Assembly: GCF_003602235.1 (NCBI RefSeq)
Contig: NZ_QZVS01000088.1
Span: 1 to 64,000, forward strand
Source: Cryobacterium melibiosiphilum
GTDB taxonomy: Bacteria; Actinomycetota; Actinomycetes; Actinomycetales; Microbacteriaceae
DNA length: 64,000 nucleotides
Direction of reading: 5' to 3'
The notes under the pieces: generated by a model
The model's database searches: none
Told to the model about the DNA's origin: nothing
What the model saw: only the letters and a program-made list of their open reading frames with translations
Part shown: piece by piece, positions 1 to 64,000 of the stretch
Numbering within the stretch: the stretch's first letter is position 1
Layout of the letters: each line of letters opens with the position of its first letter
Made by a program: the position numbers and the translations under genes

Positions 1-156
1 ACTCGACCCTGTCGTTGCGCGGTGGTACTTCGGCAGCCGGTCCGCTTCCAGCGCCCGATCCACCGTTCCCCGCGACACCCCGACGACTCTGCCGATCTCC
101 CGTTTCGAGTGCTGCCCCGTTGAAAACAGCTGGCGTATCCTCGCCCAATCGTCCAT
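1..156 (-). CDS. istA: IS21-family transposase IstA, N-terminal part
   Basis: This is a partial ORF starting at the ATG complementary to 154-156 and running off the left edge (52 codons). The N-terminus reads MDDWARIRQLFSTGQ, followed by KREIGRVVGVSRGTVDRAL. That is the helix-turn-helix with which IstA proteins recognise the element ends; the DDE catalytic core would lie outside the window. A GGAGGG ribosome-binding site precedes the start. Placement immediately inside the repeat-bearing terminus supports the call. Confidence 0.75.
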   Translation of the reverse strand, partial: MDDWARIRQLFSTGQHSKREIGRVVGVSRGTVDRALEADRLPKYHRATTGSS

Positions 157-181
157 ATTGATCACCCTCCATAGTGGCTGG

Positions 182-219
182 TGGCCCTATTTTCAAACGG
201 CGATATTGGCCCTATTTTC
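182..219. repeat. IS21-type subterminal direct repeats (2 x 13 bp)
   Basis: TGGCCCTATTTTC occurs at 182-194 and again at 207-219, 25 bp apart, between the transposase start and the element terminus. Such arrays are transposase binding sites in IS21 relatives; here this is inferred from position. Confidence 0.65.
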
Positions 220-428
220 GGTCGGCGTTAACACAGGTTCGTCCACTTCTTGGATCCGCCACGGAATCTGCCGATGACGAAGAACGCCGGCGTCTGGCGT
301 GGGAAACGGCTCCGCCCGTATGGGGTCCCGCTTACGGACGGTTTGGTGAAGACCGCCGAGGTCACACGACCGGAAGGTATCCGGGCCTGTGCAGTCTCTC
401 GGAAAATGGGCAGCAATTGGGCTTCACG

Positions 429-1259
429 TCAGCCTCGGACGTTCACGATCCCGGCCTGCGAACACGATTGGGGCTGATCCCGCGCAACACCAGAAGGGTC
501 ACCGAACCGGACAGGATCCAGGACCGTCTCCACCCAGCCTCTGTTCGGATCGCTGGCTATGTAGAACTCGCTCGTGGACCATTTTGTAAGCATGGCCTCC
601 GCTGCAACTTGACGTTGGGCATCCTTCTCGGCCATCGACGTCAGATATTCGGATTCCCACGCGCACAGCCAGGTGTAGTGAGCGACGACGTTGCCAGCGC
701 CTGATTGCATCATGCCCGCCGAGCTTGATCCCGAATCCAAGCCTTCTGGCACGCCAGTCGGATAGGCAGCCCCCGCAGGCAAAGGATCCTCCATCGCGTC
801 GATCGCGGCCTGATACTCGAAGTACCCTGTGCCTGTGGTCACCCGGGCAGGACCTTGAGGAGTGTCGGTAACCACCGACGTCACCGTGCCGTCGACGCTG
901 GCCTCTGGGGCAGGCGCGTCGCCAACGAGGCGCGGAACCAGCACGATGAGAAGTGTCGCCGCGGCACCTGCCGAGAGCATGAATACCAGGGTTCGGCGAG
1001 TAGGCCGCGATCGACCGCGTAATGACGATACTGACGAGGAGCCGTCAAGTTCTTGCCCAAGAATTTCGGCGGGCGATCCAAACCTCGAGAGCGACGCGGT
1101 CGCGTCCGCGTCCGGAGTGTCGACCTGGACCAGCTCGCGGAGATGGGCGCCGATCTCTTCCCGGAGTTCTGCCCGACGGGCCGTAGTGATCGACACGGCG
1201 GCCTCATCGAACTGCCGCAAGAACTGCGTCACAAACGGGTGATCTGCATCAGAAGTCAT
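429..1259 (-). CDS. HAAS-domain membrane protein
   Basis: 276 aa. Residues 8-70 (FLRQFDEAAVSITTARRAEL and onward, to ILGQEL) resemble the HAAS/DUF1700-type helical signalling domain that often sits N-terminal in membrane proteins partnered with PadR regulators. A basic stretch (RGRSRPTRR) precedes one transmembrane helix around residues 90-112. The remaining 160 residues are predicted extracytoplasmic and are not recognised. No PadR gene is adjacent, so this looks like an orphan member. Function unknown. Confidence 0.65.
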   Translation of the reverse strand: MTSDADHPFVTQFLRQFDEAAVSITTARRAELREEIGAHLRELVQVDTPDADATASLSRFGSPAEILGQELDGSSSVSSLRGRSRPTRRTLVFMLSAGAAATLLIVLVPRLVGDAPAPEASVDGTVTSVVTDTPQGPARVTTGTGYFEYQAAIDAMEDPLPAGAAYPTGVPEGLDSGSSSAGMMQSGAGNVVAHYTWLCAWESEYLTSMAEKDAQRQVAAEAMLTKWSTSEFYIASDPNRGWVETVLDPVRFGDPSGVARDQPQSCSQAGIVNVRG

Positions 1260-1476
1260 CGCGGTTCCCCTCTATCGTGATTCTTTGGAATAGTCGCCAG
1301 CAGCGACGTGACGGAGCCTGAGAATTTCTCCCAGTCCACGCTGCGACTCAGCCAACGCATTAGGGGATTCACTGCCGGAACGTTGTCGCTGTCCCATTCA
1401 TGAGTGGATATGGGCAATGAGATTACGAAACCTCACCTCCAGATATGACGTTGCCGCCGGATGCCACAGCAGAGTA

Positions 1477-2160
1477 TCAACGGTTCTCACGTGCGGAAGG
1501 AACCGCGGGGCTTTCGACCTCGTTTGGCACACGCCGGTCAAGAGACACTGCCGCGACCAAAGCTCCACAGGATACAGCGACGGCCGAGAGGCTGCCCGGC
1601 TGAATGAACACGCCCACAACGAACAGCAACATTGCCGCTATGTATCCGGCCGTGCGGAACCGAGGCCGCGACAAAAGCCCAGCAGTCAGGATGACGATAA
1701 CGGCAGTGGCAAGCACGACCGTCACGGCGAGAAGAGGCTGAACCCAGTAATTGACACCGGGTGCCTGATCAAGAGGACGCGGGCTTGTCGCGTACCAGTT
1801 GGACCAGCTGAACATGGCAATGGGCAGGATTGAGATGCCTGCCATGAGCCGCGACTGCGTCCCCGCACGTTGCGGGTCGGCCGTGGCGACAGCGAGAGCG
1901 ATCAGGAGAATCACGCCGTACACACCGTAGGTGGCCGCCCCAACGCCGATGTAGCCGATACCGTCCGCGCAATAGAACGAGCCGGGGTCGTCGCTGCCCA
2001 TCTGGAGGAAACTGCATTGGAAGTGCAGGTCGTCACGTACCAGGGTCAGCAGGAAACCGCTCCCCGCCAGTACGGAGACGACGAAGCCGAGACTCAGACT
2101 CAGTATCGCGCTGCCCCTCGGACTCACGGCGTCCCGCTCATGAGGCCTTGCCCACTCCAC
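1477..2160 (-). CDS. Hypothetical polytopic membrane protein
   Basis: 227 aa with about five or six hydrophobic segments (near residues 20-40, 70-90, 100-120, 140-165, 170-190 and the C-terminus). There is a Cys-containing extracytoplasmic loop (CSFLQMGSDDPGSFYCADG) between the first two helices. The family was not recognised. Same strand as the HAAS protein but separated by about 220 bp in which I see nothing. Confidence 0.55.
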   Translation of the reverse strand: MEWARPHERDAVSPRGSAILSLSLGFVVSVLAGSGFLLTLVRDDLHFQCSFLQMGSDDPGSFYCADGIGYIGVGAATYGVYGVILLIALAVATADPQRAGTQSRLMAGISILPIAMFSWSNWYATSPRPLDQAPGVNYWVQPLLAVTVVLATAVIVILTAGLLSRPRFRTAGYIAAMLLFVVGVFIQPGSLSAVAVSCGALVAAVSLDRRVPNEVESPAVPSARENR

Positions 2161-2355
2161 TACGATTCATCCGCCCACCCTATTGTGCGGCTGGCATGAC
2201 CTACAAAAGCACTGCGAATGCGCCCCCACTCGGAATCTGACGCTCTGAGGCGGGTGAGGTACACGGGGCCGGTCGTAGCTCGCAACCCGATCGCCCGTCT
2301 TTCAAGCTGACTCAGCTTTCGCGCACAGACGGATCCAGAACTCGTGGCGTCCCGT

Positions 2356-2396
2356 AGAGGGTTCTGCGACACAGCGTCGGCAAGCTCGGCCGCCGG
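2356..2396 (+). repeat. Dispersed repeat, copy A (in gene-free stretch 2161-2532)
   Basis: One of three related 41-45 bp segments (others at 5675-5719 and 11245-11289) sharing AGGGTTC, GACACA, a CGG-rich centre and a CCGCC(G/A)G end, all in the same orientation. This copy lacks four bases (CCCT) after AGGGTTC. The surrounding 372 bp contain no gene I can support. Confidence 0.55.
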
Positions 2397-2532
2397 CTGC
2401 TGTGCCTCTAAATCAATGCCGTTCGCCGTCCGGCTGTCGAAAGAGACCAGGAGTCTCTCAGCGCACTCCTCAGCCCACCTCGCGATGAGGCGTCGGTCAG
2501 CTTCGCTGAGTGATTGCGGGGGAAGGCGGGTC

Positions 2533-2760
2533 TTACTTGGTCGTGCGGCCTCGCCCCGGCCGTCTAAGACCGAACATAATCAGGATGATGCCAACGATGG
2601 CGAGGATGAGCCCAATGAAAAGCCACATCTTGCTGCCCGTCATGAAGCTTCCCGGGATCAGATTCATGCCCTGACCCGTCCAGATTCCACCAATGATCAG
2701 AGCCATCACGCCGACTGTGATCAACGTCATGCGTCCGATGCGACTAGTCATGTCTCCCAA
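2533..2760 (-). CDS. Small two-helix membrane protein
   Basis: 75 aa with two predicted transmembrane helices (about 12-28 and 44-66) and a basic tail (RRPGRGRTTK). An alternative start three codons downstream (MTSRIGRM) is possible. It resembles small conserved actinobacterial membrane proteins of unknown function, and nothing around it suggests a role. Confidence 0.55.
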   Translation of the reverse strand: MGDMTSRIGRMTLITVGVMALIIGGIWTGQGMNLIPGSFMTGSKMWLFIGLILAIVGIILIMFGLRRPGRGRTTK

Positions 2761-2947
2761 AGTACTCTGACCGGGTCTATCGTCGTCCGGTAGAGGTCCG
2801 GCCTGGGGGACGCCTGAAGTAAGAATCGCGAGAGCTGTCGCCGTGAAGGCCGCCGTCGATCAGAATCCGTAGATCGTGGCGAGCTTTTCCGGCAGCAGCA
2901 CTGGATGTGGAAGGTCGCGCAGACACTGACTGAAGCACCTCTTACTA

Positions 2948-2982
2948 TTGACAGTCGATATATATCGATTGATAATCGATAG
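2948..2982 (+). promoter_or_regulatory. Leaderless promoter with XRE operator
   Basis: TTGACA (2948-2953), a 17-bp spacer and GATAAT (2971-2976) form a near-consensus promoter whose expected transcription start falls on the ATG at 2983. The spacer carries a perfect 14-bp palindrome, TCGATATATATCGA (2955-2968). It overlaps a second inverted repeat, TATCGAT-N5-ATCGATA (2963-2981), that spans the -10. Both are well placed for repression by the XRE protein encoded downstream. Confidence 0.75.
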
Positions 2983-3465
2983 ATGACCCTTGACAAACTT
3001 CGACCTTCGCCTGCATTGACCGTTGGGTCCTGGACGGCACTCGGCCTGCTGGCCGTCGTCATTCTTGTTGGCGGAATTCTCCTTTTTCCCGTTTCTGCAT
3101 CCGTCGCTCGCGACAATCCTGAGTTTGCTGATCTGCGCACTCCACTGCTAGGGCTGGCCTTGGCCATCGTCGTCTGTGCAGAGACCGTGCTTGCCGTGAC
3201 GGCGCTCTTGGTCGGGTATATCCTTCAGGACCGGATCTTCGATCGCGCCGCCGCACGAGCGGTCGACCTGCTGGTGCTGACGGTGCTCGTCGCGACGGTT
3301 CTGACAGCGGCTCTCCTGCCGTTCATTCCGGGCCCGCCGCCTTTGGCGCTCCTAATACTTGGGGGCGTCCTCGTCGGAATCGCGCTGACTCTCGTTCTCA
3401 GCGTTCTCCGGTCGCTGCTGCGCCGGGCGGTCCTCATGCGGGTCGAGCTCGACGAGGTCGTGTAG
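2983..3465 (+). CDS. DUF2975 family membrane protein
   Basis: 160 aa with four predicted transmembrane helices (about 16-38, 55-80, 88-112, 116-140), matching the size and layout of DUF2975 proteins, which in Gram-positive bacteria are typically encoded directly before a small XRE regulator. The stop codon TAG (3463-3465) overlaps the GTG of the next gene by one base, so translation is probably coupled. The start is fixed by the leaderless promoter. Biochemical function unknown. Confidence 0.8.
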   Translation: MTLDKLRPSPALTVGSWTALGLLAVVILVGGILLFPVSASVARDNPEFADLRTPLLGLALAIVVCAETVLAVTALLVGYILQDRIFDRAAARAVDLLVLTVLVATVLTAALLPFIPGPPPLALLILGGVLVGIALTLVLSVLRSLLRRAVLMRVELDEVV

Positions 3466-3686
3466 TGGCCGTACGGATCCTTGTCGATCGTCTGCTCGTG
3501 GAACGCGGCATGTCCGTCGGCGACTTCGCCGCAGCGATTGGCATCACCCCGGCAAACGTGGCGGTCCTCAAAAACGGGCGTGCTCGAGCCATCCGGTTTT
3601 CCACCCTCGATGCGATCTGCCGAGTCCTGCACTGCCAGCCCGGCGACATCCTGGCCTGGGATGACGAGAAGCCCGCCGCCTCGTGA
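3465..3686 (+). CDS. XRE-family (YozG-type) transcriptional regulator
   Basis: 73 aa made up of one Cro/CI-type helix-turn-helix. GMSVGDFAAAIGITPANVAVLKNG supplies helices 2-3, and FSTLDAICRVLHCQPGDIL is the typical end of the domain. GTG start overlapping the stop of the DUF2975 gene. By family it should autoregulate the two-gene operon through the palindromes between the -35 and -10 at 2948-2982. Confidence 0.85.
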   Translation: MAVRILVDRLLVERGMSVGDFAAAIGITPANVAVLKNGRARAIRFSTLDAICRVLHCQPGDILAWDDEKPAAS

Positions 3687-3704
3687 TTACGGAAGAGTCC
3701 CGTT

Positions 3705-3726
3705 CAGGGTTCCCCTGTGAACCCGG
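3705..3726 (+). terminator. Hairpin after DUF2975-XRE operon
   Basis: GGGTTC (3707-3712) pairs with GAACCC (3719-3724) across a 6-nt loop, about 20 bp after the XRE stop. There is no U tract, as is common in actinobacteria. The core AGGGTTCCCCT resembles the start of the dispersed repeat. Confidence 0.45.
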
Positions 3727-3763
3727 CGGCTGTCAGTTCTCAGTCGGCCTGCGGCCGTCTCTT

Positions 3764-4018
3764 TCAACGTGCGGCTTGACGCTCCTCGTGCGCAAGACCG
3801 CGGAAATAGCTGGTGAAGTAAAGGTAGCCTCCGCCGAACCCCACCATCGCGCCGATGGCGAGTAAACCGCCGCCCACACTGCGGGGCGCGACGCCGAACA
3901 GCAGATCGAGTGCGATCACGAACGCGCCAAGAGCCGCTAGGAAGAATCCCGTGGCTACTACTACCGGCCATAACGGCCGTCGTGCTGTCCGCGCCGGTCC
4001 GTCGTTTGCCATGGTCAA
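3764..4018 (-). CDS. Small hypothetical membrane protein
   Basis: 84 aa with a basic N-terminus (ARTARRPLWP) and two transmembrane helices (about 17-40 and 48-66), then a short charged tail. Convergent with the DUF2975-XRE operon. Family not recognised; the 262-bp gap that follows (4019-4280) holds nothing I can name. Confidence 0.5.
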   Translation of the reverse strand: MTMANDGPARTARRPLWPVVVATGFFLAALGAFVIALDLLFGVAPRSVGGGLLAIGAMVGFGGGYLYFTSYFRGLAHEERQAAR

Positions 4019-4280
4019 ACCCTACTGGCGGACCAGCTCTCGACGGCAACCCACTCCGTGCAAACCCTCCAAGTGAAACCGAACCGTTCTGCAGTGAATC
4101 GAAAGTCCAGCGACGGATTCTGTATCAGTCAAGGTTGGTTATGAAACATCCAATCAGTGAAGAGGCGAATCGAGTTGCAAGGGTGGATGATGGTCACCGG
4201 CCTGCATGTATCCACGCCCAGGGTCACGAATCGATTCGGGAACGGGCGACTTTGGTAAGTGCTGCTAACGTCGAGGGCCT

Positions 4281-4676
4281 ATGGGGCTCACACGAACGCG
4301 TCACCGCGACGTCATCGTCTTCATCACGATTGTGGGTTGCGCTCTCATCCTGGCGTATTTCGGACGGATCGCTTGGCTCTACATTGGCGCCACAGAGGGG
4401 GATGTGCCACCCGCCTCGTCGATCTCGCTCCCCGCGGGGAGCGAGATTTTAAGTGACACTTCCGTTTGTGCGTCAGGCGGTTGTTGGTCACTCTTTGAGG
4501 TGCGCCCGCCGGACGACTCGTCGCCGAGTCAGCTTGCTACGGAGCTCGGCACGACTCCACAAGCTCGCGTCTCAGGCTCCTTTCTAGACCCTCGAGCTAT
4601 TCGGCTGTGTGCCGAGCCGAAGGGTGACTCGCTTCTCATCAGAGCTGACTATTGGTCGTCTGGATGCCTGCCGTGA
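4281..4676 (+). CDS. Hypothetical membrane-anchored protein
   Basis: 131 aa with one N-terminal transmembrane helix (residues 10-32) and an extracytoplasmic domain containing four Cys (SVCASGGCW, RLCAE, SSGCLP), which could form two disulfides. Positively charged RTRHR before the helix fits N-in topology. Not recognised. Confidence 0.5.
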   Translation: MGLTRTRHRDVIVFITIVGCALILAYFGRIAWLYIGATEGDVPPASSISLPAGSEILSDTSVCASGGCWSLFEVRPPDDSSPSQLATELGTTPQARVSGSFLDPRAIRLCAEPKGDSLLIRADYWSSGCLP

Positions 4677-5086
4677 GCGCATAGTTGCGCCGAGATCACA
4701 GGCGCCGACGGTCAACTCGATCAATGCCGGCTCCGTGAGCTTCAATTTCTGACTCCCGTCCGGCGTGTCTTCGGAGGGGTGCACTGCAAGGCCTGTCGCA
4801 TCCGTCCCGTCGTCTGTGGCCTTTTCGGTTTCTTCTGGCCCGAGCTCGTGTTTCGCCCGCACGGATCCGGCACTCTCATTCATAATCGTTTTTCGGTTGC
4901 TGCGCCCCTGAGCCCGCAATGAAGCGAGTCCGTAGTACGTTCCAAAATGCCACCCAGCTGTTCAACGCCGGCTCGAAGAACTGGCGGCGGATTCTGTGCC
5001 CCCTGAAGGTTCGAGCCGAGAATCGTTCGGGGACCAGGCGGCAGCCTCTCACCACGACTGCCAGGGCGTCTGGCCAGCCCCGCAGG
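4677..5086. other. Gene-poor stretch with one doubtful ORF
   Basis: 410 bp without a gene I can defend. A minus-strand ORF covering 4584-4919 starts with MNESAGSVRAKHELGPEE and has plausible acidic composition. However it overlaps the end of the preceding gene and its C-terminus looks non-coding, so I leave it as a possibility only. Confidence 0.3.
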
Positions 5087-5512
5087 TCAGTCGCTTGTCC
5101 ACATGCCATCGACGGTGTTCGCGTAAGACAGTTGTGCCACGTTATTGCTCCGGGCGTCGTCGTACTCGAGGACGACCCAGTCTGACTGATGGCCATCTGC
5201 GCCGAGTGTCTTGTTGAACTTCGCCGCAACGTCTCGGTCCGCGAACTTGTACACCGAAACCTCCTCTGATCGCAGCGCCTGGATGCAGCCGACCTTAGGA
5301 CATACATCCTCTGTGACGTACGCCGCGTTGGTGACGGGAAGCCCCGGAAGGCTCTCAAACCCCGCCAACACCTCATCGATCGTCATCGCTGACCTTGGTT
5401 CAATTAGACCCTGGATACCGCCACGCAGCGGGTTGCCGCCGAACAGATAGAACACCGCCGCTATAGCGACCACCATGAGACCCGCGACAACCACGATGAG
5501 ACGTTTAGACAT
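5087..5512 (-). CDS. Hypothetical membrane-anchored protein
   Basis: 141 aa. An N-terminal helix (RLIVVVAGLMVVAIAAVFYL) anchors a soluble extracytoplasmic domain with a Cys pair (DVCPKVGC) and a C-terminal part reading VYKFADRDVAAKFNKTL. The overall plan resembles the protein at 4281-4676, but no homology is obvious. Function unknown. Confidence 0.6.
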   Translation of the reverse strand: MSKRLIVVVAGLMVVAIAAVFYLFGGNPLRGGIQGLIEPRSAMTIDEVLAGFESLPGLPVTNAAYVTEDVCPKVGCIQALRSEEVSVYKFADRDVAAKFNKTLGADGHQSDWVVLEYDDARSNNVAQLSYANTVDGMWTSD

Positions 5513-6082
5513 GACCGCAGCTTATCCAGCACGCTTCACCGCAACCGCCGGCATTCAACGAATCGGGCGGGACTGCCCGAAGCCGATGTGTCGTCCCAGC
5601 CTTGGAATCAGCGTGATGCTCACCACAGGTGAGCGCTTCAGCTACGGCGGTGAGCTGCCCCACAAGGTCGCCATTGAGGGTTCCCCTATGACACAACTCC
5701 GGCGCATTCGACCGCCAGGTGGTTTGGCCTCAGATCTGCAGCGCTCGACGTCCCCTTTACGGTCACGTGGTGTTGCATGTCGCGCTGGCCGGTTGTGGCG
5801 AGTTCCACGGTTTGTCGAGGCGGGCCTGAATGGAGATCCGCTCACACGTGCTCGCAGGGCGATGCCGTCCAAGATGATGAAGAGCACGACGTGGCCTCTA
5901 CAGCCCGCCCCTGGTTCAAAAGACCTTGTCGATGGACGATCACAGCGAGTCGTCACCGAAACTACCGACAATTCACAGATAAAGACGATATCGTACTGTT
6001 ATTGCTTTGCGGCCTCATCTCCGCGCGCGACTCCATATTCCGCATCCTCAGGGCTGTGCAGCACACGACAGGACAAGGCACT
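5513..6082. other. Gene-free stretch containing repeat copy B
   Basis: 570 bp between divergent genes. ORFs here are short and lack family features. It holds the second copy of the dispersed repeat (5675-5719). Whether decayed genes lie here cannot be told by eye. Confidence 0.4.
5675..5719 (+). repeat. Dispersed repeat, copy B
   Basis: It starts TGAGGGTTCCCCTATGACAC and aligns without gaps to copy C (11245-11289) over 45 bp, ending in ACCGCCAGG. Same orientation as copies A and C. Confidence 0.55.
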
Positions 6083-6754
6083 GTGATCGACGCGAAGACT
6101 TTTGACTTTCTCCATGACATCACCGAAAACAACACCAAGGAGTGGTTCGAGGAAAACCGGGATGCCTACAACAACGTCCTTGCGAACCTCGCCGAGGTCT
6201 CCCAGGCTCTGATTACCGGGTTCGACAAGGAGGACGCAGGTTTCGCTGCTGCGAATCCCGACCCCCGGCGGACGATTTCTCGCATCCACCGGGATATGCG
6301 CTTCGCGAAACCGGGCAAACCTCGATTCAAGTCGGACTTCTTCCTCGCGTTCAAGGCCCCGGCGGCCGCCCCAGCCATCGCCGGGTACTACCTGCACGTC
6401 GAGCCAGGCAACGTGTACTCCGGTGGCGGTGCCTTCACTCCGCAGCGGCCGGAACTGACTCGCATCCGCAAGCGGATGGCCGGTTCCTACGAAAAGTGGC
6501 TTGCCGTCGTGGAGTCGGAACCGATGACACGCATGTTCCCGCACGGGTTGACCAGCCCGGGAAATTTGAAGATCGCGCCCCAGGGCTACGACCCTGACGA
6601 CCCGGCGATCGAGTACCTGCGGATGAAGGGGTATTGCGCGAACCGGCCGATGACGATGGCACGCGTCGAGGAATCCGAGTCGATGTCCGACATCGTCGAG
6701 ACGTTCAGCACAGTCCGTCCGCTGGTGGACTACCTGAATGAGGCCGCTCGGTGA
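6083..6754 (+). CDS. DUF2461 family protein (TIGR02453)
   Basis: 223 aa from a GTG at 6083. Family hallmarks are clear: FDFLHDITENNTKEWFEENR at the N-terminus, ISRIHRDMRFAK in the middle, YYLHVEPGNVYSGGGAF, and an end reading RPLVDYLNEAAR. DUF2461 proteins are widespread, cytoplasmic and biochemically uncharacterised. Upstream in-frame sequence lacks family similarity, so the GTG is preferred. The TetR gene begins 31 bp downstream in the same direction. Confidence 0.85.
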   Translation: MIDAKTFDFLHDITENNTKEWFEENRDAYNNVLANLAEVSQALITGFDKEDAGFAAANPDPRRTISRIHRDMRFAKPGKPRFKSDFFLAFKAPAAAPAIAGYYLHVEPGNVYSGGGAFTPQRPELTRIRKRMAGSYEKWLAVVESEPMTRMFPHGLTSPGNLKIAPQGYDPDDPAIEYLRMKGYCANRPMTMARVEESESMSDIVETFSTVRPLVDYLNEAAR

Positions 6755-6785
6755 TCGTTCGGTCAATCCGATATCGTGGCCAACG

Positions 6786-7463
6786 ATGACATTTCCTCCC
6801 CAGCCCGACCCGCCGCGGCGCGGTCGACCTCGCGCCGATCAAGTGGGAGAGGTCGAAAAGCGCATCCTTGACGCCGCGACCACCCTCATTCTCACCCAGG
6901 GATATGCGAAAACCACCGTCGACCAGGTCGCCGCCGCGGCCCGGACGGGAAAGACAACCCTGTACGGGCGGTTCCCGACCAAGCCGGACCTGTTCGCCGC
7001 TGTCATTCGCCGCTCCACCGCGGAATTCGCCCGCGCGGTCACGGTCGGTGAATCTGAGGGGTCCGCTGAGGAGCGTCTCGTGAAGGCCGGTCTCGAATTG
7101 GCTGATGTGACCCTGACCCGGTTCTGCATTGACCTGATGCTCGTCACTGCGGCCGAGTCCGACGCGTTCCCGGAACTAGCGGTCGAAGTCGGCCGCGTCG
7201 GGTTCAGTCAATGCGCCGCTGCGATCGCCGCATGCCTGGCCGAGATCACGACGTTAGGCACGCTCGAGGCGGCAACGCCGCTGGGGGAGCGATTCGTTCA
7301 GATGGCCCTGCATCCGTTGTATATGCGGGCATTCTACGGCGAAGACCTCGCCGGCCTCCGCGAGCAGGCCCGCATCGACGTCGCCCTCGTCGCCCGAATG
7401 TTCTTCGCCTCCCTCGTCACTGCCGCTGACCTGCTGCATGTTCCTTCCGGGGCTGACGCCTGA
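6786..7463 (+). CDS. TetR/AcrR family transcriptional regulator
   Basis: 225 aa from the ATG at 6786. The N-terminal HTH spans about residues 22-66 (ILDAATTLILTQGYAKTTVD, then VAAAARTGKTTLYGRFPTK), followed by an all-helical ligand domain. The GRPRADQ arm before the HTH is typical of AcrR-like members. Probable target: the dehydrogenase-Nth operon, since a near-palindrome lies before it at 8074-8100 (inference). Confidence 0.85.
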   Translation: MTFPPQPDPPRRGRPRADQVGEVEKRILDAATTLILTQGYAKTTVDQVAAAARTGKTTLYGRFPTKPDLFAAVIRRSTAEFARAVTVGESEGSAEERLVKAGLELADVTLTRFCIDLMLVTAAESDAFPELAVEVGRVGFSQCAAAIAACLAEITTLGTLEAATPLGERFVQMALHPLYMRAFYGEDLAGLREQARIDVALVARMFFASLVTAADLLHVPSGADA

Positions 7464-7499
7464 CCACCACCCTCACCCGCAACAGCACGAGGAGCACCT

Positions 7500-7943
7500 G
7501 TGCAAACCGTTGTTGTTTCGACGCGGTCCGCTGCGGCAGATCCGGATGCGCCCCAACTGTTCGCCCGGTCCGCTCCGGAGTCCGTCCACGCCGGATTTCC
7601 CTCGCCCGCCACGGGCTACTACAACGGTCCTGTCGATTTGAACCGCCACTTGATGACGGATCCGACGGCGACATTCATCATTCGAGTCAGCGGCGACAGC
7701 ATGATCGGCGCCGGCATCTGGGACGGTGACGAGGTCATCGTCGACCGGTCGATGAATGCCCGTGACGGGAGCGTCGTCGTCGCCATGGTCGACACCGAGC
7801 TCACGATCAAACGTCTCCGACTCGGTGTCGATGGCGCCGTGCGCCTGGTCCCGGAGAATGCGTCCTACCCGGAGATCGTGCTGGAGGAGATGAGCGAGCT
7901 GGTCATCTGGGGAGTTGTCACGAGGTGCCTGCACCGCCTGTAA
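7500..7943 (+). CDS. umuD: UmuD-like S24 peptidase (orphan)
   Basis: 147 aa from a GTG at 7500 with GAGGAG upstream. S24/UmuD features: a self-cleavage site Ala31-Gly32 before GFPSPA, the catalytic Ser67 in SGDSM, and the general-base Lys104 in LTIKRL. In the SOS system UmuD is autocleaved on RecA filaments and activates the polymerase UmuC. No umuC follows: the next 279 bp are non-coding and then a dehydrogenase starts. I saw no actinobacterial LexA box nearby. Either it serves a UmuC elsewhere or has another role. Confidence 0.85.
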   Translation: MQTVVVSTRSAAADPDAPQLFARSAPESVHAGFPSPATGYYNGPVDLNRHLMTDPTATFIIRVSGDSMIGAGIWDGDEVIVDRSMNARDGSVVVAMVDTELTIKRLRLGVDGAVRLVPENASYPEIVLEEMSELVIWGVVTRCLHRL

Positions 7944-8073
7944 TGCCTCGGATCTTGCGCCGGCCCCTCGCCGCGGACGACCACCCACAGGCGCGAATCG
8001 GCCACCGTAACGGCCAACTAGTGCGGCCCCGATCTGCCAGCAGTCTCCCAGCCACAAACAGGACTACTTCGTA

Positions 8074-8100
8074 CGATTAATGTTAGGCTCATTGTTATCG
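8074..8100 (+). promoter_or_regulatory. Near-palindrome upstream of dehydrogenase operon
   Basis: CGATTAATG (8074-8082) and CATTGTTATCG (8090-8100) form an imperfect inverted repeat in the only AT-rich part of the 7944-8222 intergenic region. It is a candidate operator, perhaps for the TetR protein at 6786-7463. The link is inference. Confidence 0.35.
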
Positions 8101-8222
8101 CCTGGTTCGTCGCGCTGTTGACGGCCGGTTCTTGTCGCTTCGTCGCGACCGTCCACCTCACTCATCGAGCTGCGGCCATCCTTGCGCCCGCAGTCTCTTC
8201 AACGTACCCGTCAGGAACCCCC

Positions 8223-9341
8223 ATGTCCCAAATTCGTGTCGCACGCCTCGTCATTGCCGGGGAACCGCTCGTCCTCGGCGTCGCCGACAAGCCCACTCCC
8301 GGTCCGAACGATGTTCTGGTGAAAGTCGCTGCTGCGGGCCTTGTCCCGAACGCGTACAGCATCATCACCGCTGTCGGCGCCCCCGTCCCGACCTTGCCTG
8401 CGGTGTTCGGTCTTGACGTCTCCGGCGTCATCGAAGCCGTCGGCGAGAATGTCTTGATCCTCAAGGCCGGTGACCGGGTCTACGTCGATCCGCATATGAC
8501 CTGCGGCACCTGCACCAGCTGCCGCCGGGGACGCGAGGACATCTGCCGCTACAACAGCCTCCGCGGCTACGTCGCCCTCACCCCCGAAGGTGGCGAACTG
8601 CTCAACCAGAACCCCCTCGGCGGTCTGTCCGAATACGTGATCGCCCCCGACACCCGCATCGCCAAGCTGCCCGACACCGTTGACCTGCGCACCGCTGCCC
8701 GGTTGGGCTACATCGGCACCTCCTACGCAGGGTTGAAGAAAGCGGGAGTCGGCGCGGGCAAGACGGTGCTGATCAACGGAGTCACCGGCACCCTCGGCCT
8801 CGCGGCCGTGGCGATCGCTCTCGGCATGGGCGCCACCACGATCCTCGGCATCGGCCGCAACCGCGACGTGATGCGCCGCATCGAGCAGCTCGCACCGGAT
8901 CGGATCAGCACCCGCAGCTCCGAAGACAACATCGACCTCGTCGCCTGGGTCCAAGAATCCACCGGCGGAGACGGTGTCGACGCTCTCTTCGACTGCCTCG
9001 GCAACGGCGGCGACAGCAACAGCACCAACACGCTGCTGGCCGCCATCACTAAGGGGGGCCGTGCCGTCTTGGCCGCCGGTGGCGTCGACGGTCAGATCTC
9101 GCAGTCCTACTGGGACATCCTCACCCGCGATGTCGCCGTCGTCGGCTCACAGTGGTTCACTTCCACCGAGATCGACGAACTGATCACTTTGATCGGAGCC
9201 GGTGTCATCGACCTGTCCTTCCTGGAGCACCGCAGCTACCCCTTGGACGAAGTTAACGACGCGTTCGCGTTCGTTGGCGACCGACCCGGCGGCTTCGTCA
9301 ACGTCGTCGTTCATCCCGGCGACACCGCCACCGACGTCTAA
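8223..9341 (+). CDS. MDR-superfamily dehydrogenase without catalytic zinc site
   Basis: 372 aa from the ATG at 8223. GroES-like N-terminal domain and Rossmann domain (INGVTGTLGLAAVAIALG). The structural-zinc lobe is intact (Cys94, 97, 100, 108). The catalytic-zinc ligands of alcohol dehydrogenases are absent: the usual GxCHxD is GLVPNA (residues 39-44) and the usual GHE is GLD (63-65). It should therefore act as an NAD(P)-dependent oxidoreductase without catalytic metal, substrate unknown. It is a close paralogue of the protein at 10075-11187, with an nth gene between them. Confidence 0.8.
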   Translation: MSQIRVARLVIAGEPLVLGVADKPTPGPNDVLVKVAAAGLVPNAYSIITAVGAPVPTLPAVFGLDVSGVIEAVGENVLILKAGDRVYVDPHMTCGTCTSCRRGREDICRYNSLRGYVALTPEGGELLNQNPLGGLSEYVIAPDTRIAKLPDTVDLRTAARLGYIGTSYAGLKKAGVGAGKTVLINGVTGTLGLAAVAIALGMGATTILGIGRNRDVMRRIEQLAPDRISTRSSEDNIDLVAWVQESTGGDGVDALFDCLGNGGDSNSTNTLLAAITKGGRAVLAAGGVDGQISQSYWDILTRDVAVVGSQWFTSTEIDELITLIGAGVIDLSFLEHRSYPLDEVNDAFAFVGDRPGGFVNVVVHPGDTATDV

Positions 9342-9361
9342 CAGGGCAGGCGGTAATCCTG

Positions 9362-10078
9362 ATGCACGACCAGGCAACCATCACGCGTGTGTACGAGGTC
9401 TTGAAGGACACTTACCCGACCTTTGACGAGGGTGACGACGAGTGGATGACCAGTGGGATGTCCGACACTCCTTTTCGGGTCATCGTCGCCACCGCCTTGT
9501 CGACGGTCACCCACTCCAAACGGGTAATCCGCGCCTGCACTGCGTTGTTTGCTGAAGTGTCCACGTTCGAAGGTATTCTCGCGCTCACCGACGATGAGCT
9601 GCGTGAACTCATTCGCCCGGTGGCCCACTACAACATGAAGACCCTCTCGTTGAAGAAGATGAGCCAGCAGATCATGGACCGCCACGATGGTCAGATTCCC
9701 AACACTCACGATGAGTTGATGGCGTTGGCCGGCATCGGGCGCAAATGCACCGACATCGTCATGACCACCCTCTTCGACGAATCCAGCGTCGCCGTCGACA
9801 CCCATGTTCACCGCGCCGTCAACCGCCTCGGAATCGTGCACACCACGACCCACGTCGCTACCGCCGACGCCCTGAACCGCATCACGCCGTTTGAGTACAA
9901 ACGTCACGCGCACGAATGGCTCATCCAGCACGGGGGCAAAGTCTGTGTCGCCGGGACACCCAAGTGCGGCGCCTGCCCGCTGACCGACTACTGCGATTAC
10001 TTCCAAAAGACACGCCAGTCGGTCCACGGTGCAACAGCACAGCCCGAACTTCCCACGAAACCTAGGACAAAGAAATGA
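9362..10078 (+). CDS. nth: Endonuclease III-like DNA glycosylase
   Basis: 238 aa. Helix-hairpin-helix LAGIGRKCTDIV (122-133) with catalytic Lys128, catalytic Asp146 in VDTHVHR, and a [4Fe-4S] cluster Cys195-X6-Cys202-X2-Cys205-X5-Cys211. These are the Nth residues for bifunctional removal of oxidised pyrimidines. It is divergent: the LSAQATD motif that probes the lesion is LSTVTHS here, so the intercalating Gln is lost. The start follows the first dehydrogenase by 20 bp and the stop overlaps the second by 4 bp (ATGA), so it is co-transcribed with both. Confidence 0.85.
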   Translation: MHDQATITRVYEVLKDTYPTFDEGDDEWMTSGMSDTPFRVIVATALSTVTHSKRVIRACTALFAEVSTFEGILALTDDELRELIRPVAHYNMKTLSLKKMSQQIMDRHDGQIPNTHDELMALAGIGRKCTDIVMTTLFDESSVAVDTHVHRAVNRLGIVHTTTHVATADALNRITPFEYKRHAHEWLIQHGGKVCVAGTPKCGACPLTDYCDYFQKTRQSVHGATAQPELPTKPRTKK

Positions 10079-11187
10079 CTGACATGAACGTCGCGCGCAT
10101 GGTTGCCATCGGCAAGCCGCTGGAGGTGGGGACCGCTGAGATTCCAACCCCGGGCAAAAATGAGGTGCGGGTGAAGGTCGCGGCCTGTGGCCTGGTCCCG
10201 AACTCTTTCAACGTCGTCAACGGCTACACGCCGTTCGCGCTCCCCGACATGCCCTACATCTTCGGCCTCGACACCGCGGGCACCATCGATGCGTTGGGTG
10301 ACGACGTCCTCAACCTCAAAGTCGGCGACCGCGTCTGGATCGATCCCGTCTTCGTCTGCGGGACATGCGAGACCTGCCGCAGCGGACGCGGTGTCTGCCC
10401 GTTCGCAACGATGCGCGGCTACATGGGTACCAGCCCGCAGTCGAAAGAGATCATCAACCAGTGGCGCGACGGCGGCTTTGCTGAATACACCCTTACTCCC
10501 GCCGACAAGATCGCCCTCCTCCCCGACACCCTGGACTACCTCACCGCTTCCCGCCTCGGCTACATCGGCACCTCCTACAACGGCCTGATGACGGCAGAGT
10601 TCACCCCGGGGCAGACCCTGCTCATCAACGGTGTCACCGGAACCCTCGGGATGGCCGCCGTCGCCATCGCCCTCGGCCTCGGCGCCACCAAAATTCTCGG
10701 CATCGGACGAAACAAAGACCGACTCGAAATCGTCAAGCAGCTCGCCCCCAGCCGCATCGAGATCCTCTCCACCCAAGACGACGTCAACCCCACCGACTGG
10801 GTACACGCCCACACCAACGGCGTCGGCGTCGATGTCTTCTACGACTGCCTGGGCGTGGGCGGCGACGCCAACAGCACCAACGACCTCATCAAGACCGTCA
10901 AGCCGTCCGGCCGGACCGCCCTGGCCGCAGGCGGCGCCGTCGGTGACATTACCCAGAGCTACTCGGAAGCGATGGCTCACAGCGCCCCCATCCTCGGAAC
11001 CGGCTTTCCCACCCGCCCGCAGATGTACAACCTGCTCAAGCTCCTTGAAAGTGGCGTCGTCGATTTCTCCTTCCTCACTCACAAAACCTTCACCCTCGAC
11101 GAGGTCAACGACGCACTCGAGTACGTCGGCGATCGTCCCGGCGGAAACATCACTGTGTCTGTTCTGCCCAACGGTCCCTTGGTTTAG
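10075..11187 (+). CDS. MDR-superfamily dehydrogenase without catalytic zinc site (paralogue)
   Basis: 370 aa, about the same length as and colinear with the 8223-9341 protein. Structural-zinc cysteines 95, 98, 101 and 108 are kept. The catalytic-zinc positions are again GLVPNS and GLD instead of GxCHxD and GHE. Rossmann motif INGVTGTLGMAAVAIALG. ATG start within the last codons of nth (ATGA overlap), so translation is coupled. A strong hairpin follows directly. Substrate unknown; a heteromeric pair with the first paralogue is possible. Confidence 0.8.
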   Translation: MTDMNVARMVAIGKPLEVGTAEIPTPGKNEVRVKVAACGLVPNSFNVVNGYTPFALPDMPYIFGLDTAGTIDALGDDVLNLKVGDRVWIDPVFVCGTCETCRSGRGVCPFATMRGYMGTSPQSKEIINQWRDGGFAEYTLTPADKIALLPDTLDYLTASRLGYIGTSYNGLMTAEFTPGQTLLINGVTGTLGMAAVAIALGLGATKILGIGRNKDRLEIVKQLAPSRIEILSTQDDVNPTDWVHAHTNGVGVDVFYDCLGVGGDANSTNDLIKTVKPSGRTALAAGGAVGDITQSYSEAMAHSAPILGTGFPTRPQMYNLLKLLESGVVDFSFLTHKTFTLDEVNDALEYVGDRPGGNITVSVLPNGPLV

Positions 11188-11217
11188 TCCTACGACCTCC
11201 TGCTCGGAGTTAAGGCT

Positions 11218-11244
11218 GCGGGACAGCTGTTTCAGCTGTCCCGC
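11218..11244 (+). terminator. Terminator of dehydrogenase-nth operon
   Basis: Perfect 11-bp stem GCGGGACAGCT / AGCTGTCCCGC with a GTTTC loop, 30 bp after the last stop codon. It abuts copy C of the dispersed repeat. Confidence 0.8.
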
Positions 11245-11289
11245 AGAGGGTTCCCCTGCGACACAGCACCGGTGAACTCGGTCGCCGGG
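11245..11289 (+). repeat. Dispersed repeat, copy C
   Basis: It begins AGAGGGTTCCCCTGCGACAC and continues through GGTGAACTCGGTCGCCGGG. Ungapped alignment with copy B (5675-5719); copy A (2356-2396) lacks four bases. It lies directly after a terminator. Confidence 0.55.
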
Positions 11290-11360
11290 CGAGTCAGGCC
11301 CCAGATCTGTCGCGGTGGCCGTCCCACCTGCGGGATTGACGACGAGAGGCGATTTGGAGG

Positions 11361-11963
11361 TCAGGGACAGACAGGCGTGAACGTCCGTGAGTCGTTCGGC
11401 GCCGAGCACTTCAGAACAGCCGTGTCGCCTGAATCGATACTCCGCGCGAACAGGATCGAGGCGACAGTCAAGACCAACAAGACGAGGACAATGACGCTCT
11501 TTGCGATCGCTGGGCTCAGAAACCGGACGCCCTCTGGGTAGGCATCCTTCGATAGCTCGCGTCGAAGCGCGTTGGTGCCGACAAAGGCGAGCCCGGCTGT
11601 CCCACAGACTCCGAGAAGACCAAGCAGGAAGGTCCTCGTCACGCTGAAGCCGCCGCTGAAGCTGATTGCTCCGTACCCAGCGATTGCCATCAGCACGAGG
11701 ACGACGTAGGACAGTCGGACGAGCCAACTTTCTGGTGACCGCACGAACGACATGAGGATCACGGCTGTCAGCGGTGCGAGCATCAACCCGCCGAAGAATA
11801 CGGCGGGCATGACCCTGACGTCGGGACCTGGGCACGGGGCCACGAGAGCGCACGCCGTGGGTAAGTCTTGTGCCATCCAGAAGACCACCCAAGCGACGGC
11901 CACGATGGCCACCGCTGGAAGCACCACACCCAGACGGTTTCTCGTCTTTATGTCGGAAGGCAT
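11361..11963 (-). CDS. Hypothetical polytopic membrane protein
   Basis: 200 aa from an ATG at 11963 (MPSDIKTRNRLGVV). About five or six hydrophobic helices. A pair of loop cysteines (CALVAPCPG) sits between helices 1 and 2, and a C-terminal tail with two more Cys is predicted outside. Not recognised. Its only neighbour in the same direction is the RelE/Phd pair further upstream. Confidence 0.6.
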   Translation of the reverse strand: MPSDIKTRNRLGVVLPAVAIVAVAWVVFWMAQDLPTACALVAPCPGPDVRVMPAVFFGGLMLAPLTAVILMSFVRSPESWLVRLSYVVLVLMAIAGYGAISFSGGFSVTRTFLLGLLGVCGTAGLAFVGTNALRRELSKDAYPEGVRFLSPAIAKSVIVLVLLVLTVASILFARSIDSGDTAVLKCSAPNDSRTFTPVCP

Positions 11964-12081
11964 GTCATGAGTGTCCCATTGCCACGCGTGAATCACGGAT
12001 ACAGAAGCGTTCCGATGACTACTCGTTACCTGTCAGAGTTAACGCCATGGGTCTCGAATGACGTTCCTGTTGCGGGATCAC

Positions 12082-12345
12082 TTATCGGGATTCGTATATC
12101 TCGCGTCGATATCCAAGGCGGAGGACGAGCACGATCAACAGGTCGTCATGAATCTCGTAAATGATGCGGTAGTCACCCGTTCGGACCCGCCATTCGCCAG
12201 AGCCTCCAACGAGTTGGATCGCCTTGGGTGGCCGCGGATCGTCTGCCAAGAGGTCGATAGCTGCTTGAACTCGACGTCGAACCTGCGGAGCGAACTTTCG
12301 CAGTTGGCGTTCAGCGGCCGGTGCGATCTCCACCGAGTACGTCAT
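12082..12345 (-). CDS. relE: RelE/ParE family toxin
   Basis: 87 aa from ATG at 12345 (MTYSVEIAPAAERQLRKF). Compact RelE fold signature: LRKFAPQVRRRVQAAID, then GSGEWRVRTGDYRIIYEI and LIVLVLRLGYRREIY. RelE toxins cleave mRNA in the ribosomal A site. The ATG overlaps the antitoxin stop by 4 bp, the standard coupled antitoxin-toxin order. Confidence 0.9.
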   Translation of the reverse strand: MTYSVEIAPAAERQLRKFAPQVRRRVQAAIDLLADDPRPPKAIQLVGGSGEWRVRTGDYRIIYEIHDDLLIVLVLRLGYRREIYESR

Positions 12346-12617
12346 ACGAGGCCGAGGTCTGTCTTCACCTGTTCCCAAGGAATCGGTTCGCTTTTCGTGC
12401 GACGCATCTCTTCACGGGATTCCTCAGCGGCACGAATATCGGCCATGTCTTCGGCCAATTCAATGAGACGCTCCAAATCGTCGACGTCGATAACAGCCGC
12501 AACTCGCCGCCCGCGGCGAGACAAGAAGACCGGCTCGTGCTCGTTGCGAGCCCGGTCGATGATCGATGCGAGCTGGTCGCGTGCATCAGAGACGCTGACG
12601 GGGACCGTGGATGACAT
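12342..12617 (-). CDS. Phd/YefM family antitoxin
   Basis: 91 aa. The N-terminal Phd fold (VPVSVSDARDQLASIIDRA, then EPVFLSRRGRRVAAVIDV) binds DNA as a dimer. The C-terminal acidic region (MADIRAAEESREEM) would wrap the toxin. First gene of the pair with relE. Three ATGTAC-type half sites upstream fit autoregulation. Confidence 0.9.
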   Translation of the reverse strand: MSSTVPVSVSDARDQLASIIDRARNEHEPVFLSRRGRRVAAVIDVDDLERLIELAEDMADIRAAEESREEMRRTKSEPIPWEQVKTDLGLV

Positions 12618-12626
12618 GTTTCAAGC

Positions 12627-12669
12627 GTACATTCCACGCCCCAGATGTACAATAGATCCTCAAATGTAC
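12627..12669 (-). promoter_or_regulatory. Antitoxin operator array
   Basis: GTACAT (12627-12632) and ATGTAC (12645-12650) form an inverted pair, and a further ATGTAC at 12664-12669 is spaced 19 bp away. They lie in the promoter region of the Phd-RelE pair, the usual place for Phd dimer binding. Confidence 0.5.
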
Positions 12670-12743
12670 AAATGGCCTCTCGCGCAGGCTTCCCGTTGCC
12701 GGACCAGCCCGTCCGGCAACGAGACAGCGGTTATGGGACCCGT

Positions 12744-13327
12744 TCAATGGCCTGATTCGAACTGACCTTGAATGGTTCGGTAAACGGTCGACCGCGCGAC
12801 GTTGAAGAGCTCCGTCAGTTCCGCGCTGGAGTGAAGGCCGGCAGTGTGGACTTCGATCAAGTGTTTCTGTTGCGCCGCAGACAGCTTGGGCTGCTACCGC
12901 GAAGCCGTCCTTTCGCCGTGGCCACCTGCATTCCCTCCCGCGTTCTGGCGCGAATCAGATCCGACTCGAATTCGGCGACCATCGCCCGGACGTTGAAGAG
13001 GAGGCGCCCGACCGGGTCGTTCGGATCATGCACCGCTCCGCCGATGCTGAGTTTGACGTCTTTGACCGTCAGCTCGTCGATGATGTCTTTCGCATCTCGG
13101 AGTGATCGTGCGAGTCTGTCGAGTTTGGCGACGACGAGGGTGTCTCCGGCACGGCAGGCGGCCAGCGCTTCGCGAAGCCCGGGTCGGGCCCGGTTCGTTC
13201 CGGTCAGACCGTGATCGGTGTAGATCAGTGACGATCTAACGCCCAGTCGTTCCAGGGCGTTTTGTTGGGCGTTGAGATCTTGTTCCTCTGTGGAAACGCG
13301 TGCGTATCCAATTAGGCATCCATCCAT
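12744..13327 (-). pseudogene. Serine recombinase (resolvase/invertase), frameshifted
   Basis: The catalytic domain is complete: IGYARVSTEEQDLNAQQNAL with the nucleophilic Ser, then LVVAKLDRLARSLRDA and AEFESDLIRARTREGM. After GRLRG the frame breaks and the ORF stops 12 codons later. In the next frame the expected C-terminus continues (KLSAAQQKHLIEVHTAG, then LTELFNVARSTVYRTIQ), the DNA-binding HTH, ending at 12744. A single lost A (GGT AAG read as GGT AGC) explains it. The product would have a catalytic domain but no HTH, so it is probably inactive at its sites. Confidence 0.85.
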
Positions 13328-13358
13328 GGCGAAACCATCCCGCTGTGCTGTGAACGGG

Positions 13359-13946
13359 TCAATAACCGTCGCAGTGTGGGTCCGGCTTACGAACGCTGGT
13401 GGCTCGCTGTGATCGCCGAGCGGCGATGTTGGCCTCCGCGAGACGACAGGGTCGAGGTAGATAAGGTTCCCATTTGTATCGCCTTGAACCTTTCGGCCGC
13501 CGTCGCCACCAGGGTCGTTGACGCAACTCGGCCTGCGCGTGGGCGAGCAGGAGTTGAGTCTCGCGAAGAAGTTCTATCGACGTCTCTGGAATTTCTCGGG
13601 ACGCATCCGTCGCCGCCTCTGCCTTCTCTGCCGCACGGCGGGGCAGGAGAAATTCGGTAAGAAGCGTTGCTGCGGCGCCGAGCAAGACGCCTGACAGCAC
13701 CAGTAGGAATTGCGCCAGAGATCGCATCTCGGGAACGGTCCAACGGACGACGAAGCCGTAAGCGATTGCGGGGAGGCGAGCTATCCGCTGATCCAGGTTG
13801 TCAGCCACCCACGGACCCTCGGGACGAAGGGAGAATTGCACGACCGCGACCCTTCCGATGTCGTTTAAGGGGACAAAGATCGTTTGCTCGTCGGGGGGGG
13901 GTCTGCGATGCCGTTCTGCGGTTGAGTGGAGCCCTCGTGAGGGCAC
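13359..13946 (-). CDS. Hypothetical membrane protein, start uncertain
   Basis: Up to 195 aa. The stretch VAVVQFSLRPEGPWVADNLD through one transmembrane helix (about residues 75-95) to a coiled segment (ETSIELLRETQLLLAHAQAE) looks coding. The N-terminal 25 residues cross a run of eight C/G and look less natural, so the true start may be internal or the run may mark a frameshift. Family unknown. Confidence 0.4.
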   Translation of the reverse strand: MPSRGLHSTAERHRRPPPDEQTIFVPLNDIGRVAVVQFSLRPEGPWVADNLDQRIARLPAIAYGFVVRWTVPEMRSLAQFLLVLSGVLLGAAATLLTEFLLPRRAAEKAEAATDASREIPETSIELLRETQLLLAHAQAELRQRPWWRRRPKGSRRYKWEPYLPRPCRLAEANIAARRSQRATSVRKPDPHCDGY

Positions 13947-13977
13947 AGGCCAGACCCTCCCTCCTGCCGGAGGAGGG
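13931..13977 (+). terminator. Two adjacent hairpins
   Basis: GCCCTC-GT-GAGGGC (13931-13944) and CCCTCCT-GCCGG-AGGAGGG (13959-13977) sit upstream of the methyltransferase gene. They could insulate it from its surroundings or act in its leader. Confidence 0.45.
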
Positions 13978-14044
13978 CAGGTGACGGGGTGGTGGGAGCA
14001 AGCGCTTACTTGACGGCTCTCCGAAATCCGCGCAGGATGCGTCC

Positions 14045-14896
14045 ATGGGCGAGTCGCACGAGGAAATGCTTCGTCACTACGAGCCGGGCGGACTTCTGCC
14101 GCGAATCGTGGCGGGGTTGCAAGCTCTCGGCAAGGACCTGGACTCGGTCACGCACGAAGATCTCGCGCCGGCCGACGAGTTTCACTCCGCGGGACGTTCG
14201 GCCACGCGCGCATTGGTGGAGCTTGCAAAGATTCCGCCAGGATCGCGAGTGCTCGACGTGGGCAGCGGGTTGGGCGGCCCGGCGCGATACCTCGCCGCAA
14301 CCTTGGGTTGCGACGTGACAGGCATCGATCTCTCGCCTGAATTCTGCGGGGTGGCCAACGCCCTTTCTCGGATGACGCGGTTGTCCGATCGCACCCGCTT
14401 TCAGGCGGGTGATGCCCTGGAGCTTCCGTTCGCCGCGTCCAGCTTCGACGTGGTGTGGACGATACAAATGCAGATGAACATCCGGGACAAGCGCCGCCTG
14501 TATTCCGGAGTCGCCCGAGTACTCAGGCTGGGCGGGCTGTTCGTCTGCCAGGAAATCTGCGCGGGGAACGGCGAGCCGATTGAGCTTCCGGTCCCATGGG
14601 CGAGCCGCCCCAACCAGAGCCATCTGGCCGATGCGGAATCCCTCCGCGGGTTGATCCGCGGTGCAGGTCTCCTGGAGCGTATCTGGCGCGACATTACCGC
14701 CGACATCGTGGCGGCGCGCAAGGCACAGCAGGCGAAGGCGCAAGCGTCGAGTGCGAGCGGCTCCAGCGCCCCTCCTCCGCTTGGAATGCATCTCGTGCTG
14801 GGAGAACAGGCAGTCGTCAAGATTAGTAACTCCGGGCGCAACACCGACGCCGGGCGCACGGTGTTCATCCAGGGCGTATTCGACAAGCCTGACTAG
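14045..14896 (+). CDS. Class I SAM-dependent methyltransferase
   Basis: 283 aa. Motif I is VLDVGSGLGGPARYLA (about 69-84), followed by an acidic residue in DVTGIDLSP, FQAGDALELPFAASSFDVVW (motif II) and VLRLGGLFVCQE (motif III). The layout with an N-terminal helical region ending FHSAGR resembles sarcosine/dimethylglycine or small-molecule methyltransferases. Monocistronic, with hairpins before it. Substrate cannot be inferred. Confidence 0.8.
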   Translation: MGESHEEMLRHYEPGGLLPRIVAGLQALGKDLDSVTHEDLAPADEFHSAGRSATRALVELAKIPPGSRVLDVGSGLGGPARYLAATLGCDVTGIDLSPEFCGVANALSRMTRLSDRTRFQAGDALELPFAASSFDVVWTIQMQMNIRDKRRLYSGVARVLRLGGLFVCQEICAGNGEPIELPVPWASRPNQSHLADAESLRGLIRGAGLLERIWRDITADIVAARKAQQAKAQASSASGSSAPPPLGMHLVLGEQAVVKISNSGRNTDAGRTVFIQGVFDKPD

Positions 14897-15198
14897 TGGT
14901 CCGATCCGCTGATCCCGCTGGAAAACTTTGTCGAGAGCACGGGCGCGGCGAATCTCCCTTGATCGTCCCCCTTTCAGGCACTGAGCGTGTGTTGAGCACC
15001 GGCACGCGAGATCCGACGCGCGCGGTCATAGAGGTGAGTAGAGTCCACCTCGCCCCTGCTACAGCGTAAGCGGCGACTGCATCGGGGGCTGAGTTCCCGG
15101 GCCGCTGGAGAGGTTAACGGCGTGCAGGTCGTCAGGCCTGGGGCTGAGCAACGCGAGCGATTGAAGCCATTGTGCTCTCGCACCGGTCGAGACCGTGC
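14897..15198. other. Convergent intergenic region
   Basis: 302 bp between convergent genes. GAGGTG (15031-15036) and CACCTC (15046-15051) can pair around a 9-nt loop and may terminate transcription. I see no gene here. Confidence 0.4.
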
Positions 15199-15933
15199 TC
15201 AGCCGCCGTTCTTCTTCTTGTTTTGTAGCTGCAGTCCGCCAGCAGGTCGGGTTTCGATGAGGAAGAGTTCCGTCGCTCGAACTAGGTCGGACAGTTTTGT
15301 GTAGCCCCAGTTTCGTGAGTCGAAGTCGGGCTGTTGCTTGCGCATTAGCTGGCCGACCGTGGCAAGGTTCGACCATCCGTCCTCTCCTGATGCGGTGGTG
15401 ACACTTATCCGAAGCCCCGAGATGAGCTTCGTGTCGCTGCGCAGCTTCGGGGGCGAAACGCGCGTGAGCGCCGTAGCCGCACTCTCCCCTTCAGCCTCTT
15501 CGAGCACGTCGAGATAGGTGAATAGATCGCACGCATTGCGGAACGCGGCGGGCGTCTTCCGCTCTCCGAAGCCGTAGACGATAACGCCTTCCTCGCGGAT
15601 ACGGGACGCGAGACGCGTGAAGTCGCTGTCGGATGACACTATGCAGAATCCGCGGAAACGACGGGTGTATAGCAGGTCCATGGCATCGATGATGAGTGCA
15701 CTGTCGGTAGCGTTCTTGCCGATCGTGTTCGCAAATTGCTGCATCGGCTGAATCACGTGCTCGCTCGCGACTGGCTTCCAACTGCCTAAGTTCGGCTTGG
15801 TCCAATCGCCGTAGACCCGCTTGACCGAGGCCGTGCCGAAACGTGCGACCTCGGCGAGAACTGCGCCGATCTTTGCAGGCGGCACGTTGTCAGCGTCGAC
15901 AAGCACGGCAAGGAGATCATTCGGCTGCACCAT
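15199..15933 (-). CDS. NYN-domain ribonuclease-like protein with LOTUS/OST-HTH
   Basis: 244 aa from ATG at 15933 (MVQPNDLLAVLVDADN). The PIN-like NYN domain occupies roughly residues 5-150, with acidic metal-site candidates in VDADN (12-16), DSALIIDAMDLL and SSDSDFTRL. A C-terminal winged-helix segment (NLATVGQLMRKQQPDF, then KLSDLVRATELFLI) matches OST-HTH/LOTUS, an RNA-binding fold. Family knowledge suggests RNA cleavage or RNA binding. Upstream in-frame sequence to 16083 lacks family features. No obvious partner gene. Confidence 0.8.
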   Translation of the reverse strand: MVQPNDLLAVLVDADNVPPAKIGAVLAEVARFGTASVKRVYGDWTKPNLGSWKPVASEHVIQPMQQFANTIGKNATDSALIIDAMDLLYTRRFRGFCIVSSDSDFTRLASRIREEGVIVYGFGERKTPAAFRNACDLFTYLDVLEEAEGESAATALTRVSPPKLRSDTKLISGLRISVTTASGEDGWSNLATVGQLMRKQQPDFDSRNWGYTKLSDLVRATELFLIETRPAGGLQLQNKKKNGG

Positions 15934-16118
15934 GTGACAAGCATGGCAGGCAGCACCCAACAATTGGTCCCGCCCGCTCGGGGTTCCCTTTTCGGGCCTC
16001 GCGTCTTTTGAGCAGTCCGCCACTTCTGTAGCGAGGTGCGCCGGGCGGTGGACCAGCGCGTTCCGTGCGTCAAATTTGGGCACTGGCTGATGTCAGCCTG
16101 CCGTCGTACGCTGGCCAA

Positions 16119-16358
16119 ATGACACCGAAGCTTGCGGCTTGCATCGCGGCGGGTAAGGCCCTCGACGCTGACGAGCGAGAGATCGCCGCGCTCGCTCTTC
16201 AGCAGGTCGATGAGTCAGACCAGACCGCGATTGACGATGCGTGGGAGCAGGTGGTCGGTCGGCGACTCGACGAACTTGTCAGCGGCAAGGTCGAGCCGGT
16301 CAGTGGCCGGGAGACCATCGCCATCGCAAGGGCACGATCGGACGCACGGCGCAAGTGA
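16119..16358 (+). CDS. Addiction-module antitoxin (PF09720-like)
   Basis: 79 aa. The C-terminal AWEQVVGRRLDELVSGKVEP is the hallmark (W-x-x-x-x-x-x-R-x-x-E-x-x-x-G) of the putative addiction module component family. Stop TGA overlaps the GTG of the next gene (GTGA). ATG at 16119 chosen because the upstream in-frame part crosses the divergent promoter region. Confidence 0.75.
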   Translation: MTPKLAACIAAGKALDADEREIAALALQQVDESDQTAIDDAWEQVVGRRLDELVSGKVEPVSGRETIAIARARSDARRK

Positions 16359-16675
16359 CGCGGGACTGGAACGAGCATCCCGCCGCTCGTGACGAGTTCC
16401 TCGACGCCTACGAACGTTACTCCGCGTTCGAGGACGGCAGGCTCGGAGACGAATTCGCGGACGCAGCGGAAGCCGCGGCTGAATTCATCCTCCGATGGCC
16501 GGATGCGGCGGCGCCATTCCGAGGGCGGCGGCGCGAGCCCATGGTCCGCACATGGCACCTCGGTAAGTTTCCGTACAACGTGGTCTATGCCGTCCGAGAG
16601 GGCGACATATTCATGCTGGTCTACGCCCACGAGTCGCGTCGCCCGGCTTACTGGGTGCGTCGGCTCACCGACTAA
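16355..16675 (+). CDS. ParE/RelE-superfamily toxin
   Basis: 106 aa from the GTG at 16355. A helical N-terminus with many acidic residues (FLDAYERYSAFEDGRLGDEF) is followed by the toxin core: VRTWHLGKFPYNVVYAVREG, then FMLVYAHESRRPAYWVRR. The final Arg-rich strand with Tyr/His is typical of plasmid-stabilisation toxins. GTGA overlap with the antitoxin gene. Confidence 0.8.
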   Translation: MTRDWNEHPAARDEFLDAYERYSAFEDGRLGDEFADAAEAAAEFILRWPDAAAPFRGRRREPMVRTWHLGKFPYNVVYAVREGDIFMLVYAHESRRPAYWVRRLTD

Positions 16676-16865
16676 CCCCCGACCGAGAAGCTCTCATGCT
16701 CTCGAGGTGCCCCACCGCGGGCGTATGAGATCGCGAACCGCGACGGCCGTGCCCACATTTTGCCCAGCTTAGTGGGCGCTAGTCAGCGCCGAGCGGTAGA
16801 ACGGTGGCTGTTCCCGCACATCGGGCAGCAGCGCCGTGGGCCGATCAAGCAGAGTCGCTATGGGC

Positions 16866-17201
16866 CTAGAACAACGCCTTGGCATTTCGGCGACGGGCGA
16901 CATCGTCGATGACGAACTGCACGAAGTCCTCGTAGCGATTGTCGATGCCCTCGATTACGTCGGCAGTCAGTTCGCCTGGCCACGAGGTCTGCCGCGTCGG
17001 TCGGTCGCGCTCGAGGCCGGTGTCGGAGGTCGCGACCCAGTCGTGGAGGCGCAGGTGGGCATCCGCGAAGTCTCGGTGCCAGCCGAATGGAGCCGAACGG
17101 TGCTGGTGCAACAGCAGGTGTCCGGTTCCCTCGCATCGATCAAGGAAGGGCGCACTCGTCTGCAAGACTGTGCGGCACTGCCGAGCCCAGTTGCGCATCA
17201 C
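16866..17201 (-). CDS. Hypothetical protein
   Basis: Up to 111 aa. The C-terminal half (ELTADVIEGIDNRYEDFVQF, then VIDDVARRRNAKALF) has clear protein-like composition, including an amphipathic helix. The N-terminal part contains many His/Arg/Cys and may start later. Downstream of the 17250-18245 gene on the same strand (48 bp gap). Not recognised; could be a fragment. Confidence 0.45.
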   Translation of the reverse strand: MMRNWARQCRTVLQTSAPFLDRCEGTGHLLLHQHRSAPFGWHRDFADAHLRLHDWVATSDTGLERDRPTRQTSWPGELTADVIEGIDNRYEDFVQFVIDDVARRRNAKALF

Positions 17202-17249
17202 AGCGGACCGGGCGCGGGTCCTCGAGGAACGAAGGTTGAAGCGGCTGCG

Positions 17250-18245
17250 TCAAGACGCGAGTGTAGCCTCGTCGATGAATCCGGTGGCGCGGGCACCGAT
17301 CGTCGAGAGCTCCGTGGCGGCGCCAACCGAGTCGGCGTGCGAGTTGTCGAACCGATAGTCAACCGTGACAATTGTTCGACGTGGCGCCTGGCTTTCGCGC
17401 GGCGTGGATCCGTAGAACTCGCCCTCCTCTGTCGGCCGGTACACGTCGACGACCTCATCGTGGAGTACGAAGCGGACGTATGGCGTCGACTCACCGGACG
17501 GCGCGGGTGGGATCTGGTTGGGTTCGATGTTGTAATCGGCGATGGTGTCGACAGAAGGCGCCGTGCACTCGAACACCGAGATGTGGTTTTCCAGCACCAC
17601 GGCGATGCATCGCTTATTCTCCAGCTTCGTTGTGCTCCATATCTGCAGAGGCCCATACGAGCCGTAGGAGACGAAGTCCGCGACGGTCAAGTCATACCTC
17701 ACGGGGACTTCATCGTCCACAGGAATGGACGCCTTCCCGGGTTGGCCCTGCGGAGTGAGTTGTGCGACCGGTGTGGGCTGGTTCGACTCGTCGACACCGA
17801 TGCCGATGGCTGCGGACAGCACCGCCACAGCGGTGATGACCCAGGGCAGCGATCGGCGACGGCGCCACCACGGTGCCGAGAGGGCTCCGTCTATCGGTCC
17901 ATTGGTGATCGGCGCCCGCGCGGGGTCTTGCTCGGTGACTGCCCCTTCGTCAGGGTCATGCTTGGCGGACGCCCCGTTCACTGGCTGCGGGATCGATGTC
18001 GATGAAGGGCGCGACCCTTGGAGAGGCTTAGGGACCGGGAAGCCTTCCGAGACTGGGGCTGGGAGCGCTGCGGCGGTGTCGACGACGGGGACCCGCTCTC
18101 GACGTTGGGCGGCCTCTAGTTGGGAAAGTCGAGCCTGAGCGGCCGCATCGCCCGCGATGTCAGCATTCGGTCCGTACGCGCGTCGCTGCAGGCGCTGCAA
18201 CTCGTCCGATTCCGCGAAGTCGGCCGACTCTCCCGGGGCATTCAT
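17250..18245 (-). CDS. Hypothetical single-pass membrane protein
   Basis: 331 aa from ATG at 18245 (MNAPGESADFAESDELQRLQ). Cytoplasmic N-terminal helical part (LQRRAYGPNADIAGDAAAQ), a Pro/Ser-rich linker, a basic patch WWRRRRSLP, one transmembrane helix (about 143-162) and a C-terminal extracytoplasmic domain of about 165 residues. This architecture recurs in Microbacteriaceae proteins of unknown function. No partner gene is evident. Confidence 0.7.
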   Translation of the reverse strand: MNAPGESADFAESDELQRLQRRAYGPNADIAGDAAAQARLSQLEAAQRRERVPVVDTAAALPAPVSEGFPVPKPLQGSRPSSTSIPQPVNGASAKHDPDEGAVTEQDPARAPITNGPIDGALSAPWWRRRRSLPWVITAVAVLSAAIGIGVDESNQPTPVAQLTPQGQPGKASIPVDDEVPVRYDLTVADFVSYGSYGPLQIWSTTKLENKRCIAVVLENHISVFECTAPSVDTIADYNIEPNQIPPAPSGESTPYVRFVLHDEVVDVYRPTEEGEFYGSTPRESQAPRRTIVTVDYRFDNSHADSVGAATELSTIGARATGFIDEATLAS

Positions 18246-18397
18246 GCCCCTGATTATCCACCCGGGCACGATGCCGGGAAAGGGGTGCCAGGACGAAGCA
18301 TGACGTCGCCACGACGGGATTCAATGGCAGCGCTCCCCACCCAGTCGTCGGACCGGCTGGCGTTGAATTCAGAACACATTCGGAATTGACTCGATTC

Positions 18398-18714
18398 ATG
18401 GCGTCGAAAGTACTCACCCCTGCAGAGCGACGCGTTGTGCAATCGTCGGAACTGTCCCGTAATTCTGCAGCCGTCTTCGCCGCCTGGCACGACCGTTTCC
18501 CTGGATCAAGATACTCAGCGTTCAGGACCAGAGAACCTGCGCCCAGGACACCATCAACACGGCTCGCGGTGCGTTCGTTGTGAATCAGCCGGGGCGGATA
18601 CTCACTGAGATCAAGGCCTGGCAGAATACCGCGGAGGCTGTTGCTGCCGGCTGGGGACAGGAAGAACCGGATTGGCTTCGTGAACCTGTGGCGGTCAAGA
18701 AGCCCCGCGCCTAA
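18398..18714 (+). pseudogene. Type II antitoxin, internally deleted and frameshifted
   Basis: It starts normally (MASKVLTPAERRVVQSSELS, then RNSAAVFAA) as a prevent-host-death-like antitoxin, then reads out of frame from about 18490 and stops at 18583. In another frame from about 18500 the expected C-terminus follows (SVQDQRTCAQDTINTARGAF, then ILTEIKAWQNTAEAVAAGW, ending VAVKKPRA). Its TAA overlaps the toxin ATG at 18714. The central part of the gene has been deleted with loss of frame; the size of the deletion is uncertain. Confidence 0.75.
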
Positions 18715-19052
18715 TGGCCCCGAAGAAAGGGCTCGTCACACGCCCTCTCAAATCATCAGAATTCGCCATCGAGCATGTGACGAGTCAAGCCGTGACTGGA
18801 TGGCGCGACATCGTCGCTACCCAGAAAAGCTCAGCCGCAGACGCCTGGGACCGGCCCACCACGGCCCCGAACCAGTCGGACCCCGAATGCCACCAGCTCA
18901 AGGGCCAACTCGCAACTATTGTTCGTGACGGCGTCGAACACGATCAATGGCAGTACGAACTCTCTGAGGGTGCACGCATTTGGTTCTACATCGAGGGCAG
19001 AACAGTGAAGATCGTCAACGTGTTCACGAGGCACTCGAACCAAACCAAGTAG
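18714..19052 (+). CDS. Type II toxin (RelE-like), cognate antitoxin broken
   Basis: 112 aa. KGLVTRPLKSSEFAIEHVTS at the N-terminus, CHQLKGQLATIVRDGVEHDQ in the middle and the closing strands ARIWFYIEGRTVKIVNVFTR fit the RelE/HigB-like toxin fold. The gene is full length and starts on the last base of the antitoxin TAA. With the upstream antitoxin inactivated, either expression is lost, the toxin is inactive, or another antitoxin protects the cell. Confidence 0.7.
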   Translation: MAPKKGLVTRPLKSSEFAIEHVTSQAVTGWRDIVATQKSSAADAWDRPTTAPNQSDPECHQLKGQLATIVRDGVEHDQWQYELSEGARIWFYIEGRTVKIVNVFTRHSNQTK

Positions 19053-19663
19053 GCGTGAGCGATCGCTCGCGGCCTCGAGCTGTTTGCGATCTCGCCCGTT
19101 GAAGGCCCCCGCGTTGCCGCTGGAGAGCCACCCTGTGACCCGTTATTGCGACGTGTACCTGTTCCGCTCACCGTTCCCTTTCTGAGACGGCGCGTGGCCG
19201 GCCGCGGTGAGCCTCCAATCGCTAACTGTAAGACTGGGGTCAACCCAAGGATTTCCCGAACTGAGCCAGGATGCGCTGCACCGGTCCGTCTTAATCGGCG
19301 TTGAGCGGGTCCGAGGAATCGGCAGTGAATCTAGGCGCTCCGTGTAGGTTAGGGCAGAGTTTTCGTCATTCCTCGCCCTGCACCGCGGTCTTCCTGGACC
19401 ACGCGGACGCGATCAGCGAGACTCCGCCGAGAAGGCTGCCCCAGGCAATTAGGTGGGCTACGAATCGGAGCGGTCCAGCTCAGCCGACGAGCGGCACGCG
19501 GTTTGTCTCACATCCTGACCGGCTTTCATCCGCAGATGTTGGTGATCGCCGGAATGCTGCAGGCATGTGCTGGTCGTGAATCGCAGTGCATTCTGGTGGT
19601 TGTATACAAGGCTGCGGATGCCGCCATGGCCGTATGTGATCTGGTCGGGATTCGTGCCTTCGA
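19053..19663. other. Gene-poor stretch with possible remnants
   Basis: 611 bp without an intact gene. On the minus strand around 19370-19460 a short open stretch (LIAWGSLLGGVSLIASAW, then SRKTAVQGEE and stop) looks like the last helix and tail of a lost membrane protein. Around 19560-19680 another short coding-like piece (MIEGTNPDQITYGHGGIRSL) is seen. Neither can be named. Confidence 0.35.
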
Positions 19664-20653
19664 TCATCGAAATACTCGACCCAGCGCACTGCCCGTCTGA
19701 AACGCGCTGATCCACAGCAAAAACTTGCGGATCGGAAACAGAGGCAATCCCACCACCCCGCGCCAACCGTGACGTCGAAGCCAAGAGGTCGTGATCGTGA
19801 CGTGGGTACCACTTGTCGTGGCCGCCAACGTGAACTCTGTCAGGAGGCCAGTGCTTCGTGGAGAGTCCGGATACGCTACTCGCCACGCGACCCGATTCGG
19901 TCGGTCGGCCGCGACTGCTTCGATACTGCGGCGATGGAAGTTCGGCTTCACCTTCAGCGGCTTCCCATCCGGGAGACGAGTCCGTGCGTACCCCTGCCAG
20001 ACCGTGCCCGGTGCCGCGTCCTGGCCGGAGTGATCGATGGAGCCGACACTCATCTCCCACTCGGGCACATGCGTGGGGTCCGCGAGGAACTCCCACACCC
20101 GCTCGACCGGTGCCGGAACGAACGAATCTGATGACCCGGAAACCCGTCCCTTCACTTTTGTTCCGGCAGGCGGGCTTTTCTCGCTCGGTGCGTCGGGCAG
20201 GTCAAGGTGTTTGAGCAGAGCGTCAGGTGTCGTGCCGAGTCGGTGAAGGATGCTGGCAATCAAACCGCTGGGCTCCTGCACGAGCTCGCGGAGCACGGCG
20301 GCGGCGTCGCCTTGCTTGCCTCGGCCGCCGGAGCGGGCAATAAGGTCGGATGCACGCTTGCTCAACTGATACCCGTGTGTCTCGTGCAACACGATCCGTC
20401 CGGGCTCGGGGAATGTTGTGTCAATGCCGAGCGCCACCAGTTGCGCTTCATGCTGTTCTTCGACGGCGCGACGGGCGACGTCAAGGTCGATGCCCATGCT
20501 GCGCAGTGAACGCCCAGCGGATTGTTCATTGATGACGAGGGCGAGGAACAGGTGCTCGATGTCCGCTTCGCGAAGCCCGAGTCGGGAGACTTCCTCCAGG
20601 GCCGCAAGGGAGAGCGACTGGCTAGTCCGGGCGAATCGAACGAACGTGCTCAT
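19664..20653 (-). CDS. Clp_N domain - SRPBCC fusion protein
   Basis: 329 aa. Residues 5-140 form a Clp N-terminal (double ClpN repeat) region: ALEEVSRLGLREADIEHLFL, later RELVQEPSGLIASILHRLG. A Pro-rich linker follows, then a polyketide cyclase/SRPBCC domain (SFVPAPVERVWEFLADPTHV, then WEMSVGSIDHSG and TEFTLAATTSGTHVTITTSW). ClpN binds substrates or adaptors; SRPBCC domains bind hydrophobic ligands. ATGA overlap with the upstream HTH gene shows an operon. The role is unknown; a ligand-responsive adaptor for Clp or for the HTH partner is inference. Confidence 0.8.
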   Translation of the reverse strand: MSTFVRFARTSQSLSLAALEEVSRLGLREADIEHLFLALVINEQSAGRSLRSMGIDLDVARRAVEEQHEAQLVALGIDTTFPEPGRIVLHETHGYQLSKRASDLIARSGGRGKQGDAAAVLRELVQEPSGLIASILHRLGTTPDALLKHLDLPDAPSEKSPPAGTKVKGRVSGSSDSFVPAPVERVWEFLADPTHVPEWEMSVGSIDHSGQDAAPGTVWQGYARTRLPDGKPLKVKPNFHRRSIEAVAADRPNRVAWRVAYPDSPRSTGLLTEFTLAATTSGTHVTITTSWLRRHGWRGVVGLPLFPIRKFLLWISAFQTGSALGRVFR

Positions 20654-20895
20654 GTGTTTCTCCTGGGGATGGGGATCGTGGGATCGACTCGTTTAGCGTG
20701 CTTTTTATGGACGGCCTGCCTCGTGACTCCGAGCGCGTCCGCGATGTCCTGCCACTTCAAACCCGCACGCAGCGCGGCCTCGACCTGCTGCAGCTCTAGG
20801 GTGTCCGCGAGCAGGCGCAGTGATGCCACTGCCCGCAGCCCGGCTCTCGGGTCGCTGGTGTCTGACGCCACCGCCGCGATCTCTGAAGACTCCAT
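20650..20895 (-). CDS. Small HTH regulator paired with Clp_N protein
   Basis: 81 aa. The HTH (LKWQDIADALGVTRQAVHKKH) is preceded by a helical segment (SLRLLADTLELQQVEAALRA). Such small regulators are commonly encoded next to ClpN-domain proteins in actinobacteria. Overlaps the downstream gene by 4 bp. Two inverted repeats in its promoter region (20901-20940) suggest self-regulation. Confidence 0.8.
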   Translation of the reverse strand: MESSEIAAVASDTSDPRAGLRAVASLRLLADTLELQQVEAALRAGLKWQDIADALGVTRQAVHKKHAKRVDPTIPIPRRNT

Positions 20896-20900
20896 ACGGT

Positions 20901-20940
20901 CAACCTACGTTGCTAAACCTGATTTTGTCAACCCAGGTTG
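20901..20940 (-). promoter_or_regulatory. Promoter with two inverted-repeat operators
   Basis: On the minus strand CAACCTGGGTTG (20929-20940) and CAACGTAGGTTG (20901-20912) lie 28 bp apart. The first overlaps a -35 TTGACA (20926-20931) and the second a plausible -10 TAGGTT (20902-20907) at 18-bp spacing. Good candidates for binding by the HTH protein. Confidence 0.6.
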
Positions 20941-21278
20941 CATCCGTCACCACGACCAGATCGTGCATCGGTAAGCGCTGGCGTTCGCGCGGCCACCTCC
21001 TCCGAAGAGGGACCGATCACGACGGAGAAGAGACCGCACAGGAAGCGAAGGTCCTAGCCACACTGTTTCGGTGGTATCGGCGCAATGCTAGGTGGGGACC
21101 GCTGGGCTATCAGCTCACTGACTGCGCCAAATTCCCGCTGAGGGTTCCTCCTACGACCCGCACTTGCCACCTCGTCCACCGTCGTGGTTCCGCTACTCGA
21201 TCGTGGTGCTTCGCAGACACCTATAACCGATTTCTGCTGTTCACTCCGGAACAGGTGATCCGGCGGGCGGGCGGCTGG
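20941..21278. other. Intergenic, no gene seen
   Basis: 338 bp. A repeat-like core (GAGGGTTCCTCCTACGACCC near 21139-21158) is reminiscent of the dispersed repeat but too short to count. Nothing else recognised. Confidence 0.3.
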
Positions 21279-22229
21279 TTAGCGGTTAGTCGAGTTGACT
21301 GTCCCACGCCAACCGATGGCGATGCTCCAGCTTGCGAAGCCGACGGTCGCGAGTCCGGCGACCAGAGCAAGAACTCGCACAATGTCCCTGCTGGCGCCCG
21401 CATCAATGGCGGCGAGGACCAGTTCTGGATTGATCAGCTCACCCCGTCCAAGGAGCGTGGCGATGAGACTTATGAACAAGATAGCCAAGGTGGTGTTTAC
21501 GATCGCCATACGGGTGGTCCACGGGCCGACGGTCAAGATCCTGACTGACAAAACTGCTCGTGCCGCTATCAAGGTGAACAGGCCACTTATCGCCCAGGGC
21601 CACAGATCGGGGTTGAGGATCGCGATTGGTTCGGCGTCCAGCCGCGCAAAGCCGATGAAGCTATCCCAGCACACTGCTACCGCCAAGAGAGTAAGGCCGG
21701 AGAGCGAGGCAATGGAGCTGGCGCGGTCGACATTGCTACGTGGATAATCTGGCAGGCGATCCACATTCCAGTGACCTCTGGTGGCGGCACCGAGGCGCTC
21801 CAGGACGGCGAAGACGACGGTCACCCAGAATGCGACATGCATCGCGGCGGAGAGGCCCGCGGTGATACCAGCGGCGATGATCTCACCGATGGAATCGTTC
21901 GAGAGGGATTCCACCAGGGCGGCACCGATGAAGGTGATCGGCGGAACTGTTGCGAGAAGGATCCCGAGTAGCCGCAGCCAGGTGAGGTAGTGCCGTGGGC
22001 CGATGAGGTGCAGTGGCCGGTCGGCGTAGCCGGCGGCGAGGATTGCGGGGTCGCCGAGCTCGGTCAACACTGCACGTTCGGCATCCGTTCGTTCTATGCC
22101 TTGTTCGACGCGCGCGTCGATTGCGTCAGCGATGGAGCCTTCGAGCTCGGCCCGAACGTCACTCTCCGACGCTGCGCCGAGGTTCTTCGTCGACGCGGCG
22201 ATGTAGCGATGGGTGAGTGTGGTGGTCAT
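21279..22229 (-). CDS. Permease-prefix/HAAS-type membrane protein
   Basis: 316 aa from ATG at 22229 (MTTTLTHRYIAASTKNL). The N-terminal domain (SIADAIDARVEQGIERTDAE, then VLTELGDPAILAAGYADRP) is the cytoplasmic HAAS/permease-prefix fold, followed by about six or seven transmembrane helices. The gene starts 1 bp after the stop of a PadR regulator, the classical PadR-HAAS pairing in which the membrane protein responds to stress or cargo. Substrate unknown. Confidence 0.8.
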   Translation of the reverse strand: MTTTLTHRYIAASTKNLGAASESDVRAELEGSIADAIDARVEQGIERTDAERAVLTELGDPAILAAGYADRPLHLIGPRHYLTWLRLLGILLATVPPITFIGAALVESLSNDSIGEIIAAGITAGLSAAMHVAFWVTVVFAVLERLGAATRGHWNVDRLPDYPRSNVDRASSIASLSGLTLLAVAVCWDSFIGFARLDAEPIAILNPDLWPWAISGLFTLIAARAVLSVRILTVGPWTTRMAIVNTTLAILFISLIATLLGRGELINPELVLAAIDAGASRDIVRVLALVAGLATVGFASWSIAIGWRGTVNSTNR

Positions 22230-22230
22230 T

Positions 22231-22569
22231 TCAGTTCTCCGATGCAGTGAGGGACGCGATCGCGGTGGAGAGCGATCGCCATTCGGCAGTGAGGGTCGTA
22301 GCGAGAGAGGTGCCGGCGTCGGACGTGCGATAGAACTTCCGTGGCCTGGCCTCATCGGTGTTCCATTCGCTAGTCAGGTAGCCCTGCTTTTCGAGCCGAC
22401 GTAACAGCGGATAGAGCGTGTTGGCATCCGTGGTGAAACCGCGCTGAGCGAGCTCTTCGAGGAGCTTGTAGCCGTAGCCCGGGGTCTGAAGGATCTGCAA
22501 ACAGCCAAGCACCACGGTTCCCCGGCGCACCTCCTGCAGATGGGTGTCGAGGGATACGCGATCGGTCAT
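22231..22569 (-). CDS. PadR family transcriptional regulator
   Basis: 112 aa from ATG at 22569 (MTDRVSLDTHLQEVRRG). Winged helix with the PadR signature: ILQTPGYGYKLLEELAQRGF, then TLYPLLRRLEKQGYLTSEW and PRKFYRTSDAG. Coupled to the downstream HAAS membrane protein. A perfect inverted repeat just upstream (22581-22599) should be its own operator. Confidence 0.9.
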   Translation of the reverse strand: MTDRVSLDTHLQEVRRGTVVLGCLQILQTPGYGYKLLEELAQRGFTTDANTLYPLLRRLEKQGYLTSEWNTDEARPRKFYRTSDAGTSLATTLTAEWRSLSTAIASLTASEN

Positions 22570-22580
22570 GCCACTAACGG

Positions 22581-22599
22581 TAGTGTGTGACACACACTA
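22581..22599 (-). promoter_or_regulatory. PadR operator (perfect inverted repeat)
   Basis: TAGTGTGT-GAC-ACACACTA, 8-bp arms with a 3-bp centre, 11 bp upstream of the padR start codon, where repressor binding would block transcription. Confidence 0.6.
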
Positions 22600-22720
22600 T
22601 TGTCGATCATGCTCGCCAGCGATTTGCTGGTGCACCGTCCCCGTTAGGGTTCCCGGTGTGAGTTTCTCTTACGAGGGCTCAGACGCGACCGTTCGCGTTT
22701 TGGCGCTTGCGGGGAAGAAC

Positions 22721-22912
22721 CTACGGCAGGGGCTGGTTCGAAGGCTTGTGTGCGGCATCATCCAGTTCCTCGCGAAGCCGGCGGCGCGCGCGGTGGTAGC
22801 GGCTGCGGATGGTTCCGCTGGGCGGTGAGAGGTGTTGGCTGACTTCCTTGAGGCTGAGGCCGTCCCAGTGCACCAGCCGGATGATCTCTTGATCCAGGGG
22901 GGAGATTGCTGT
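22721..22912 (-). pseudogene. ECF sigma factor C-terminal fragment (region 4)
   Basis: In one minus-strand frame the sequence reads SPLDQEIIRLVHWDGLSLKE, then VSQHLSPPSGTIRSRYHRAR and RRLREELDD before a stop at 22721. This is sigma region 4 (-35 recognition), closely similar to the end of the intact sigma factor at 23448-23966. Regions 2 and 3 are missing; upstream the sequence switches to a phosphotransferase fragment. Confidence 0.75.
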
Positions 22913-23178
22913 GCGATCTCATGCTGTGCGCGCAGTTGCGCCGACCAACCCGATGCCTGCGTGGCGAGGCTGGGTGCACCGGTCGGCGGAGTCGCAAAAG
23001 TCAACTCGTGACTGAGCCGTCCGGCAATCGCCATCGCGGCGCCTTTGTCAGTCATCGTGCACAGTGCTGGGCCGTCTATCCACTCGAGCAACATCGCTTG
23101 ATTCGTGCTGTCGGTCTCCAGCAAAGTCACCGCTCCACGACCCGCGAACGCGGACAGCGCCGATGCTTCGGTATTCAT
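22913..23178 (-). pseudogene. Aminoglycoside phosphotransferase fragment (APH(6)-like)
   Basis: About 85 residues in frame: ALSAFAGRGAVTLLETDSTN, then AMLLEWIDGPALCTMTDKG and AGRLSHELTFATPP. They resemble the middle of streptomycin 6-kinase/hydroxyurea kinase-type proteins (the GRGAVxLLE...AMLLE strand pair). The N-lobe start and the catalytic loop are absent. The fragment runs directly into the sigma factor fragment in another frame. Confidence 0.6.
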
Positions 23179-23354
23179 TCCCCCCCCATCCTCTCGTCAT
23201 CTGGTGCCCTCGCTCGCATCAGAACTTCGTGCGCACCGCGCCGGCCTCCGCGTGCCGAACTCGGTTGCTACGACGATGTCAACGCAACGACGCCCAGAAG
23301 TTGAATGCTTTCCCGATCATCGCCGTATTCGAGCATATGGAATACGAAATCGAG

Positions 23355-23390
23355 CCAGAGGGCGTGATCTATCCAGAGGGCGTGATCTAT
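23355..23390 (+). repeat. 18-bp exact tandem duplication
   Basis: CCAGAGGGCGTGATCTAT occurs twice head to tail (23355-23372, 23373-23390) in a 270-bp stretch without a recognisable gene. Confidence 0.8.
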
Positions 23391-23447
23391 GCGACCGCCG
23401 CGCGACGCAACGTCAGCCCCTCGGGTTATTCCGCTTGCCGTGCGCTG

Positions 23448-23966
23448 CTAGGACGTGCTGGTGGAGGTGCATGCGATCACCCCGAGTGCGACCCGCAGTT
23501 CGTCCTTGGCACGTGAGTACCGTCCGCGCGCCGTCGGTGCGGGAATCCCGACTATCTGGGCGGCTTGAGCGAGGGTGAAGCCTTCCCAATGGACGAGCTG
23601 AACGATTTCGCGAAGTTCGGGGCTGAGTTGTGAGAGAGCGTCCCGCACGTCGCTGCCCTCGTCGGCTGCCGGCGCGGTCGGGGCCGACATGACGTGGGTT
23701 CGAATTTTTTCGGTCAGGGCGAGGCGACGTCGTTCACCACGGGAATGGTTGAGGAGGGTTCCCCGGGCGAGACCGAAGATCCACATCCGGGCACCTTCCG
23801 CGTCGTCGGGAAGGAGGTTCACCCGTCGCCAGGCGACCATCATGGTGTCGCCGAGGAGATCGGCGGCGTCGTCGGGCCCGACTCGGCGTTGCAAGTACCG
23901 CAGCACGTCTCCAGCGCATTGGTCGAGGACATTCGTCAGCTGTTTGGCTTTTTGGCGGGCGTTCAC
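23448..23966 (-). CDS. ECF-type RNA polymerase sigma factor
   Basis: 172 aa from GTG at 23966. Region 2 (CAGDVLRYLQRRVGPDDAAD, then DTMMVAWRRVNLLPDD and RMWIFGLARGTLLNHSRGER) and region 4 (LSPELREIVQLVHWEGFTLA, then AAQIVGIPAPTARGRYSRAK) are complete. The GTG overlaps the stop of the upstream membrane protein (GTGA), so the two are translationally coupled, with the order partner-then-sigma being the reverse of most ECF loci. Confidence 0.85.
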   Translation of the reverse strand: MNARQKAKQLTNVLDQCAGDVLRYLQRRVGPDDAADLLGDTMMVAWRRVNLLPDDAEGARMWIFGLARGTLLNHSRGERRRLALTEKIRTHVMSAPTAPAADEGSDVRDALSQLSPELREIVQLVHWEGFTLAQAAQIVGIPAPTARGRYSRAKDELRVALGVIACTSTSTS

Positions 23967-24571
23967 GGTGCGACGGTGGCGCACTGGACTTGCAGGTCGG
24001 AGACGACCACACCGGTTGTCGCTGACAATCGTGTCATGGCCATTTTCACAGCGACCAGGTTGGCGGCGGCGTAGGTGCCGTCATCCGTCTGGGGTACGGA
24101 TCCGGGAGGTCGGTCTTCGATAGTGCCGTCATCGGTGACCACGACCAGAGAGTCGTTGCGGAGCTCCATTGCGACCTGTTCGATATCGGCGGGGTCAACC
24201 TCCAGAGCGCCCATCGATTCAACGAACGCGTCCCAGTTTCCGGCAGCGGCCTCGTGCTGGAGGGCGATGCGTCCCTCACAGGCTCGGCCGCTGGGAAGCA
24301 CGAACGCGTAGACCATGTCAGGATTCTCAGCCCAGGGCAGCCACGCGAAGACGCCGGTAGCGGTGGCAGCGCCGGCCGTACCCGTCAAAGCGAGGGCGAG
24401 ACCGAATCCGACGACCAGACTCGTGGTCCAGCGAGACGGAGCTTTAGTTGCGACTTCACGTGCCGCTGCCCGGTTCATCACCGCGAGGTCGCGCTGGACC
24501 TCGGCCGTGATCGTCACCGTCTCTGGTGATGAATGGCCGAGCATCACGTCGAGTGGGTCTGTTGCGTTCAT
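23963..24571 (-). CDS. Sigma-associated membrane protein (putative anti-sigma role)
   Basis: 202 aa from ATG at 24571 (MNATDPLDVMLGHSSPETVT). Short cytoplasmic N-terminus, one transmembrane helix (about 49-73), and a C-terminal extracytoplasmic domain (SGRACEGRIALQHEAAAGNW and onward). No zinc anti-sigma HxxxCxxC motif. Encoded upstream of and coupled to the ECF sigma factor, so a role in controlling it is likely by context but not shown by motif. Confidence 0.65.
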   Translation of the reverse strand: MNATDPLDVMLGHSSPETVTITAEVQRDLAVMNRAAAREVATKAPSRWTTSLVVGFGLALALTGTAGAATATGVFAWLPWAENPDMVYAFVLPSGRACEGRIALQHEAAAGNWDAFVESMGALEVDPADIEQVAMELRNDSLVVVTDDGTIEDRPPGSVPQTDDGTYAAANLVAVKMAMTRLSATTGVVVSDLQVQCATVAP

Positions 24572-24839
24572 GTGTGGCTCCAAGTCTGAAGGGTGCGTTA
24601 CTACAGACATGTCCGGATGCACTCGAAACGATCACTCGGCACGAGGATCCCCGGACTGGGCATAACAAACTCCTCGCGCAGGGCGAGAATGCCACCGCCA
24701 CCGCCACCGCTGCCGCTCCCGACCGAGGAACCGCCCGATGCAACGCATCAGTACAGAAACTACGCCACGTCGCTCGTCCACGCGTAATTTCCAACACCGG
24801 TGACGCGACGTCCAAAAGTCCGCAGGAGGTTCCCCACCC

Positions 24840-25028
24840 GAGCGCGGCGACGATTCCTTGTCTGCGCCGTGAGGCGTTCTGCGGCTTCCGCGTCGTAGCG
24901 ACGGCCATCGCGTCCACGTGCTCGGCTAACGGGTCGTCATCCGCCGGGACGCGGGGGGCTGCCTGTTGCAGCCACGCCGCGACCTGCGGGTCGGGCTCAA
25001 TCGTGTGCTCTTCGACGTCGTGGCTCAT
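24840..25028 (-). pseudogene. N-terminal fragment of a second sigma-associated membrane protein
   Basis: MSHDVEEHTIEPDPQVAAWL, then ADDDPLAEHVDAMAVATTRK and RRRQGIVAALG resemble the pre-membrane part of sigma-linked membrane proteins. The transmembrane helix and outer domain are lost; the frame continues without family features into 24800. Together with the sigma fragment at 22721-22912 it suggests that a second, related module once existed here. Confidence 0.5.
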
Positions 25029-25148
25029 GGGTTTCTCCTCTACTGGAACGATCCTTCACCAACGTCATGTCCACTTGAGCACGAGACGTCCACCAAGTCT
25101 TCACGCGGTCAACAAGATCCGGCAGACGGTTCTGTCAGGCTGGGTTTC

Positions 25149-25340
25149 ATGATTCGTCGACGAATCGCGACGGTGGCGACATCGAACGCCGACGACGCGG
25201 CATTCCGCGCTCTTGCCGACGTCACGGAGATCACTCAGCAGATTGACGATGTCCGTATCGTCGGTGGCCACATGGCCAGCTTGCTGCTCACCGCGTTCCC
25301 CGTGCCTGGGGCAATAGTGCGCAGAACCGGCATCCATTTC
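25149..25340 (+). pseudogene. Truncated unknown protein (nucleotidyltransferase-like N-terminus)
   Basis: From ATG at 25149 the reading frame is protein-like: DDAAFRALADVTEITQQIDD, then VRIVGGHMASLLLTAFPVPG and AIVRRTG. It then loses coding character near 25330. The GGHM-LLL pattern resembles nucleotidyltransferase-like accessory proteins, but I am not certain of the family. Likely a truncated gene. Confidence 0.4.
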
Positions 25341-25430
25341 GCGGTTCGCGGGGCTTGTTCAGCTCTAGAAGGACGCTCGCGAACGCACTTCCATGGCTAC
25401 GATTGTGGCGAGCACAGTGATTGAGAGCGC

Positions 25431-25958
25431 GTGATGACGTACAGCGTAATTCGAGTTCGCGCGACGCCTGGTGCCGCGCGCTCAGGGCGCACAGGTGGTG
25501 TGGTCGTGGTCGCTGGTATCGCGGTGGCCACGTGGATTTCTTTCGGCCGCCACCTCTTTGGGATCGGTGGCGACCTCACCATTATCTACGCGTCAACGCT
25601 GGGTGTGATTTTCGCCGCCCTGCTGGTGTTCACGGGGGTCGCGGTAGGACGCACGGCTCGTCGAGGGTTCGAAACTCGCGCGCTAACATACGTTTTTCTC
25701 CTTGCATCAGTCGTGAGCGGAATCTTGCTGGGACTTACGCTTCCCGATTCAACACCTCGCGGTTTGCAGACGATCATCAGCGGAAACACAGAGCCTGGGT
25801 TGGGCATCGCTATTGGTATCGCAAATCCCCTGGGCGTTGTCGGAATCGCGACCGCGATCATTGCGCTCGTGCTTTCGATTCGCGATTCGCGCGGGCGAAT
25901 CACGCTTGTTGAGTCCTGGAGCGACGAGGATGACGGCGCCCTTGTCGACCCCGCGTAG
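25431..25958 (+). CDS. Hypothetical four-helix membrane protein
   Basis: 175 aa (GTG at 25431 or the ATG immediately following). Four predicted transmembrane helices near residues 22-40, 47-70, 83-102 and 122-146, then a charged tail (SWSDEDDGALVDPA). Family not recognised. Confidence 0.6.
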   Translation: MMTYSVIRVRATPGAARSGRTGGVVVVAGIAVATWISFGRHLFGIGGDLTIIYASTLGVIFAALLVFTGVAVGRTARRGFETRALTYVFLLASVVSGILLGLTLPDSTPRGLQTIISGNTEPGLGIAIGIANPLGVVGIATAIIALVLSIRDSRGRITLVESWSDEDDGALVDPA

Positions 25959-26041
25959 CGGCAATTCGTTGCATCGCCGCCACTCCCGACAGAGCCACAT
26001 CCAGCGCATCAGGTCGGAAACACCAGTGAGGAGACAGCCCG

Positions 26042-26170
26042 ATGGGCTGGCACGATCAGACGGATGACGCCGGCAGTGCCCAGCTGAGCAACATCGTCGT
26101 GGAGGAACTTCGACCTGAGCATCCAGCTGTTCTGGCGGCCATGCGCCTCCGTGGTCTGAGCTGGGGCTGA
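26042..26170 (+). CDS. Small hypothetical ORF
   Basis: 42 aa, MGWHDQTDDAGSAQLSNIVV then EELRPEHPAVLAAMRLRGLS. Codon positions look natural, but no family or conserved neighbour supports it; it may be a gene remnant. Confidence 0.3.
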   Translation: MGWHDQTDDAGSAQLSNIVVEELRPEHPAVLAAMRLRGLSWG

Positions 26171-26410
26171 AAACGCTCGTCTGCTACGTCGTCGAGTTAC
26201 TCTTTCGCCGATCAGTCCGTCGGCCTAGGCTCATGACACGAACGTGACGAGCGCTCGGCTCATCGTCCACGACGACGGACTTGAACCGCGCACCTTTATT
26301 CACCGTTTATTGCGTCGAAACTGCGTGAGTCGGACCGAGATGCCACGCTGAAACAAAAGAGCACAGCAGAAAGTAAATCGTGATCAGAGCGAAATATCCC
26401 CAGAAAAATC

Positions 26411-26492
26411 GAGGCGTCACCGGAGTGGTTACTGGGCCGAATTTTGTGCAGCCACAAACCGTCGGTCCCGGGTTCGAGTCCCGGTCGCCCTA
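26411..26492 (+). other. tRNA-like 3' fragment, possible attachment site
   Basis: The T arm CCGGG-TTCGAGT-CCCGG is perfect and is followed by TCGCCCT and A, as in the 3' end of a tRNA. The 5' acceptor strand that would be required (AGGGCGA) is not present upstream, and no normal anticodon arm can be drawn. Partial tRNA 3' ends commonly mark the distal boundary of integrated elements; no integrase is in the window. Confidence 0.45.
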
Positions 26493-26690
26493 TTTTATTT
26501 TTTGATCTGATCAGGGTTTCTTGTCTGCACCGAAAGGGCAAGACTTGATGCATCCATTGTTTATATACAAAATATCCCCTCCCTGCGGGCCTTCACAGAG
26601 GAGGTGCGCCACCCCGACGCGATCGCTGGGACCGGCCTCTGACGCGCATCCGTGGCTCGGGCTCAGCCTCCGGGCTCGCGCCGGCAGCGG

Positions 26691-27437
26691 TCAGGCGTGC
26701 TGCTCCGTCTTGGCCAGCTGGCGGGCGAGGTCTTCCGGCGACAGGTTGGCTTCGCGGAACGCATCCGTCAGCGGCAGCTGCAGGCGCAGATCGGTGCCGA
26801 GGCAGAGGGCCGCACTGCCGGATCGCAGCTTAAAGTCCAACACGTGGCCGCCGCCCGTGCGGTCGTCGGTAATGAAGTGCGCGTGGCAGCCTGGCACGCC
26901 GATACCCTGCTCGTAGAGCGGGGTGCGGAAGCCGACGATGGAACCGGTGACGTTGCGCAGCTCGACGATGGCGTCTTCGTCAGTCGCCTCCACCATGGGG
27001 CGGTATGGCTTCTGCTGCTTGACGACAGTGCGCATGCGGATCCACTCAAAATCCCCGTCGATGCGCAGCGCGTACATGTAGTTCTCGGATGCCGTCATGT
27101 GGTCGATGAAGTCGCTCGCCTCGGTGCGGAGCACGTTGGCGGGCAGCTCGCTCTCGATATGCGGCACGAAGTTGGTCACCACGGCATACGGCGTGTGCGC
27201 GCCCAGGTCGGCCTTGTTCACGCCGCCGTCGGCACGCAATTGGTAACAGGTGCCATTGAGGATGAGCATCTCGCCGTCAAGCCCGTTGAAGGTGCCGATG
27301 CCGAAGCTGCCGTGCTGGAGCAGGTCGCGCACCGTCATCTCGCCCTCATAAACGCCGTCGAGCAGGGCGCTCATCAGGCTGGTCTGGAAGATCTCGTGCC
27401 GGGATCCGGTGAACTCGGCTGCGGTTGTGTCGCTCAT
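26691..27437 (-). CDS. alsD: Alpha-acetolactate decarboxylase
   Basis: 248 aa. Zinc ligands are visible in [16 protein letters not shown] (His185, His187, His198). The N-terminus [20 protein letters not shown] and the [15 protein letters not shown] segment are typical of AlsD/BudA. It converts 2-acetolactate to acetoin. ATG overlaps the stop of alsS by 4 bp, giving an alsS-alsD operon. Confidence 0.95.
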
Positions 27438-29200
27438 TGCAGTACGTCGCTTTCCAGATCAGCCATGAGCTCATCCCTGTTGTTGCGGTAGTCGACGCGC
27501 ACGTCGATGACGCTCGGTCCGTCTTCGTTCATGGCCTGTGCCAGCACGCCGGCGAAATCGCCGAGGTGGGTGACCCGGTAGCCGTGGGCGCCGAACGATT
27601 CGGCGTATTGCACGGCGTCGTAGTCGCCGAGCTGCACGCCGGATGTGCGGCCGTACTTGCCCTGCTGCTGGAAACCGACCATGTCGTAGGTGCCGTCGTT
27701 GAAGATGATGTGGGTGAAGGTGGAACCCAGCCGCACCGCGGTCTCCAACTCCATCGCGGAGTAGAGGAAGCCGCCGTCGCCGGACACCGAGACCACCGGG
27801 GTGCCGGGGCGCACCAGGGACGCGGCGATCGCCCAGGGCAGGGCAACACCCAGGGTCTGCTGGCCGTTGGAAAATAGCAGGGTACGCGGGTGATAGGTGC
27901 GGAAGTGCCGGGCCATGTAAATGTAGTGCGAGCCCACATCGCAGAGCACGGTGGTGTCGTCGGGCAGCAGAGCCCGCATCATGAGGGTCAGCTCGGCCGG
28001 GTGCACACCCTCCAGCTCGTCGTGGTCTGGCAGCGGGTTGTCGGCCTCGGCCAGGCGGGCACGTTCGGTGGCCACGACGGCGGACGCCGACTCCGACAGG
28101 GTGAGGCCGTCGATCTGTCGGGCGAGCGCATCTATGGTCTCCGCCACGTCGCCACGCAGCTCCACCGTGGGCCGGTAGTAGTCATCGAGGTCCGCCGATA
28201 GCTCGTCGAGGTGGATGATGCGGCGCAGGTGGTCTTTGTTCCACTTGGACGGTTCGTACTCCACGAAGTCGTAGCCGATGGCCAGGATCAGGTCAGCCTT
28301 GTGCAGCAGCACGTCGCCGGGCTGGTTGCGGAACAGGCCCACCCGGCCGAGGTAGTGCTCCTCGAGTTCATGGGAGAGCACACCGGCGGCCTGGAAGGTT
28401 TCGACCACGGGCAGCTGCGCGGCGCCGAGCAGGCGGTGCAAGGCAGTGACGGCGCGGTCGGACCCGGAGCGGGCACCGGCGAGGATCACCGGGAGTCGCG
28501 CCTGCTTGAGCAGCTCGGCGGCACGGGTGATGCTCTCGGCCGGGGCGGCGCCCAACCGCGGCGCCCAGTGCACCGTCTTCATCGACACCGCGGTGGAGTC
28601 GGTGAGCACGTCGTAGGGCAGGACAACCGCGGCGGCGCCCTTGGGCTCCTCGGCGGCCTGGCGGAAGGCGTTGGCGATGGCCTCCGGCACGTTGTCGGCC
28701 ATGCCTACCTCGCCTGCCGACTTGGTGACGGCCGAGAGCATGCCCACGGCATCCATCGCCTGGTGGGTGCGCTTGAGCCGGTCGCCGCGGGAGACCGCGC
28801 CGCAGATGGCCACCAGCGGGTCGCCCTCGGTGGTGGCGGTGAGCAGCCCGGTGGCGAGGTTTGACGTGCCGGGACCGCTGGTGACAAGCACGACGCCCGG
28901 TTCTCCGGTCAGGCGACCGACGGCGGCGGCCATGAAGGCGGCGTTCTGTTCGTGGCGCACCACGATCATCTGGGGACCGCCGTCGAGGAGGGCGTCGTAG
29001 ACCGGGTCGATCTTGGCACCGGGGACGCCGAAGATCCACTTCACGCCGTAGGCCTCCAGGCATTCGACGACGCGGTCGGCCGCCCGGCGGGGCGAACCGA
29101 GGTCACCGAGACCGAAGGCGGCGGGCGTGCCCGCCGGGGCAGCGACGCTGCCGGATGCCTGCTGAGCGTTGGTGTCCAGTGCTGGTGTCGTCTGTGCCAT
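27434..29200 (-). CDS. alsS: Catabolic acetolactate synthase
   Basis: 588 aa from ATG at 29200. ThDP-dependent enzyme: the catalytic Glu is in [19 protein letters not shown], and the ThDP/Mg2+ motif is [20 protein letters not shown] ending FND. Two pyruvates are joined to acetolactate. No small regulatory subunit is adjacent and alsD follows, so this is the acetoin pathway enzyme rather than the IlvB type. A GTG 13 codons upstream (29239) also has a ribosome-binding site (GGAGGG), so an N-terminal extension is possible. Confidence 0.95.
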
Positions 29201-29315
29201 GTGATGCCTCCCGAGTGCCGGTCGAGCCGGCGTCTGCACTAATCGTCCCTCCTTGACCGATAAGAAACAACGTCGATTGTGGATAGCAACGATCTGTCAA
29301 TGAGATAATTAGCGG
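29201..29315. promoter_or_regulatory. Divergent alsS / alsR control region
   Basis: An extended -10 (TGAGATAAT, 29301-29309) lies 6 bp before the alsR ATG, implying a leaderless transcript. The central sequence CGATTGTGGATAGCAACGAT is an imperfect inverted repeat suitable for a LysR regulator. On the minus strand TTGCTA and TCTTAT (18-bp spacing) are possible alsS promoter elements. Confidence 0.5.
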
Positions 29316-30233
29316 ATGGACCTTCGCCAGCTTGAATTCTTCAGCGCCGTCGCCGGCGAGCTCAACTTCACCCGGGCTGCCGAACGGCTCACGATTGCCC
29401 AGTCCGCGGTCTCGGCAGGGGTGCGCTCACTCGAGAGTGAGCTCGGCGTGGAACTCTTCGACCGCAGCCGCCGGCAGATCCGATTGACCTCCACCGGCGA
29501 GCTGCTGCTGCCCAAGGTGCGAGAGGCCCTCGACGCGGTGAACGAGGTGCGCGATGTGGCCCAGCAGTCCACCCACGCCATCACCGGGTCCATCGTGATC
29601 GGTCTGATGACGTCGGTGACGCTCGTGAACTCGCCCCGGCTGCTCGGTCTCTTCCGCACCGGGCACCCCGGGGTGAGCGTGCGGTTGCGCGCGGCCCGGC
29701 GCGGGTCGGCCGACCTCGTGGACGAGCTGGCCAGCGGCGAACTCGACCTCGCCTTCCTGGCGCTGAGCGGGCCCGTCCCGGCGATGTTGTCGGTGATGCC
29801 GATCGCCTCCTCCCCGATGGTGCTGGTGGTGCCCGCCGGGCATCCGCTGGCCGCCGCCGCGGGCGTGGACCTTGCCGCGCTGGGCGACGAGGAGTTCATC
29901 GACCTGCCGCCTGGCTATGCGAGCCGGCAGATCGTGGACGACGCGTTCGCCGCCGCAGGGGTGGAGCGCCGGGTGATGATCGAGGTCTCCGACATCGGTA
30001 CCGCCGCGGAGTATGTCACCAACGGCCTGGGCGTGGCCCTATTGCCCGAATTCGCCGCCCAGGCCGCCCTCAACGTGCGCCGCATCCCCGTGGGCACCGT
30101 GCCCGACTTCACCGTCTACCTCGCCGCGTCCCGCAAGCGGCGCGCGTCGGCCGCGGTGCAAGCGTTCGTCAACCTGGCGCTCTCCAGCGAGCAGCCCGAC
30201 GGCCCCTCCCATCCCGCCCTGCGCGCGCCCTGA
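29316..30233 (+). CDS. alsR: LysR-type regulator of the acetoin operon
   Basis: 305 aa. N-terminal wHTH MDLRQLEFFSAVAGELNFTR, then AAERLTIAQSAVSAGVRSLE, and a C-terminal periplasmic-binding-like effector domain. Divergent from alsS-alsD with a 115-bp shared control region, as in Bacillus alsR-alsSD, where acetate and low pH activate. The effector here is assumed by analogy. Confidence 0.8.
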   Translation: MDLRQLEFFSAVAGELNFTRAAERLTIAQSAVSAGVRSLESELGVELFDRSRRQIRLTSTGELLLPKVREALDAVNEVRDVAQQSTHAITGSIVIGLMTSVTLVNSPRLLGLFRTGHPGVSVRLRAARRGSADLVDELASGELDLAFLALSGPVPAMLSVMPIASSPMVLVVPAGHPLAAAAGVDLAALGDEEFIDLPPGYASRQIVDDAFAAAGVERRVMIEVSDIGTAAEYVTNGLGVALLPEFAAQAALNVRRIPVGTVPDFTVYLAASRKRRASAAVQAFVNLALSSEQPDGPSHPALRAP

Positions 30234-30348
30234 CTGCTCCCGAAGCACGCGGAATGTCAAGCTGAGTGGAGTCACCTGGGTTCCGAAGTGACACGTCATC
30301 GGCTCGCTCGGTCCCGCGGTGGTGTGGCCGCGGATCCGTCGCGCTGGA

Positions 30349-30369
30349 GGTTCCCCTCGCGGGGAAACC
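30349..30369 (+). terminator. Hairpin after alsR
   Basis: GGTTCCCC-TCGC-GGGGAAACC forms an 8-bp stem with one bulge, 115 bp after the alsR stop and before a convergent gene, so it may serve both strands. Confidence 0.5.
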
Positions 30370-30388
30370 ACGGTGAGTGGCTTTCGCG

Positions 30389-30796
30389 TCACGGTCGAAA
30401 TTCCTGGAATCCCCGGTGTTCGGCTCTCACCTCGGCGATGTCCCAGACCTCACGCTGGACACGTTCGGCAAGGTCATCCCCTTCGTTCATCCACACATCC
30501 CGCGCAGCGACACTCGGCCAGCCGGTGTCATGCCGGTACGTCGTATCCCACTCGTCGCCCCAGCGAAGTAGGTCTTCCCGAAGTGCATCGCTGAGCCCGA
30601 GATCCTCCGCGGAAACGTCACCGCTTTCGTCCCATAACGGCCATGGATGCGTGTAATCGGGATAGAACCGAATCGCCCGCAGAAGTCCGTCTCTTTTTAG
30701 AGCGGCCCGGCGAATTGCTCGTTCCGGAGTGCCGTATGCAGGCACCGGTAGTTCAACCTGCGTAACCGGATCGAGGACCCGCGAATCTTCGCTCAC
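30389..30796 (-). CDS. Hypothetical cytoplasmic protein
   Basis: 135 aa, acidic and Trp-rich: AIRFYPDYTHPWPLWDESGD, then EDLLRWGDEWDTTYRHDTGW. No membrane segments or known motifs. Such proteins occur near toxin-type loci as immunity proteins, but nothing here proves that. Confidence 0.6.
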   Translation of the reverse strand: MSEDSRVLDPVTQVELPVPAYGTPERAIRRAALKRDGLLRAIRFYPDYTHPWPLWDESGDVSAEDLGLSDALREDLLRWGDEWDTTYRHDTGWPSVAARDVWMNEGDDLAERVQREVWDIAEVRAEHRGFQEFRP

Positions 30797-30835
30797 TCGC
30801 CAACAATAGGGCGCGGCCCGCTCTGATGGCTACAA

Positions 30836-30994
30836 GCCGCTGACACGGGACGCCTGCCGACCGTCATTTGCGGGGCCGAGGTTCTCCGCACTGCCACTGA
30901 CGTCGGCGACCCCCACGTCCTCTTGGACACCGTGCGTCGCGACCTCGAAACCAAGACCGTCGATGAGTTCGTACGCGAATGGCGCGTTCTTGAC
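30836..30994 (+). pseudogene. C-terminal fragment of an unknown protein
   Basis: An open stretch ending in a stop reads LPTVICGAEVLRTATDVGDP, then VLLDTVRRDLETKTVDEFVR and EWRVLD. It has clear protein-like character but no start codon or N-terminal domain. Family not recognised. Confidence 0.4.
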
Positions 30995-31099
30995 TGAGAC
31001 CCAGCACGCTGGGCGTCGGGTCACACTTCACGAGGTAGCTCTTTGGATCTGCCGCATCTGTGCAGCTTTTGCGATTGTCATGATCGATCTCACCGTCGA

Positions 31100-31396
31100 T
31101 CAGTCGCTCGTGACCTCGCGCAAAAAGGCGACGTGCCCCTCGAAGGCGACCTGGCCGGCATCCGTCATCTCTGCCCAGGTCTTCGTGCGCCCACCGAGGG
31201 TGAGGCCTTTATGCAGGCGGACGTATCCGACCTGCTCCAGCTGCTTCAGGTGCTTGCTGAGGGTCGGGTCACTCACCTCGAGTGCGTCACGGATGACCGA
31301 GAAGTCGGTGGCGCCCAGCCGGGCGAGCATTCCGCAGATGCGGAGCCGAACGACCCCGTGGATGGTTTCGTCGAAGCGAGAAACGGCGCCGGACAC
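31100..31396 (-). CDS. Winged-helix regulator (PF13601/ArsR-MarR-like)
   Basis: 98 aa from GTG at 31396. ETIHGVVRLRICGMLARLGA, then FSVIRDALEVSDPTLSKHLK and LEQVGYVRLHKG form the single winged helix. Starts 2 bp after the stop of the upstream membrane protein gene, so they form an operon. Confidence 0.8.
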   Translation of the reverse strand: MSGAVSRFDETIHGVVRLRICGMLARLGATDFSVIRDALEVSDPTLSKHLKQLEQVGYVRLHKGLTLGGRTKTWAEMTDAGQVAFEGHVAFLREVTSD

Positions 31397-31398
31397 CG

Positions 31399-31869
31399 TC
31401 AGTTCCCCTCCGCAACGTCGCGCGAGAGGGCTCGCTCCATCCGCATCCCGAAGAACACCGTCGTGCTTCCGGCCAGAATCGCCGCAGGCCACAGCGCCCA
31501 TTCGACACCCAACCGGTCGTAGGCAATCACCCCGACCGCGATGATGACGGCCGCGATGAGGATCTGAATAATTCCAGGAACGCCCGCCCGTCGGGATGTC
31601 GCCCAGGGTTCTGCGTGATTGCGTGTTATCCACGGGCGGATCAGGCCGAGGCCCACGAACGCCAGGGCGCTCACGACGAAGCCCATCGCCTGCCAATTGC
31701 CGAGACCGAAGGACAGCGTCCACCCCGCGACGCTCACCCCGTGCAGCACGATCAACCACCAGGGAGCAGCCGCTCGCGCTCCCGACCACGCGCGATCACC
31801 GGCCAACGAGTCGAGCTGGGTCTGGGCGTCATCTCGGTTGATCGGTGCGGTCCCCTTGCTGTTTTCCAT
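31399..31869 (-). CDS. Membrane protein paired with winged-helix regulator
   Basis: 156 aa from ATG at 31869. Four predicted transmembrane helices in two hairpins (about 37-60, 62-82, 104-122, 124-146). The family is unknown, but the pair membrane protein plus small winged-helix regulator is common in actinobacteria and usually autoregulated. Confidence 0.65.
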   Translation of the reverse strand: MENSKGTAPINRDDAQTQLDSLAGDRAWSGARAAAPWWLIVLHGVSVAGWTLSFGLGNWQAMGFVVSALAFVGLGLIRPWITRNHAEPWATSRRAGVPGIIQILIAAVIIAVGVIAYDRLGVEWALWPAAILAGSTTVFFGMRMERALSRDVAEGN

Positions 31870-31956
31870 ATCGGCAACCTTACACTTGCCATCTTGGAAA
31901 GACAACGACGGGAAGGCTGCATAGGATTCAGTCCTATCAAGGCTCGGAGGCCGATC

Positions 31957-32268
31957 ATGCGGACCACACGACAGTTGAGCATCACCTTTCCCAACGAGAT
32001 GGCCGACGCCTTGCGGGCACGAGTGCAATCGGGGGAGTACGCCAGCGAGAGCGAAGCCATTCGTGATGGTCTGCGAGTTCTGTTCGCCCGGGACCGGGCG
32101 GTCGAAGAGCGGCTGCGCACCGGAGTCGGCGAGGCGTGCGACGCGCTTGCCGCTGATTCCTCGCGTGCCGTCAACGCAGCCCACGTGCGCAATCGGCTCG
32201 CTGCGGAGCGTTCCGCCCACAAGGGAAAGTACCCGGTTGTCTTCACCCCAGAAGCCCAAAGAGGGTCT
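31957..32268 (+). pseudogene. parD: ParD antitoxin read through into a ParE remnant
   Basis: The ribbon-helix-helix ParD is complete: RQLSITFPNEMADALRARVQ, then GEYASESEAIRDGLRVLFAR. Its expected stop is absent: the frame runs on through KGKYPVVFTPEAQ, which is the N-terminal beta strand of ParE. It then continues in frame through the start of an unrelated HTH gene at 32272. The toxin body is gone. Expression as written would give a ParD-HTH fusion. Confidence 0.6.
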
Positions 32269-32271
32269 GCC

Positions 32272-32670
32272 ATGACCGAGGATGAGAAAAGGACAGCCGC
32301 GGAGGATCTCGCGAAGCGACTGCGGCTGCTCTTCGACGTCGCGGTGGCCGAGTCGGGTAGCGAACCGACGTATACCCAGATCGCCGAGTTTCTGAAGCAA
32401 CGCGGCACGAACCTCTCACGGTCACGCTGGACGTACATCGTGAACGGCCATCGATACGTGCAAGACGCTCCGCTGTTCGAGGGCCTCGCTGCCTACTTCG
32501 ACGTCGTCGGGCTGATAGATCTCAAGCGATCACGACGGATTGTGCGCCGTGTTGCTCACGACGGATGCCGAGGACCTGATCGTGCACGCCCGCAGTGGTT
32601 CCGTCCATCGGCAGCAGTTCGTGCTGCAAGCACTGGCGCACATGATCCTCGGGCACGAGATCGACGATGA
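32272..32670 (+). CDS. XRE-like HTH protein, C-terminus probably frameshifted
   Basis: 132 aa from ATG at 32272. The first 85 residues (SGSEPTYTQIAEFLKQRGTN, then SRSRWTYIVNGHRYVQDAPL and FEGLAAYFDV) match the HTH found with ImmA/IrrE-type partners. The last 45 residues (RRVAHDGCRGPDRARPQW) look like out-of-frame reading. It is in frame with the ParD remnant upstream and overlaps the ImmA-like fragment. Confidence 0.5.
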   Translation: MTEDEKRTAAEDLAKRLRLLFDVAVAESGSEPTYTQIAEFLKQRGTNLSRSRWTYIVNGHRYVQDAPLFEGLAAYFDVVGLIDLKRSRRIVRRVAHDGCRGPDRARPQWFRPSAAVRAASTGAHDPRARDRR

Positions 32671-32770
32671 TTCCGACGGTCCCGACTTCTTGCTGCCCGA
32701 CATTCCCGCTGTCGTACTTCAGCGGCCTCGCGCCCATCGCGGCACAGCGCGCGCCCGATCAGCTCGATGA
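32540..32770 (+). pseudogene. ImmA/IrrE-like protease fragment
   Basis: VLLTTDAEDLIVHARSGSVH, then RQQFVLQALAHMILGHE and LLPDIPAVVL resemble the core and following strand of ImmA/IrrE-like proteins. The zinc motif HExxH is degraded to ALAHMILGHE, the N-terminal domain is missing, and the end is scrambled. Confidence 0.45.
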
Positions 32771-32925
32771 TCTTGGCAAGCGTGGTATCGCTGTTCAGGG
32801 CCTCGGCGACCATCGACTCAAAATTCGTGCCTGAGTCGAGCACGAAGGTCGTGTCCTTGCCCTTCGCCATCCGGTTGAGGCGGGACAGCGTCCGCACGGC
32901 CGTCACCCCGCTGAGCTTCAGGTCA
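32735..32925 (-). pseudogene. Type I restriction HsdR helicase fragment
   Basis: KLSGVTAVRTLSRLNRMAKG then KDTTFVLDSGTNFESMVAEA resembles helicase motif VI and the following strand (QTLSRLNR...FVLDF) of HsdR. Only about 60 codons survive, with no hsdM or hsdS nearby. Indicates a deleted restriction system. Confidence 0.55.
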
Positions 32926-33100
32926 GGTGTGGCAGACCAGACAGCGCGCAAACCCATGACAGCGGCGGCCCGGCTCCTCTTCGGTGGCCTGATCCGCAAA
33001 CTGCACGACAATCCGCTTGAACGGTCTCACGCTTGAGGATGTACCCATCGACGGCGTGAACCGGCAAATCGATGCGCTGAAGTCCTTGTTCCAGTAGCGG

Positions 33101-33439
33101 CTACGACAAATGCCCCAAGAGAATATCTCGCTGTCGGGCTGCGGTCCGGGCGTCGTCGTCAAGGGCAGCCGCGCGCTCGAGGAGGTCGGCGCGAAGTTCA
33201 GCACACATCTCAAGCTGAGGCGTTTGGCCGCGCGCGCACGGGAGGTAGCGCCGAATGGCCTCGGAGTTGAGCCCGGAGAGGTAGAGACCCTTGATCTGCG
33301 AGACGATCAGAGCGGCATCCTCGGCGTACTCGCGGTATCCGTTGCATCCCCGCTGCGGCACGAGGAGGCCTTGTTCCTCGTAGTAGCGCAACGCCCGTCG
33401 GCTAACGCCACTCTGATGGGACAGTTCGCCGATTCTCAT
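33101..33439 (-). CDS. MerR family transcriptional regulator
   Basis: 112 aa. MRIGELSHQSGVSRRALRYY, then EEQGLLVPQRGCNGYREY is the MerR winged helix, followed by the dimerisation coiled coil (RADLLERAAALDDDARTAAR). No cysteines placed like metal-sensing MerRs. Divergent from a hydrolase gene whose promoter has the long MerR-type spacer. Confidence 0.9.
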   Translation of the reverse strand: MRIGELSHQSGVSRRALRYYEEQGLLVPQRGCNGYREYAEDAALIVSQIKGLYLSGLNSEAIRRYLPCARGQTPQLEMCAELRADLLERAAALDDDARTAARQRDILLGHLS

Positions 33440-33457
33440 GGCGTCACACCTTTCCGC

Positions 33458-33489
33458 TTGACCCTCACGTCAGTGTCACGCCTTACGGT
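33458..33489 (+). promoter_or_regulatory. MerR-type promoter of the hydrolase gene
   Basis: TTGACC (33458-33463) and TACGGT (33484-33489) are separated by 20 bp (or TTACGG by 19), the over-long spacing that MerR proteins correct by DNA twisting. The spacer contains CCTCACGTCAGTG, resembling the left half of the actinobacterial MerR box. The start codon at 33497 falls at the expected transcription start. Confidence 0.6.
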
Positions 33490-33496
33490 GACGTCT

Positions 33497-34090
33497 ATGA
33501 AGACTTCAACAACTCTCGAAGATGCGCATTCCATCCGCCGCATCGTCATCGTGCCGGGGTACGGCGCTACCGCAGTCTCGCACTGGTTCCCGTGGCTGCG
33601 TGATTCGCTTGCCGACTCTGGGATCGAGGCGATCGTGGTTGACCTGCCGACTCCGAACGATCCGCAGACGAGCGCGTGGGAGAGCGCGGTGCGATCCGCG
33701 CTCGGAACGCCGGATGCGAGCACCTGGGTCGTTACGCACTCGCTCGGTGGCATCACCGCGCTGCGCGTGCTTGCCGCCATTGCCGGCGAGTGGCGTCTGG
33801 GCGGGCTCGTGCTGGTATCGGGGTTCACCGGCCCCCTCGCAGCGCTGCCCCTGCTTGATGCATTTCTCACAGCGGATGTCCACGCGGAACTTCTCGTGCC
33901 GAACATCGGTGTGCGCGTGGTTATCCGCTCGGACAACGACGCGTTCGTCCCGCCGTCAGCATCGGAGCAGCTGGCGCACCGGCTCGACGCAGAAGTTGCC
34001 ATTCAGCCGGGCGCAGGGCATTTCCTCGCCGACGGCGGCGTTACCGCCCTGCCACTCGTGTTGGACGTCCTTCGGCTTCAGCTCAGATAA
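33497..34090 (+). CDS. RBBP9/YdeN family alpha/beta hydrolase
   Basis: 197 aa from ATG at 33497. IVIVPGYGATAVSHWFPWLR, then WVVTHSLGGITALRVLA (nucleophile Ser in HSLGG), VRVVIRSDNDAFVPP (acid Asp) and GAGHFL (His) give a full catalytic triad. Serine hydrolase of unknown substrate, probably induced through the MerR protein divergently encoded at 33101-33439. Confidence 0.85.
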   Translation: MKTSTTLEDAHSIRRIVIVPGYGATAVSHWFPWLRDSLADSGIEAIVVDLPTPNDPQTSAWESAVRSALGTPDASTWVVTHSLGGITALRVLAAIAGEWRLGGLVLVSGFTGPLAALPLLDAFLTADVHAELLVPNIGVRVVIRSDNDAFVPPSASEQLAHRLDAEVAIQPGAGHFLADGGVTALPLVLDVLRLQLR

Positions 34091-34415
34091 GTTCCAGACG
34101 TTCCTGCTCGTACGCAGCGTGAAGCAGGCGGGTGAAGTCGTCGTCTGATGCCAACTGGCGTTCCCCGATCCGGGTGACTGCGATTCCTGGGGTCCAGGAA
34201 TTCATCACGACGCCGGCGAGCTTGCCGAGTGATCTCTCGTGCCGGATGGGGCGGGTTGTCTGGGCGGCGCCGAGGATACTGAGTTGGCGCTGCAGGATCT
34301 GCATCGTCACGCCCTGGAGGATGTCCGCTTCGGGCCAGATCACGGTGGTTCCGTCCCAGAAGGCGAGGTTCCAAATCGTTCCCTCGGGGCAAGCGTCACA
34401 TCGCGCGGGATTTTG
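34083..34415 (-). pseudogene. Aminotransferase class IV, C-terminal fragment
   Basis: CPEGTIWNLAFWDGTTVIWP, then EADILQGVTMQILQRQLSIL and NSWTPGIAVTRIGERQL match the C-terminal half of PLP fold-type IV enzymes (SEGTxWNLxFWDG...). The N-terminal half with the PLP lysine is missing, so it is inactive. It overlaps the hydrolase stop by a few bases, tail to tail. Confidence 0.65.
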
Positions 34416-34558
34416 CGCATCGGTGAGGTTTCGGCCCTGACCGGAGTCGTGCCGGCATCCGCCCCCCTGCCTTGTGGGCGGCGGTTCGGACGTCCGCTGC
34501 GGTCAGGCTGGTCGTTGCGCTCGGTTAGATGTCGCGCTGAAGCGAACGCTGCCGGGCT

Positions 34559-34958
34559 CTAGGCAGACGGTGTGTTCACCAAGCGGATGCGTTGCGGGCT
34601 GCTGCCCGGGATCCGTTCGATGATTCCCCGTGCCTCGAGGTCAACCTTCACGTAGGTGCAATAATTGCGCAGCCTGCCGTGGGGAAAAGCGGCGTGGGCA
34701 CCCAGCTCGTTCTGAGTGGAGGCAACAAGGTCCTTGAGTAAGACGGTACCGTCCGAGCGGTCTGGGAGCGCGAGGACCGCGAGAATGTGCGCTCGCACAA
34801 GCTCGCACAAGCTCGTATTGTTCGAGGTCCATGGTCCAGCCATCCAGACCGCCGGGACGGGTCGAGTTGAATATCTCGACTCGACCACGCTCTCGGGCGA
34901 GGTCGTCGGCCAACCAGGCACTGGTCGGCACCGGTGCGGAGTGCGGGTCTGGGCTCAT
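34559..34958 (-). pseudogene. DUF6958-like protein disrupted by a 10-bp tandem duplication
   Basis: From ATG at 34958 the frame reads RERGRVEIFNSTRPGG then DGWTMDLEQYELVRA, and breaks at two exact copies of GCTCGCACAA. Removing one copy restores a continuous 129-residue protein: ELVRAHILAVLAL, then RLRNYCTYVKVDLEARGIIE and IRLVNTPSA. The C-terminal wHTH-like half resembles DUF6958. The duplication is perfect, so it is recent or reversible. Confidence 0.75.
34791..34810. repeat. 10-bp tandem duplication inside a gene
   Basis: GCTCGCACAA at 34791-34800 and 34801-34810, followed by GCTCG. A +10 insertion that shifts the reading frame of the gene at 34559-34958. Confidence 0.9.
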
Positions 34959-35001
34959 CGCACGGTCCTCGGTGTTTCTCTTGGCATCAGAGTCAGCGGG
35001 A

Positions 35002-35326
35002 TCAGTGAAGGTGGCGTCCGGTGAGGGGTTCCCCGTCGGTCGGCATGTCGGCGGGAGGTCCCTCGTAGACGACGCGGCCGCCGTCGTGGCCGGCGCCGGG
35101 GCCGAGGTCGACCACCGGATTCGACCGTCGTGAGCCTTTGATCGGTGTCTGGTCGATGACGACAAGATCGGCGGTTCGTGGAATCGAGCCGAGGACGAGG
35201 GAACTGACCGAGGTCCGCCTGGGTCCACTGCGCGAGCGGCAGGTCCACGTCGAAGAAGCCGGAATCGGCGAAAATCTGCCAAAACAGCGACCCCACCGCA
35301 AAGTTCGGAAACGTGATGGCGCCGCC
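35002..35326 (-). pseudogene. UvrA-like excinuclease, collapsed remnant
   Basis: Three pieces of a UvrA-family drug-resistance ATPase remain in order: GAITFPNFAVGSLFWQIFAD then FDVDLPLAQWTQADL; then LVVIDQTPIKGSRRSNP; then VVDLGPGAGHDGGRVVYEGP ending LTGRHLH. Everything between, including the second nucleotide-binding domain, is deleted, and the pieces are in two frames. Confidence 0.7.
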
Positions 35327-35540
35327 GGTCTCGGCCACTTCGTGGTAGCTCAAGCTCTGTGGACCTGACAGCGTGTACGCCTTTTCGATGTGCCCGGGAT
35401 GGGTGAGGGTCGCCGCAGCGGCCCGGCCGACATCGCGGGCGTCGATGAACGCGGTCCGGGGCCGGCCGGCGGGGACAAAAATCTCGCCACGCTCACGGAT
35501 CGGTCCGGCGTACGTTGTCGACAAGTTCTGCATGAAGGAG
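35327..35540 (-). pseudogene. NmrA-like NAD(P)-binding protein fragment
   Basis: MQNLSTTYAGPIRERGEIFV, then RTAFIDARDVGRAAAATLTH and EKAYTLSGPQSLSYHEVAE is the middle of an NmrA/HSCARG-type protein. It is joined in frame at its end to the UvrA remnant and at its start to another NAD(P)-binding gene, so both junctions are deletions. Confidence 0.7.
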
Positions 35541-36144
35541 TGTAGGTGCGGTCATCGATCTGCGTGAGGATGAAGTCGGCCAGGTCGTCACGGCTGATCT
35601 GCGTGCTGGCGTTCACCCCGACCCATCCGACCCGGTACGAGCCCCTTCCCGGCTTGTCGGTGAGGCGCGGGCCGCGAACGACTGTCCAGTCCAGTCCGGA
35701 GGACTCAAGTACGGCTAGGTGACCCTTGGCATCGGCCAACACATGACCGGCGAGTGTCTTGAGTAAGAAGCGGATGACCGTGTCGGGCACACCGGGACGG
35801 TCGGAAGGCGCCGGGAGCCCTCCACCTGAAAGGGTTACGACGCGAGTCACACCGTGGCGCTCCATCGCCGCCACAATCAGCGCCGTTCCTTTGGTCTGCA
35901 ACGTGTGAGGCGAGCCCTTCACCTGCCCGAAGAGGCTGAGCACAGCATCCGAGCCCCGCACCATTCGATCTACAGCTGCGTCGTCAAGGACGTCTCCCCG
36001 GATAACCGTGAGTCGCGGCGACGATGTCGTCAGCTTGCCAGGGTCCCGGACGAGCGCGCGTACCTCCAAGCCCGCATCGAGCGCGCGGATGAGAACGCGG
36101 CTGCCAGTTCTGCCTGTCGCCCCAAAGATGCTGATCACGGTCAT
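35350..36144 (-). CDS. NAD(P)H-binding SDR-like oxidoreductase with altered C-terminus
   Basis: 264 aa as written. Rossmann start ISIFGATGRTGSRVLIRAL (4-22), then VTRVVTLSGGGLPAPSD and LDWTVVRGPRLTDK mark an atypical SDR of the PF13460 type, which are usually about 210 residues. Family similarity runs to DDRTY (residue 201) and the remaining 63 residues come from reading the NmrA fragment in a foreign frame. Most of the fold is intact, so it may still work. Confidence 0.65.
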   Translation of the reverse strand: MTVISIFGATGRTGSRVLIRALDAGLEVRALVRDPGKLTTSSPRLTVIRGDVLDDAAVDRMVRGSDAVLSLFGQVKGSPHTLQTKGTALIVAAMERHGVTRVVTLSGGGLPAPSDRPGVPDTVIRFLLKTLAGHVLADAKGHLAVLESSGLDWTVVRGPRLTDKPGRGSYRVGWVGVNASTQISRDDLADFILTQIDDRTYTPSCRTCRQRTPDRSVSVARFLSPPAGPGPRSSTPAMSAGPLRRPSPIPGTSKRRTRCQVHRA

Positions 36145-36326
36145 GGAAATAATTTAGCGGCTAAATCTTTCAGATTTCGAGCTCGGACGCCCGCCGTGAC
36201 CAGAGCATCCGCTTTCGACAATGCGCTGGAGAGCCCCAGGGCGTCGAGATGGTCACCGAGCTTTGAGGTGACACCTTCGGCGAATCCCCAGACTCTGGGC
36301 AGGTGATACCCGTACCCTCAAATGAG

Positions 36327-36421
36327 CAAGGGGAGTATTCCGACACGGTTGGCTCGTCATTACGGATGCAGGGCGCATCCCGGGCCGCCGGTTCTCGTTC
36401 GCGGGAATGGAAAAGACCTTG
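36327..36421 (+). ncRNA. yybP-ykoY (Mn2+) riboswitch candidate
   Basis: CAAGGGGAGTA at 36327-36337 and GAAAAGACCTTG at 36410-36421 match the conserved ends of the yybP-ykoY motif, and CAAGG pairs with CCTTG as the basal stem. A CCGGGCC...CCGG element lies between. It precedes a TerC gene by 33 bp; TerC-family exporters are the classic regulon of this riboswitch. Confidence 0.7.
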
Positions 36422-36453
36422 GCGCATAATCAACGTCAAGATTGGATCCCCTA

Positions 36454-37470
36454 GTGGACGTGTCCCTGCTCGTCTGGACCATCACTATCGTCGTCACGAT
36501 AGCTTTCTTCGTATTCGAATTCTTCGCCCATGTGCGAGTGCCGCACGAGCCGTCGATCCGTGAGTCCGCCCGGTGGTCGGCCTTCTACATCGGCCTGGCA
36601 TTGCTTTTCGGTGTCGGCATCGGCATCGTCTCCGGGTGGACCTTCGGCGGCGAGTACTTCGCCGGCTATCTGACCGAAAAGGCTCTCTCGATCGACAACC
36701 TTTTCGTGTTCTTGCTCGTCATGACGGCCTTCGCCGTCCCGCGTGCCTATCAGCAGAAGGTCTTGCTGATCGGCATCGCGCTCGCACTTGTCATGCGCGG
36801 AATATTCATCGCGGTCGGCGCGACCCTGATCGCGAACTTCTCGTGGATCTTCTACCTTTTCGGCGCACTGCTCCTGTTGCTGGCTTACCGCCAGGCCTTT
36901 ACGCATGGCGAGTCGAACCCGGCCAATGGCCGTCTCATGGGGTTTGTCAGGCGTCACCTTTCCGTGACCGACGAGTATCACGGAGACAAACTCACGGTCA
37001 TGAAAGACGGCCGCCGCTTCGTGACCCCCATGCTGCTCGTGCTTGTCGCGATAGCCTTTGTCGACCTGATCTTCGCGGTCGACTCGATCCCAGCGATCTT
37101 CGGCCTCACCGACGAGGCGTACATCGTCTTCACCGCGAATGCCTTCGCGCTGATGGGTCTGCGCCAACTGTACTTTCTCATCGGCGGCCTGTTGCAGCGC
37201 CTGATCTACTTGGCCCAGGGACTCGCAGTGATCCTGGCCTTCATCGGAGTGAAGCTCGTGTTGCACGCGCTTAAGGTGAACGAACTGCCGTTCATCAACG
37301 GTGGCCAGCCCGTGCCGTGGGCCTTCGACATCCCGATCTGGTTCTCGCTCGTATTCATCGGGACCACGGTTGCGGTGGCCACCGCCGCCAGCCTCCTTAA
37401 GACCAAAGGCCAGCGAGTCCCCGTCGCTGATGTCGTCACTGAGCCCGCCGCCGAGGTGAGCGACCGTTGA
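36454..37470 (+). CDS. terC: TerC family integral membrane protein
   Basis: 338 aa from GTG at 36454. About nine transmembrane helices. The family signatures EKALSIDNLFVFLLVM and FVDLIFAVDSIPAIF contain the paired acidic metal-site residues, and the central loop LTVMKDGRRFVTPM is typical. TerC/Alx proteins export manganese, in line with the riboswitch in the leader. TTG at 36442 is an alternative start. Confidence 0.9.
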   Translation: MDVSLLVWTITIVVTIAFFVFEFFAHVRVPHEPSIRESARWSAFYIGLALLFGVGIGIVSGWTFGGEYFAGYLTEKALSIDNLFVFLLVMTAFAVPRAYQQKVLLIGIALALVMRGIFIAVGATLIANFSWIFYLFGALLLLLAYRQAFTHGESNPANGRLMGFVRRHLSVTDEYHGDKLTVMKDGRRFVTPMLLVLVAIAFVDLIFAVDSIPAIFGLTDEAYIVFTANAFALMGLRQLYFLIGGLLQRLIYLAQGLAVILAFIGVKLVLHALKVNELPFINGGQPVPWAFDIPIWFSLVFIGTTVAVATAASLLKTKGQRVPVADVVTEPAAEVSDR

Positions 37471-37559
37471 GCACTCAGCAGGTGCTTCGGAGGCCCTGTC
37501 AGCGATCCAGCTCGCATTCCTGAACCTGTGACTGGCGCCGACGGCTAGGACGCCGGATT

Positions 37560-37671
37560 GTGTTCGGGGTGCTCCAAGGCACGACATAGCGGATGCCGTG
37601 GAGCACGCCGACGCGCGGATCGCTTCGTTGGCTGTGTCCGCAGCGGCGACGGGATCCTGGAAAACAGGCAT
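37560..37671 (-). pseudogene. N-terminal fragment of a small conserved protein
   Basis: MPVFQDPVAAADTANEAIRA resembles the start of a short actinobacterial protein family (FQ-P-AAA-TA-EA-RAL-HATR). The expected continuation is absent after about 28 residues. Confidence 0.35.
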
Positions 37672-37680
37672 CTGTCCTCC

Positions 37681-39585
37681 TCAACGACTGAGCGGGCTGA
37701 GCGCTTCCTCGACCGCAGGGTTCTTGTGCATGGCGAACTGGGTCCGGTGCAATTCCTCGTACCGCCCACCGACCGCCAGCAGTTCCTCGTGCGTACCACG
37801 CTCCACGATCGAGCCGTCCTCAACCACGAGGATCAGGTCTGCGCTGCGGATGGTGGAGAGGCGGTGTGCGATCACCATCGCGGTCCGGCCCGCGAGCGCC
37901 TCGCTGAGCGCCGCCTGCACGGCGGCCTCTGACGTCGAGTCCAGCGCCGCCGTCGCCTCGTCGAGGATGACGACGCGCGGCTGGGCGAGCAGGAGCCTCG
38001 CGATGGTCATCCGCTGGCGCTCACCCCCGGACAGTCGGTAGCCACGCTCTCCCACCATGGTGTCCAGCTGGTCCGGCAGGGACCTGATGAGAGGCTCGAG
38101 CCGCGCACGGCGGACGGCGTCCCACACCTCGTCGTCGGACGCCTCCGGCCTCGCAAGGCGCAGATTGGAGAGGATGGTCTCGTGGAACAGGTGGCCGTCC
38201 TGTGTGACCATGCCCAGGGTGTGCCGCATGGAGGCGAAGGTGACATCGCGGACATCCGTGCCCGCGAGGCGCACGGCGCCGCTGTCGACGTCATAGAGGC
38301 GCGAGAGGAGCTGCGCAATCGTGGACTTTCCGGCGCCGGACGTGCCAACGAGGGCAACAGTCTGCCCCGGCTCGATCCTGAAGGACACGCCGTGCAGCAC
38401 CTCCTCGCCGCCGCGGGTGTCCAGCGTGGCAACCTCCTCGAGAGAGGCGAGGGACACTTTGTCTGCGGACGGGTAGGCGAAGCGGACGTTGTCGAATTCG
38501 ACGGCCACCTGGCCTAGGGGGACGGCGACGGCGTCGGGCTTCTCCTTGATGAGCGGGTCGAGGTCCAGCACTTCGAAGACGCGCTCGAAGCTGACCACCG
38601 CGCTCATGATCTCTACCCGTGCGTTTGCGAGGCCGGTCAGCGGCGCGTAGAGGCGGGTGAGGAGCAGCGCCAGGGTGACCACGTCACCAGTATTCAGCTG
38701 GCCGGCAAGTGCGAGGAAGCCGCCGAGCCCATACACGAGCGCGAGGGCGAGGGCGGAGACGAGCATCAGTGCGGTGAAGAAGACGAACTGCAGCATCGCG
38801 GCCCGGACCCCGATGTCGCGGACACGGGCGGCGCGCACGCGGAACTCCTCGGCCTCCTCGTCGGGCCGGCCGAACAGCTTGACGAGGGTGGCGCCGGGCG
38901 CCGAGAAGCGCTCGGTCATCTGTGTGCTCATGGCGGAGTTGTGGTCGGCGGCCTCGCGGCGCAGCGCGGCGAGGCGGCTGCCCATGCGGCGCGCGGGGAC
39001 CAGGAAGATGGGGAGCATGATCACGGCGAGGACCGTCACGAGCCATGAGGTGCTGAGCATGACGATCAGGGTGAGGATCAGCGCCACGAGGTTCGTGACC
39101 ACGCCGGAAAGCGTGCCGCTGAAGGCCTGCTGAGCTCCGATCACATCGTTGTTAAGGCGGCTCACGAGGGCGCCCGTGCGTGTGCGGGTGAAGAACGCGA
39201 TCGGCATCTTCTGCACGTGGTTGAAGACGGCGGTGCGGAGGTCGAGGATCACGCCTTCGCCGATCCGCGCCGAGTACCAGCGCGTCACCAGGGACACTGC
39301 GGCGTCGGCCACGGCTACGAGGGCGATGACAACGGCGATCCACACGATGGTGGTGACCCCGCCCTGGGCGACGATGACGTCGACCACTTGGCCGGCGAGT
39401 ACCGGTGTCGCGACCGCGAGGAAAGCTCCAACGACTGAGAGGGCGATGAAGATCAGCAGCTTGGACCGGTAGGGCACCGCAAACCTCATGATCCGTCGCA
39501 CGGACTCACGGGAGAAGCCGTGCTTGCCCTCCCGGGCGCGAGAAATCTTGTGGAGCGAGCTCCAGGCCGCGCCTTCCATGCTCAT
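37681..39585 (-). CDS. ABC transporter, fused permease-ATPase (multidrug type)
   Basis: 634 aa from ATG at 39585 with GGAAGGA upstream. Six-helix ABC membrane domain (about 37-320), then an ATPase with Walker A (GTSGAGKST), signature LSGGERQRM, Walker B (RVVILDEAT) and H-loop (IAHRLST). Homodimeric exporter layout. It contains the insert SLASLEEVATLDTRGGEEVL in the ATPase N-terminus. A truncated MarR gene sits just upstream and may once have regulated it. Confidence 0.9.
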   Translation of the reverse strand: MSMEGAAWSSLHKISRAREGKHGFSRESVRRIMRFAVPYRSKLLIFIALSVVGAFLAVATPVLAGQVVDVIVAQGGVTTIVWIAVVIALVAVADAAVSLVTRWYSARIGEGVILDLRTAVFNHVQKMPIAFFTRTRTGALVSRLNNDVIGAQQAFSGTLSGVVTNLVALILTLIVMLSTSWLVTVLAVIMLPIFLVPARRMGSRLAALRREAADHNSAMSTQMTERFSAPGATLVKLFGRPDEEAEEFRVRAARVRDIGVRAAMLQFVFFTALMLVSALALALVYGLGGFLALAGQLNTGDVVTLALLLTRLYAPLTGLANARVEIMSAVVSFERVFEVLDLDPLIKEKPDAVAVPLGQVAVEFDNVRFAYPSADKVSLASLEEVATLDTRGGEEVLHGVSFRIEPGQTVALVGTSGAGKSTIAQLLSRLYDVDSGAVRLAGTDVRDVTFASMRHTLGMVTQDGHLFHETILSNLRLARPEASDDEVWDAVRRARLEPLIRSLPDQLDTMVGERGYRLSGGERQRMTIARLLLAQPRVVILDEATAALDSTSEAAVQAALSEALAGRTAMVIAHRLSTIRSADLILVVEDGSIVERGTHEELLAVGGRYEELHRTQFAMHKNPAVEEALSPLSR

Positions 39586-39736
39586 TGTGGTTCCTTCCGT
39601 GGGCAAACGACCAGTTTAGATGGCGACCTGGGTTTTCATCCGCGTGGCAGAGTCATTTTCCGAGCCATCATGACCTGGTTGCAGCCGCAGGAGACACGCC
39701 CGTGGGGTGCCCCGCTTGCCAGGTGCGTGCGGCCGG

Positions 39737-39943
39737 TTACCAGCGGCGCGCAGACGAGGCGGAGATGATCTTGAGCAGCGCGACCCACATCGCGTCGGCG
39801 TTCTCGAGCTCCGTCTGGCTGAGCGGACCCGCGCCGAGCAGATGCAGCACGATCAGGCCCGCGGGGGTGGGTCCCAGCCGGTCCAGCGCCTCGCGGGGGC
39901 CGGCCTGGTCGGTGTGCTCTGGTTCATTCGGGCAGGTACGCAC
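39737..39943 (-). pseudogene. MarR-family regulator, internally deleted
   Basis: ALDRLGPTPAGLIVLHLLGA then GPLSQTELE is the first part of the MarR wHTH. The recognition helix and wing (about 60-70 residues) are missing, and the ORF ends directly in a C-terminal helix-like tail (NADAMWVALLKIISASS). It lies 150 bp upstream of the ABC exporter on the same strand. Confidence 0.55.
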
Positions 39944-40007
39944 AAGAGATGGGCTGAAACGGCGACGGAATCTAGATTCGTAATCCGCTCGCGAGAAGGT
40001 TCCACGC

Positions 40008-41351
40008 TCAGCTCAGGTGAAATGATGCCAGGAACGCAGACTTCATCTCACTCCGGTTGTCCTCTCCGCCGGCCAAAGCGATGTGGAGGGATCCTGCATG
40101 GAAAGCAATGATGACGTCCATCGTCCCGGGCGCGGCGGACGAGATAGTGCCGCGGAGGGTGCGTGCACCGTCCAGGTCGGCATAACTCTCGGTCACCAGC
40201 GTGCCGTCCTTGACGTTTGCGACAGCTCCGTCGAGCGAAGACTTCAGTAGCGAGTCAATATCGGCCGCGGTGAGCGCGGACAGTTCCACGCCGGTGGGGA
40301 GTAGCGGGGCGACAGGCGAAGACTGAACGGCCAAAGCCACGTCCTCGCGCTCCCAGACGGTCACGGTCAGGAGCACGGGTTGTCCGAAGACCACCTCCTC
40401 CTGGGTGGTGGTCGCCGGCGTGCCAGGAAACGTGACACTACTCAATCCGTCATCGGACACCCACGCGACCGCTTCGGCAGCTTCTGGAGTGTCGAACAGT
40501 GCCACTCGGGCATCGTCGGCGTACTCGAAGATGTACTGGCCGCCGAACCAGCCGACGACACCCACGAGAACAGTGACGACAAGCGCGCCCACCACGCGCG
40601 GTTTCTTACGCCTCACCTCAGCCGGTGTCAGCCGGGCATCGCCGGCCCGTCCGTCGGCTGCAGCGGAGGCTCGCAATTCGTGCAGTCGGGTGGAGACGGA
40701 AGCGAACTGGCGACGCGACCCCGGATAACCGGTGGTCGCAGAGTAGACGGGCAGCGGCAACCTGAACGGAAATCCATGCTGGTGCCCGCTCAGAGTCAGG
40801 GAGGTGACGGGTACCAACGAAACCAGCACCGAGTTGGTTTCCACAGTGGCAATTTCGTCCCAGAGCAGCACGTTCAGGGGCTGCTCTGAGCGTGCCGTCT
40901 TCCAGATGGAGATACCGGCGCGGTCCGCCGTTACGCCTGCGTATTGACCAAGCTTGGCACCGTTGACGGCGGCAAGCAACGCAACATCGGACCTCAGGCC
41001 TGCGGTGGTAGCAACAGGGAAGACGACGGAACCCGGGAAGCGAGCTTCGAGCTGGTTGACGAGGCGGCGAATGGATGCAACGGACGCCCAGTAGACGATA
41101 CCCATCAAGGCAACGAACGCCGCCAGTACGATGCCGGCCGTCTGCGCCGCTCCGGAGACTTGCACAGAGGCGACCACGCTCGCAGCCAACACGAGCACTA
41201 GCCCGCACATCGTGACCCACAGGGCCACGCTCGGCTCAGGCAGGGGGCCGCTCCTCTCGCCCGTATCGAGCGGAGCGTCTCGTTTGGTGGAAGGACCGGA
41301 GCTCGCGTCCCGGTCGGACATGATCAGGGTGGGATCAACGGGGATGGTCAT
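40008..41351 (-). CDS. Hypothetical membrane protein
   Basis: 447 aa from ATG at 41351 (MTIPVDPTLIMSDRD). Two helices near residues 43-85, a cytoplasmic middle part resembling a PH-like fold (ISIWKTARSEQPLNVLLWDE, then IATVETNSVLV), a third helix (about 256-277), and a C-terminal outer domain (SSVTFPGTPATTTQEEVVFG and onward). Not recognised; monocistronic. Confidence 0.6.
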   Translation of the reverse strand: MTIPVDPTLIMSDRDASSGPSTKRDAPLDTGERSGPLPEPSVALWVTMCGLVLVLAASVVASVQVSGAAQTAGIVLAAFVALMGIVYWASVASIRRLVNQLEARFPGSVVFPVATTAGLRSDVALLAAVNGAKLGQYAGVTADRAGISIWKTARSEQPLNVLLWDEIATVETNSVLVSLVPVTSLTLSGHQHGFPFRLPLPVYSATTGYPGSRRQFASVSTRLHELRASAAADGRAGDARLTPAEVRRKKPRVVGALVVTVLVGVVGWFGGQYIFEYADDARVALFDTPEAAEAVAWVSDDGLSSVTFPGTPATTTQEEVVFGQPVLLTVTVWEREDVALAVQSSPVAPLLPTGVELSALTAADIDSLLKSSLDGAVANVKDGTLVTESYADLDGARTLRGTISSAAPGTMDVIIAFHAGSLHIALAGGEDNRSEMKSAFLASFHLS

Positions 41352-41594
41352 CTGCACACTATGCCCTGTCTGAACAGCAGATAGTGATGATTCGTCGCTA
41401 TTTTCCACAACCGTCGGTCACGGGGAACGCACCTCGCGCAGACCCCTCGGCCGACAAAGAAGACCGCGGGAGGGGCATCCGCCTCGCGCTCGATGTGACC
41501 CGAAAACCAGTTGGTGCAGCTCTGTGCTTGACGCCAATGATCGGGCCGGATCTGCAAACTCGCAACAGCGGCGGCGGCTTCATAAGGTGGTGAC

Positions 41595-42110
41595 ATGACG
41601 ACTTCGGGCAGCGAGCAATCTCCGGCAGCGAGGGTGTACTACGTCGGCTCCTACGAACCGCTCGTGCGCGAGAACGCCGAAGCAGTCGACGACGAGGACA
41701 TCGTTCCCAGCAAGCATTCCGACGAGACCGATGTGTGGTTCACCGACTGGCAGGTCGCCGAAGACGGCATGAACGTAGAACTCGACGAACGCGTTGACTG
41801 GGACTTGGTGCGGATGGACCTGGCCTGGGTTGCCCGCCTGTTCGCGGGTCGGCGATCGATCCCGTTGCAGCTGGACACCTATGCTGACGCCGGGCGAGGC
41901 CTCGCCGACCTGTCGGAGCGAACCCACCTCGCCGGCCGGGTGGCCCGGATCGACCAGGTTTCGGTGCGATATGAACAGTCCACAGACCCTGCGGTGCGCG
42001 GGCTGGTGCCGGAACCGGGCGGAGCCATGCAGCACCGGGTGCTGAGCTTTCGCGACCGCCGTGCCCATCCCGGCAAGGTGGTCGGCTGGGTGGTGCGCGT
42101 GCGGGCGTAG
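41595..42110 (+). CDS. Hypothetical cytoplasmic protein
   Basis: 171 aa, acidic N-terminus (RENAEAVDDEDIVPSKHSDE) and a strand-rich C-terminus (AMQHRVLSFRDRRAHPGKVV). No known motif. Coding character is strong throughout. Confidence 0.6.
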   Translation: MTTSGSEQSPAARVYYVGSYEPLVRENAEAVDDEDIVPSKHSDETDVWFTDWQVAEDGMNVELDERVDWDLVRMDLAWVARLFAGRRSIPLQLDTYADAGRGLADLSERTHLAGRVARIDQVSVRYEQSTDPAVRGLVPEPGGAMQHRVLSFRDRRAHPGKVVGWVVRVRA

Positions 42111-42240
42111 GGGCCCGCGCGCCGCCTAGGTGTGGGGGAGCACCTGCTCCTCGATGACCACGATGGGCTGACCTGACACCGCTTTCAGTCCTTGGTCACG
42201 ACACCAGTGGCGGAATCGAATGTCACGTGAACAAAACAGA

Positions 42241-42264
42241 GGGGCGGCCCACGCGGGCTGCCCC
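42241..42264. terminator. Bidirectional terminator hairpin
   Basis: GGGGCGGCCC-ACGC-GGGCTGCCCC has a 10-nt arm with one mismatch, flanked by AAAACAGA and TTGTCAAAA, between convergent genes. A minus-strand coding-like tail at 42126-42238 (LKAVSGQPIVVIEEQVLPHT and stop) suggests a remnant gene just downstream. Confidence 0.65.
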
Positions 42265-42286
42265 TTGTCAAAAATGGGAGGGGTCG

Positions 42287-42550
42287 TCAGCGCCCCTTCG
42301 GACCCGCAGGGTTCCCGCGTGTGAAGGACCAGCGGCCCAGCTGGGTAACGAAGATTCCACTAAGCACGACGCCGCAGACGACCAGAAACGCACGCATCCC
42401 ATTACTTGACGCGATCGTTGCGGCGTTAACGAAGGCCAGCACCCCGCAGAACACCATCGCGGCCCAGCCCACGATCTGACTGCCGCTTGGTCGTTTGGCG
42501 TGACCATCCCGCCTTTCGGTCACGCTGTTCTCCTTCAGTTTTGTATTCAT
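42287..42550 (-). CDS. Small two-helix membrane protein
   Basis: 87 aa. Charged N-terminus (ENSVTERRDGHAKRP), two helices (about 26-46 and 52-72) and the tail TRGNPAGPKGR. Followed by a terminator hairpin. Function unknown. Confidence 0.6.
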   Translation of the reverse strand: MNTKLKENSVTERRDGHAKRPSGSQIVGWAAMVFCGVLAFVNAATIASSNGMRAFLVVCGVVLSGIFVTQLGRWSFTRGNPAGPKGR

Positions 42551-42797
42551 CAGCGTGGCCAGGCTGTCGTCGACATTGTGAAGTCCCCCATCGTTGCGGC
42601 GCTACTAACTTCCTTACACGGTCGCAGTGAATCGAATATGTGTCAAACCGCCTCGTGGCATGAACGAAGAAACTTGCGCCGCCGACGGTCTCCTCACCAC
42701 GAGCCCGCCGGGTCCCTCGACGGTTGCGAGACGAACGACCGTAGGGTTGACGTACGCACGAACGATCGTGCTGAGTGGAATCCAGGAGGAACCATCG

Positions 42798-43190
42798 ATG
42801 ACGATTTTCCCACCCATCGCCCATGTGGCGCTCACGGTACGAGACCTCGAGGTGAGCATCCCTTGGTACACGCAGTTGTTCGAGGACGAGCCAGTGCTCG
42901 ATGAGGACACCGGACCCTTCCGTCACGTCGTCTGGATGGTAAGCGGTACCCTCGTCGGGCTACACCAATTCCCTGACTCAGACGTGACGACGCCGTTCAG
43001 CGAGCGCCGTGCGGGCTTGGATCACGTCGCATTCGGCGTCGCGGACCGGTCCGAGCTGGAGCTTTGGGAGAAGCGCCTGGACCAGCTCGGCGTCAGCCAC
43101 GACACCATCACAGACGCCGGATACGGGTCAGGCCTGTCTTTCCGCGATCCTGACGGGCTGCCGCTAGAGTTCTTCGCGCCGCCGGCCTGA
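42798..43190 (+). CDS. VOC (glyoxalase) family protein
   Basis: 130 aa from ATG at 42798 with AGGAGGA upstream. VOC metal-site pattern: His at IAHVALTVRDLEVSIPWYTQ, His/Gln in GLHQFPD, DHVAFGV, and the C-terminal Glu in FRDPDGLPLEFF. Probably a metal-dependent isomerase, lyase or antibiotic-binding protein; substrate unknown. Confidence 0.85.
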   Translation: MTIFPPIAHVALTVRDLEVSIPWYTQLFEDEPVLDEDTGPFRHVVWMVSGTLVGLHQFPDSDVTTPFSERRAGLDHVAFGVADRSELELWEKRLDQLGVSHDTITDAGYGSGLSFRDPDGLPLEFFAPPA

Positions 43191-43379
43191 GAATGGGCGG
43201 CACCGCGTGGGCGTACGCGGAGGACGACCTCTCGCCCGTCACGCATCGGTGGCGCATCGAAAACGCTGGCTGGAGGCGTCCAACGGGGAGGTGCATCGAG
43301 ATCGATCCTGCAGCGGACCTTGCCGCTCGAAGCACGTGCTGGCGCTCGTTCGCTCACTGGGCGAGCGGCTGTGTGTCAC

Positions 43380-43778
43380 TCATTGCCGTTCGTATCCGAT
43401 GAGCCAGTGGAGTCCATGACGGTCAATGACCTGGCCATCCGAGGCGCCCCATGGCTTCGGGGCAAGGGGGTCGACGATCTGGCCGCCAACTGCAAGTTTG
43501 TTGAACCACTCGTGGAGAACTTCCGGTTTGGCGGCCCCCAGTAATGAGAGCATCATTCCTTGGAGTCGTACGCTCTTCTCGCCTGCTGCGGCATCGGATC
43601 CCGCTAAAGCAACGACGCCGGTGAGGACTCCGTGAGCTATGGAATCTGGCGGGCCGTCGCTGCGACCGAAGTCCTCGTAGGTGTGGAAGGAGAGCTCTCC
43701 ACTGAAAATTTCCGCATAGAAGCCGAGTGCTTCGCGGGCTGTGCCGGGGAATGTGACATAGATCTGGGGCGCCGTCAT
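43380..43778 (-). CDS. PhnB-like VOC family protein
   Basis: 132 aa from ATG at 43778. APQIYVTFPGTAREALGFYA, then WFNKLAVGGQIVDPLAPKPW and the end RHGLHWLIGYE are characteristic of the PhnB/DUF1338-like branch of the VOC fold, which usually lacks metal. Unrelated in operon terms to the VOC gene at 42798. Confidence 0.8.
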   Translation of the reverse strand: MTAPQIYVTFPGTAREALGFYAEIFSGELSFHTYEDFGRSDGPPDSIAHGVLTGVVALAGSDAAAGEKSVRLQGMMLSLLGAAKPEVLHEWFNKLAVGGQIVDPLAPKPWGASDGQVIDRHGLHWLIGYERQ

Positions 43779-43888
43779 GTGCAGAGCATACACACGACCT
43801 GTCACCATCGCGTCAACGCTATGAGGGTGCCCGCTGGAGGTTCACCTTGCGGTGTTCGTTGGGTGTTTGGCACCTCAGACGCATACCG

Positions 43889-44578
43889 TCAGCCCGCGGG
43901 GGGATGCGAAGCGAGCGTCTCAAAGGCGAGGGTGATGTCCGTGAGGTGGTCGCGAGCGATGACCGCGGTCAAGATCCGATCAGTGAATGCGACGCCGACG
44001 CCGTACACGTTCGGGTCCGTGTCCAGGTGCATCCCGGGGAGGTCGGCACCGTCAACTCGGACGGATGTGTGCTCGATGTGCGCTGTAGTCGCGGGTGAAT
44101 CGAGCTCCCCCGGGAATCCTCCGGCTGCACGCTGCTCACGGAATGTGTTCATCACGACGTAGTTGACGTGATCGACGAGTGTGGACTCGGGGGTCTGCCA
44201 TCCGTCGTTCGACGGACGGGTGGTCATGACCGCCTCCCAGAGCATCGGATAGCGTATCAGCGCGCGTTGCGCCATCAACCAGTCCGGCAGCGGCCGAATC
44301 GGCGGTGCGTCGAGCGCCGCTAGGTCCGCCGCTCCGAGATCTGCCAAATTGGCCGGATCCGCGTGGTCTCCGGGGACCTGCCAGAACGTGTACGAGAGTG
44401 ACACCGTAGTGAGAAGGGCTGGCTCTCCGTTCATGGACGACTCCGTCGTGGAGACGCTTCGCAGCTCCAGAGCGGGCTGGGAAACCAACGACATCACCGG
44501 CACTCGAAATCGGGCGGTCACCTCCGCTATGGTCGGGGGCGCCGGGAAGTCCTCTGGATTGCTCTCTGAGAAGTACAT
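43889..44578 (-). CDS. Hypothetical protein
   Basis: 229 aa from ATG at 44578 (MYFSESNPEDFPAPPTIAEV). Soluble, with a regular strand/helix pattern (SVRVDGADLPGMHLDTDPNV, then TDRILTAVIARDHLTDITLA). Similar proteins occur as singletons in Microbacteriaceae as far as I recall, but I cannot assign a function. Confidence 0.65.
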   Translation of the reverse strand: MYFSESNPEDFPAPPTIAEVTARFRVPVMSLVSQPALELRSVSTTESSMNGEPALLTTVSLSYTFWQVPGDHADPANLADLGAADLAALDAPPIRPLPDWLMAQRALIRYPMLWEAVMTTRPSNDGWQTPESTLVDHVNYVVMNTFREQRAAGGFPGELDSPATTAHIEHTSVRVDGADLPGMHLDTDPNVYGVGVAFTDRILTAVIARDHLTDITLAFETLASHPPAG

Positions 44579-44748
44579 GCTCACAACCTATCGACCGATC
44601 AACGCGGCAAGCAGGCGAAAACCCTCCGAACCAGCACACGAGGACGCTGTCGAGAAGTCCAGCAACTCCGTTGCGCGGGCGTGAGGGTTCGGCGCGCTGG
44701 ACAGACAGTCAGGCGTGGCGGGTGCAACCCCAGCAGAGGTCTGACATC

Positions 44749-45609
44749 TCAGCGCACGCGCCGGGCGGAGAACTGCATGCGCGGATCCGCGTAGGAGTTT
44801 TGCGCCTGCACGAGCTGCAGTTCTCGCTCACCCGATTTGTAGGTCAGTTCGATGAGGTCGAACACGCTGGACGCGGTCCGTTCCAGCGCCACAGCGGCGT
44901 CACCCGTCGCGCGGTAGTGCGCCGAGAAGAGCGCCGCGGTGACATCACCCGATCCGTTCGCCTTGAAAGGAAGATGGGGAGTCTGCACGATCCAGGCGCC
45001 CGCAGCATCCACTGCGAGCATCTCGATGGTGCCGGGCTCGCGGTCGGGGCGTTCCACACTCGTCACGAGCACGGTGGACGGTCCCATCATTCGGGCGAGG
45101 TCGACGGAATCGAGTGTTGGCTGCATCGTCGATGGCTCGGTTCCGGTGAGGAATCCCAACTCGAACTGGTTCGGAGTGATGATGTCGGCCACGGGGACGA
45201 CGCGATCCCGAAGTAGCACGGGGATCTCGGGCGCCACGAAGCATCCCGACTTCGCGTTACCCATCACGGGGTCGCACGCGTAGATGGCCGAGGGGTTCGC
45301 CGCCTTCACTCGCTTGACCGCATCCACGATGACGTCGCCGATGCCGGTGCCGCCCTGGTATCCCGAGAGCACGACGTCGATCTGGGGGAGCACCCCGCGT
45401 TCTTCGATACCGAGGATGACCTCGTGCACATCCTCGGGTGCAATGAGGGATCCGCGCCAGGCTCCGTACCCCGTGTGGTTGGAGAAGTGCACGGTGTTGA
45501 CCGGCAGTACCTCGACCCCAATGCGCTGGAGGGGGAACACCGCGGCCGAGTTGCCAACGTGGCCGTAAGCGACGGCCGACTGAATCGAGAGAATCTTCAC
45601 GACGTCCAT
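44749..45609 (-). CDS. pdxY: Pyridoxal kinase
   Basis: 286 aa. Ribokinase fold: ILSIQSAVAYGHVGNSAAVF at the N-terminus, DPVMGNAKSGCFV for substrate/ATP contacts, and the catalytic anion hole NGSGDVTAALF. It phosphorylates pyridoxal in the PLP salvage pathway. ATG at 45609 follows GGGAGGAAG. Divergent from the HAD-ABC operon with 292 bp between. Confidence 0.9.
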   Translation of the reverse strand: MDVVKILSIQSAVAYGHVGNSAAVFPLQRIGVEVLPVNTVHFSNHTGYGAWRGSLIAPEDVHEVILGIEERGVLPQIDVVLSGYQGGTGIGDVIVDAVKRVKAANPSAIYACDPVMGNAKSGCFVAPEIPVLLRDRVVPVADIITPNQFELGFLTGTEPSTMQPTLDSVDLARMMGPSTVLVTSVERPDREPGTIEMLAVDAAGAWIVQTPHLPFKANGSGDVTAALFSAHYRATGDAAVALERTASSVFDLIELTYKSGERELQLVQAQNSYADPRMQFSARRVR

Positions 45610-45901
45610 CTTCCTCCCTTCGATCCGACCGGCTTGCAGTGGGGTGGCATGGCGGCAGTCCAGTGGACCGCCGATGCTGCGGGAATGTTGATTCCGAACT
45701 GCGACATCCCGCCTGAGACCTCTCGGAGAGTCGACGCATGAGCTCGCACAGGTCAGAGACGTGCGCGCAGGACGGGCGCGGCCTTCGTCGAAGTCCGGAA
45801 TTTACGCTGCGTTCACCACTTCTGGCCCTTCCGTCCATTTTGATTCAACATTATGGACGAAGCGCCCAGACTGCCGATCACCTGGGTCAGAGAGCAGAAC
45901 A

Positions 45902-46579
45902 GTGCAACGCCCGATTCTCATTTTCGACTTCGACGGCACCGTTGCCCTCGGCGACGGCCCCGTTTTGGCCTACGCCTCCATGGTGGCCGCCGCTGCCGGC
46001 CTCGGCGATCACCTACGTCGCGACACGGAACGGATGCTGGCGGCTGGAATCCATCTCAGCGCCACCGACGCCTACGACCTGGTGCGCATGCTCGCGGTGG
46101 GCTGTGGTGTCGAGCGGGCCGACCTCGACGAAGGCTACCGCCGCAGCCGCGACCTGCTTGCCACACCGACCGCACCCGTCGTCGCGCCCGACGGGCTCGC
46201 TGACTTTCTCGAAAACACCGGCGCCGAGCGGATGCTCGTCACCAACTCACCCACCACCCGGCTCGAGCAGGCACTGGTCTCGTTGGGGCTGGCCACCAGT
46301 TTCGACCGCATTGTCACCTCGGCTGGCAAACCCAGCGGCCTCGAACACCTGCTCGACGAGTTGCTGCAAGACGGGCCACGCAACATTCTGTGCATCGGCG
46401 ACATCTGGCGCAACGATCTTGCCCCGGCCCACGCGCGAGGGCTGATAACCGCGCACGTCGGAATCTGGGGCACCGGAGATGAACCGGCCACCTACCGCGC
46501 CGCTGGAATCACCGCGCTTCTGCCCGACCTACGCGAGTGGGTGCGCACCATGACCATCAGCGAACCGGCCCGGCAATGA
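45902..46579 (+). CDS. HAD-family phosphatase
   Basis: 225 aa from GTG at 45902. Motif I DFDGT (nucleophile Asp9, acid Asp11), motif II in LVTNSP, motif III Lys in SAGKPSG, motif IV CIGDIWRND. Helical cap after motif I (class C1). Stop overlaps the ATG of the next permease gene (ATGA), making it the first gene of the transporter operon, so its substrate is probably the imported compound or a phosphorylated product. Confidence 0.9.
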   Translation: MQRPILIFDFDGTVALGDGPVLAYASMVAAAAGLGDHLRRDTERMLAAGIHLSATDAYDLVRMLAVGCGVERADLDEGYRRSRDLLATPTAPVVAPDGLADFLENTGAERMLVTNSPTTRLEQALVSLGLATSFDRIVTSAGKPSGLEHLLDELLQDGPRNILCIGDIWRNDLAPAHARGLITAHVGIWGTGDEPATYRAAGITALLPDLREWVRTMTISEPARQ

Positions 46580-47481
46580 CCGTCGTGACTGTCTCCCGTC
46601 GCCGTCGTCCGTTCGCCTCGCGGTGGGCCTACGCCTTCATCGCCCCGGCGGTCGTGGTATTCGCCGTCTTCACCATCGTGCCGACCTTGGCCACGCTCGG
46701 GATCTCCCTGTTCGAGTGGAACTGGCTGAATATCGGCCAGTCCACGCTGATCGGCCTCGACAACTACACCGCGATGGTCAGCGGGGCCATGCTCCCGTCT
46801 TTCTGGAGCACCCTCGCCGTCACCGCGAGTTTCGTGGTCAGCATGGTTGTAATCGTCACCGCGCTCGGGCTTGCCATCGCCGTGCTGCTGCGCCGGCCCA
46901 CCCGGCTATCGATGTTTGGCCGGTCAGCGATTTTTCTCGCTTTCGTCACACCCCAGGTTGCCACCTCCATCTCCTGGATTTGGATGTATAACGATCGATT
47001 CGGTGTGATCAACGCCGTACTCGAGCGGCTCGCGTTGCCGCGCGTGAACTGGCTGGGTGACCCCGACACGGCGTTGCTCGCGATCCTCATCTACTCCCTG
47101 TGGCACGCCACCGGCTTCTCGATGATGATTTTCATCGGTGGGCTAGCCAGTGTCTCCCAGGAGCTCGGTGAGGCGGCCCGGATAGATGGCTGCAGCCACT
47201 GGCAGGAATTCTGGTACATCACCCTGCCCGAATTGCGGCCCTTCGTCGTCTTCGCGGTCATCATCGCCACGATCAACGCCCTGCAGGCCTTCACCCAGTT
47301 CTTCGTGATGACGGGCGGCGGGCCGGGATACTCGACCGCCACCCTGGGCTTTCAGGTCTACCAACAGGCGTTCGTGTCGCGTAACGCCGGGTACGCCGCC
47401 GCTCTGGCTGTCGTGCTGTTCGCCATCACAGCGGTCATGGCCTACGCCCAGCAGCGCGTGAACCGCCGCCTCGATCCCTGA
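46576..47481 (+). CDS. ABC sugar transporter permease (UgpA/MalF type)
   Basis: 301 aa from ATG at 46576. Six transmembrane helices; EAA loop ELGEAARIDGCSHWQEFWYI then TLPELRPF; and the CUT1 end GGPGYSTATLGFQVYQQAF. Pairs with the second permease at 48901-49821. CUT1 systems carry oligosaccharides, glycerol phosphates or related compounds. Confidence 0.9.
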   Translation: MTVVTVSRRRRPFASRWAYAFIAPAVVVFAVFTIVPTLATLGISLFEWNWLNIGQSTLIGLDNYTAMVSGAMLPSFWSTLAVTASFVVSMVVIVTALGLAIAVLLRRPTRLSMFGRSAIFLAFVTPQVATSISWIWMYNDRFGVINAVLERLALPRVNWLGDPDTALLAILIYSLWHATGFSMMIFIGGLASVSQELGEAARIDGCSHWQEFWYITLPELRPFVVFAVIIATINALQAFTQFFVMTGGGPGYSTATLGFQVYQQAFVSRNAGYAAALAVVLFAITAVMAYAQQRVNRRLDP

Positions 47482-47548
47482 CGCGCCCATCTTTCCCCGC
47501 ACTCTTTCCGTGTCTGTTCGTTCCCACTCTCAACCTCAGGAGTCCGCA

Positions 47549-48904
47549 ATGTCTCGATGCACGTCTCACAGCACCACGTCGCACAACGTCACGACCAACA
47601 GCTCCACGACCAACAGCTCCACATCCGCCTTCGGCTCACGACGGCGCACCCTGGGCGTCGCCGGCGCCGGAGTGGTGCTTGCCATCGCGCTCAGCGGATG
47701 CAGCACCCCCGACGCCGACGCCGGTTCGGCTTCGGGCGACGTCACGGTCACCTTCATGGAAGCCATGTCGTCGGGGGCGCTCAAGCCCTCGCTCGAGGCG
47801 GCCACCGCGCGGTTCGAAGCCGACAATCCCGGCATCACCGTCGAGCTCATCGAGCAGCCGGATTACGGGACCCTGTTCACCAAGATCGAGTCCTCGGTCG
47901 CCGCCGGCGCCGCGCCGACGATCGCCCAGGTCAACGCCGCGTGGGCCGTGACGCTCGCCGACAGCGACGTCATCCTGCCGCTGGATGATCGCGTCGCCGG
48001 GTCGGCTACGTACGACTCGTTTTACGATGGAATCAAGAACGACATGACCCTGGTCGACGGCCAGAACTGGATGTGGCCCTTCAACAAGTCGCTCTACGTG
48101 CAGTATTTCAACTCAAACCTGGTTGCCGACGCTCCGAGCACGTGGACGGAGTTCGCGACGACCGCGCGCGACGTGTCGACCGACGGTGTCGTGGCCGTCT
48201 CGACGGATCCGGGCGGAGCCTCGGGCATCGGCCAGGGCAGCGAGCTGGTCGGCATGATCGCCGAGTCCAACGGCGGATCGATGTTCGATGACGAGGGTGT
48301 GCCGACCTTCACCGACCCTGAGGTGATCAGCGCGCTGGAATACCTGGTGGGGCTGCAGGCAGACGGCGCACTGGCCGCGGGCACCAATTATCCCGGCCAG
48401 CAGGCGCTCGGTGCCGAGAAGGGTGCGTTCGACCTGAGCACGGTGGCGTCTTACCAGTACAACCTGGCCGCGGTGGATGGCAAGTTCGAGATGGGCGTCG
48501 CGACGTTGCCGGAGGGCACAGAGGGCGCCTCAAACGCGCTGTCGGGAACCAACATCGCGATGTTCGCCGACGCGACCGACGCCGAGCAGGATGCCGCCTG
48601 GCAGTACATGGAGTTTCTCGCCTCGTCCGCCGAAACGGCCGAGTGGGCGGCCGCGACCGGTTACCTGCCCGTCACCCCCGACGCCATCGACGAGCCCGTC
48701 TACGCCGACTACATCGCGAGCAACCCGTGGGTGAGCGACGTGATCGCTCAGCTCGACATCGCCGTGCGCCCGACCCCGCGCCCGTGGACCACGGACAGCC
48801 TGTCGATCTTCGCCGCGATGGTCTCCGAAGCGCTCGCGGGCGCATCCACGCCCGCTGACGCACTCGAACGCGCACAGGACGCCGCTCTCGCCCTGGTCAA
48901 GTGA
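47549..48904 (+). CDS. Extracellular solute-binding lipoprotein
   Basis: 451 aa from ATG at 47549 with CAGGAG upstream. The signal peptide carries an Arg-rich start (GSRRRTLGVAG) and a lipobox ALSGC, so it may be Tat-exported and lipid-anchored. The family 1 SBP fold follows (VTFMEAMSSGALKPSLEAAT, then FEADNPGITVELIEQPDYGT). Its unusual Ser/Thr-rich N-region before the twin arginine is about 28 residues long. Confidence 0.9.
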   Translation: MSRCTSHSTTSHNVTTNSSTTNSSTSAFGSRRRTLGVAGAGVVLAIALSGCSTPDADAGSASGDVTVTFMEAMSSGALKPSLEAATARFEADNPGITVELIEQPDYGTLFTKIESSVAAGAAPTIAQVNAAWAVTLADSDVILPLDDRVAGSATYDSFYDGIKNDMTLVDGQNWMWPFNKSLYVQYFNSNLVADAPSTWTEFATTARDVSTDGVVAVSTDPGGASGIGQGSELVGMIAESNGGSMFDDEGVPTFTDPEVISALEYLVGLQADGALAAGTNYPGQQALGAEKGAFDLSTVASYQYNLAAVDGKFEMGVATLPEGTEGASNALSGTNIAMFADATDAEQDAAWQYMEFLASSAETAEWAAATGYLPVTPDAIDEPVYADYIASNPWVSDVIAQLDIAVRPTPRPWTTDSLSIFAAMVSEALAGASTPADALERAQDAALALVK

Positions 48905-49821
48905 CCGCCCTTACCGAGCAGCGGGCGCGGCCACGCGACTCAGCGCTCGATGAGCCCGCGCTCGCACCCGTCGCCGCCTTGCCCCGCGCGGGGCGGCACC
49001 GGCGGCGAGTTGCGCGCCTGACGCATGCGGTCGTCGTCACGGCTCTTGCGCTGCTGTTCCTGTTCCCGCTCCTGTGGGTGCTGAACACCAGCCTGGCCAA
49101 CGATGGCGACGTCTACCAGGTTCCGCCGTCCTTTCTTCCCTCCTGGAATTGGGCGAACTACCAGCGGGCCTGGGAGGCGGCGCCGTGGCTGCGGTATTTC
49201 GGCAACACGATGCTGATCGCAGGTTCCGTCGCCAGCCTGTGTATGTTCACGTCGCTGCTGGCCGGATTCAGCTTTGCGCTCATGCGGTTTCGCGGCCGTA
49301 ACGCCGCGTTCGCTCTCGTGATGGGGGTGTTGATGATTCCCCACACCGTGCTGCTCATTCCCAACTTTCTCGTGGCCAGCACGCTCGGCCTTCTGGACAC
49401 CTATCTAATTCAAATTTTGCCCTTCGCGGCGACGGCCTTCGGAATCTTTCTCATTCGGCAGGCGTTCACCAAGGTCTCGCCGGAGATCTTCGAGGCCGCC
49501 GAGATGGACGGCGCCGGCCCGCTGCGGATGCTGTTCTCCATCGGTGCGCCGCTCGTGGTGCCGAGCCTCGCGCTGGTCGGGCTGACCTCGTTCCTGGGGT
49601 CGTGGAACGCGTTGATCTGGCCATACATCTTCACGACGTCGGACGCGGTGCGCCCGATCGAGGTGGGACTGCAACTCTTCTACGGCACCGAGGGAACCGA
49701 CTGGACCGGCCTGAGCGCCGCCGTGGTCTTCACCACGATTCCGCTCATCGTGCTCTACCTCTTCGCCCAGCGCTTCTTCATCGGCGACAAATGGGGCCTG
49801 CAGGGCGCCGTGCGCGGCTGA
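48901..49821 (+). CDS. ABC sugar transporter permease (UgpE/MalG type)
   Basis: 306 aa from GTG at 48901, overlapping the SBP stop. Six helices and the EAA loop EIFEAAEMDGAGPLRMLFSI. No ATPase gene in the operon, as in many actinobacterial CUT1 importers that share the ATPase MsiK. Confidence 0.9.
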   Translation: MTALTEQRARPRDSALDEPALAPVAALPRAGRHRRRVARLTHAVVVTALALLFLFPLLWVLNTSLANDGDVYQVPPSFLPSWNWANYQRAWEAAPWLRYFGNTMLIAGSVASLCMFTSLLAGFSFALMRFRGRNAAFALVMGVLMIPHTVLLIPNFLVASTLGLLDTYLIQILPFAATAFGIFLIRQAFTKVSPEIFEAAEMDGAGPLRMLFSIGAPLVVPSLALVGLTSFLGSWNALIWPYIFTTSDAVRPIEVGLQLFYGTEGTDWTGLSAAVVFTTIPLIVLYLFAQRFFIGDKWGLQGAVRG

Positions 49822-49823
49822 CG

Positions 49824-49840
49824 CCGGGCGCTTCGCCCGG
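49824..49840 (+). terminator. Intra-operon hairpin
   Basis: CCGGGCG-CTT-CGCCCGG, a perfect 7-bp stem, 3 bp after the second permease stop and 48 bp before the metallo-hydrolase gene. It may reduce read-through or protect the upstream mRNA. Confidence 0.5.
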
Positions 49841-49887
49841 AACGCCCCGGAACACTCCGATCATCTCTCAACCAAAGGACGAACGAC

Positions 49888-51261
49888 ATGAACACGACAA
49901 CTACCGCAACCGAAACGCGGGTGCAGATTCTGGGTGGCATCGAGGTGATCGGCGGCAGCGTCGTACTCGTCTCCACCCCGAACGCCCGGGTGATTCTCGA
50001 TTTCGGAATGCGCGACCTCAATACCGGCCTGCTCCAGACCCCCGGCGGCCCGCGCCGCGGCCACGAGCTGGTCGACCTGCTGCGGGCCGCCGAGCTGCCC
50101 GTCTCGCCGGGACTCTACGACCCGGCGCAGCTCGCCTCGGATCCGCAGCTGGCGGCCTCCACCCGCGCAAACCGCGATGCGCGACCCACAGCCGTGTTCC
50201 TCTCGCACGCCCACATCGATCACGAGGGGGCTCTCGGATTTCTCGACCCGAGCCTGCCGCTGTACGCGTCTGAGGAGACAACGGTGATGCTCAACGCCCT
50301 GCGCGACACCGGTGAGTACCGCCCGGGACACCCCCTGGCGCCGATCGCGGTCGACACCGGAGAGACGATTCGGGTGGGCGACCTCACGGTCGAGCTGATC
50401 CCCGTCGACCACGACATCCCCGGCGCGTGCGGGGTGCTGGTTACAGCACCTGACGGTAGCGTGGTCTACACGGGGGATCTCAATTTTCATCGCGATGGCG
50501 GGATGCGCTCGCACGCTTTCGCCGAACGCATCCGCGGTGTGGATTTGCTCGTCACCGAAACGACGATGCTTTCGTTCGATCACCCCCCGATCACTACGCG
50601 CAGCGAGGCAGAGATCGAGGAAATTCTGGCCGCAGAGCTGACCGGCGTGCCCGGCCTGGTGCTCATGTCGGCCTACCCCCGCGACGCGGAGCGTGCCCAG
50701 CGGCTGATTGCGCTCGCCCGAACCCACGGGCGCGAACTCGTGTGGCCGAGCCGGGACGCCGCTCTCCTGGCGGCGATGGGAGTGTCGGACGTCACCAGCT
50801 GGGCATCGGAGCGCGCCGAGTCCGATTCACGCCCGCTCGCTGCGGGAATCAACCGAGTGACCGTCGCAGCGGTGGCGGCTGAGCCCGGCCACTATCTCGT
50901 GCAGCCCGACGGGCATGATGCACCGGCCTTGGCGGACCTGCCGATCGTTTCCGGTAGTACCGTCTGGGTGCACTCGCAGGGCGAGCCGCTCGGACCGTTC
51001 ATGCCCGACTGGGAAGTCTTTCAGCTCTGGTTGCAGAAGTTGGGTATTGCGGTAATCGAGGCCGGATCCACCGGTCATGCGCTCGGTCATGACCTGTTGG
51101 CCTTCGTCGAGCATGTCGCCCCCGGCTGTGTGCTTCCCATCCACGGGAAGCGGCCCGAGGCGCTCACCGTCTCCATGCCTCGGGTGCTTCCTCGCTACGG
51201 TGACGTGTACTTGCTCGATGGGACCGTCGTGGGGCACGAACTCGTTTCGGTGGCGTCCTGA
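49888..51261 (+). CDS. RNase J/beta-CASP-like metallo-beta-lactamase-fold hydrolase
   Basis: 457 aa. GGIEVIGGSVVLVSTPNARV then ILDFG is the RNase J-type start. Motif II HAHIDH (107-112), motif III His175, motif IV Asp197, then beta-CASP-like TGHALG (His397) and PIHGK (His419). It lacks the C-terminal domain of RNase J (457 versus about 555 residues). In a sugar-uptake operon a nuclease is unexpected; like UlaG (ascorbate-6-P lactonase) it may hydrolyse a small lactone or phosphodiester. Function inferred from context only. Confidence 0.8.
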   Translation: MNTTTTATETRVQILGGIEVIGGSVVLVSTPNARVILDFGMRDLNTGLLQTPGGPRRGHELVDLLRAAELPVSPGLYDPAQLASDPQLAASTRANRDARPTAVFLSHAHIDHEGALGFLDPSLPLYASEETTVMLNALRDTGEYRPGHPLAPIAVDTGETIRVGDLTVELIPVDHDIPGACGVLVTAPDGSVVYTGDLNFHRDGGMRSHAFAERIRGVDLLVTETTMLSFDHPPITTRSEAEIEEILAAELTGVPGLVLMSAYPRDAERAQRLIALARTHGRELVWPSRDAALLAAMGVSDVTSWASERAESDSRPLAAGINRVTVAAVAAEPGHYLVQPDGHDAPALADLPIVSGSTVWVHSQGEPLGPFMPDWEVFQLWLQKLGIAVIEAGSTGHALGHDLLAFVEHVAPGCVLPIHGKRPEALTVSMPRVLPRYGDVYLLDGTVVGHELVSVAS

Positions 51262-51353
51262 GGTGACGGCAGCGGTCGCTCACACTTTGCCACGCGGTAC
51301 CGTAGGAAAATGGCCTGCATCAGGCGACCGCCCATCAGTCAAGGAGCACGCTC

Positions 51354-52217
51354 GTGATCGCTGAACCTCCGGTCGGCTCGGGTGCGCCCATCACGGTGCG
51401 AGTCGCCGCCGTACGCAACACCCTGCAGCCCACCGAACGTCGGGTGGCTGACCTCATCGTCTCCGAGCCGGAACTCGTAGTGGAACTAACCGCCCAGCAG
51501 GTGGCGGATCGAGTCGGCGTTGCCCGATCGTCCGTGGTGCGGGCAAGCCAATCCCTGGGCTACCGCGGGTACCCACAGCTCAGGATGGCGCTCGCTGGCG
51601 AGCTGGGCGCCCACGATTCGTTCGACCACGGTGAGGGGGCCATCGGCCGGCTGCGCACAGTGATGGACAGAACCGCGCGGGCCCTGAACAATTCCACCAG
51701 CCTTCTCGATGTTGATGAGCTCGAGGGCGCAATCGATTTGATCGCGCGGGCGCGACGGGTCTTCGTCGTAGCCAACGGGCTGTCCGCCTCGGTGGCCAGC
51801 AATCTTGCGACGCGTCTGACGTCGATCGGACGATCGGCCGAGATCGTGCCCGACGCGGTGTCGCAGCAAATTGCGGCGCGGCAGCTGACACCCGACGACG
51901 TATGCGTGGTGGTGAGCGGCACGGGCACGAACGAGTTCAGCCTGCGCACCGCCGCGGCCGCGGTGAGCGCTGGGGCGAATGTGATCGCGATCACGTCATT
52001 CCAAAAGTCTGACCTCACGGGCCTGGCCCACCGGGTGCTGGTCGTCGCCCCGGCAAGCTTTCGGGATGAACTGGAACACTACTCACGGGTCGCGCAAGCC
52101 GCCTTCGTCGAGGCGCTCGTGGACTTGGTCGCGGAGGTCTTCGCCGACCGGGCACAGCACGCTCGCGGTCTGGTGCTGGAAATTCTCTCCGACAACCTCG
52201 GCGACACCATCTCGTAG
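51354..52217 (+). CDS. RpiR/MurR family regulator
   Basis: 287 aa from GTG at 51354 with AAGGAG upstream. RpiR HTH (LTAQQVADRVGVARSSVVRA, then QSLGYRGYPQLRMAL) and a SIS domain (about 120-260: RRVFVVANGLSASVASNLAT, then CVVVSGTGTNEFSLRTAAAA). SIS domains bind phosphosugars, so the operon inducer or corepressor is probably a sugar phosphate. Last gene of the HAD-ABC-MBL cluster. Confidence 0.9.
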   Translation: MIAEPPVGSGAPITVRVAAVRNTLQPTERRVADLIVSEPELVVELTAQQVADRVGVARSSVVRASQSLGYRGYPQLRMALAGELGAHDSFDHGEGAIGRLRTVMDRTARALNNSTSLLDVDELEGAIDLIARARRVFVVANGLSASVASNLATRLTSIGRSAEIVPDAVSQQIAARQLTPDDVCVVVSGTGTNEFSLRTAAAAVSAGANVIAITSFQKSDLTGLAHRVLVVAPASFRDELEHYSRVAQAAFVEALVDLVAEVFADRAQHARGLVLEILSDNLGDTIS

Positions 52218-52984
52218 TTGGGCGCCGTCCGGCCGGCCGTGAATGGCCCGAGTACTAGAGGCCGAAACGACGGGGCCCCGCTCAGACCGCTGCAGGGCGA
52301 TAGTCTCGCCCTGTATTGAGCTATCGGGGGCGAGAACTGCATGGAGTTGATCAAAAGGGCTAACGGGCGACCTGCGAGATCTCGGTGCTGAAAACGGCGT
52401 GCGTATCGAAAGCGGCAGCTTCGGGCTCCGGAGGCCGCGATTGAAGCATTCCTCGACCACCTGGACAAAAATACTCGTCTAGATTCTCGTGACCCGGCAA
52501 CGCATGAGGAGTTGCTTCGTGACCACCGAGGTGCTGTTCGCTCCGCGAGGCCCTGTGCGGCGAGTACGGTTCCCGGAGTCACGCCCAAGGACATCACGAA
52601 CGTCGATTGCGCTCTACGGTGGGGCATCCGTCACGTCTGCTCAACGGGCCTGACAAATCAAGGTAACTACGCGAAGGGCATTAACCCTGGGCTGGCAATT
52701 GCGCCTGCAGGGACAGTCAGTGCGACCGCGATCGACTTGTGCAACTGACCAAGTGAACAACGCCGTGACCGGCAGCGGCAGCGGCGGTCAGGCGGTGAGT
52801 GCGGTTGTCACGCCACGGCCGGCGTCCCGCCATTCGGGAAGCCGCCGTTTAGCCGCCCAGCCTCCAGGCCGGACTCGCCAGTCGAGCGACGGGTGGGTTC
52901 GGGAAGCGTTCACTCGGCGTTTACGAGTTCGTGACCCAAACATCGATAATGAAATTGTGACCGACAGCAACGAGGCTCCCGACA
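52218..52984. other. Gene-poor stretch with small remnants
   Basis: 767 bp. A short frame near 52440-52560 (EAFLDHLDKNTRLDSRDPAT then HEELLRDHRGAV) looks like a fragment of an antitoxin-size protein but has no start. The rest (52570-52980) shows nothing I can name. Confidence 0.35.
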
Positions 52985-54211
52985 ATGAGCGATGACCACA
53001 CGATCACGGCCGTGAGAGCGACCGGGCGGGGATCCGTGTGGGAGGTGTTCCGGGTTTTCCTCCGTTTGGGCCTGACCTCCTTCGGCGGGCCGATCGCGCA
53101 CTTGGGCTATTTTCGTGAGGACCTGATTCAGCGGCGCAAGTGGCTGAATGACGACGAATACGCCGACCTCGTGGCCCTGGGGCAGTTCCTTCCCGGCCCG
53201 GCCTCCAGCCAGGTCGGCTTCGGAATCGGGCTCTACCGCGCGGGTCCCGCCGGCGGGATCGCCGCGGCCGTCGCGTTCACTCTTCCGTCCGCTGTGCTGC
53301 TCACGGCCTTCGCGTTCGGGACGTCCCTGTTCGAGGGCGTCATCGGCGCCGGCATCCTGAACGGTCTGAAGATTGTTGCCGTCGCCATCGTCGCCCAGGC
53401 AGTCCGGGGAATGGCGCGAACCCTCACCCCCGACCGGCCTCGTGCCGCGATCGCCGTGGTGGCCGTGCTGAGCGCCCTGTTGCTCGGCGGTTCTGTGGGC
53501 CAGATCGGGGCGATCGTGGTTGGAGCTCTCCTCGGCCTGATCTGCTGCCGCACCGGCACGAGTTCCACCACGACCCTCGCCCGGTTTCCCGTCAGTCGCC
53601 TGGCCGGGTGGATGTGCCTCACCCTGTTCACCGTCCTCCTGGTCGGGCTCCCCGTGGTCGCATCCGTCACCGGTTCCGGAATCATTCAGCTGCTTGCCGC
53701 CTTCTACCGAGCCGGGGCGCTGGTTTTCGGTGGCGGCCATGTCGTTCTCCCTCTTCTCCAAACCGGTGTCGTCGACACGGGCTGGGTCACCTCCGATCAG
53801 TTCCTCGCCGGATACGGGGCCGCCCAGGCCGTTCCCGGGCCCTTGTTCACCTTCGCGGCATACCTCGGCACCCTCTCCACCACGGGGCCGGGTGGCATTC
53901 TCGGCGCGGCTGTCGCTCTGGGCGGAATCCTCCTGCCCAGCTTCCTGATCCTTGTCGGCGTGCTCCCCTTCTGGAACAGCTTCCGAACGCGGCCGCGAGC
54001 GCAGGCCATCATGCGCGGTGCGAATGCCGCCGTGGTCGGCATCCTCGCCGCCGCGCTCTATGACCCCGTGTTCGTGACCGCCGTCACCGGACCGCCCACG
54101 TTCGCCCTGGCACTGGTCTGCTTCGTGCTGCTCATCGCCTGGAAGGTGCCGGCGTGGGCGGTGGTCATGGTCGGCGCTGCGGGCGGGATCGTGCTCGAGC
54201 TGCTTCGATGA
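52985..54211 (+). CDS. chrA: Chromate transporter ChrA
   Basis: 408 aa. Two homologous halves, each with the CHR motif: FLRLGLTSFGGPIAHLGYFR ... ALGQFLPGPASSQVGFGIG, and FYRAGALVFGGGHVVLPLLQ ... YGAAQAVPGPLFTFAAYLG. About 10-12 helices, the length of bidomain ChrA proteins. It exports chromate or a related oxyanion. No chrB is adjacent. Confidence 0.9.
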   Translation: MSDDHTITAVRATGRGSVWEVFRVFLRLGLTSFGGPIAHLGYFREDLIQRRKWLNDDEYADLVALGQFLPGPASSQVGFGIGLYRAGPAGGIAAAVAFTLPSAVLLTAFAFGTSLFEGVIGAGILNGLKIVAVAIVAQAVRGMARTLTPDRPRAAIAVVAVLSALLLGGSVGQIGAIVVGALLGLICCRTGTSSTTTLARFPVSRLAGWMCLTLFTVLLVGLPVVASVTGSGIIQLLAAFYRAGALVFGGGHVVLPLLQTGVVDTGWVTSDQFLAGYGAAQAVPGPLFTFAAYLGTLSTTGPGGILGAAVALGGILLPSFLILVGVLPFWNSFRTRPRAQAIMRGANAAVVGILAAALYDPVFVTAVTGPPTFALALVCFVLLIAWKVPAWAVVMVGAAGGIVLELLR

Positions 54212-54453
54212 TCGAACAGCCGGCCCTATTGCCTCACTGGCCCGTGACCCGCAGGACGCAGTGACCCCGGCCGACCTCCGGCTTCGGAGGACAGGCTTCT
54301 GATGCGTTGCCCCACGCGGTCACGGCGCTTCCTCGCCCGTGAATGGAGACGCAATCGTGTGTACGCTCGATGAGGTGCGTTTGCAGGACTTGTCAACGTG
54401 CCGCTCGGCGGGCACTGTGCCGTCGCGCTCGGCTTGAACCTGAAGGAAATATC

Positions 54454-54915
54454 GTGTCTGATCACGCAAGAATCAAGGGGCACACCGTGACCCGCACCGT
54501 GCACATCGAGGCCTCGCGCGCGAGCGTCTGGCAGGCGCTGACCGACCCCGAGGTGATGGCCAAGTGGTTTGGCGACGGTGTGGGTTTCGCCGCGCTCGAG
54601 CCCGGTGCTACGGGCAGCATCGACTGGGATGACTACGGCAGCTTCCCGATCGAAATCACCGAGGTCGTGCCCGACGACTCGTTCGGCTTTCGCTGGTCGG
54701 GAATCCCCGCCGAAGCGCTCGACGAGTACTCGACGCACGTGCGCTTCACCATTGCCGATGCGGGTACCGGTACGGATGTCACGGTGATCGAATCGGGTTT
54801 CGATTCGCTTCCCGGCGGCACCCGCTACCGTCGCGACCGTCTGGAGCAGAACCGAGAGGGCTGGGACGTCGAACTCGATGAGCTCGCGATCCTCCTCGAG
54901 GGTGTCACCGAGTAG
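54454..54915 (+). CDS. SRPBCC/AHSA1-like protein
   Basis: 153 aa from GTG at 54454 with GAAGGAA upstream. GHTVTRTVHIEASRASVWQA then LTDPEVMAKWFGDGVGFAAL opens the Bet v1-like fold; the end WDVELDELAILLEGV is the long C-terminal helix. Ligand unknown. Confidence 0.8.
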   Translation: MSDHARIKGHTVTRTVHIEASRASVWQALTDPEVMAKWFGDGVGFAALEPGATGSIDWDDYGSFPIEITEVVPDDSFGFRWSGIPAEALDEYSTHVRFTIADAGTGTDVTVIESGFDSLPGGTRYRRDRLEQNREGWDVELDELAILLEGVTE

Positions 54916-55105
54916 TTCACTAATGTCCTGCGCATACACAGCAAACGCTGAGTAAAATAAGAAATTACTTTTATCTCACACCTCGAAAGGCGTTGACCGC
55001 AACTGTGGGCTCACCAGCCATGGCCCTCTGGGCCATTGACCGGCCATGCACGACTTCACATCGAACACGAGGGTTTCTCTCACCCCCTGATGAGGTGACG
55101 TACTC

Positions 55106-56521
55106 GTGATCGAAACACTGCTCCTTTTGCTGCTGGGCATCGTGATCATCCTGGTGATCATCGCGGCCAACGGCTACTTCGTTGCCCAAGAGTTCGCCTA
55201 CATGTCCGTGGACCGCAACCGTCTCGGCGCCAGCGCGGCGGCGGGGGACGCCTCAGCGGTCCGCGCCCTCGCCGTCACCAAGCGCACGTCGTTCATGCTC
55301 TCCGGCGCGCAACTGGGTATCACGGTCACCGGGCTGCTCGTCGGCTTCGTTGCGCAGCCGCTGATCGGTGAATCTCTGGGTGTTCTGCTGGGCGGGGCCG
55401 GCGTGTCCATGGCGGTCAGCGTCACCCTGGGAACGGTGCTCGCCCTGGTTCTCGCGACAGTGGTGCAGATGATCTTTGGGGAGCTCTACCCCAAGAACCT
55501 TGCCATAGCGAACCCTGAACCCCTCGCGCGCGGTTTGGCTCGTTCGACGACGATCTATCTCGCGGTCTTCGGATGGCTCATCGCCATCTTCGATTTCGCA
55601 GCCAATGCCCTGCTTCGCCTTCTGCGCATCGAGCCCGTGCACGACGTCGACTCCAGCGCCACGGCCCAAGACCTCGAACGCATCGTCTCGGACTCCCGTG
55701 ACAGCGGCGACCTGCCCGCCGAGCTGTCCCTCATGCTCGATCGCATCCTCGAGTTTCCCGAGCAGGACGTCGAGCACGCGATGATTCCCCGATCCCTGGT
55801 CGCCACGGTTCGCCCCGACACCACGATCGGTGACGTGCGCCAGCTCATGGCACGAGCTCACACTCGCTACCCGGTGGTCGACGATGAGAGCCAACCGCTC
55901 GGCGTGGTTCAGCTCGCCGACGTGCTCGGCACCACACTCGCTGAAGGCGCCCCCGTGACACAACTCATGCGACCGGCGGTAGTGCTGTCTACTCTGACGA
56001 AACTGCCGCACGCCCTCGCTGAGATCACCCGGGCCCGCAATGAATTCGCGTGCGTGATCGACGAGTACGGCGGATTCGCCGGGGTCGTCACCCTCGAAGA
56101 CCTCGCGGAAGAAATCGTCGGCGAGATCACCGATGAGCACGACGAGACGTCCGCTCCGTCCGTCGACGCTGATGGCGACGCGGTCTGGCTGATGAGTGGC
56201 GACGTGCACGTCGACGAGATGCACCGCGCCATCGGGTACGAGTTGCCCGCCGGAGACTTCGAAACCGTCGCCGGTCTCATCATCGCCGAGCGCGGCGGTC
56301 TGCCCCTCGCCGGTGAAACCCTCCACGTCGCATTGCCCGATGACCCCGCCGATCTCGTTCGAGACGACGAAGTACACCGGGCGCTGGACATCGAGATCCT
56401 GACCATCGAACGCCACGTTCCACACGCCGTGCGCGTGACCCTGATCGAGACCCTCGGCGACGACGACGTCCGCCCAGACTTCGAACCGGCGCCCGACGAT
56501 ACTAAGGCGGTTGACCGATGA
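55106..56521 (+). CDS. CNNM/HlyC family membrane protein (DUF21-CBS-CorC)
   Basis: 471 aa. DUF21 membrane domain (1-200; FVAQEFAYMSVDRNRL, then FMLSGAQLGITVTGLLVGF and GELYPKNLAIANPE), a CBS pair (about 220-345) and a C-terminal CorC_HlyC domain (390-460). Family members move Mg2+ or Co2+. The downstream gene starts within its stop (ATGA) and encodes a shorter relative. Confidence 0.9.
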   Translation: MIETLLLLLLGIVIILVIIAANGYFVAQEFAYMSVDRNRLGASAAAGDASAVRALAVTKRTSFMLSGAQLGITVTGLLVGFVAQPLIGESLGVLLGGAGVSMAVSVTLGTVLALVLATVVQMIFGELYPKNLAIANPEPLARGLARSTTIYLAVFGWLIAIFDFAANALLRLLRIEPVHDVDSSATAQDLERIVSDSRDSGDLPAELSLMLDRILEFPEQDVEHAMIPRSLVATVRPDTTIGDVRQLMARAHTRYPVVDDESQPLGVVQLADVLGTTLAEGAPVTQLMRPAVVLSTLTKLPHALAEITRARNEFACVIDEYGGFAGVVTLEDLAEEIVGEITDEHDETSAPSVDADGDAVWLMSGDVHVDEMHRAIGYELPAGDFETVAGLIIAERGGLPLAGETLHVALPDDPADLVRDDEVHRALDIEILTIERHVPHAVRVTLIETLGDDDVRPDFEPAPDDTKAVDR

Positions 56522-57555
56522 ATGATGGCCTGGTTGTGGCGATCGCCACCGTCATCCTGATCGCGCTGAGCGCGTTCTTCGTGATCATCGAGTTCGCCCT
56601 CCTGGGTGCGCGGCGCCACCGCCTCGAGGCGACCGCGGCGACGGACCGCTCTGCCCGAGCGGCCCTCAAGGGCGTCAACGAACTGACGTTGATGCTCGCC
56701 GGTGCGCAGTTGGGCATCACGGCCTGCACCTTCGCGCTCGGCGCTGTCACCAAGCCTGCACTGGACTATTGGCTCGGGCCCATCTTCTCAGCCTGGGGAA
56801 TGCCGGAGTGGGCCGCTGGCGTGCTCGCTTTCTCCCTCTCGCTCCTGATCGTCACCTTCCTGCACCTTGTGGTCGGAGAGATGGCGCCGAAGTCCTGGGC
56901 CATCGCCCACCCCGAGACTGCCGCGAAGGTGATCGGCATCCCGTCCCGCATCTTCATCTGGCCCTTCCGCCCCCTCCTGATGTGGATCAACAGCATCGCC
57001 AATAAGCTCGTGGCCGCATCCGGAGTCGTCCCGGTGGAGAGCGCCGCCGTCGGCGGACAGAACGCCGAGACGATTCGGCATCTCGTCGAATTGTCGGCCC
57101 GCACGGGAATGCTCGACAGCTCGTTCCAGAACCAGTTGGAAGGAGCGATCGAATTGGAAACCCTGCGCCTGGATGAACTCGTCGACGTCACTGTCACCCC
57201 CACGGTCGTTCCCAGCGAGGCAACTGTCGCCGACGTGCAGCGTGCTGCTGCCCAATCCGGCCATATGCGCATCCTGATCGGCGACCTCGACACGGGTATT
57301 CCCGGTGTCGTCCATGTTCGGGACACCCTGGTCGACGCGCTCGACGCCCCGGCCGCTCCCTTCGTGCGATCTGCGCTGGTGCTGGCGGGGGAGACCCCGG
57401 TCTACGAGGTCCTCGCCCAGATGCGCGCAACGAGCCAGCAGCTCGTCGTCGTGGTCGACGGTGACCACTCGTTCCGCGGGATCGTGACTCTGTCCGACGT
57501 GCTCCCGCGGCTGCTGCCTCGCACCGACGCGACGGATGCGTTGGCGCTCCGCTAA
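56518..57555 (+). CDS. CNNM family membrane protein, short form (DUF21-CBS)
   Basis: 345 aa. DUF21 domain (LMLAGAQLGITACTFALGAV, then GEMAPKSWAIAHPE) and a CBS pair, ending after VVDGDHSFRGIVTLSDVLPR without the CorC_HlyC domain of the upstream partner. Such long-short pairs probably form a hetero-oligomeric transporter. Confidence 0.9.
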   Translation: MNDGLVVAIATVILIALSAFFVIIEFALLGARRHRLEATAATDRSARAALKGVNELTLMLAGAQLGITACTFALGAVTKPALDYWLGPIFSAWGMPEWAAGVLAFSLSLLIVTFLHLVVGEMAPKSWAIAHPETAAKVIGIPSRIFIWPFRPLLMWINSIANKLVAASGVVPVESAAVGGQNAETIRHLVELSARTGMLDSSFQNQLEGAIELETLRLDELVDVTVTPTVVPSEATVADVQRAAAQSGHMRILIGDLDTGIPGVVHVRDTLVDALDAPAAPFVRSALVLAGETPVYEVLAQMRATSQQLVVVVDGDHSFRGIVTLSDVLPRLLPRTDATDALALR

Positions 57556-57570
57556 CCGAGGACGCCTCGG
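57556..57570 (+). terminator. Hairpin after CNNM pair
   Basis: CCGAGG-ACG-CCTCGG begins right after the stop codon of the second gene: 6-bp stem, 3-nt loop. Confidence 0.5.
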
Positions 57571-57625
57571 AGGCGGCATACTGCGGAAATCACCAGATCA
57601 CACGTCGCCGTTCGAAGGCGTTCGC

Positions 57626-58297
57626 TTAAGCGGAGGCTCTCAGGGGTTCGAGGGCGGCCAGGACGAGGTCGAGGCCGAAGCTGAACTCCTCTGCGGGGTC
57701 ATAGCCGGAAGTGACGAGCACCGCAGCGGACTCGTTGAGGTAGGGGAATTCGCCAGGAGGAAGCTGGGGCAGGTAGACGCCCTCGGCCATCTGTGCGAAC
57801 TCATCCGTGGTGTCGAACGGCAGGCTGGTCTCCTGCAGGGCGAACCCGTAGACATAGCTGTCGAGCAACCAGTTGGCGTGCGTCGCCATCACGACCGAGA
57901 AGCCAGCCCGCCGCAGGCAAGCGGTGACCGCTTCGCGGTGGCGGAGGTTCGCGGGTCCCGGTGATGTCCGCGACTCCATCAGGCCGATCGCCCACGGGTG
58001 GCGAGCGAGAACCTGTCGGGCGGATAGCGACCGTCGTCGCATCGCCGACTGCCAGTCGGGTTCCTCGGGCGCGAGCTCGATCTCCTCGAACACGGTATCG
58101 ATCATGGCGTCCAGCAACTTTTCCTTGCTCGCCACGTAGTGGTACAGCGACATCGCGCCGGCGCCGAGCGCGCCAGCCAGCCGGCGCATGCTCAGCCCGT
58201 CGACCCCCTCACGGTCGGCGAGCCGAACCGCCTCCTCCACCACCCGTTGCTTGCTCAGTCCCGCGTCTGACGCGACCTGGTATTCCTTCGCGGACAC
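57626..58297 (-). CDS. TetR family regulator (TetR_C_1 type)
   Basis: 223 aa. HTH LSKQRVVEEAVRLADREGVD, then LSMRRLAGALGAGAMSLYHY (about 14-60), and a C-terminal domain of the tetracycline-repressor type (ESRTSPGPANLRHREAVTAC). Divergent from a quinone oxidoreductase-like gene with three operator copies between. Confidence 0.9.
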   Translation of the reverse strand: MSAKEYQVASDAGLSKQRVVEEAVRLADREGVDGLSMRRLAGALGAGAMSLYHYVASKEKLLDAMIDTVFEEIELAPEEPDWQSAMRRRSLSARQVLARHPWAIGLMESRTSPGPANLRHREAVTACLRRAGFSVVMATHANWLLDSYVYGFALQETSLPFDTTDEFAQMAEGVYLPQLPPGEFPYLNESAAVLVTSGYDPAEEFSFGLDLVLAALEPLRASA

Positions 58298-58349
58298 GGT
58301 TCTCCTCGCTCACTCGAACGGTCTGACAATGCTCTAGCGCTTTTGCATA

Positions 58350-58392
58350 GTACAGTGTACGCTCCCAGTACGGTGTACGACGTACGGTGTAC
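58350..58392. promoter_or_regulatory. Three tandem TetR operators
   Basis: GTACAGTGTAC (58350-58360), GTACGGTGTAC (58368-58378) and GTACGGTGTAC (58382-58392). Each is a GTACN-N-NGTAC inverted repeat, spaced 18 and 14 bp start to start, in the divergent control region. Confidence 0.7.
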
Positions 58393-58432
58393 GAGCCGGC
58401 GAGAGTCGCGGCTTGAACGTGAGGAGGCTTTT

Positions 58433-59473
58433 GTGGAAATCGAACAGCGAACGAATGCCGGAGCACGCCTGGTGCCGGGGGAGGGTGCGGCCGGGGCGGC
58501 GACGATGCGGGCGGCCGTGCAGCACCGCTACGGCCCGCCCTCAGTGCTTGCGGTGTCCCAGGTCGGGCGACCAGAGCCCGGCCCCGGCGATGTGCTCGTC
58601 CGGGTGGGCGCGGCCGCGGTGCATCCCGGCGACTACTTTGTCATGACCGGCGAGCCGTTCCTGCTGCGCCTGGCATTCGGCCTCCGCCGGCCGCGCCACG
58701 GCATCCCCGGCCGGGACCTGGCCGGGGTGGTGGCAGCGGTCGGGAAAGACGTCACCGCCTTCCGCGTCGGCGACCAGGTGTTCGGCTGGAGCACTGCGGG
58801 ATCGCTCGCGGAATACGCCTGTGTCCCGGCAGACACCCTCGTGTCCGTGCCGGCCAATCTGTCGGTCGTCGACGCGGCGGCGGTGCCCACGTCGGCCCTG
58901 GCGGCGTTGCAGGCATTGCGCAGGATCGCGAATGTTCAACCGGGCCAGGCGGTGCTGGTCACGGGCGCGTCGGGCGGCGTGGGCTCCTTCGCCGTGCAGA
59001 TCGCCCAGGCGTTCGGCGCCGAGGTGACGGGGGTGTGCAGCACCCGCAACGTCGACCTGGTCCGGTCGCTCGGTGCCGACCACGTTGTTGATTACACCAC
59101 CACCGACTTCACCCGCACCGAGAAGCGCTACGACGTGATCCTCGACAACGTGGAGGCCCAGCCCCTGGCGGCTGTCCGCCGAGCGCTGACGCCCACCGGC
59201 GTCCTGATCCCCAACAGCGGACGCGGTGGCCGCTGGCTCGGCCCCCTCGGTCGGATCGTCACAGCACGCGTGCTGTCCGGGGTGACACGTCAGCACCTGA
59301 AGCCCTTTGTATCGGTCGAGAAGCGCCAGGACCTGCTCACCCTGGCCGACCTGCTCACGAGCGGGCAGGTCAGGTCCGTCATCGACCGCACCTACCCCCT
59401 TGACGAAGCAGCGGATGCCCTCCGCTATGTCGGTGCGGGTCACACCCGAGGAAAGGTCGTGATCACCATCTGA
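58433..59473 (+). CDS. NAD(P)-dependent MDR oxidoreductase (quinone reductase-like)
   Basis: 346 aa from GTG at 58433 (GAGGAGG upstream). MRAAVQHRYGPPSVLAVSQV begins the conserved GroES domain at residue 25. The Rossmann motif is VLVTGASGGVGSFAVQIAQA and there are no zinc ligands, so it is the zeta-crystallin/QOR type. Followed by the DUF6326 gene, probably in one transcript controlled by the TetR protein. Confidence 0.85.
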   Translation: MEIEQRTNAGARLVPGEGAAGAATMRAAVQHRYGPPSVLAVSQVGRPEPGPGDVLVRVGAAAVHPGDYFVMTGEPFLLRLAFGLRRPRHGIPGRDLAGVVAAVGKDVTAFRVGDQVFGWSTAGSLAEYACVPADTLVSVPANLSVVDAAAVPTSALAALQALRRIANVQPGQAVLVTGASGGVGSFAVQIAQAFGAEVTGVCSTRNVDLVRSLGADHVVDYTTTDFTRTEKRYDVILDNVEAQPLAAVRRALTPTGVLIPNSGRGGRWLGPLGRIVTARVLSGVTRQHLKPFVSVEKRQDLLTLADLLTSGQVRSVIDRTYPLDEAADALRYVGAGHTRGKVVITI

Positions 59474-59557
59474 CGACCGACAGGCGAGAACGACCCACCT
59501 GCATGCCCAGACCTGCCGCCGCCCGGCGACGGACCGCTCCTCGCGAAAGGCGAACCG

Positions 59558-60040
59558 ATGACCATCCGACCCACACCTGCGAACCAGCTCTACAGCCCGC
59601 CGATCCCCGTGCAGGCCAAGCTCGCCGCGGCCTGGACCAGCTTCATGTTCCTCTACCTCTATATCGACTACTTCCACCTCTATAAGCCCGGCATCATCGA
59701 CGACCTCCGCGCCGGCGTCACCTTCGAGTTCGACATCAGCCCGACCTTGTTGACCATTTTCGTCGCGCTCATCGCGATTCCGGCCCTCATGGTGTGGCTC
59801 TCCATGACGCTGCCCGCCCGGGTGAACCGCGCCAGCAACCTCGTCGTCGCCTCGCTCTACGTGCTCGTCTCGATGTTCAACGCGGTCGGGGAGTCCTGGG
59901 ACTGGTCCTGGTTCTACGGCCTCTCCATCGCACTCGAGGTGATGATCCTGGCCTTCATCCTGCGTTCCGCCTGGAGCTGGCCCCGAACCCCCACCGTCCC
60001 CACCGATCCCGCGACGTCCGACCTTCGACAGTCCGCGTAA
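59558..60040 (+). CDS. DUF6326 family membrane protein
   Basis: 160 aa, four transmembrane helices. LAAAWTSFMFLYLYIDYFHL then YKPGIIDDLRAGVTFEF is the DUF6326 signature. Often found beside redox enzymes under TetR control. Function unknown. Confidence 0.75.
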   Translation: MTIRPTPANQLYSPPIPVQAKLAAAWTSFMFLYLYIDYFHLYKPGIIDDLRAGVTFEFDISPTLLTIFVALIAIPALMVWLSMTLPARVNRASNLVVASLYVLVSMFNAVGESWDWSWFYGLSIALEVMILAFILRSAWSWPRTPTVPTDPATSDLRQSA

Positions 60041-60065
60041 ACGCCTCGAAAGGTTGTTCTCAAGC

Positions 60066-61028
60066 TCACCCGTACAGGGACCGGTCACTCACTCGTTCGG
60101 GAGCGAATGGTATGGCGCCGGTGCTCGAGGGCGGGATTGCGTTCGCGTGCCTGGTGCACGAGCGTCCGTCGATCTCTCGGATCACGAGATCGGCGTCGAG
60201 CCCCAGCTCGGCGAACAGGCGGCCCGCGGGATCGGCAAGGAGGCTGCGCCTGATCGAGATCGGTGGGCACTCCGAGACCGCACCGACGAAGTAGGAGTTT
60301 TCAATGGCTCGCGCCTGGGCCAAGATGCGCCACTGTTCGGCATTGTCAGCACCCGGAACCCAGGACGAGCAGACCAGCACGAGCTCGGCGCCGGCATCCG
60401 CGAGCTCAGACCCAGCTCGGGAAAGCGGTGGTCGAAGCACGTCATCAGGCCGATGCGCAGCTCCGCGGGTACCGCCGACGGCCAGCCAGATCGGCAGCCC
60501 GTCTGCGGTCGGTCGCGGCCACACCCCCGCATTGGTGAGCGGTGCACGGGTCGTTCCCGACCAAGTGACGGGATTTTCGTCGCGGAGTCGCAGCAGCAGA
60601 TCGAGGCGATCCTCGAAATACTCGTCATACCGGTTCAGATCCTGGCCAAACAGCGGGAAGGACTCGAGATGGGCCCCACGGCCCGCGGTCAGTTCGGCCC
60701 GTCCGGCGCTGAGCAGGTCCAGGGTGGCGAAGTCTTCGAACACGCGCACCGGGTCGGCACTGGAGAGCACGGTCACGGTGCTCGTCAGTCGGATCCGGCG
60801 CGTTTGTGCGGCTGCGGCTACGAGCACGACGGCGGGCGATGACACCGCGAAGTCCGGCCGGTGGTGCTCCCCGACACCGAAGACGTCGAGGCCGGCATCG
60901 TCCGCGACTCGTGCCCACTCCAGGAGGTCGCGCAGCCGCTGCTCGGGAGCGATGGGGCTGCCGTCGCCGCTTCGCGTGAGCTCGCCGAAGGTGAAGATCC
61001 CGAGCTCGAAGGGTGTGGGGATGGTCAC
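60066..61028 (-). pseudogene. Chimeric LLM flavin oxidoreductase / nitrilase remnant
   Basis: Residues 1 to about 190 are the N-terminal part of a luciferase-like F420/FMN oxidoreductase ([16 protein letters not shown], then [20 protein letters not shown]). The frame then crosses a nitrilase fragment. The nitrilase catalytic segment ([16 protein letters not shown], with Cys) is out of frame, and [19 protein letters not shown] to [13 protein letters not shown] is in frame. The true C-terminus ([20 protein letters not shown]) is again in another frame. Deletion plus at least two frameshifts; neither enzyme can be whole. Confidence 0.75.
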
Positions 61029-61678
61029 TCGTTGCTCACGGCACCAGCGCCCACTTCACGGGCGAGGAAGTCATGGACATCGTCGATCTCCTGAGCGCTG
61101 ATGCCGTGTGCCAATCCGGGATACACCTTTTCCACGAGGGTGGTGTGCGGGAGCAGGTAGGCACGGGTGCGCTCGATCGCCGGCTCGCCGATGACACGAT
61201 CCTCTGCGCCTCGGCCCCAGAACAGAGCGGGGCGTGAGTGGGCGAGCAGGTCATCTCCCGGCTGCGGGGCGACTTGAACAAATCCGCCCAGGACGACCGG
61301 TGCGAGTACCCGCTCCGGTCGGGTGCGCAGAAGCTGGCTGGCCATGAGCCCACCCTGCGAGAACCCGAGGGGGACCACCCGGGTGCTCGGGTCCAGGTGT
61401 TCATCGACCCAGGCCCAGATGGCCTCGGTGGCCGCGGCGACGGGCGCGGCATCCGGGTTTCCGGGGGTCACGATCGAGAACCAGGCGGCTGCGCCGTTGC
61501 CCAGATCCAGTGGTGCACGCAGTGATACCCACGGCAGCGTGAGCTTCAGCGGCGAGGCCAGCCCGGTGAGGTCGTCTTCATTCGAGCCGTAACCGTGCAG
61601 GAATATGATGACGGCCGGTGCGGCAACCATCTCCGTCGACCAGGCCGGGGAGCGAACATCATTCAACAGGGCGTTCAT
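61025..61678 (-). CDS. Phospholipase/carboxylesterase family alpha/beta hydrolase
   Basis: 217 aa. [20 protein letters not shown] (oxyanion loop), the nucleophile GFSQGG (Ser109), Asp in [10 protein letters not shown] and His in GLAHGIS complete the triad. Start overlaps nothing upstream; its stop overlaps the LLM start (ATGA), showing an ancestral operon with a now broken partner. Confidence 0.85.
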
Positions 61679-61852
61679 CGGGCAGACAGCTCCTCAAGCG
61701 AAAGATCGGGCGGTGACGGCCGCAGCCAAGGCGTTCTCGGCGAGCTCATCATGATCTGACTGGTTCCCAGTTTTCGTCGTCACGTCCGTGGATTAGTTGT
61801 ATCTAAAACTAACAGCATCTACTTGTAGATACAACCATTGTAGGAAAGGCCC

Positions 61853-62047
61853 CTAGTGAAGGCCCCGCTTTTCGGCCAGCGTGACCCCGCCTGCCATCCA
61901 GAGTGCCGGAGGGACCTCGCGCACCAGCACTCGGATGCTTGTTGCCGGCGCGCCCCATGCTTCAACCGCGTTGTGGACGCCACGCATGAGTTCGCGCAGC
62001 TGCTCTTCTGTTCGCCCTTCGGCGACCGTGATCTCAATCAATGGCAT
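61853..62047 (-). CDS. 4-oxalocrotonate tautomerase family protein
   Basis: 64 aa from ATG at 62047. The mature N-terminus Pro-1 (MPLIEITVAEGRTEEQLREL), then VREVPPALWMAGGVTLAEKR, is the 4-OT monomer, with Pro1 as catalytic base and Arg residues in the expected strand. Neighbouring TetR gene at 62162 may not regulate it. Confidence 0.85.
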   Translation of the reverse strand: MPLIEITVAEGRTEEQLRELMRGVHNAVEAWGAPATSIRVLVREVPPALWMAGGVTLAEKRGLH

Positions 62048-62161
62048 GCTGTCTCCTGGAATCCTGCTGAGTGGGCGAGTGACGGCCAGGGGCTCGCCGC
62101 CATCTGGGAACGCGCCTGAACTCGAACCGTACCCCGCGATTTCAGCCACAGCCCGAAGGGC

Positions 62162-62734
62162 CTACTCCAGAGTCTTGCTGATCGCGCGCACAGCGGCGAC
62201 AACGTGTCGCCGACGGCGGGTGTTGTCGTCCGGGCTCCCGGTGATGATGAGGCCGAGATTCGCACTCGCGGTCCAGGCGTGCACCAGAGCGACGATGGTC
62301 AGCAACAGGTCTTGAGCTGCGTCGGTTTCAAGGTGCGGCAGAGCGAGCTGAATGGCCGCTACCTTGCCTGAGGCTCGAAGCGAACGCTTGTCGACTCCGA
62401 CCGGGGCGTTCCGTTCGAGGCCTTCCCACGCGGTCAGCCGGGCCAGCCGTGGGTTCGCGACGGAGGCGTCGAAGTAGTCGCCAGCGAATGTCGCAACGCT
62501 TTCTGGTCCGGTTCCGGTCAGGGGGATCTCGTCGAGGCCGGTCGTGAGTTGGCGGGTGATCACGGCATCGAAGAGACCCACTTTGTTGCCGAAATAGGAA
62601 TAGATTCGCTGCTTGTTTACTCCGGAGCCCACGCCGATGCGATCAATGCGTGCGCCGGCGAAACCGTGCTCGGCGAACTCATCTGCCGCAGCCTCTAGCA
62701 GTCGATGCCTCGTTTGTTCAGTGTCCCAAGCCAC
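62162..62734 (-). CDS. TetR family transcriptional regulator
   Basis: 190 aa. HTH LLEAAADEFAEHGFAGARID then GVGSGVNKQRIYSYFGNK (about 11-53), followed by a C-terminal helical domain. Divergent from a small membrane protein and an alcohol dehydrogenase; two inverted repeats lie between. Confidence 0.9.
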   Translation of the reverse strand: MAWDTEQTRHRLLEAAADEFAEHGFAGARIDRIGVGSGVNKQRIYSYFGNKVGLFDAVITRQLTTGLDEIPLTGTGPESVATFAGDYFDASVANPRLARLTAWEGLERNAPVGVDKRSLRASGKVAAIQLALPHLETDAAQDLLLTIVALVHAWTASANLGLIITGSPDDNTRRRRHVVAAVRAISKTLE

Positions 62735-62747
62735 CGGATCAGCTTAT

Positions 62748-62811
62748 CTCCAACTGAATGGTTGGAGTTGCTCGCTCTAGCCCTATGATGAAATCCAACT
62801 GTTTATTTGGA
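62748..62811. promoter_or_regulatory. Two TetR operator candidates
   Basis: CTCCAAC-TGAATG-GTTGGAG (62748-62767, perfect 7-bp arms) and TCCAA-N8-TTGGA (62794-62811) share the CCAAC/TTGGA half site, in the divergent promoter region of the TetR gene and the 62818 gene. Confidence 0.6.
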
Positions 62812-62817
62812 GATTTC

Positions 62818-63111
62818 GTGGAGCATGAAGGCAAGGCACTTGCAGCCGATGAATTCGACGATAGGCATCATCGAAATCCAGCCGTGGCATCGGTTCACAC
62901 TCGCGCAGTCGTCACCTGGCTTGCCATATTTCCCATGGCCGCGATCGGGATGACCGTTCTCAGCGTCGTGGTTCCGTCCTGGCCGCCAGTCCTCAAAGCC
63001 TTGGTGCTCACGGTTTTCGTCGTGCCCGCGGCCGTGTATTTCGCGGTTCCGCGCCTCCTGATGCTTCACAGCGTCATCAGAACGGCCCAGGCGACATCTT
63101 TTCGCCGCTAA
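62818..63111 (+). CDS. Small two-helix membrane protein
   Basis: 97 aa from GTG at 62818. LAADEFDDRHHRNPAVASVH precedes two transmembrane helices (about 30-51 and 56-77). Similar proteins occur beside alcohol dehydrogenases in actinobacteria as far as I recall. It lies 49 bp before the dehydrogenase and is probably co-transcribed. Confidence 0.65.
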   Translation: MEHEGKALAADEFDDRHHRNPAVASVHTRAVVTWLAIFPMAAIGMTVLSVVVPSWPPVLKALVLTVFVVPAAVYFAVPRLLMLHSVIRTAQATSFRR

Positions 63112-63160
63112 TCAATCCGAGGCACGCGCCATTGGGCGGGGCCTGACAGATGGAGAAGAC

Positions 63161-64000
63161 ATGAAAATCACAGCAGCTGTCACACGCGAAAACGGCGGAC
63201 CCTTCACCGTGGAGGAACTCGAGCTCGATGAGCTACGCCACAATGAAGTTCGTGTGCGACTCGTTGCGACGGGGATCTGCCACACCGACGCGCTCGTGCG
63301 TGACGGTGTCTACCCCACGCCCCACCCGGCGGTCCTCGGGCACGAAGGTGCCGGAGTCGTCGATGCGATCGGCGATTCCGTGACGTCCGTCATCGTCGGT
63401 GATCACGTCGTGCTCGCGGCGGCGTATTGCGGTCACTGCCGGCGTTGCCGGGCGGTCCAGATGGCGTATTGCGAGAACCTTCTGGCAGCAGACTTCGGCG
63501 GCCACCGTCTCGACGGCACCACAGCGCTCAGCAAGGGCGACGAAGTCATCTCCTCGCACTTCTTCGGACAGTCCTCGTTCGCCACCGATGCAAATGTGGT
63601 GGAGGAGTCTGTCCTGCGCGTCGACAAAGATGTGCCCCTCGAGCACCTGGGGCCGCTCGGCTGCGGTTTCAATACTGGTGCCGGCACTGTGCTCAACGAG
63701 CTCAAGCCGGAAATCGGTTCAACCCTGGTCGTGTTCGGCGTCGGCGCCGTCGGCAGCGCTGCCGTGATGGCGGCGGTCGTCGCTCAGTGCGCGATCGTGG
63801 TCGCCATCGATATCTTCGATGAGCGCCTCAGCCTGGCCAAAGAGCTCGGGGCTACGCACAGCATCAACTCGAAGACGGAGGATGTCGCGAAGCGCCTGGA
63901 CGAAATCACTCAGGGCCGGGGCGTCAATTACGTCATCGACACCACCGGACGTCCGGAGCTGCTTCGCACCGCAGCAGAGTCGCTCGGGGTTCGAGGTACG
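63161..64000 (+). CDS. Zinc-dependent alcohol dehydrogenase (class III/aryl-alcohol type), partial
   Basis: 280 codons to the window edge. Catalytic zinc ligands are visible: Cys40-His41-x-Asp43 in TGICHTD and His/Glu in GHEGAGVVDAIG. The structural zinc lobe is CGHCRRCRAVQMAYC. The Rossmann motif is VFGVGAVGSAAVMAAV, then IDIFDERLSLAKELGATHSI. Close to benzyl/aryl-alcohol dehydrogenases. Preceded by GGAGAAGAC and by the TetR-controlled small membrane protein. Confidence 0.9.
   Translation, partial: MKITAAVTRENGGPFTVEELELDELRHNEVRVRLVATGICHTDALVRDGVYPTPHPAVLGHEGAGVVDAIGDSVTSVIVGDHVVLAAAYCGHCRRCRAVQMAYCENLLAADFGGHRLDGTTALSKGDEVISSHFFGQSSFATDANVVEESVLRVDKDVPLEHLGPLGCGFNTGAGTVLNELKPEIGSTLVVFGVGAVGSAAVMAAVVAQCAIVVAIDIFDERLSLAKELGATHSINSKTEDVAKRLDEITQGRGVNYVIDTTGRPELLRTAAESLGVRGT

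Follow-up and report, generated by a model that had tools for sequence, protein, structure and literature searches.

A candidate Ugp-like operon for uptake and hydrolysis of small phosphodiesters, with a beta-CASP hydrolase, in Cryobacterium melibiosiphilum

No importer that takes up short RNA or whole dinucleotides and works together with a nuclease of its own is, to our knowledge, characterised. A dinucleotide-binding protein from Thermus was reportedly described in FEBS J in 2021, and the 7c0x series of structures reportedly shows this UpG-dinucleotide (U3G)-binding protein. Uptake of phosphodiesters is better represented by the Ugp importers, and the E. coli ugp operon includes ugpQ. Mtb UgpB binds GPC (PMC12718374). 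The E. faecalis protein EF2904 is presented as a hypothetical beta-CASP protein (PMC3095777). The operon described here has no account among the matches listed in the open-licence literature.

The window analysed is a stretch of 64,000 nucleotides from C. melibiosiphilum. All six genes of the segment 45902-52217 were confirmed on the + strand, and the features are as follows.

45832..45859, no strand assigned: inverted repeat CGTCCA-N16-TGGACG, 28 bp, candidate RpiR operator, 42 nt upstream of the HAD start codon
45902..46579, + strand: predicted HAD-superfamily phosphatase; GTG start; PF00702 28.6 bits (cut-off 26.4)
46576..47481, + strand: ABC permease 1, UgpA-like; PF00528 70.3 bits; ATGA overlap with the HAD stop
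47549..48904, + strand: lipoprotein solute-binding protein (SBP), Ugp/U3G-binding branch; PF13416 (SBP_bac_8) 121.8 bits
48901..49821, + strand: ABC permease 2, UgpE-like; PF00528 50.6 bits; GTGA overlap with the SBP stop
49824..49840, + strand: perfect 7-bp hairpin in the gap between permease 2 and MBL, from a palindrome search
49888..51261, + strand: MBL/beta-CASP hydrolase (EF2904-like), proposed phosphodiesterase; 2az4 (EF2904) E 1.9e-46 over residues 9-440
51354..52217, + strand: MurR/RpiR-family regulator; HTH_6 59.4 bits (cut-off 28.3), SIS 53.7 bits (cut-off 25)

Pfam backs each of the six genes (Hydrolase, BPD_transp_1, SBP_bac_8, BPD_transp_1, Lactamase_B_2/Lactamase_B, and HTH_6 with SIS). 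The first-pass annotation had called them contiguous and mostly overlapping; the six genes stand, but overlap, of 4 nt each, occurs at two of the five junctions (HAD/permease 1 and SBP/permease 2). The remaining gaps measure 67 nt between permease 1 and SBP (28 from the GTG start), 66 nt between permease 2 and MBL, and 92 nt between MBL and RpiR. The SBP open reading frame runs from a GTG at 47510 to 48904, with a better start at the ATG 47549 behind AGGAG. The HAD protein had no PDB relatives at E<=0.01; it shares the motif residues D9, D11, T114, K143, D167 and D172 with its Kineosporia counterpart. AlphaFold predictions from 3-row alignments reached a mean pLDDT of 35.3 for the SBP and 44.9 for the MBL.

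Ten positions of the MBL protein are invariant in all six relatives compared (D38, H107, H109, D111, H112, H175, D197, E224, H397 and H419). MBL motifs 1-4 and beta-CASP motifs A, B and C are kept in 16/16 rows of the tree, with Glu or Asp at motif A. By its motifs, the window MBL is a complete beta-CASP enzyme. The importer-linked MBLs form one clade (94/93) in this 16-row tree, built without L009 (broken), L062 (partial) and L035 (near-duplicate). The PDB relatives of the window MBL by profile at E<=1e-5 comprise RNase J, CPSF/FttA, Integrator-11, Apollo/Artemis, TTHA0252 and EF2904; UlaG and PhnP are absent at this threshold, and no UlaG-type relative was found by sequence at E<=0.001 either. 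The analogy to UlaG and PhnP drawn in the first-pass annotation is not supported and was rejected on these PDB searches, in which the solved relatives are nuclease-type entries plus EF2904. A sugar lactone opened by a UlaG-like enzyme is compatible in a general way with an MBL fold beside HAD and RpiR genes, but it is extremely improbable given these searches, the beta-CASP motifs A-C and the phosphate-contact residues of the SBP.

The same annotation had described the enzyme as RNase J-like without the RNase J C-terminal domain, and Pfam agrees: at E<=0.01 the protein matches neither RNase_J_C (PF17770) nor RNase_J_b_CASP (PF22505). The genome's own RNase J, encoded elsewhere, matches RNase_J_C (55.8 bits) and RNase_J_b_CASP. 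On the Ribonuclease J model TIGR00649 the window MBL scores 71.8 bits, below the cut-off of 400, against 484.6 bits for the genome's own RNase J.

The six-gene order is found again in Kineosporia babensis, with protein identities of 58-76% (73% for RpiR), and the permease-SBP-permease-MBL core also in Microbacterium indicum and two genomes of the window's family; the grouping therefore exceeds chance. ABC-importer genes adjoin an MBL of this kind in 10/10 loci read, from Actinomycetota, Lactobacillales and one human-gut contig, and are absent at the 8 other small beta-CASP MBL loci read. Among the unlinked MBLs, L033-L035 count against the reading favoured here. The linkage bears out the earlier proposal of one functional unit for import and hydrolysis, and contradicts one of the two parts of its refuting case, namely that the MBL would not be conserved with the transporter. 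An ordinary RNase J paralogue serving general RNA turnover, placed among transporter genes by chance, would fit the RNase J-family score of 72 bits; it is very unlikely in view of the linkage in distant lineages, at 10/10 loci read, and of the full RNase J elsewhere in the genome at 484.6 bits. A housekeeping paralogue was rejected because the C-terminal domain is missing and the linkage is conserved.

The HAD gene is present at 4/10 linked loci and an operonic RpiR gene at 2/10; both are accessory to the MBL/importer unit. Some neighbouring genes in relatives are of phosphoesterase type. A gene resembling 2',3'-cyclic-nucleotide phosphodiesterases adjoins the E. faecalis unit (a weak match, 248 of 486 bits), a HAD_PNKP gene for a PNKP-type phosphatase (G807) overlaps the MBL stop in L028 (weak, 29.8 vs 27.6), and a metallophosphoesterase gene adjoins a related importer in Pantoea. 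For a related importer in Paroceanicella, no phosphoesterase gene occurs within the 11-kb stretch read. Glycosidases lie near the unit at three loci (GH1 in L007, GH13 in L018 and a similar gene in L019), so glycosylated phosphodiesters, as well as glycerophosphodiesters, are possible substrates. The nag genes adjoin L028 (NagB by Pfam, NagA by eye), and in L029 the importer paired with the MBL and HAD is closest to the 2-aminoethylphosphonate type. These two loci would suit another phosphorus compound, such as a nucleotide sugar, cyclic phosphate or phosphonate ester, with the MBL as a phosphoesterase of new specificity. This is unlikely, as each is a single locus and the importer at the other nine linked loci is of CUT1/Ugp type.

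The upstream PdxY gene was rejected as a member of the unit, since the L006 and L007 stretches hold no PdxY matches at E<=1e-5. A scan of viral_contigs gave a single weak, partial match (L064). Neighbourhoods were opened for H1, H2, H4, H8, H10 and H26 (as H38) out of 33 plasmid records, and for H79 and H81 out of 15 phage records.

The best PDB match of the SBP by sequence is 7c0t (E 2e-37); by 3-row profile the 7c0x series is nearest (E 9e-48), well ahead of UgpB, and the E. faecalis SBP is likewise nearest the 7c0x chains. This position on the Ugp/dinucleotide branch supports phosphodiesters and glycerophosphodiesters, both named as candidate ligands in the first-pass annotation. Residues Y119, S194, T311 and Y385 (numbering from 47510) map to the phosphate contacts of UgpB; the third contact is Thr, not Ser. 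The UgpB sites were cross-read with PMC12718374. The glycerol clamp of UgpB is not kept: its Trp and Glu/Arg columns hold Gly, Ser, Ala and Leu in the window SBP, the Arg column falling in a poorly aligned stretch. Of the genome's other SBPs, 16 were compared, and one has the full phosphate-contact set. This background leaves out L050 (no score) and includes L046 and L047, which look like duplicates of a single gene; remote alignment may misplace columns and lower the counts. The SBP with the full set, on contig C92, adjoins a gene for a UgpC-like ATPase. The genome has a lone UgpC-like ATPase. NCBIfam UgpA, UgpE and UgpB (96, 121.6 and 52 bits) rank among the transporter's better matches, below their cut-offs of 335, 297 and 411.

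The same machinery may instead serve a glycerophosphodiester or a teichoic-acid-type fragment (a polyol or glycosyl phosphodiester), with the MBL as an analogue of UgpQ/GlpQ and glycosidases trimming sugars in some hosts. This alternative is somewhat unlikely: the glycerol-contact residues are not kept, another SBP with the full phosphate set lies beside a UgpC-like ATPase gene, and we know of no beta-CASP protein with glycerophosphodiester-type activity. It draws on the sub-threshold Ugp matches, on ugpQ within the E. coli operon, on the GH1 and GH13 neighbours and on GPC binding by Mtb UgpB (PMC12718374). If it holds, a beta-CASP enzyme would act outside nucleic-acid metabolism, a new role for the superfamily.

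Linkage, the MBL clade, the nuclease relatives, the SBP branch, its phosphate contacts, the presence of ugpQ in the E. coli ugp operon, the phosphoesterase-type neighbours and the ATPase speak for a phosphodiester. The glycosidases, the nag genes, the L029 importer, L033-L035, Paroceanicella, the Thr contact and the weak phosphodiesterase and PNKP matches speak against.

These sequence comparisons suggest a dedicated route by which some bacteria import and digest small phosphodiesters, perhaps RNA scraps. The imported substrate is probably some kind of phosphodiester. We give a little less than an even chance to a Ugp-like unit that takes up and hydrolyses small phosphodiesters, with short RNA as likeliest substrate, and a somewhat lower chance to RNA fragments in particular as the substrate. 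More tentatively, the operon may be dedicated to RNA fragments, its Ugp-derived importer taking up di- and oligoribonucleotides and its stand-alone beta-CASP nuclease converting them to nucleotides. In the phosphodiester reading, the lipoprotein SBP would capture the compound outside the cell and permeases 1 and 2 would import it, energised by an ATPase of UgpC/MsmK type that is shared and encoded outside the operon. The beta-CASP MBL would cut the phosphodiester bond in the cytoplasm, in place of E. coli UgpQ, and the HAD enzyme would strip phosphate from the product. The likeliest substrates, di- and oligoribonucleotides, would thus yield nucleotides and then nucleosides and phosphate. RpiR would sense a phosphorylated product and exert its control through the inverted repeat that precedes the operon.

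This 28-bp repeat is a candidate RpiR operator. It recurs in Kineosporia (L006:6229-6256), again 42 nt before the HAD start, the motif having been picked after the two upstream regions were compared. The exact repeat has one site in the 4.71-Mb genome, as does a reversed control pattern. Promoter scanning gave 2 weak sites, where shuffled sequence averaged 0.6, and terminator scanning 3 against 3.9 in shuffles.

Should the RNA reading be true, the recurrent operon would tie two orphans, the dinucleotide-binding protein and the beta-CASP structure, into one testable RNA-salvage pathway. The Thermus protein would gain a pathway and hypothetical EF2904 a function, in a unit that spans Actinomycetota, Enterococcus, Lactobacillus and one gut bacterium.

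Compared with known systems, the window MBL has its MBL and beta-CASP motifs in common with Ribonuclease J, but carries Glu at motif A where the genome's own RNase J has Asp. It is homologous to E. faecalis EF2904 (2AZ4) over 9-440 at about 29% identity, and at that locus ATPase, permease and SBP genes adjoin the MBL gene. The EF2904 order is ATPase-permease-permease-MBL-SBP-PDE-like and, unlike the window, lacks HAD and RpiR. The Thermus U3G-binding protein (7c0x) matches the phosphate-contact set of the window SBP, including the Thr, at a level of about 30% identity. Relative to E. coli ugpBAECQ, the window operon has no ATPase gene, adds HAD and RpiR, differs in gene order, does not keep the glycerol clamp residues and has a beta-CASP MBL replacing UgpQ. 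Both have a CUT1 importer with the Tyr/Ser/Ser(Thr)/Tyr set, and the cytoplasmic phosphodiesterase of the E. coli operon would have its predicted counterpart in the window.

All six genes proposed by the first-pass annotation were found in their places by coordinates and Pfam, in the order HAD enzyme, permease 1, binding protein (SBP), permease 2, MBL-fold enzyme (MBL, 49888-51261) and RpiR regulator. They had been described as mostly overlapping; overlap holds at two of the five junctions and is absent from the others. The SBP gene likely starts at ATG 47549, with AGGAG ahead. A perfect 7-bp GC-rich hairpin (49824-49840) separates permease 2 from the MBL gene and could act in mRNA processing or stabilisation. 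Two neighbours lie outside the operon:

44749-45609, minus strand: pyridoxal kinase PdxY, over the cut-off
52985-54211, plus strand: chromate transporter (PF02417, 246 bits)

An ATPase gene is missing from the operon. Importers can share one ATPase, as with MsiK/MsmK, and a solitary UgpC-like ATPase encoded on contig C68 of the same genome (475 bits against a cut-off of 432) could likewise power this importer. No transporter gene was recognised beside it within the 4-kb locus.

The MBL is RNase J-like without the RNase J C-terminal domain, as had been noted: it matches neither RNase_J_C nor RNase_J_b_CASP, both of which are matched by the genome's own RNase J, and its RNase J family score is 72 bits against a cut-off of 400. 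The metal-binding and beta-CASP catalytic positions are all invariant in six of six relatives; motif A has Glu in the MBL and Asp in the genome's RNase J. Solved relatives at E<=1e-5 (profile search) are entries for EF2904 (an E. faecalis beta-CASP protein, PDB 2AZ4), RNase J (two of them titled just 'metal dependent hydrolase'), CPSF/FttA, Integrator-11, Apollo, Artemis and TTHA0252.

A contig scan with the MBL protein as query gave two loci. Kineosporia babensis has the six genes in the same order, at identities of 58% (HAD), 76% (permease 1), 64% (SBP), 76% (permease 2), 67% (MBL) and 73% (RpiR). Microbacterium indicum has permease-SBP-permease-MBL (65, 61, 69 and 58%), without HAD and RpiR. 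The MBL gene is rare and patchy in distribution, being present, with the window's own genome counted, in 3/398 sampled family genomes (1e-40), 3/394 class genomes (1e-50) and 1/396 phylum genomes (1e-40, single-protein query), or 4/396 with a six-row profile (1e-45). Genomes G448 and G516 hold the four-gene core (MBL identity 44 and 42%). On a 7.6-kb contig, G807 carries HAD, MBL and a permease 2 gene truncated by the end of the contig; a small phosphatase gene overlaps the stop of the MBL gene, and an RpiR gene stands behind a nagA-like gene. In G820, MBL and HAD are followed by importer genes nearest to the 2-aminoethylphosphonate type (SBP, two-domain permease, ATPase), every one below curated cut-offs. 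No importer gene was seen alongside the divergent MBLs (about 25%) of G072, G223 and G266. Divergent from the G820 set (L029:10947-17659) are a DRL/SAF-domain oxidoreductase and an IspD-like gene (Pfam) and, beyond those, 2-oxoacid-dehydrogenase genes with another IspD-like gene (by eye), perhaps a polyol- or DXP-like pathway.

Elsewhere, plasmid tblastn matched an entry named E. coli plasmid pCTX-M-55 (L008, OL539428.1), in which a segment is annotated as ATPase-permease-permease-Zn hydrolase-SBP-2',3'-cyclic-nucleotide phosphodiesterase; liaFSR lies upstream of these genes. They recur at 99-100% identity in a clone deposited as an E. faecalis phage (L063, OR846619.1), and EF2904 matches their MBL, so the segment is taken to be the locus of the E. 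faecalis chromosome. A Lactobacillus delbrueckii plasmid carries permease-permease-MBL-SBP with broken reading frames, its MBL being 47% identical to that of E. faecalis. A human-gut scaffold filed under phages (L062, MT837886.1) has ATPase-permease-permease-SBP-MBL, cut by the scaffold end. L008, L063 and L062 seem to be pieces of bacterial chromosomes, from E. faecalis or from a gut bacterium, so plasmid and phage collection labels can mislead.

The operon first noted is real and conserved: importer genes adjoin the MBL in 10/10 loci (window, K. babensis, M. indicum, L018 and L019 from the window's family, L008/L063, L. delbrueckii, G807, G820 and L062). HAD is present in four (window, K. 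babensis, G807, G820) and an operonic RpiR in two (window, K. babensis). At eight other small MBL loci opened (L010, L011, L012, L022, L023, L033, L034, L035) importer genes are absent from the annotation or ORF lists; these counts cover opened loci, a minority of the further matches from the plasmid and phage searches. As annotated, the small MBL-fold proteins of plasmids L011, L012 and L022 have restriction-modification, toxin-antitoxin, Avs2 or replication genes nearby, maybe a separate mobile-element group.

In a 16-row tree, one clade (94/93, just below the tool's star level for bootstrap) holds all eight linked MBLs included; plasmid-borne relatives, the G266/G072 pair and the genome's RNase J fall outside. 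Catalytic positions are filled in all 16 rows. The rows were hand-chosen and two of the linked ones sit on long branches, so support for a single clade is moderate. An H-[SA]-x-[GA]-x-P-L-G-x-F block (residues 362-371 of the window MBL) occurs in 7/8 linked MBLs, that of G820 differing, and in 0/8 other rows; it may be a signature of this clade's substrate site.

The HAD gene is preceded by the inverted repeat CGTCCA-N16-TGGACG (45832-45859), a candidate regulatory site; no other exact site occurs in the 4.71 Mb genome. The motif was picked by comparing the window and K. babensis upstream regions and a reversed control pattern also has one genome site, so rarity alone proves little. The stronger point is its equal position before both RpiR-carrying operons, 42 nt from the start codon in each. 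It matched at 3 of 65 loci searched, of which one is that of K. babensis and the other two are both the window's own locus; when up to two mismatches are allowed, 2 matches occur in the window where 6.2 are expected.

Among solved structures, the window SBP comes closest to the 7c0x chains (E 2e-37), ahead of the next other protein (1e-17) and of UgpB (about 1e-13); the chains are taken here as the dinucleotide-binding protein from Thermus described by Chandravanshi et al. With a three-row profile the margin grows (9e-48 against 4e-23). These chains also rank first for the E. faecalis SBP, whereas the Pantoea SBP is nearest to UgpB. Mapped through the ligand-contact sites of E. coli UgpB, the phosphate-contact positions hold Tyr, Ser, Thr and Tyr in the window SBP, and the positions of UgpB Glu, Trp, Trp and Arg hold Ala, Gly, Ser and Leu. 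The phosphate set is kept in all 10 Ugp-branch sequences compared, counting Thr as Ser. The genome has 18 SBP_bac_8 places, 17 of them other than the window's; among the 16 of these that could be scored, one, L044 on contig C92, shows the full set and the other 15 have at most one residue of it. The window SBP thus seems to have retained the phosphate site but not the glycerol site. The L044 SBP adjoins a UgpC-like ATPase (about 115618-117780; 365 bits against a cut-off of 432) and may belong to the ordinary Ugp importer of this genome.

The phosphoesterases differ from one related importer to another. Besides the MBL, the E. faecalis unit has a 5'-nucleotidase-family, 2',3'-cyclic-nucleotide-PDE-like protein (248 bits against a cut-off of 486), Pantoea a calcineurin-type metallophosphoesterase, and G807 a HAD_PNKP-domain protein (29.8 bits against 27.6) for which no PDB match was found; no phosphoesterase gene occurs in the stretch read beside the Paroceanicella importer. 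Together with UgpQ and the beta-CASP MBL, these partners point to phosphodiesters, and two of the enzymes to nucleotides. However, GH1 in M. indicum, GH13 in L018, a similar gene in L019 and the G807 nag genes oppose a purely nucleic-acid substrate, the main rival being glycerophosphodiesters or glycosylated phosphodiesters. Of the hydrolytic pathway first suggested, the phosphodiester branch holds; the lactone branch does not. Judged from sequence, the substrate is probably a phosphodiester, and RNA fragments are a tentative candidate. The partner enzyme of the window operon is a beta-CASP MBL, where UgpQ stands beside the E. coli importer.
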